A DNA stretch of 5,470 nt from an uncultured Clostridia bacterium (GTDB taxonomy: Bacteria > Bacillota > Clostridia > Monoglobales > Monoglobaceae): the NCBI GenBank assembly GCA_934454115.1, contig CAKSFQ010000045.1:1-5470 (forward strand), given 5' to 3'. Within the stretch, counting starts at the first letter, position 1, and each line of letters opens with the position of its first letter. The notes beneath the pieces were generated by a model, which made no database searches, had not been told where the DNA came from, and saw only the letters and a list, made by a program, of their open reading frames with translations. Position numbers and translations under genes: made by a program. This document shows positions 1 to 5,470 of the stretch, piece by piece.

Positions 1-905
1 CCGCAATCCGAACACAGTATGTAGCCGTCGTAGCTGCAGTGATTACAGTTTTCACAAATCCACTCCCAGCAAAGATTACAGTGCTCCCCTTCCTCACAGA
101 GTCTGTCGTATTCTTTGGGGCAAGCGCCGCAGTTGGTACAAATATCGCTCGGCTCCCAGTCGCTGCAAAAACCGCAGCTTCCGCAGCTTTCGCAGATTCT
201 GTCGTCTTTTTCGGCGCAATTATCGCACAGTTCGCAGGCATCGTGGTATTCATATGCGCAGCTGTTACATTCCGTACAGTGTGCATCCGACCAGCAATCC
301 TTACATCTGCCGCATTCCGAGCAGATGGTGCCGTCCGGAATACAGTCTACGCACCTTTCGCAACCCATGCAGAATTCGTCAATGGATTTACATTGGTTGC
401 AGGAGGACAGACATTGCTGGCAAACGATTTCCAGACAGCAGGCAAGAGTTGCACGGCAGGTCTTGCACAAATCCTCCTCCTCAAGATTTCCCTCGCCGTA
501 AAGACAAGTCAGACAGGCGTCGCAGTACGGACAAATGGCGCCGTTCGTCTGCCGGCAGTCTTCGCATATATGACAGTCGCTGCAGATATCCCTGCCGCAC
601 TCTCCGCAAGCTTTGCAGTGTTCGTTTTCGCCGCAGGATATACAATTCCAGCATTCGGTGCAGTATTCGTTTTCGCTCATATCGGCAAAGCATTCTCCGC
701 AGCTGTGGCAATGAGTGATTTCAAAGCAGTCGCTTCTGCAGTTCTCCGTACAGCGGCCGCAGCTTCCGCAGCAATGATCATCCCAATGGTAGTGGCCGCA
801 GCTTCCACAGTTCTGCCCATCGGCATAGTCCGCAAATGCTGCAAGCGGCAGAAGCGTCAGGATCATCATACATACCAAACATAGTGATAAAACTCTCTTT
901 CCCAT
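1..905 (-). CDS. Secreted, extremely cysteine-rich CxxC-repeat protein (partial, C-terminus beyond left edge)
   Basis: The minus-strand frame stays open from the ATG at 905 to the window edge: 301 codons plus two bases. A strong Shine-Dalgarno (AGGAGG, 918-913) lies 7 nt before the ATG. Residues 1-25 look like a Sec signal peptide: K3/R4, a hydrophobic core and an AFA-type cleavage site before D26. The visible mature part (26-301) holds 63 cysteines, about 23% of residues. They sit in C-x2-C arrays, with runs of four at C82/85/88/91, C108/111/114/117, C125/128/131/134, C179/182/185/188, C195/198/201/204 and C238/241/244/247. Arrays recur about every 14-18 residues, separated by short acidic or polar linkers. 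The start overlaps the preceding stop by one base (TGATG). Metal binding (zinc ribbon- or metallothionein-like) or disulfide cross-linking are both possible; I do not recognise a named family. The reading frame was checked base by base over about half its length and shows no frameshift. Whether a membrane anchor or wall-sorting signal follows is not visible. Confidence 0.85.
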   Translation of the reverse strand, partial: MGKRVLSLCLVCMMILTLLPLAAFADYADGQNCGSCGHYHWDDHCCGSCGRCTENCRSDCFEITHCHSCGECFADMSENEYCTECWNCISCGENEHCKACGECGRDICSDCHICEDCRQTNGAICPYCDACLTCLYGEGNLEEEDLCKTCRATLACCLEIVCQQCLSSCNQCKSIDEFCMGCERCVDCIPDGTICSECGRCKDCWSDAHCTECNSCAYEYHDACELCDNCAEKDDRICESCGSCGFCSDWEPSDICTNCGACPKEYDRLCEEGEHCNLCWEWICENCNHCSYDGYILCSDC

Positions 906-1192
906 CAAACTACCTCCTCCCTCTCTTTCCCATTTTGTTTTGCTCCGCACAAAGGACAGAACCCGGCATCATTTGGAAGAACATTTCCGCATTTTTCGCA
1001 GCAGCGGCCCTTTAACCTATAGGTATCAAAAAGCGTGTTTGCTGTCAGCGTTGCATGACAAACTTCACAAAACTTGTTTTTCGCTTTTTGCTTATTGCCG
1101 CAGCTCGAACAAACCTTATATTTTTTCATAAGCTCCGTACCAAAGCCAAAATGCTCCAGAACCTTTTTTCGCGACGGCTTATTTCTTGTCAT
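905..1192 (-). CDS. Small double zinc-ribbon protein (95 aa)
   Basis: This 95-residue protein carries two zinc-ribbon modules: C28-x2-C31-x10-C42-x2-C45 and C65-x2-C68-x10-C79-x2-C82. The second has the usual CxxCG...FCxxCG form of bacterial zinc-ribbon and DZANK-like domains. The N-terminus is basic (residues 1-26) and the tail is charged. No signal peptide or membrane helix is visible, so it is probably cytoplasmic. I chose the ATG at 1192 because it has an AAGGA-type Shine-Dalgarno about 10 nt upstream and begins 14 bases after the previous gene's stop. A longer frame from 1273 would overlap the C-terminal coding of that gene in another frame. The stop overlaps the start of the secreted cysteine-rich gene (TGATG), which suggests coupled translation. 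The precise role is unknown; structural zinc binding is inferred from the motifs. Confidence 0.8.
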   Translation of the reverse strand: MTRNKPSRKKVLEHFGFGTELMKKYKVCSSCGNKQKAKNKFCEVCHATLTANTLFDTYRLKGRCCEKCGNVLPNDAGFCPLCGAKQNGKEREEVV

Positions 1193-1206
1193 TTTTATCA
1201 AATCCT

Positions 1207-1563
1207 TTAATATAGTATTCTCTTGCCGCATACAGCGCAGATTGCAGCGCCGTCCTCTACCCTCGCTCCGCAATGCTTACAATACTTTGCCTCTTCCTCA
1301 AGGGGTGCGCACTCCGTACACATCAGCATATCCGGATTATACACAATCGAGTCGACCCATCTGCCGCACAAATGGCAAAAATTAAAATTTTTCTTGCCCT
1401 CCGCTTCCCACGCCGCCGAAAGCTCCGCCTCAGAATCGTCTGCATAATATGTTCCCGTGGTACAGACAAGCATCCCCGACAATTCGCAGAAAAAGCTGTA
1501 ACGGTTTCCGCCCTGTGACGGAATGACTTTGTATGCAGCCGCTTTGTGCTTCTCGTTTATCAT
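1207..1563 (-). CDS. Zinc-ribbon domain protein (118 aa), first gene of the cysteine-rich operon
   Basis: The C-terminal third is a zinc ribbon, C95-x2-C98-x10-C109-x2-C112, close in pattern to the second ribbon of the next gene product. A second cysteine quartet, C63-x2-C66 and C82-x2-C85, probably makes another zinc site in a treble-clef or ribbon-like fold. Two more cysteines (C26, C34) lie in the N-terminal part, which I do not recognise. No signal peptide or membrane segment is seen. I prefer the ATG at 1563 because AAGG (1575-1572) lies 8 nt before it; an in-frame GTG at 1572 would add three residues but falls within that ribosome-binding stretch. The stop is followed after 14 bases by the next zinc-ribbon gene, so the two are almost certainly co-transcribed. 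Function is unknown beyond likely zinc binding. Confidence 0.8.
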   Translation of the reverse strand: MINEKHKAAAYKVIPSQGGNRYSFFCELSGMLVCTTGTYYADDSEAELSAAWEAEGKKNFNFCHLCGRWVDSIVYNPDMLMCTECAPLEEEAKYCKHCGARVEDGAAICAVCGKRILY

Positions 1564-1606
1564 GCGCCTCACCTTCTCTCCGGAAATTCATAAAAACCGT
1601 TCGTTT

Positions 1607-1634
1607 TACATAAACCTACACAAATTGTCCGCAA
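1607..1634 (-). promoter_or_regulatory. Weak candidate promoter for the cysteine-rich operon
   Basis: On the minus strand TTGCGG (1634-1629) is followed after 16 bases by TATGTA (1612-1607), about 45-70 bases before the ATG at 1563. Both hexamers depart from the sigma-A consensus, so this is only the best candidate seen in a region where the operon needs a promoter. It lies back to back with the strong plus-strand promoter at 1639-1667. Confidence 0.25.
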
Positions 1635-1638
1635 ATCA

Positions 1639-1667
1639 TTGACTATGCACCAAAAACATGATATAAT
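1639..1667 (+). promoter_or_regulatory. Strong sigma-A type promoter (TTGACT-17-TGATATAAT)
   Basis: TTGACT (1639-1644), a 17-base spacer, and a perfect TATAAT (1662-1667) preceded by TG one base upstream (extended -10). Transcription should begin near 1674. The nearest plus-strand gene starts only at 2039, and a terminator-like hairpin lies at 1756-1780. The promoter therefore probably drives a small RNA or a long, attenuated leader of the solute-binding protein operon. Confidence 0.75.
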
Positions 1668-1673
1668 TGAGTC

Positions 1674-1780
1674 GGATATATCTGCATCAACCCGGTTTAT
1701 GCACCTTTGTTTTCGGTATTAAACGCTCCTTAAGTAAGTACAACGCACTTGCATCAAAGACATCCTTTGTCTTTATTTTT
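1674..1780 (+). ncRNA. Candidate small RNA or attenuated 5' leader (about 105 nt)
   Basis: The boundaries are inferred from the strong promoter at 1639-1667 and the intrinsic-terminator-like hairpin at 1756-1774 with its T-tract. Inside, TGCAT (1683-1687) pairs with ATGCA (1699-1703), with AAC/GTT continuing the stem around a three-base loop. GTTT/AAAC (1709-1724) and AAGT/ACTT (1736-1750) could form shorter helices. A CTCCTT stretch (1726-1731) and the TCCTT terminator loop (1763-1767) both resemble anti-Shine-Dalgarno seed sequences of regulatory RNAs. No open frame with a ribosome-binding site lies inside. It does not match 6S RNA, 4.5S RNA, tmRNA or a riboswitch class that I can recognise. 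It could instead be the start of a leader for the gene at 2039. Confidence 0.45.
1756..1780 (+). terminator. Intrinsic-terminator-like hairpin with T-tract
   Basis: AAAGACA (1756-1762) pairs perfectly with TGTCTTT (1768-1774) around a TCCTT loop, and ATTTTT follows directly. The 7-bp stem has only two G-C pairs, so termination may be partial or conditional. It lies about 85-105 nt downstream of the predicted start from the 1639-1667 promoter. Confidence 0.5.
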
Positions 1781-1853
1781 GCAGACAATCCTTTCCTACA
1801 CTGTAAATTTTAGTTTCCACGTTTTCTATTATACAGAGAAATCATAATTTATT

Positions 1854-1880
1854 CCCATACTTTTGGAAAAAAGTATAGGG
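1854..1880. repeat. Bulged inverted repeat (hairpin), GGAA loop
   Basis: CCC plus ATACTTTT (1854-1864) pairs with AAAAGTAT plus GGG (1869-1880), with one bulged A (1877) and a GGAA loop. That makes an 11-bp stem. No T-tract follows directly on either strand, so it is probably not a simple terminator. It could be an RNA hairpin in the leader of the 2039 gene or a protein-binding dyad. An A/T palindrome (AAAAAAAT, CA, ATTTTTTT; 1889-1906) follows closely. Confidence 0.5.
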
Positions 1881-1907
1881 CGAATTGTAAAAAAATCAAT
1901 TTTTTTT

Positions 1908-1931
1908 GGAAAAGTAGGGGGAAAAGTAGGG
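1908..1931 (+). repeat. Perfect 12-bp tandem duplication (GGAAAAGTAGGG x2)
   Basis: The unit GGAAAAGTAGGG occupies 1908-1919 and again 1920-1931 without a gap; the similar stretch GGAAAAAAGTATAGGG lies at 1865-1880. The repeats sit 108-131 bases before the start of the solute-binding protein gene. They could be a direct-repeat operator, possibly for the LuxR-type regulator encoded in the same operon; that link is inference only. Confidence 0.6.
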
Positions 1932-1946
1932 GAAATTCCAGAGATT

Positions 1947-1972
1947 CGCATCCCGCACAGGGAAAGCATGCG
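1947..1972 (+). repeat. Inverted repeat in the leader of the solute-binding protein gene
   Basis: CGCAT (1947-1951) pairs with ATGCG (1968-1972), and the inner CCC (1952-1954) can pair with GGG (1960-1962) around a GCACA loop, leaving an asymmetric AAAGC bulge. It lies about 65 bases before the ATG at 2039. It may be a leader hairpin or a regulator site. Confidence 0.35.
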
Positions 1973-2038
1973 GAAAAATATAGATGGTAATACAGAATGA
2001 TAAAGAAACGTCAAAACATATTACGGAGGGGCCATCAT

Positions 2039-3361
2039 ATGCGACAAATAAGAACATTTTTTTTGCTTTTGCTTATTTTTATCCTATCGATTTGCTGTCT
2101 TTCCGGCTGCAAAAGGTCGGAGCTTGACAAGAACAATCCCGTTACTCTTTCGCTTTGGCACGTATATGGTGAACAGTCCGATTCGCCGATGAACCGGCTG
2201 ATTGACGAATTTAACGAAACGGTTGGTATGGAAAAAGGTATTATTATCAATGTCACGGCAATGTCCAACGCCTCCAGAATAGGTGAAAAACTGCTTGACG
2301 CGTATAACAAGGTTCCCGGTTCCGCCGAAATGCCTGACCTTTTCTTTGCGCACAAAAGCAATGCGCTGGAGCTTGGAACGGATGCTTTGCTCGACTGGAA
2401 CGAATATTTTTCCGAAAAAGAGCTTTCGGCATATGTTCCGGAGTTTTTGGAAGACGGCACGGCAGACGGAAAGCTGTCTGTTTTTCCGGTATCTAAATCC
2501 ACGCATCTTTTATTCATCGCTGGCGGTCAGTTTGAACGTTTTTCAGCCGATACGGGCGTTACATACGAATCCCTTTCCGATTGGAACGGCTTTTTTGACG
2601 TTGCCGCAAAATTTTACGACTGGTCGGGCGGAAAGCCGTTCTGCGCTCTCGATTATCCGCTGCGAGCCGTTGAGCTTGCGGCTGCGGAAAACGGTGCAGC
2701 AAACATTTTTACCGACAACGGATTTTATGATCCCTCAAACGAGGTTTTTAGGCAAACCTTTATGAAGTTTGCGGATTCGCTTGCAAAAGGACATATTATG
2801 CTTTCAAACCTTTATTCAAACACACAGATTATGACGGGCGAAGTTGTGGCGGGCATAGGCTCGTCTGCCGCAATTCTTTACTATAACGATACCGTGACCT
2901 ATGAGGACGGAACAAGCGAGCCGATGAACCTGCAGATACTGCCTCTGCCCGCAGAAGACGGCAAAAAGCCGTATATCACGCAAGCCGGAGTTGGTCTTTG
3001 CGCATATAAAACCTCAAGCCAAAAAGCAGAGGCGGCAGTGATTTTCGCAAAATGGCTTACCGAGCCGGAGAGAAATCTTGATTTTGTATGTCAAACGGGT
3101 TATATGCCGGTTACAAACGGTGCGTTTGACAAATTAGACAACTACCGCTTTAAAACTGCCGATTATGAGAAGCTCTATTCGGCTCTGAAAAAAGCGAAGG
3201 AAGACTCTGAGGCTTTGTCGGAACAGCAAAGTCCCGAATATTACAGCAGAGTTTACGCATTTTACGATTATTTGAGGAATGAGCAGAAGCAGTTTGCGTT
3301 AAGCAGCGCGCCGCCCGAAGCGCTTGCCGATGAGCTTTGGCAAAAACTCTGCGAAAAATAA
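2039..3361 (+). CDS. Extracellular solute-binding lipoprotein (ABC-type, family 1-like)
   Basis: A 440-residue lipoprotein anchored outside the membrane. Residues 1-23 form a lipoprotein signal: R2/R5, a leucine/isoleucine core, and lipobox L21-S22-G23-C24, with C24 the lipidated residue. The mature part begins with a beta-strand typical of the class (TLSLWHVYG, from residue 36). Near the C-terminus it has the familiar helix and turn: A330-E331-A332-A333 through W339-L340-T341, then G354-Y355-M356-P357-V358. Length and pattern fit sugar- or oligosaccharide-binding proteins of ABC importers; the ligand cannot be read from sequence. I chose the ATG at 2039 because GGAGGG (2025-2030) lies 8 nt before it; the in-frame ATG at 1997 would add a charged extension ahead of the signal peptide. 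No permease or ATPase gene is in the window. The next gene, 13 bases on, encodes a membrane regulator with an external sensor domain, so the protein may deliver ligand to that sensor. Confidence 0.88.
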   Translation: MRQIRTFFLLLLIFILSICCLSGCKRSELDKNNPVTLSLWHVYGEQSDSPMNRLIDEFNETVGMEKGIIINVTAMSNASRIGEKLLDAYNKVPGSAEMPDLFFAHKSNALELGTDALLDWNEYFSEKELSAYVPEFLEDGTADGKLSVFPVSKSTHLLFIAGGQFERFSADTGVTYESLSDWNGFFDVAAKFYDWSGGKPFCALDYPLRAVELAAAENGAANIFTDNGFYDPSNEVFRQTFMKFADSLAKGHIMLSNLYSNTQIMTGEVVAGIGSSAAILYYNDTVTYEDGTSEPMNLQILPLPAEDGKKPYITQAGVGLCAYKTSSQKAEAAVIFAKWLTEPERNLDFVCQTGYMPVTNGAFDKLDNYRFKTADYEKLYSALKKAKEDSEALSEQQSPEYYSRVYAFYDYLRNEQKQFALSSAPPEALADELWQKLCEK

Positions 3362-3374
3362 ACGGGGGATTGTT

Positions 3375-4985
3375 ATGCAAAGATTGGTAAGGAATAAAAA
3401 GCAATCTATGCAAAAAAAACTGTTTGGATATATGTTTATCCTGGCAATCGTTTTATTGCTTATATTTGCGGCTTTTCTCTTTCTATTCGGACATTTTTCG
3501 ACAACCGAGGATAAAATGTCGGATATATTAAGCCTCCAACTCGAGTTCTTCGACCGGGAAATGACGTCCTACTACAACGACATTACCCTGCGCGGCGCGC
3601 GGCTTTCCGAAAAAGCCGCGCAAATTACCGAGCAATATCTTAATTCGGAAAATAAAGATTTCGGCAGCATTCAGAATTCTTCTTTACATATCAACGCTCT
3701 TGAGGAACGCTATATTGATTTGTTGAAGGATGAGCTTTTAAAGGCAAGCTGTTCCGGCGCTTTTATTCTGCTTGATGCGTCTCAAACCGGCGCAAGCGGA
3801 TCAAAAGCAGGCGTATATCTTAATCAGGACTTGTTCGAAACATCGGATAAGGAAACGATGCTTCTTTACAGGGGAAATGTGAAGGCTGCAATAAACAAGG
3901 GCATTATGCCTCACCGTAAATGGCATTTGGAATTTGACGTCGAAGGATTCCCGAATCTTGAGGAAATCCTTGCGGATACCGCCGAGCCGATTGAGAGAGC
4001 CTCTCACATCTGTAATATTATAACGCTCCCGGGAACATCGGAGCGCGTTATGCTTGTTGCGCTTCCGATCAGGGGCGACAACTGCGTTTACGGCATCTGC
4101 GGATTTGAAGTGAACGAAAGCGTTTTTAAGTCATCGCACGCACAACCGTCCACACTTCCGCACATAACCTGCGTATTCTCTCGTTCGGACGATGAAGAAA
4201 TCAATATTAAAGAGGGGTTAAGCTGCGGCGCAAAAAACGGATATTTCCTTGCACCGCAGGATTCCCTCAAAATCAAGCCTTTGAAAAAGGGGCTTGTTGC
4301 TTTGAAAAATGAATACGGCGCATATATCGGCATGACAAGAAACACAACGCTTTATTCCGAAAACACACCTTATTCGGTTACGGTGATGATGCCTTATGCG
4401 GATTATTCCCGACAGGAAACGAAAAACACCATGCAGCTTATACTTATAATTCTGATTTTGGGGTTTGCAGTTTTAAGCCTTAGCCTGTATTTTTCAAAAC
4501 GATTTATCCTTCCGATAAAAAAATCGCTTGACAAGATAAGGCAATCCGAAAAGACATATTCCGGCGAAAGCCAGAGCGGCATTATGGAAATTGACGACCT
4601 TTTTGCCTTTCTTTCCGAAAGGGATAACGAATATCAAAAAATCTTTGACAAGCATTCCGAAAAAAACGAGAGCTTGCAAAGCGAGATTGAACGTATACGC
4701 ACTGAAAACAGGCGTCTGATAAAAGAGCATAAAAATATCATTGTGCAGGACGATTATGATCATTTCTGCTCAGGCATACGCAGCCTTACTCCCAAAGAGA
4801 GAACCATATTTGACCTCTATCTACAGGGGAAAACCGTTCCTGAGATTTTACAGATTGCAGAAGTTAAGGAGAGTACACTAAAATACCATAACGGCAATAT
4901 TTACAGTAAGCTCGGCGTTACCTCAAAAAAGCAGCTTCTTAGTTTTGCGGCGATTTATATGAATAATAAGGAAAACGGCAGCTGA
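3375..4985 (+). CDS. Membrane-bound LuxR-family transcriptional regulator with extracytoplasmic sensor domain
   Basis: A 536-residue one-component sensor-regulator. A basic N-terminus precedes membrane helix 1 (about 16-39). Residues 42-352 lie outside and look like a Cache-type sensor, with core strands G128-A-F-I-L-L-D134 and R224-V-M-L-V-A-L-P-I-R233 ending in Y239-G-I-C-G-F-E-V246. Membrane helix 2 spans about 353-374, followed by a short linker (L-P-I-K-K-S) and a predicted coiled coil (about 418-458). The C-terminus (470-530) is a LuxR/GerE helix-turn-helix: L471-T-P-K-E-R476, then S500-T-L-K-Y-H-N-G-N-I-Y-S-K-L-G514. There is no receiver or kinase domain, so sensing and DNA binding are in one chain. 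The ATG at 3375 follows GGGGGA by about 6 nt; the frame extends to a TTG at 3324 but that lies inside the upstream gene. It probably senses a ligand, perhaps via the adjacent lipoprotein, and controls this operon or uptake genes elsewhere. Confidence 0.85.
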   Translation: MQRLVRNKKQSMQKKLFGYMFILAIVLLLIFAAFLFLFGHFSTTEDKMSDILSLQLEFFDREMTSYYNDITLRGARLSEKAAQITEQYLNSENKDFGSIQNSSLHINALEERYIDLLKDELLKASCSGAFILLDASQTGASGSKAGVYLNQDLFETSDKETMLLYRGNVKAAINKGIMPHRKWHLEFDVEGFPNLEEILADTAEPIERASHICNIITLPGTSERVMLVALPIRGDNCVYGICGFEVNESVFKSSHAQPSTLPHITCVFSRSDDEEINIKEGLSCGAKNGYFLAPQDSLKIKPLKKGLVALKNEYGAYIGMTRNTTLYSENTPYSVTVMMPYADYSRQETKNTMQLILIILILGFAVLSLSLYFSKRFILPIKKSLDKIRQSEKTYSGESQSGIMEIDDLFAFLSERDNEYQKIFDKHSEKNESLQSEIERIRTENRRLIKEHKNIIVQDDYDHFCSGIRSLTPKERTIFDLYLQGKTVPEILQIAEVKESTLKYHNGNIYSKLGVTSKKQLLSFAAIYMNNKENGS

Positions 4986-4986
4986 T

Positions 4987-5010
4987 GCTTGTGTAAATCT
5001 CAAGCTTTTC
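4987..5010 (+). terminator. Weak terminator candidate after the regulator gene
   Basis: GCTTG (4987-4991) pairs with CAAGC (5001-5005) around a nine-base loop and TTTTC follows. The stem is only 5 bp, so it is weak, but it lies directly after the stop codon at 4983-4985, where an operon end is expected. Confidence 0.3.
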
Positions 5011-5079
5011 TCCAAAATGGTAATAGGGTTTCAGCGACTTTAGGAGCAGAAAAACCGATATTTTGTCATAGAAAAATCT

Positions 5080-5106
5080 AATTTACAGAAAAAACTTCAC
5101 ACGCCC
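5080..5106. mobile_element. Possible outer end of an IS256/Mutator-type insertion sequence
   Basis: The stretch containing TTTACAG (5082-5088), an A-run and CTTCACACGCCC (5095-5106) resembles from memory the TTTACA...CACAC..CC layout of terminal inverted repeats of IS256-family elements. No transposase is visible in the window and I find no clear matching opposite end or target-site duplication. It is at best a solo end or remnant. Confidence 0.2.
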
Positions 5107-5116
5107 ATATCATACC

Positions 5117-5401
5117 ATGCAAAAGGAAACTTCTTCGTTGCCGCGATTTCCCGGAGATGCTGATCTGTTTTATAAACTTTACAATATCTTATCTTCGGTT
5201 GACGGCCGAGCAATTCCTTCCTATCTAAACGTATCTAGCGAAGACCGCGAGTTCACCGTACCGGAAGTACTGGTGGACAAATTCGCAGAATACATCACAG
5301 ATAAAGTTGAAAGCATTCTCGTTCCTGAATGTGAACAGTATGGTCCCCGTCTATTAAACATCATTGAAAGCCATCCTAATGTCACGTTTACCCTAGGTTG
5401 A
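5117..5401 (+). CDS. Unidentified 94-codon open frame, possibly a gene remnant
   Basis: The frame runs from the ATG at 5117 to a TGA at 5399-5401, giving 94 residues with plausible protein composition (mixed hydrophobic and charged residues, acidic helix-like central part). I do not recognise it. No Shine-Dalgarno precedes the ATG, although the other genes in the window have clear sites. The frame stays open upstream only to a TAG at 5069, with no other ATG. No signal peptide, membrane helix or metal motif is seen. The ATG lies just after the possible IS end at 5080-5106, so this could be a gene fragment cut off at its 5' side, a true small gene, or a chance open frame. Codon choice (for example several CTA codons) seems somewhat different from the upstream genes, by eye only. 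Confidence 0.35.
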   Translation: MQKETSSLPRFPGDADLFYKLYNILSSVDGRAIPSYLNVSSEDREFTVPEVLVDKFAEYITDKVESILVPECEQYGPRLLNIIESHPNVTFTLG

Positions 5402-5447
5402 CGGCTAGATACGCATTAGAGATGTCTCCATCCAAATGCTGTTCTAG

Positions 5448-5465
5448 CAAGGGATTTTTCCCTTG
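5448..5465. repeat. Perfect 7-bp inverted repeat with TTTT loop
   Basis: CAAGGGA (5448-5454) and TCCCTTG (5459-5465) are exact complements around TTTT (5455-5458). No T-tract is visible after it on the plus strand before the window ends, so a terminator cannot be claimed. It may be a dyad site or part of a structure that continues past the edge. Confidence 0.5.
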
Positions 5466-5470
5466 AACCC

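Follow-up and report, generated by a model that had tools for sequence, protein, structure and literature searches.

The window, a 5,470-nucleotide stretch of DNA, carries the 5' part of a gene for a predicted exported protein that is densely packed with C-x2-C cysteine pairs and that belongs to a family of far longer proteins. We propose that this protein is exported and likely wall-anchored, and that its CxxC array binds a thiophilic metal, most likely zinc, so as to form a metal-thiolate coat or sponge at the cell surface. Judged from sequence, we give this reading a probability of about 0.5. Directly seen are the Cys array itself, a conserved cap ahead of it, near-invariant Cys positions, changes between relatives in blocks of 16 or 22 Cys, surface anchors in 21 of 24 complete representatives, and two zinc ribbon genes upstream. 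The features on which the argument draws are the following:

3..905, minus strand: Cys-array gene, 5' part only; an open frame of 301 codons that runs off the window, with relatives in the same frame
831..905, minus strand: predicted Sec signal peptide, residues 1-25, with a KR n-region, a hydrophobic core and AFA before a D
690..809, minus strand: conserved N-terminal Cys/His cap, residues 33-72, from the alignment with relatives; pLDDT mostly 84-91
3..662, minus strand: Cys array, residues 82-301, with six CxxCxxCxxC runs plus shorter runs; continues past the window
913..918, minus strand: Shine-Dalgarno-like AGGAGG, 7 nt ahead of the ATG of the array gene
905..1192, minus strand: upstream gene for a 95-aa double zinc ribbon protein (PF12773, E=1e-12); its TGA overlaps the array ATG (TGATG)
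1207..1572, minus strand: 121-aa zinc ribbon protein (PF13240, E=3.5e-7; PF12773, E=1.4e-6), first gene of the apparent operon

The ATG of the Cys-array gene occupies positions 905-903 of the minus strand and the frame stays open to the first bases of the window. The AGGAGG, the TGATG overlap with the upstream gene and the same-frame protein relatives all support this frame. An opposite-strand frame (3..884, plus strand) is also open, but has no Shine-Dalgarno, overlap or relative support. The N-terminus of the window protein, MGKRVLSLCLVCMMILTLLPLAAFA followed by D, is signal-like, and hydropathy over residues 7-24 reaches 2.5 in 15-residue spans. The signal peptide was called from sequence and hydropathy, and the cut was placed between AFA and D, after residue 25. 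The window protein is predicted to be exported; it does not have the appearance of a cytoplasmic zinc ribbon protein, the alternative that the initial annotation had set against its own proposal of an exported one.

The visible 301 residues of the window protein contain 65 Cys. That annotation had described a signal peptide and, after it, 276 visible residues of which 63 are Cys (about 23%); a recount confirmed this, at 22.8%. The acidic linkers that it also described agree with a total of 55 Asp and Glu against 15 Lys and Arg. Two of its details had to be revised. The runs of up to four C-x2-C steps are at their longest runs of four Cys, that is three steps; there are six of these and none of five. 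The repeat every 14-18 residues was not recovered as one clean period, and Cys-Cys pair counts were instead high at lags of 14, 17, 20, 22 and 23. The 276 post-signal residues hold 38 CxxC pairs versus 14.1±2.9 in shuffled sequences (5000 shuffles, maximum 26), and the window protein has no CxC, with ~14 expected, and two CC. The excess of CxxC, the absence of CxC and the step-3 runs indicate that the Cys pattern is real and lies far beyond composition.

We searched for relatives of this protein in several collections. It gave no match to Pfam or NCBIfam up to E=1 and only two to PDB sequences, at E about 0.05; PDB sequence searches overall returned non-significant matches only, mostly zinc fingers. 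A match to a known characterised family, which the initial annotation had named as grounds for refuting its proposal, did not turn up in Pfam, NCBIfam or PDB sequences. PHROGs yielded nothing of note for the Cys array. A direct protein search found one close relative, P0002, and a doubled-length query, which admits longer proteins, found three full-length relatives of 889-1005 residues. A profile built from these three matched 285 proteins at E<=1e-3 among candidates with lengths of roughly 405-1290 residues. The family analysis rests on 120 of these 285 matches; 124 proteins in all were examined, and clustering by shared 6-mers divided them into 27 groups. Counts for the 24 complete representatives omit P0001 (partial), P0002 (frameshifted) and P0118 (without its N-terminus), and counts for 26 representatives include P0118 and omit P0002. 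Only two source names appeared among the matches listed, Ruminococcaceae bacterium and Clostridia bacterium, both under 'hypothetical protein'. By these sequence comparisons this is a sizeable family that is absent from the curated libraries searched (Pfam, NCBIfam, PDB sequences).

Viral contigs scanned with P0001, A2, A3, P0034, P0016, P0054 and the upstream zinc ribbon protein contained no relative. A tblastn search of phages gave no match with P0001 and one short match with P0004, to its C-terminal part (residues 870-942). In the plasmid search with P0054 the SLH end alone matched, among the matches listed. A scan of genome contigs returned one matching stretch and no distinct locus, and this stretch is perhaps the window itself. 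The titles and opening lines of abstracts that literature searches listed held nothing on a Cys-array family of this kind.

The 24 complete representatives are 877-1287 residues long and consist of a cap, then an array of 72-206 Cys, then ordinary surface modules. By reading of the first 36 residues, 23 of the 24 have a signal-like N-terminus; the exception, P0008, has a longer one. The cap comes directly after the signal peptide with the pattern C-x2-C-G ... C ... C ... C-x5-C-x2-C-x2-C, which is present in the window protein. Nine Cys columns of the cap are invariant in 36 of 36 rows of the A5 alignment (the first two rows are both the window protein), and the window protein aligns at all nine without gaps. 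Its array likewise has the character of the family (20-27% Cys, step-3 runs of two to four), at 22.8% Cys with 38 CxxC and runs no longer than four. A recognisable surface anchor was found in 21 of the 24, comprising 13 with an LPxTG motif or membrane tail, 7 with SLH and 1 with CWB2, where membrane tails and LPxTG-like motifs were called by a crude script; P0031, P0071 and P0094 had no recognised anchor. The secreted surface location that had been suggested from the window alone is thus borne out by complete relatives that are far longer, have signal-like N-termini and mostly carry anchors. The C-terminus of the window gene product lies beyond the window, and we infer that it is wall-anchored as its relatives are.

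The close relative P0002 gives a view past the edge of the window. It is near-identical to window positions 3-680 (minus strand), but three frames are needed to read it: the Cys frame at first, then two others, then the Cys frame once more, the frame changing near window positions 640, 490 and 225. It is therefore either a broken copy or a misassembly. Its last Cys-frame piece differs from the window at 7 of 69 residues, none of them Cys. P0002 extends about 50 array residues beyond the end of the window, as far as CC-x7-GC-x-H-x2-C, a motif that closes the array in 9 of the 24 representatives. The array of the window protein thus probably ends soon after the window, with C-terminal modules beyond. 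In P0004, P0007, P0034 and others, Cys-poor modules with H-W-x2-C and CxxCG...IPxxGH stand after the array, and these modules recur in otherwise unlike members.

The C-terminal modules of the relatives include InlB B-repeats, Listeria-Bacteroides repeats, weak CBM_X2, Y_Y_Y, Big_2 and SprB. Such modules would suit an adhesin or carbohydrate-binding surface protein in which they are the acting part and the Cys array is a mere spacer. We regard this as improbable, since it is the cap and array that stay constant across the groups, whereas the C-terminal modules vary between them, and since all of the Cys are held under selection; even so, such a spacer may be stiffened by metal or disulfide.

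Selection on the Cys was assessed in 109 closely related proteins that form 12 clusters, in which 11 of 1662 Cys columns were variable versus 1545 of 4808 other array columns. The Cys-column count is slightly optimistic because the choice of consensus in two-member clusters favours the first row; with those clusters removed, the values were 8 of 901 and 997 of 2529. Cys was replaced in 12 distinct instances, most commonly by His (3), despite the two base changes that this needs. Array gaps between close relatives carry 16 Cys in four cases and 22 Cys in two, the blocks measuring 58-63 and 91-92 residues, which indicates that the array grows and shrinks by whole modules; one further gap spans 3 residues and 1 Cys. 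The gap survey covered 20 of the 69 members of the largest cluster and the other 11 clusters in full, and array modules varied in three clusters other than the largest. Across the eight length classes aligned from the largest cluster, which has 69 proteins, the array is almost unchanged, with one 13-residue gap; the lengths differ where the protein begins and in a C-terminal (SLH) block of 60 residues.

A wall-anchored protein with duplicable modules of 16 or 22 Cys, and up to about 200 Cys in total, might act as a giant surface metallothionein that holds tens of zinc or other thiophilic ions outside the cell, a proposal that we advance tentatively. The same near-invariance of Cys and the even Cys numbers of the module indels also fit the main rival to metal binding, a disulfide-locked stalk in which CxxC pairs, once exported, are oxidised to disulfides that make a rod or coat stiff and resistant to proteases, an arrangement assumed for the surface proteins of Giardia. 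Predicted export and the anchoring of most relatives are again in keeping with this. Giardia variant-specific surface proteins (VSPs) are reported to be protease- and acid-resistant (PMC6341118), and DsbA-like enzymes are described in clostridial species (PMC12453122). We nevertheless consider the disulfide-locked stalk less likely than metal binding, on the evidence of Cys number and of the residues that flank the CxxC pairs.

When step-3 runs are sorted by length across 26 representatives, there are 344 with one Cys, 487 with two, 151 with three, 382 with four and 1 with five; two and four are the preferred lengths, and four is in effect the maximum. Both CxC (62 of 3278 Cys-Cys steps) and CC (48) are depleted. 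The second Cys of CxxC is followed by Gly in 41.8% of cases (12.6±1.0% shuffled), Pro occupies CPxC in 16.2% (2.5±0.5% shuffled), and His stands ahead of a Cys run in 12.3% (3.7±0.6% shuffled). Gly, Pro and His flanks of this CPxCG type are the flavour of zinc ribbon knuckles. The window protein has the Gly and His enrichment in common with the family, but no CPxCG. Odd Cys totals were counted in 12 of the 24 complete proteins and in 11 of the 24 arrays. In PMC12453122 an excess of even Cys counts is linked to oxidative folding, and obligate anaerobes are said to tend to keep cysteine out of the proteins that they export. The zinc-knuckle flanks, the odd totals and this avoidance of Cys weigh against the disulfide-locked stalk and appear to favour metal thiolates over full disulfide pairing.

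CxxCxxCxxxC, which resembles the half-motifs of ferredoxins, occurs 136 times in the 26 representatives and is followed by Pro in 25 of these. CxxCxxC groups could on this basis serve as ligands of Fe-S clusters, or alternate between the thiol and the disulfide state, and so buffer or carry electrons at the surface. We find this improbable. No ferredoxin family matched, either for the window protein (up to E=1) or for P0003-P0005 (up to E=0.1), the Pro after the motif also opens the CPxCG knuckle, and step-3 runs of four dominate. Furthermore, Sec exports unfolded chains, to which the insertion of Fe-S clusters in the cytoplasm is ill-suited. In the window protein the ferredoxin-spaced motif, Pro disregarded, occurs once; a 2[4Fe-4S] ferredoxin (paired CxxCxxCxxxCP) was rejected, with no profile match up to E=1.

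The initial annotation had offered three options for its surface polymer: metal sequestration, redox activity and disulfide cross-linking. Among these, metal binding is favoured by the CPxCG and CxxCxxxCxxC knuckles, by the lack of an even-Cys rule and by weak LIM-like fold matches. LIM zinc domains are the best fold matches of the cap, though weak ones, and folds missing from the fold-match (VIA) lists, disulfide-rich ones included, may still apply. The spacing of LIM domains, C-x2-C-x(16-23)-H-x2-C-x2-C-x2-C-x(16-21)-C-x2-(C/D/H), is absent from the window protein: a slightly widened form of it was found 0 times there and in 1 of 26 representatives (P0054), and PF00412 did not match the window protein up to E=1. 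In LIM domains HxxC-xx-CxxC joins two zinc sites. By analogy, once the protein had been exported by Sec, a four-Cys run would supply two half-sites and a two-Cys run one, and neighbouring half-sites would close on one metal ion, presumably zinc rather than another. Paired CxxC knuckles would in this way build a rod-like metal-thiolate coat or sponge at the cell surface, which may hold metal, stiffen a stalk that presents the C-terminal modules, or both.

The array gene shares its strand with the two zinc ribbon genes, and the three have the appearance of an operon, with a gap of 14 bp between the 121-aa zinc ribbon gene and the next ATG. The window contained no Zur-box-like (zinc-regulator) site and no Rfam RNA element. 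Its plus strand carries a gene like those for extracellular solute-binding lipoproteins (PF13416, E=9.8e-18) and one for a membrane protein whose DNA-binding end is of the LuxR type (PF00196, E=1.8e-11). The second follows directly on the first (2042-4985, plus strand), an unusual-looking membrane one-component regulator pair. Further along, a 94-residue open frame (5117-5401, plus strand) drew no match from NCBIfam or PHROGs, and none of significance from Pfam, under the cut-offs applied. Positions 5400-5470 (71 bases, in a match of 74 bp) agree at 94.6% with a 'Bacteriophage sp.' record, MT836647.1, that comes from human faeces and bears no annotation. This is the sole DNA near-match of the window in the phage collection; no plasmid was among the DNA near-matches of the window, and no tRNA was found at 5400-5470.

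The density and number of exported Cys are extreme for bacteria that are said (PMC12453122) to exclude Cys from exported proteins. If the array binds metal, it would be a surface metal store of a new kind, with a bearing on competition for zinc; if its Cys instead form disulfides, oxidative folding would be implied for organisms in which little of it is expected. A giant surface metallothionein, if true, would overturn the avoidance of exported cysteine by anaerobic Gram-positive bacteria and provide them with an extracellular metal store or a metal-stiffened stalk.

Metallothioneins are short, cytoplasmic and rich in CxC and CC. The family resembles them in having 20-30% Cys and, in some members, few aromatic linker residues, but differs in that CxC and CC are depleted, the proteins span about 880-1290 residues and export is predicted. 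The window protein itself was rejected as a metallothionein (CxC 0, CC 2, a predicted signal peptide and >300 residues). With LIM, RING and PHD domains and double zinc ribbons (PF00412, PF12773 and kin) the family has in common CxxC knuckles of CPxCG flavour, although the array linkers, at 3-8 residues, are much shorter. A double zinc ribbon (DZR, PF12773) was rejected for the array, which had no match up to E=1; both upstream proteins match. The overall architecture and the anchors of the relatives are those of SLH, LPxTG and CWB2 surface proteins of Gram-positive bacteria, which, according to PMC12453122, normally avoid Cys, unlike this family.

By analogy, the surface coat of Giardia is the nearest system in kind. 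Sections of PMC2996952 describe VSPs with a signal peptide, surface anchoring, frequent CxxC, uncommon CxC, CxxCxxxCxxC and a size range driven by repeats, and also report zinc binding, which is substoichiometric. Per kb of gene, the average VSP has 12.6 CxxC by that account; the corresponding figure for the window protein is about 43 (39 in 903 bp), more than three times that density. VSPs are eukaryotic and are anchored by a conserved C-terminal tail, whereas the bacterial relatives use SLH, LPxTG or CWB2. The resemblance, compared here by description only, is likely convergent. With VSP-like traits joined to unrelated anchors, and a likeness to metallothioneins in Cys content only, these proteins constitute a new bacterial family that is somewhat like both and a member of neither.
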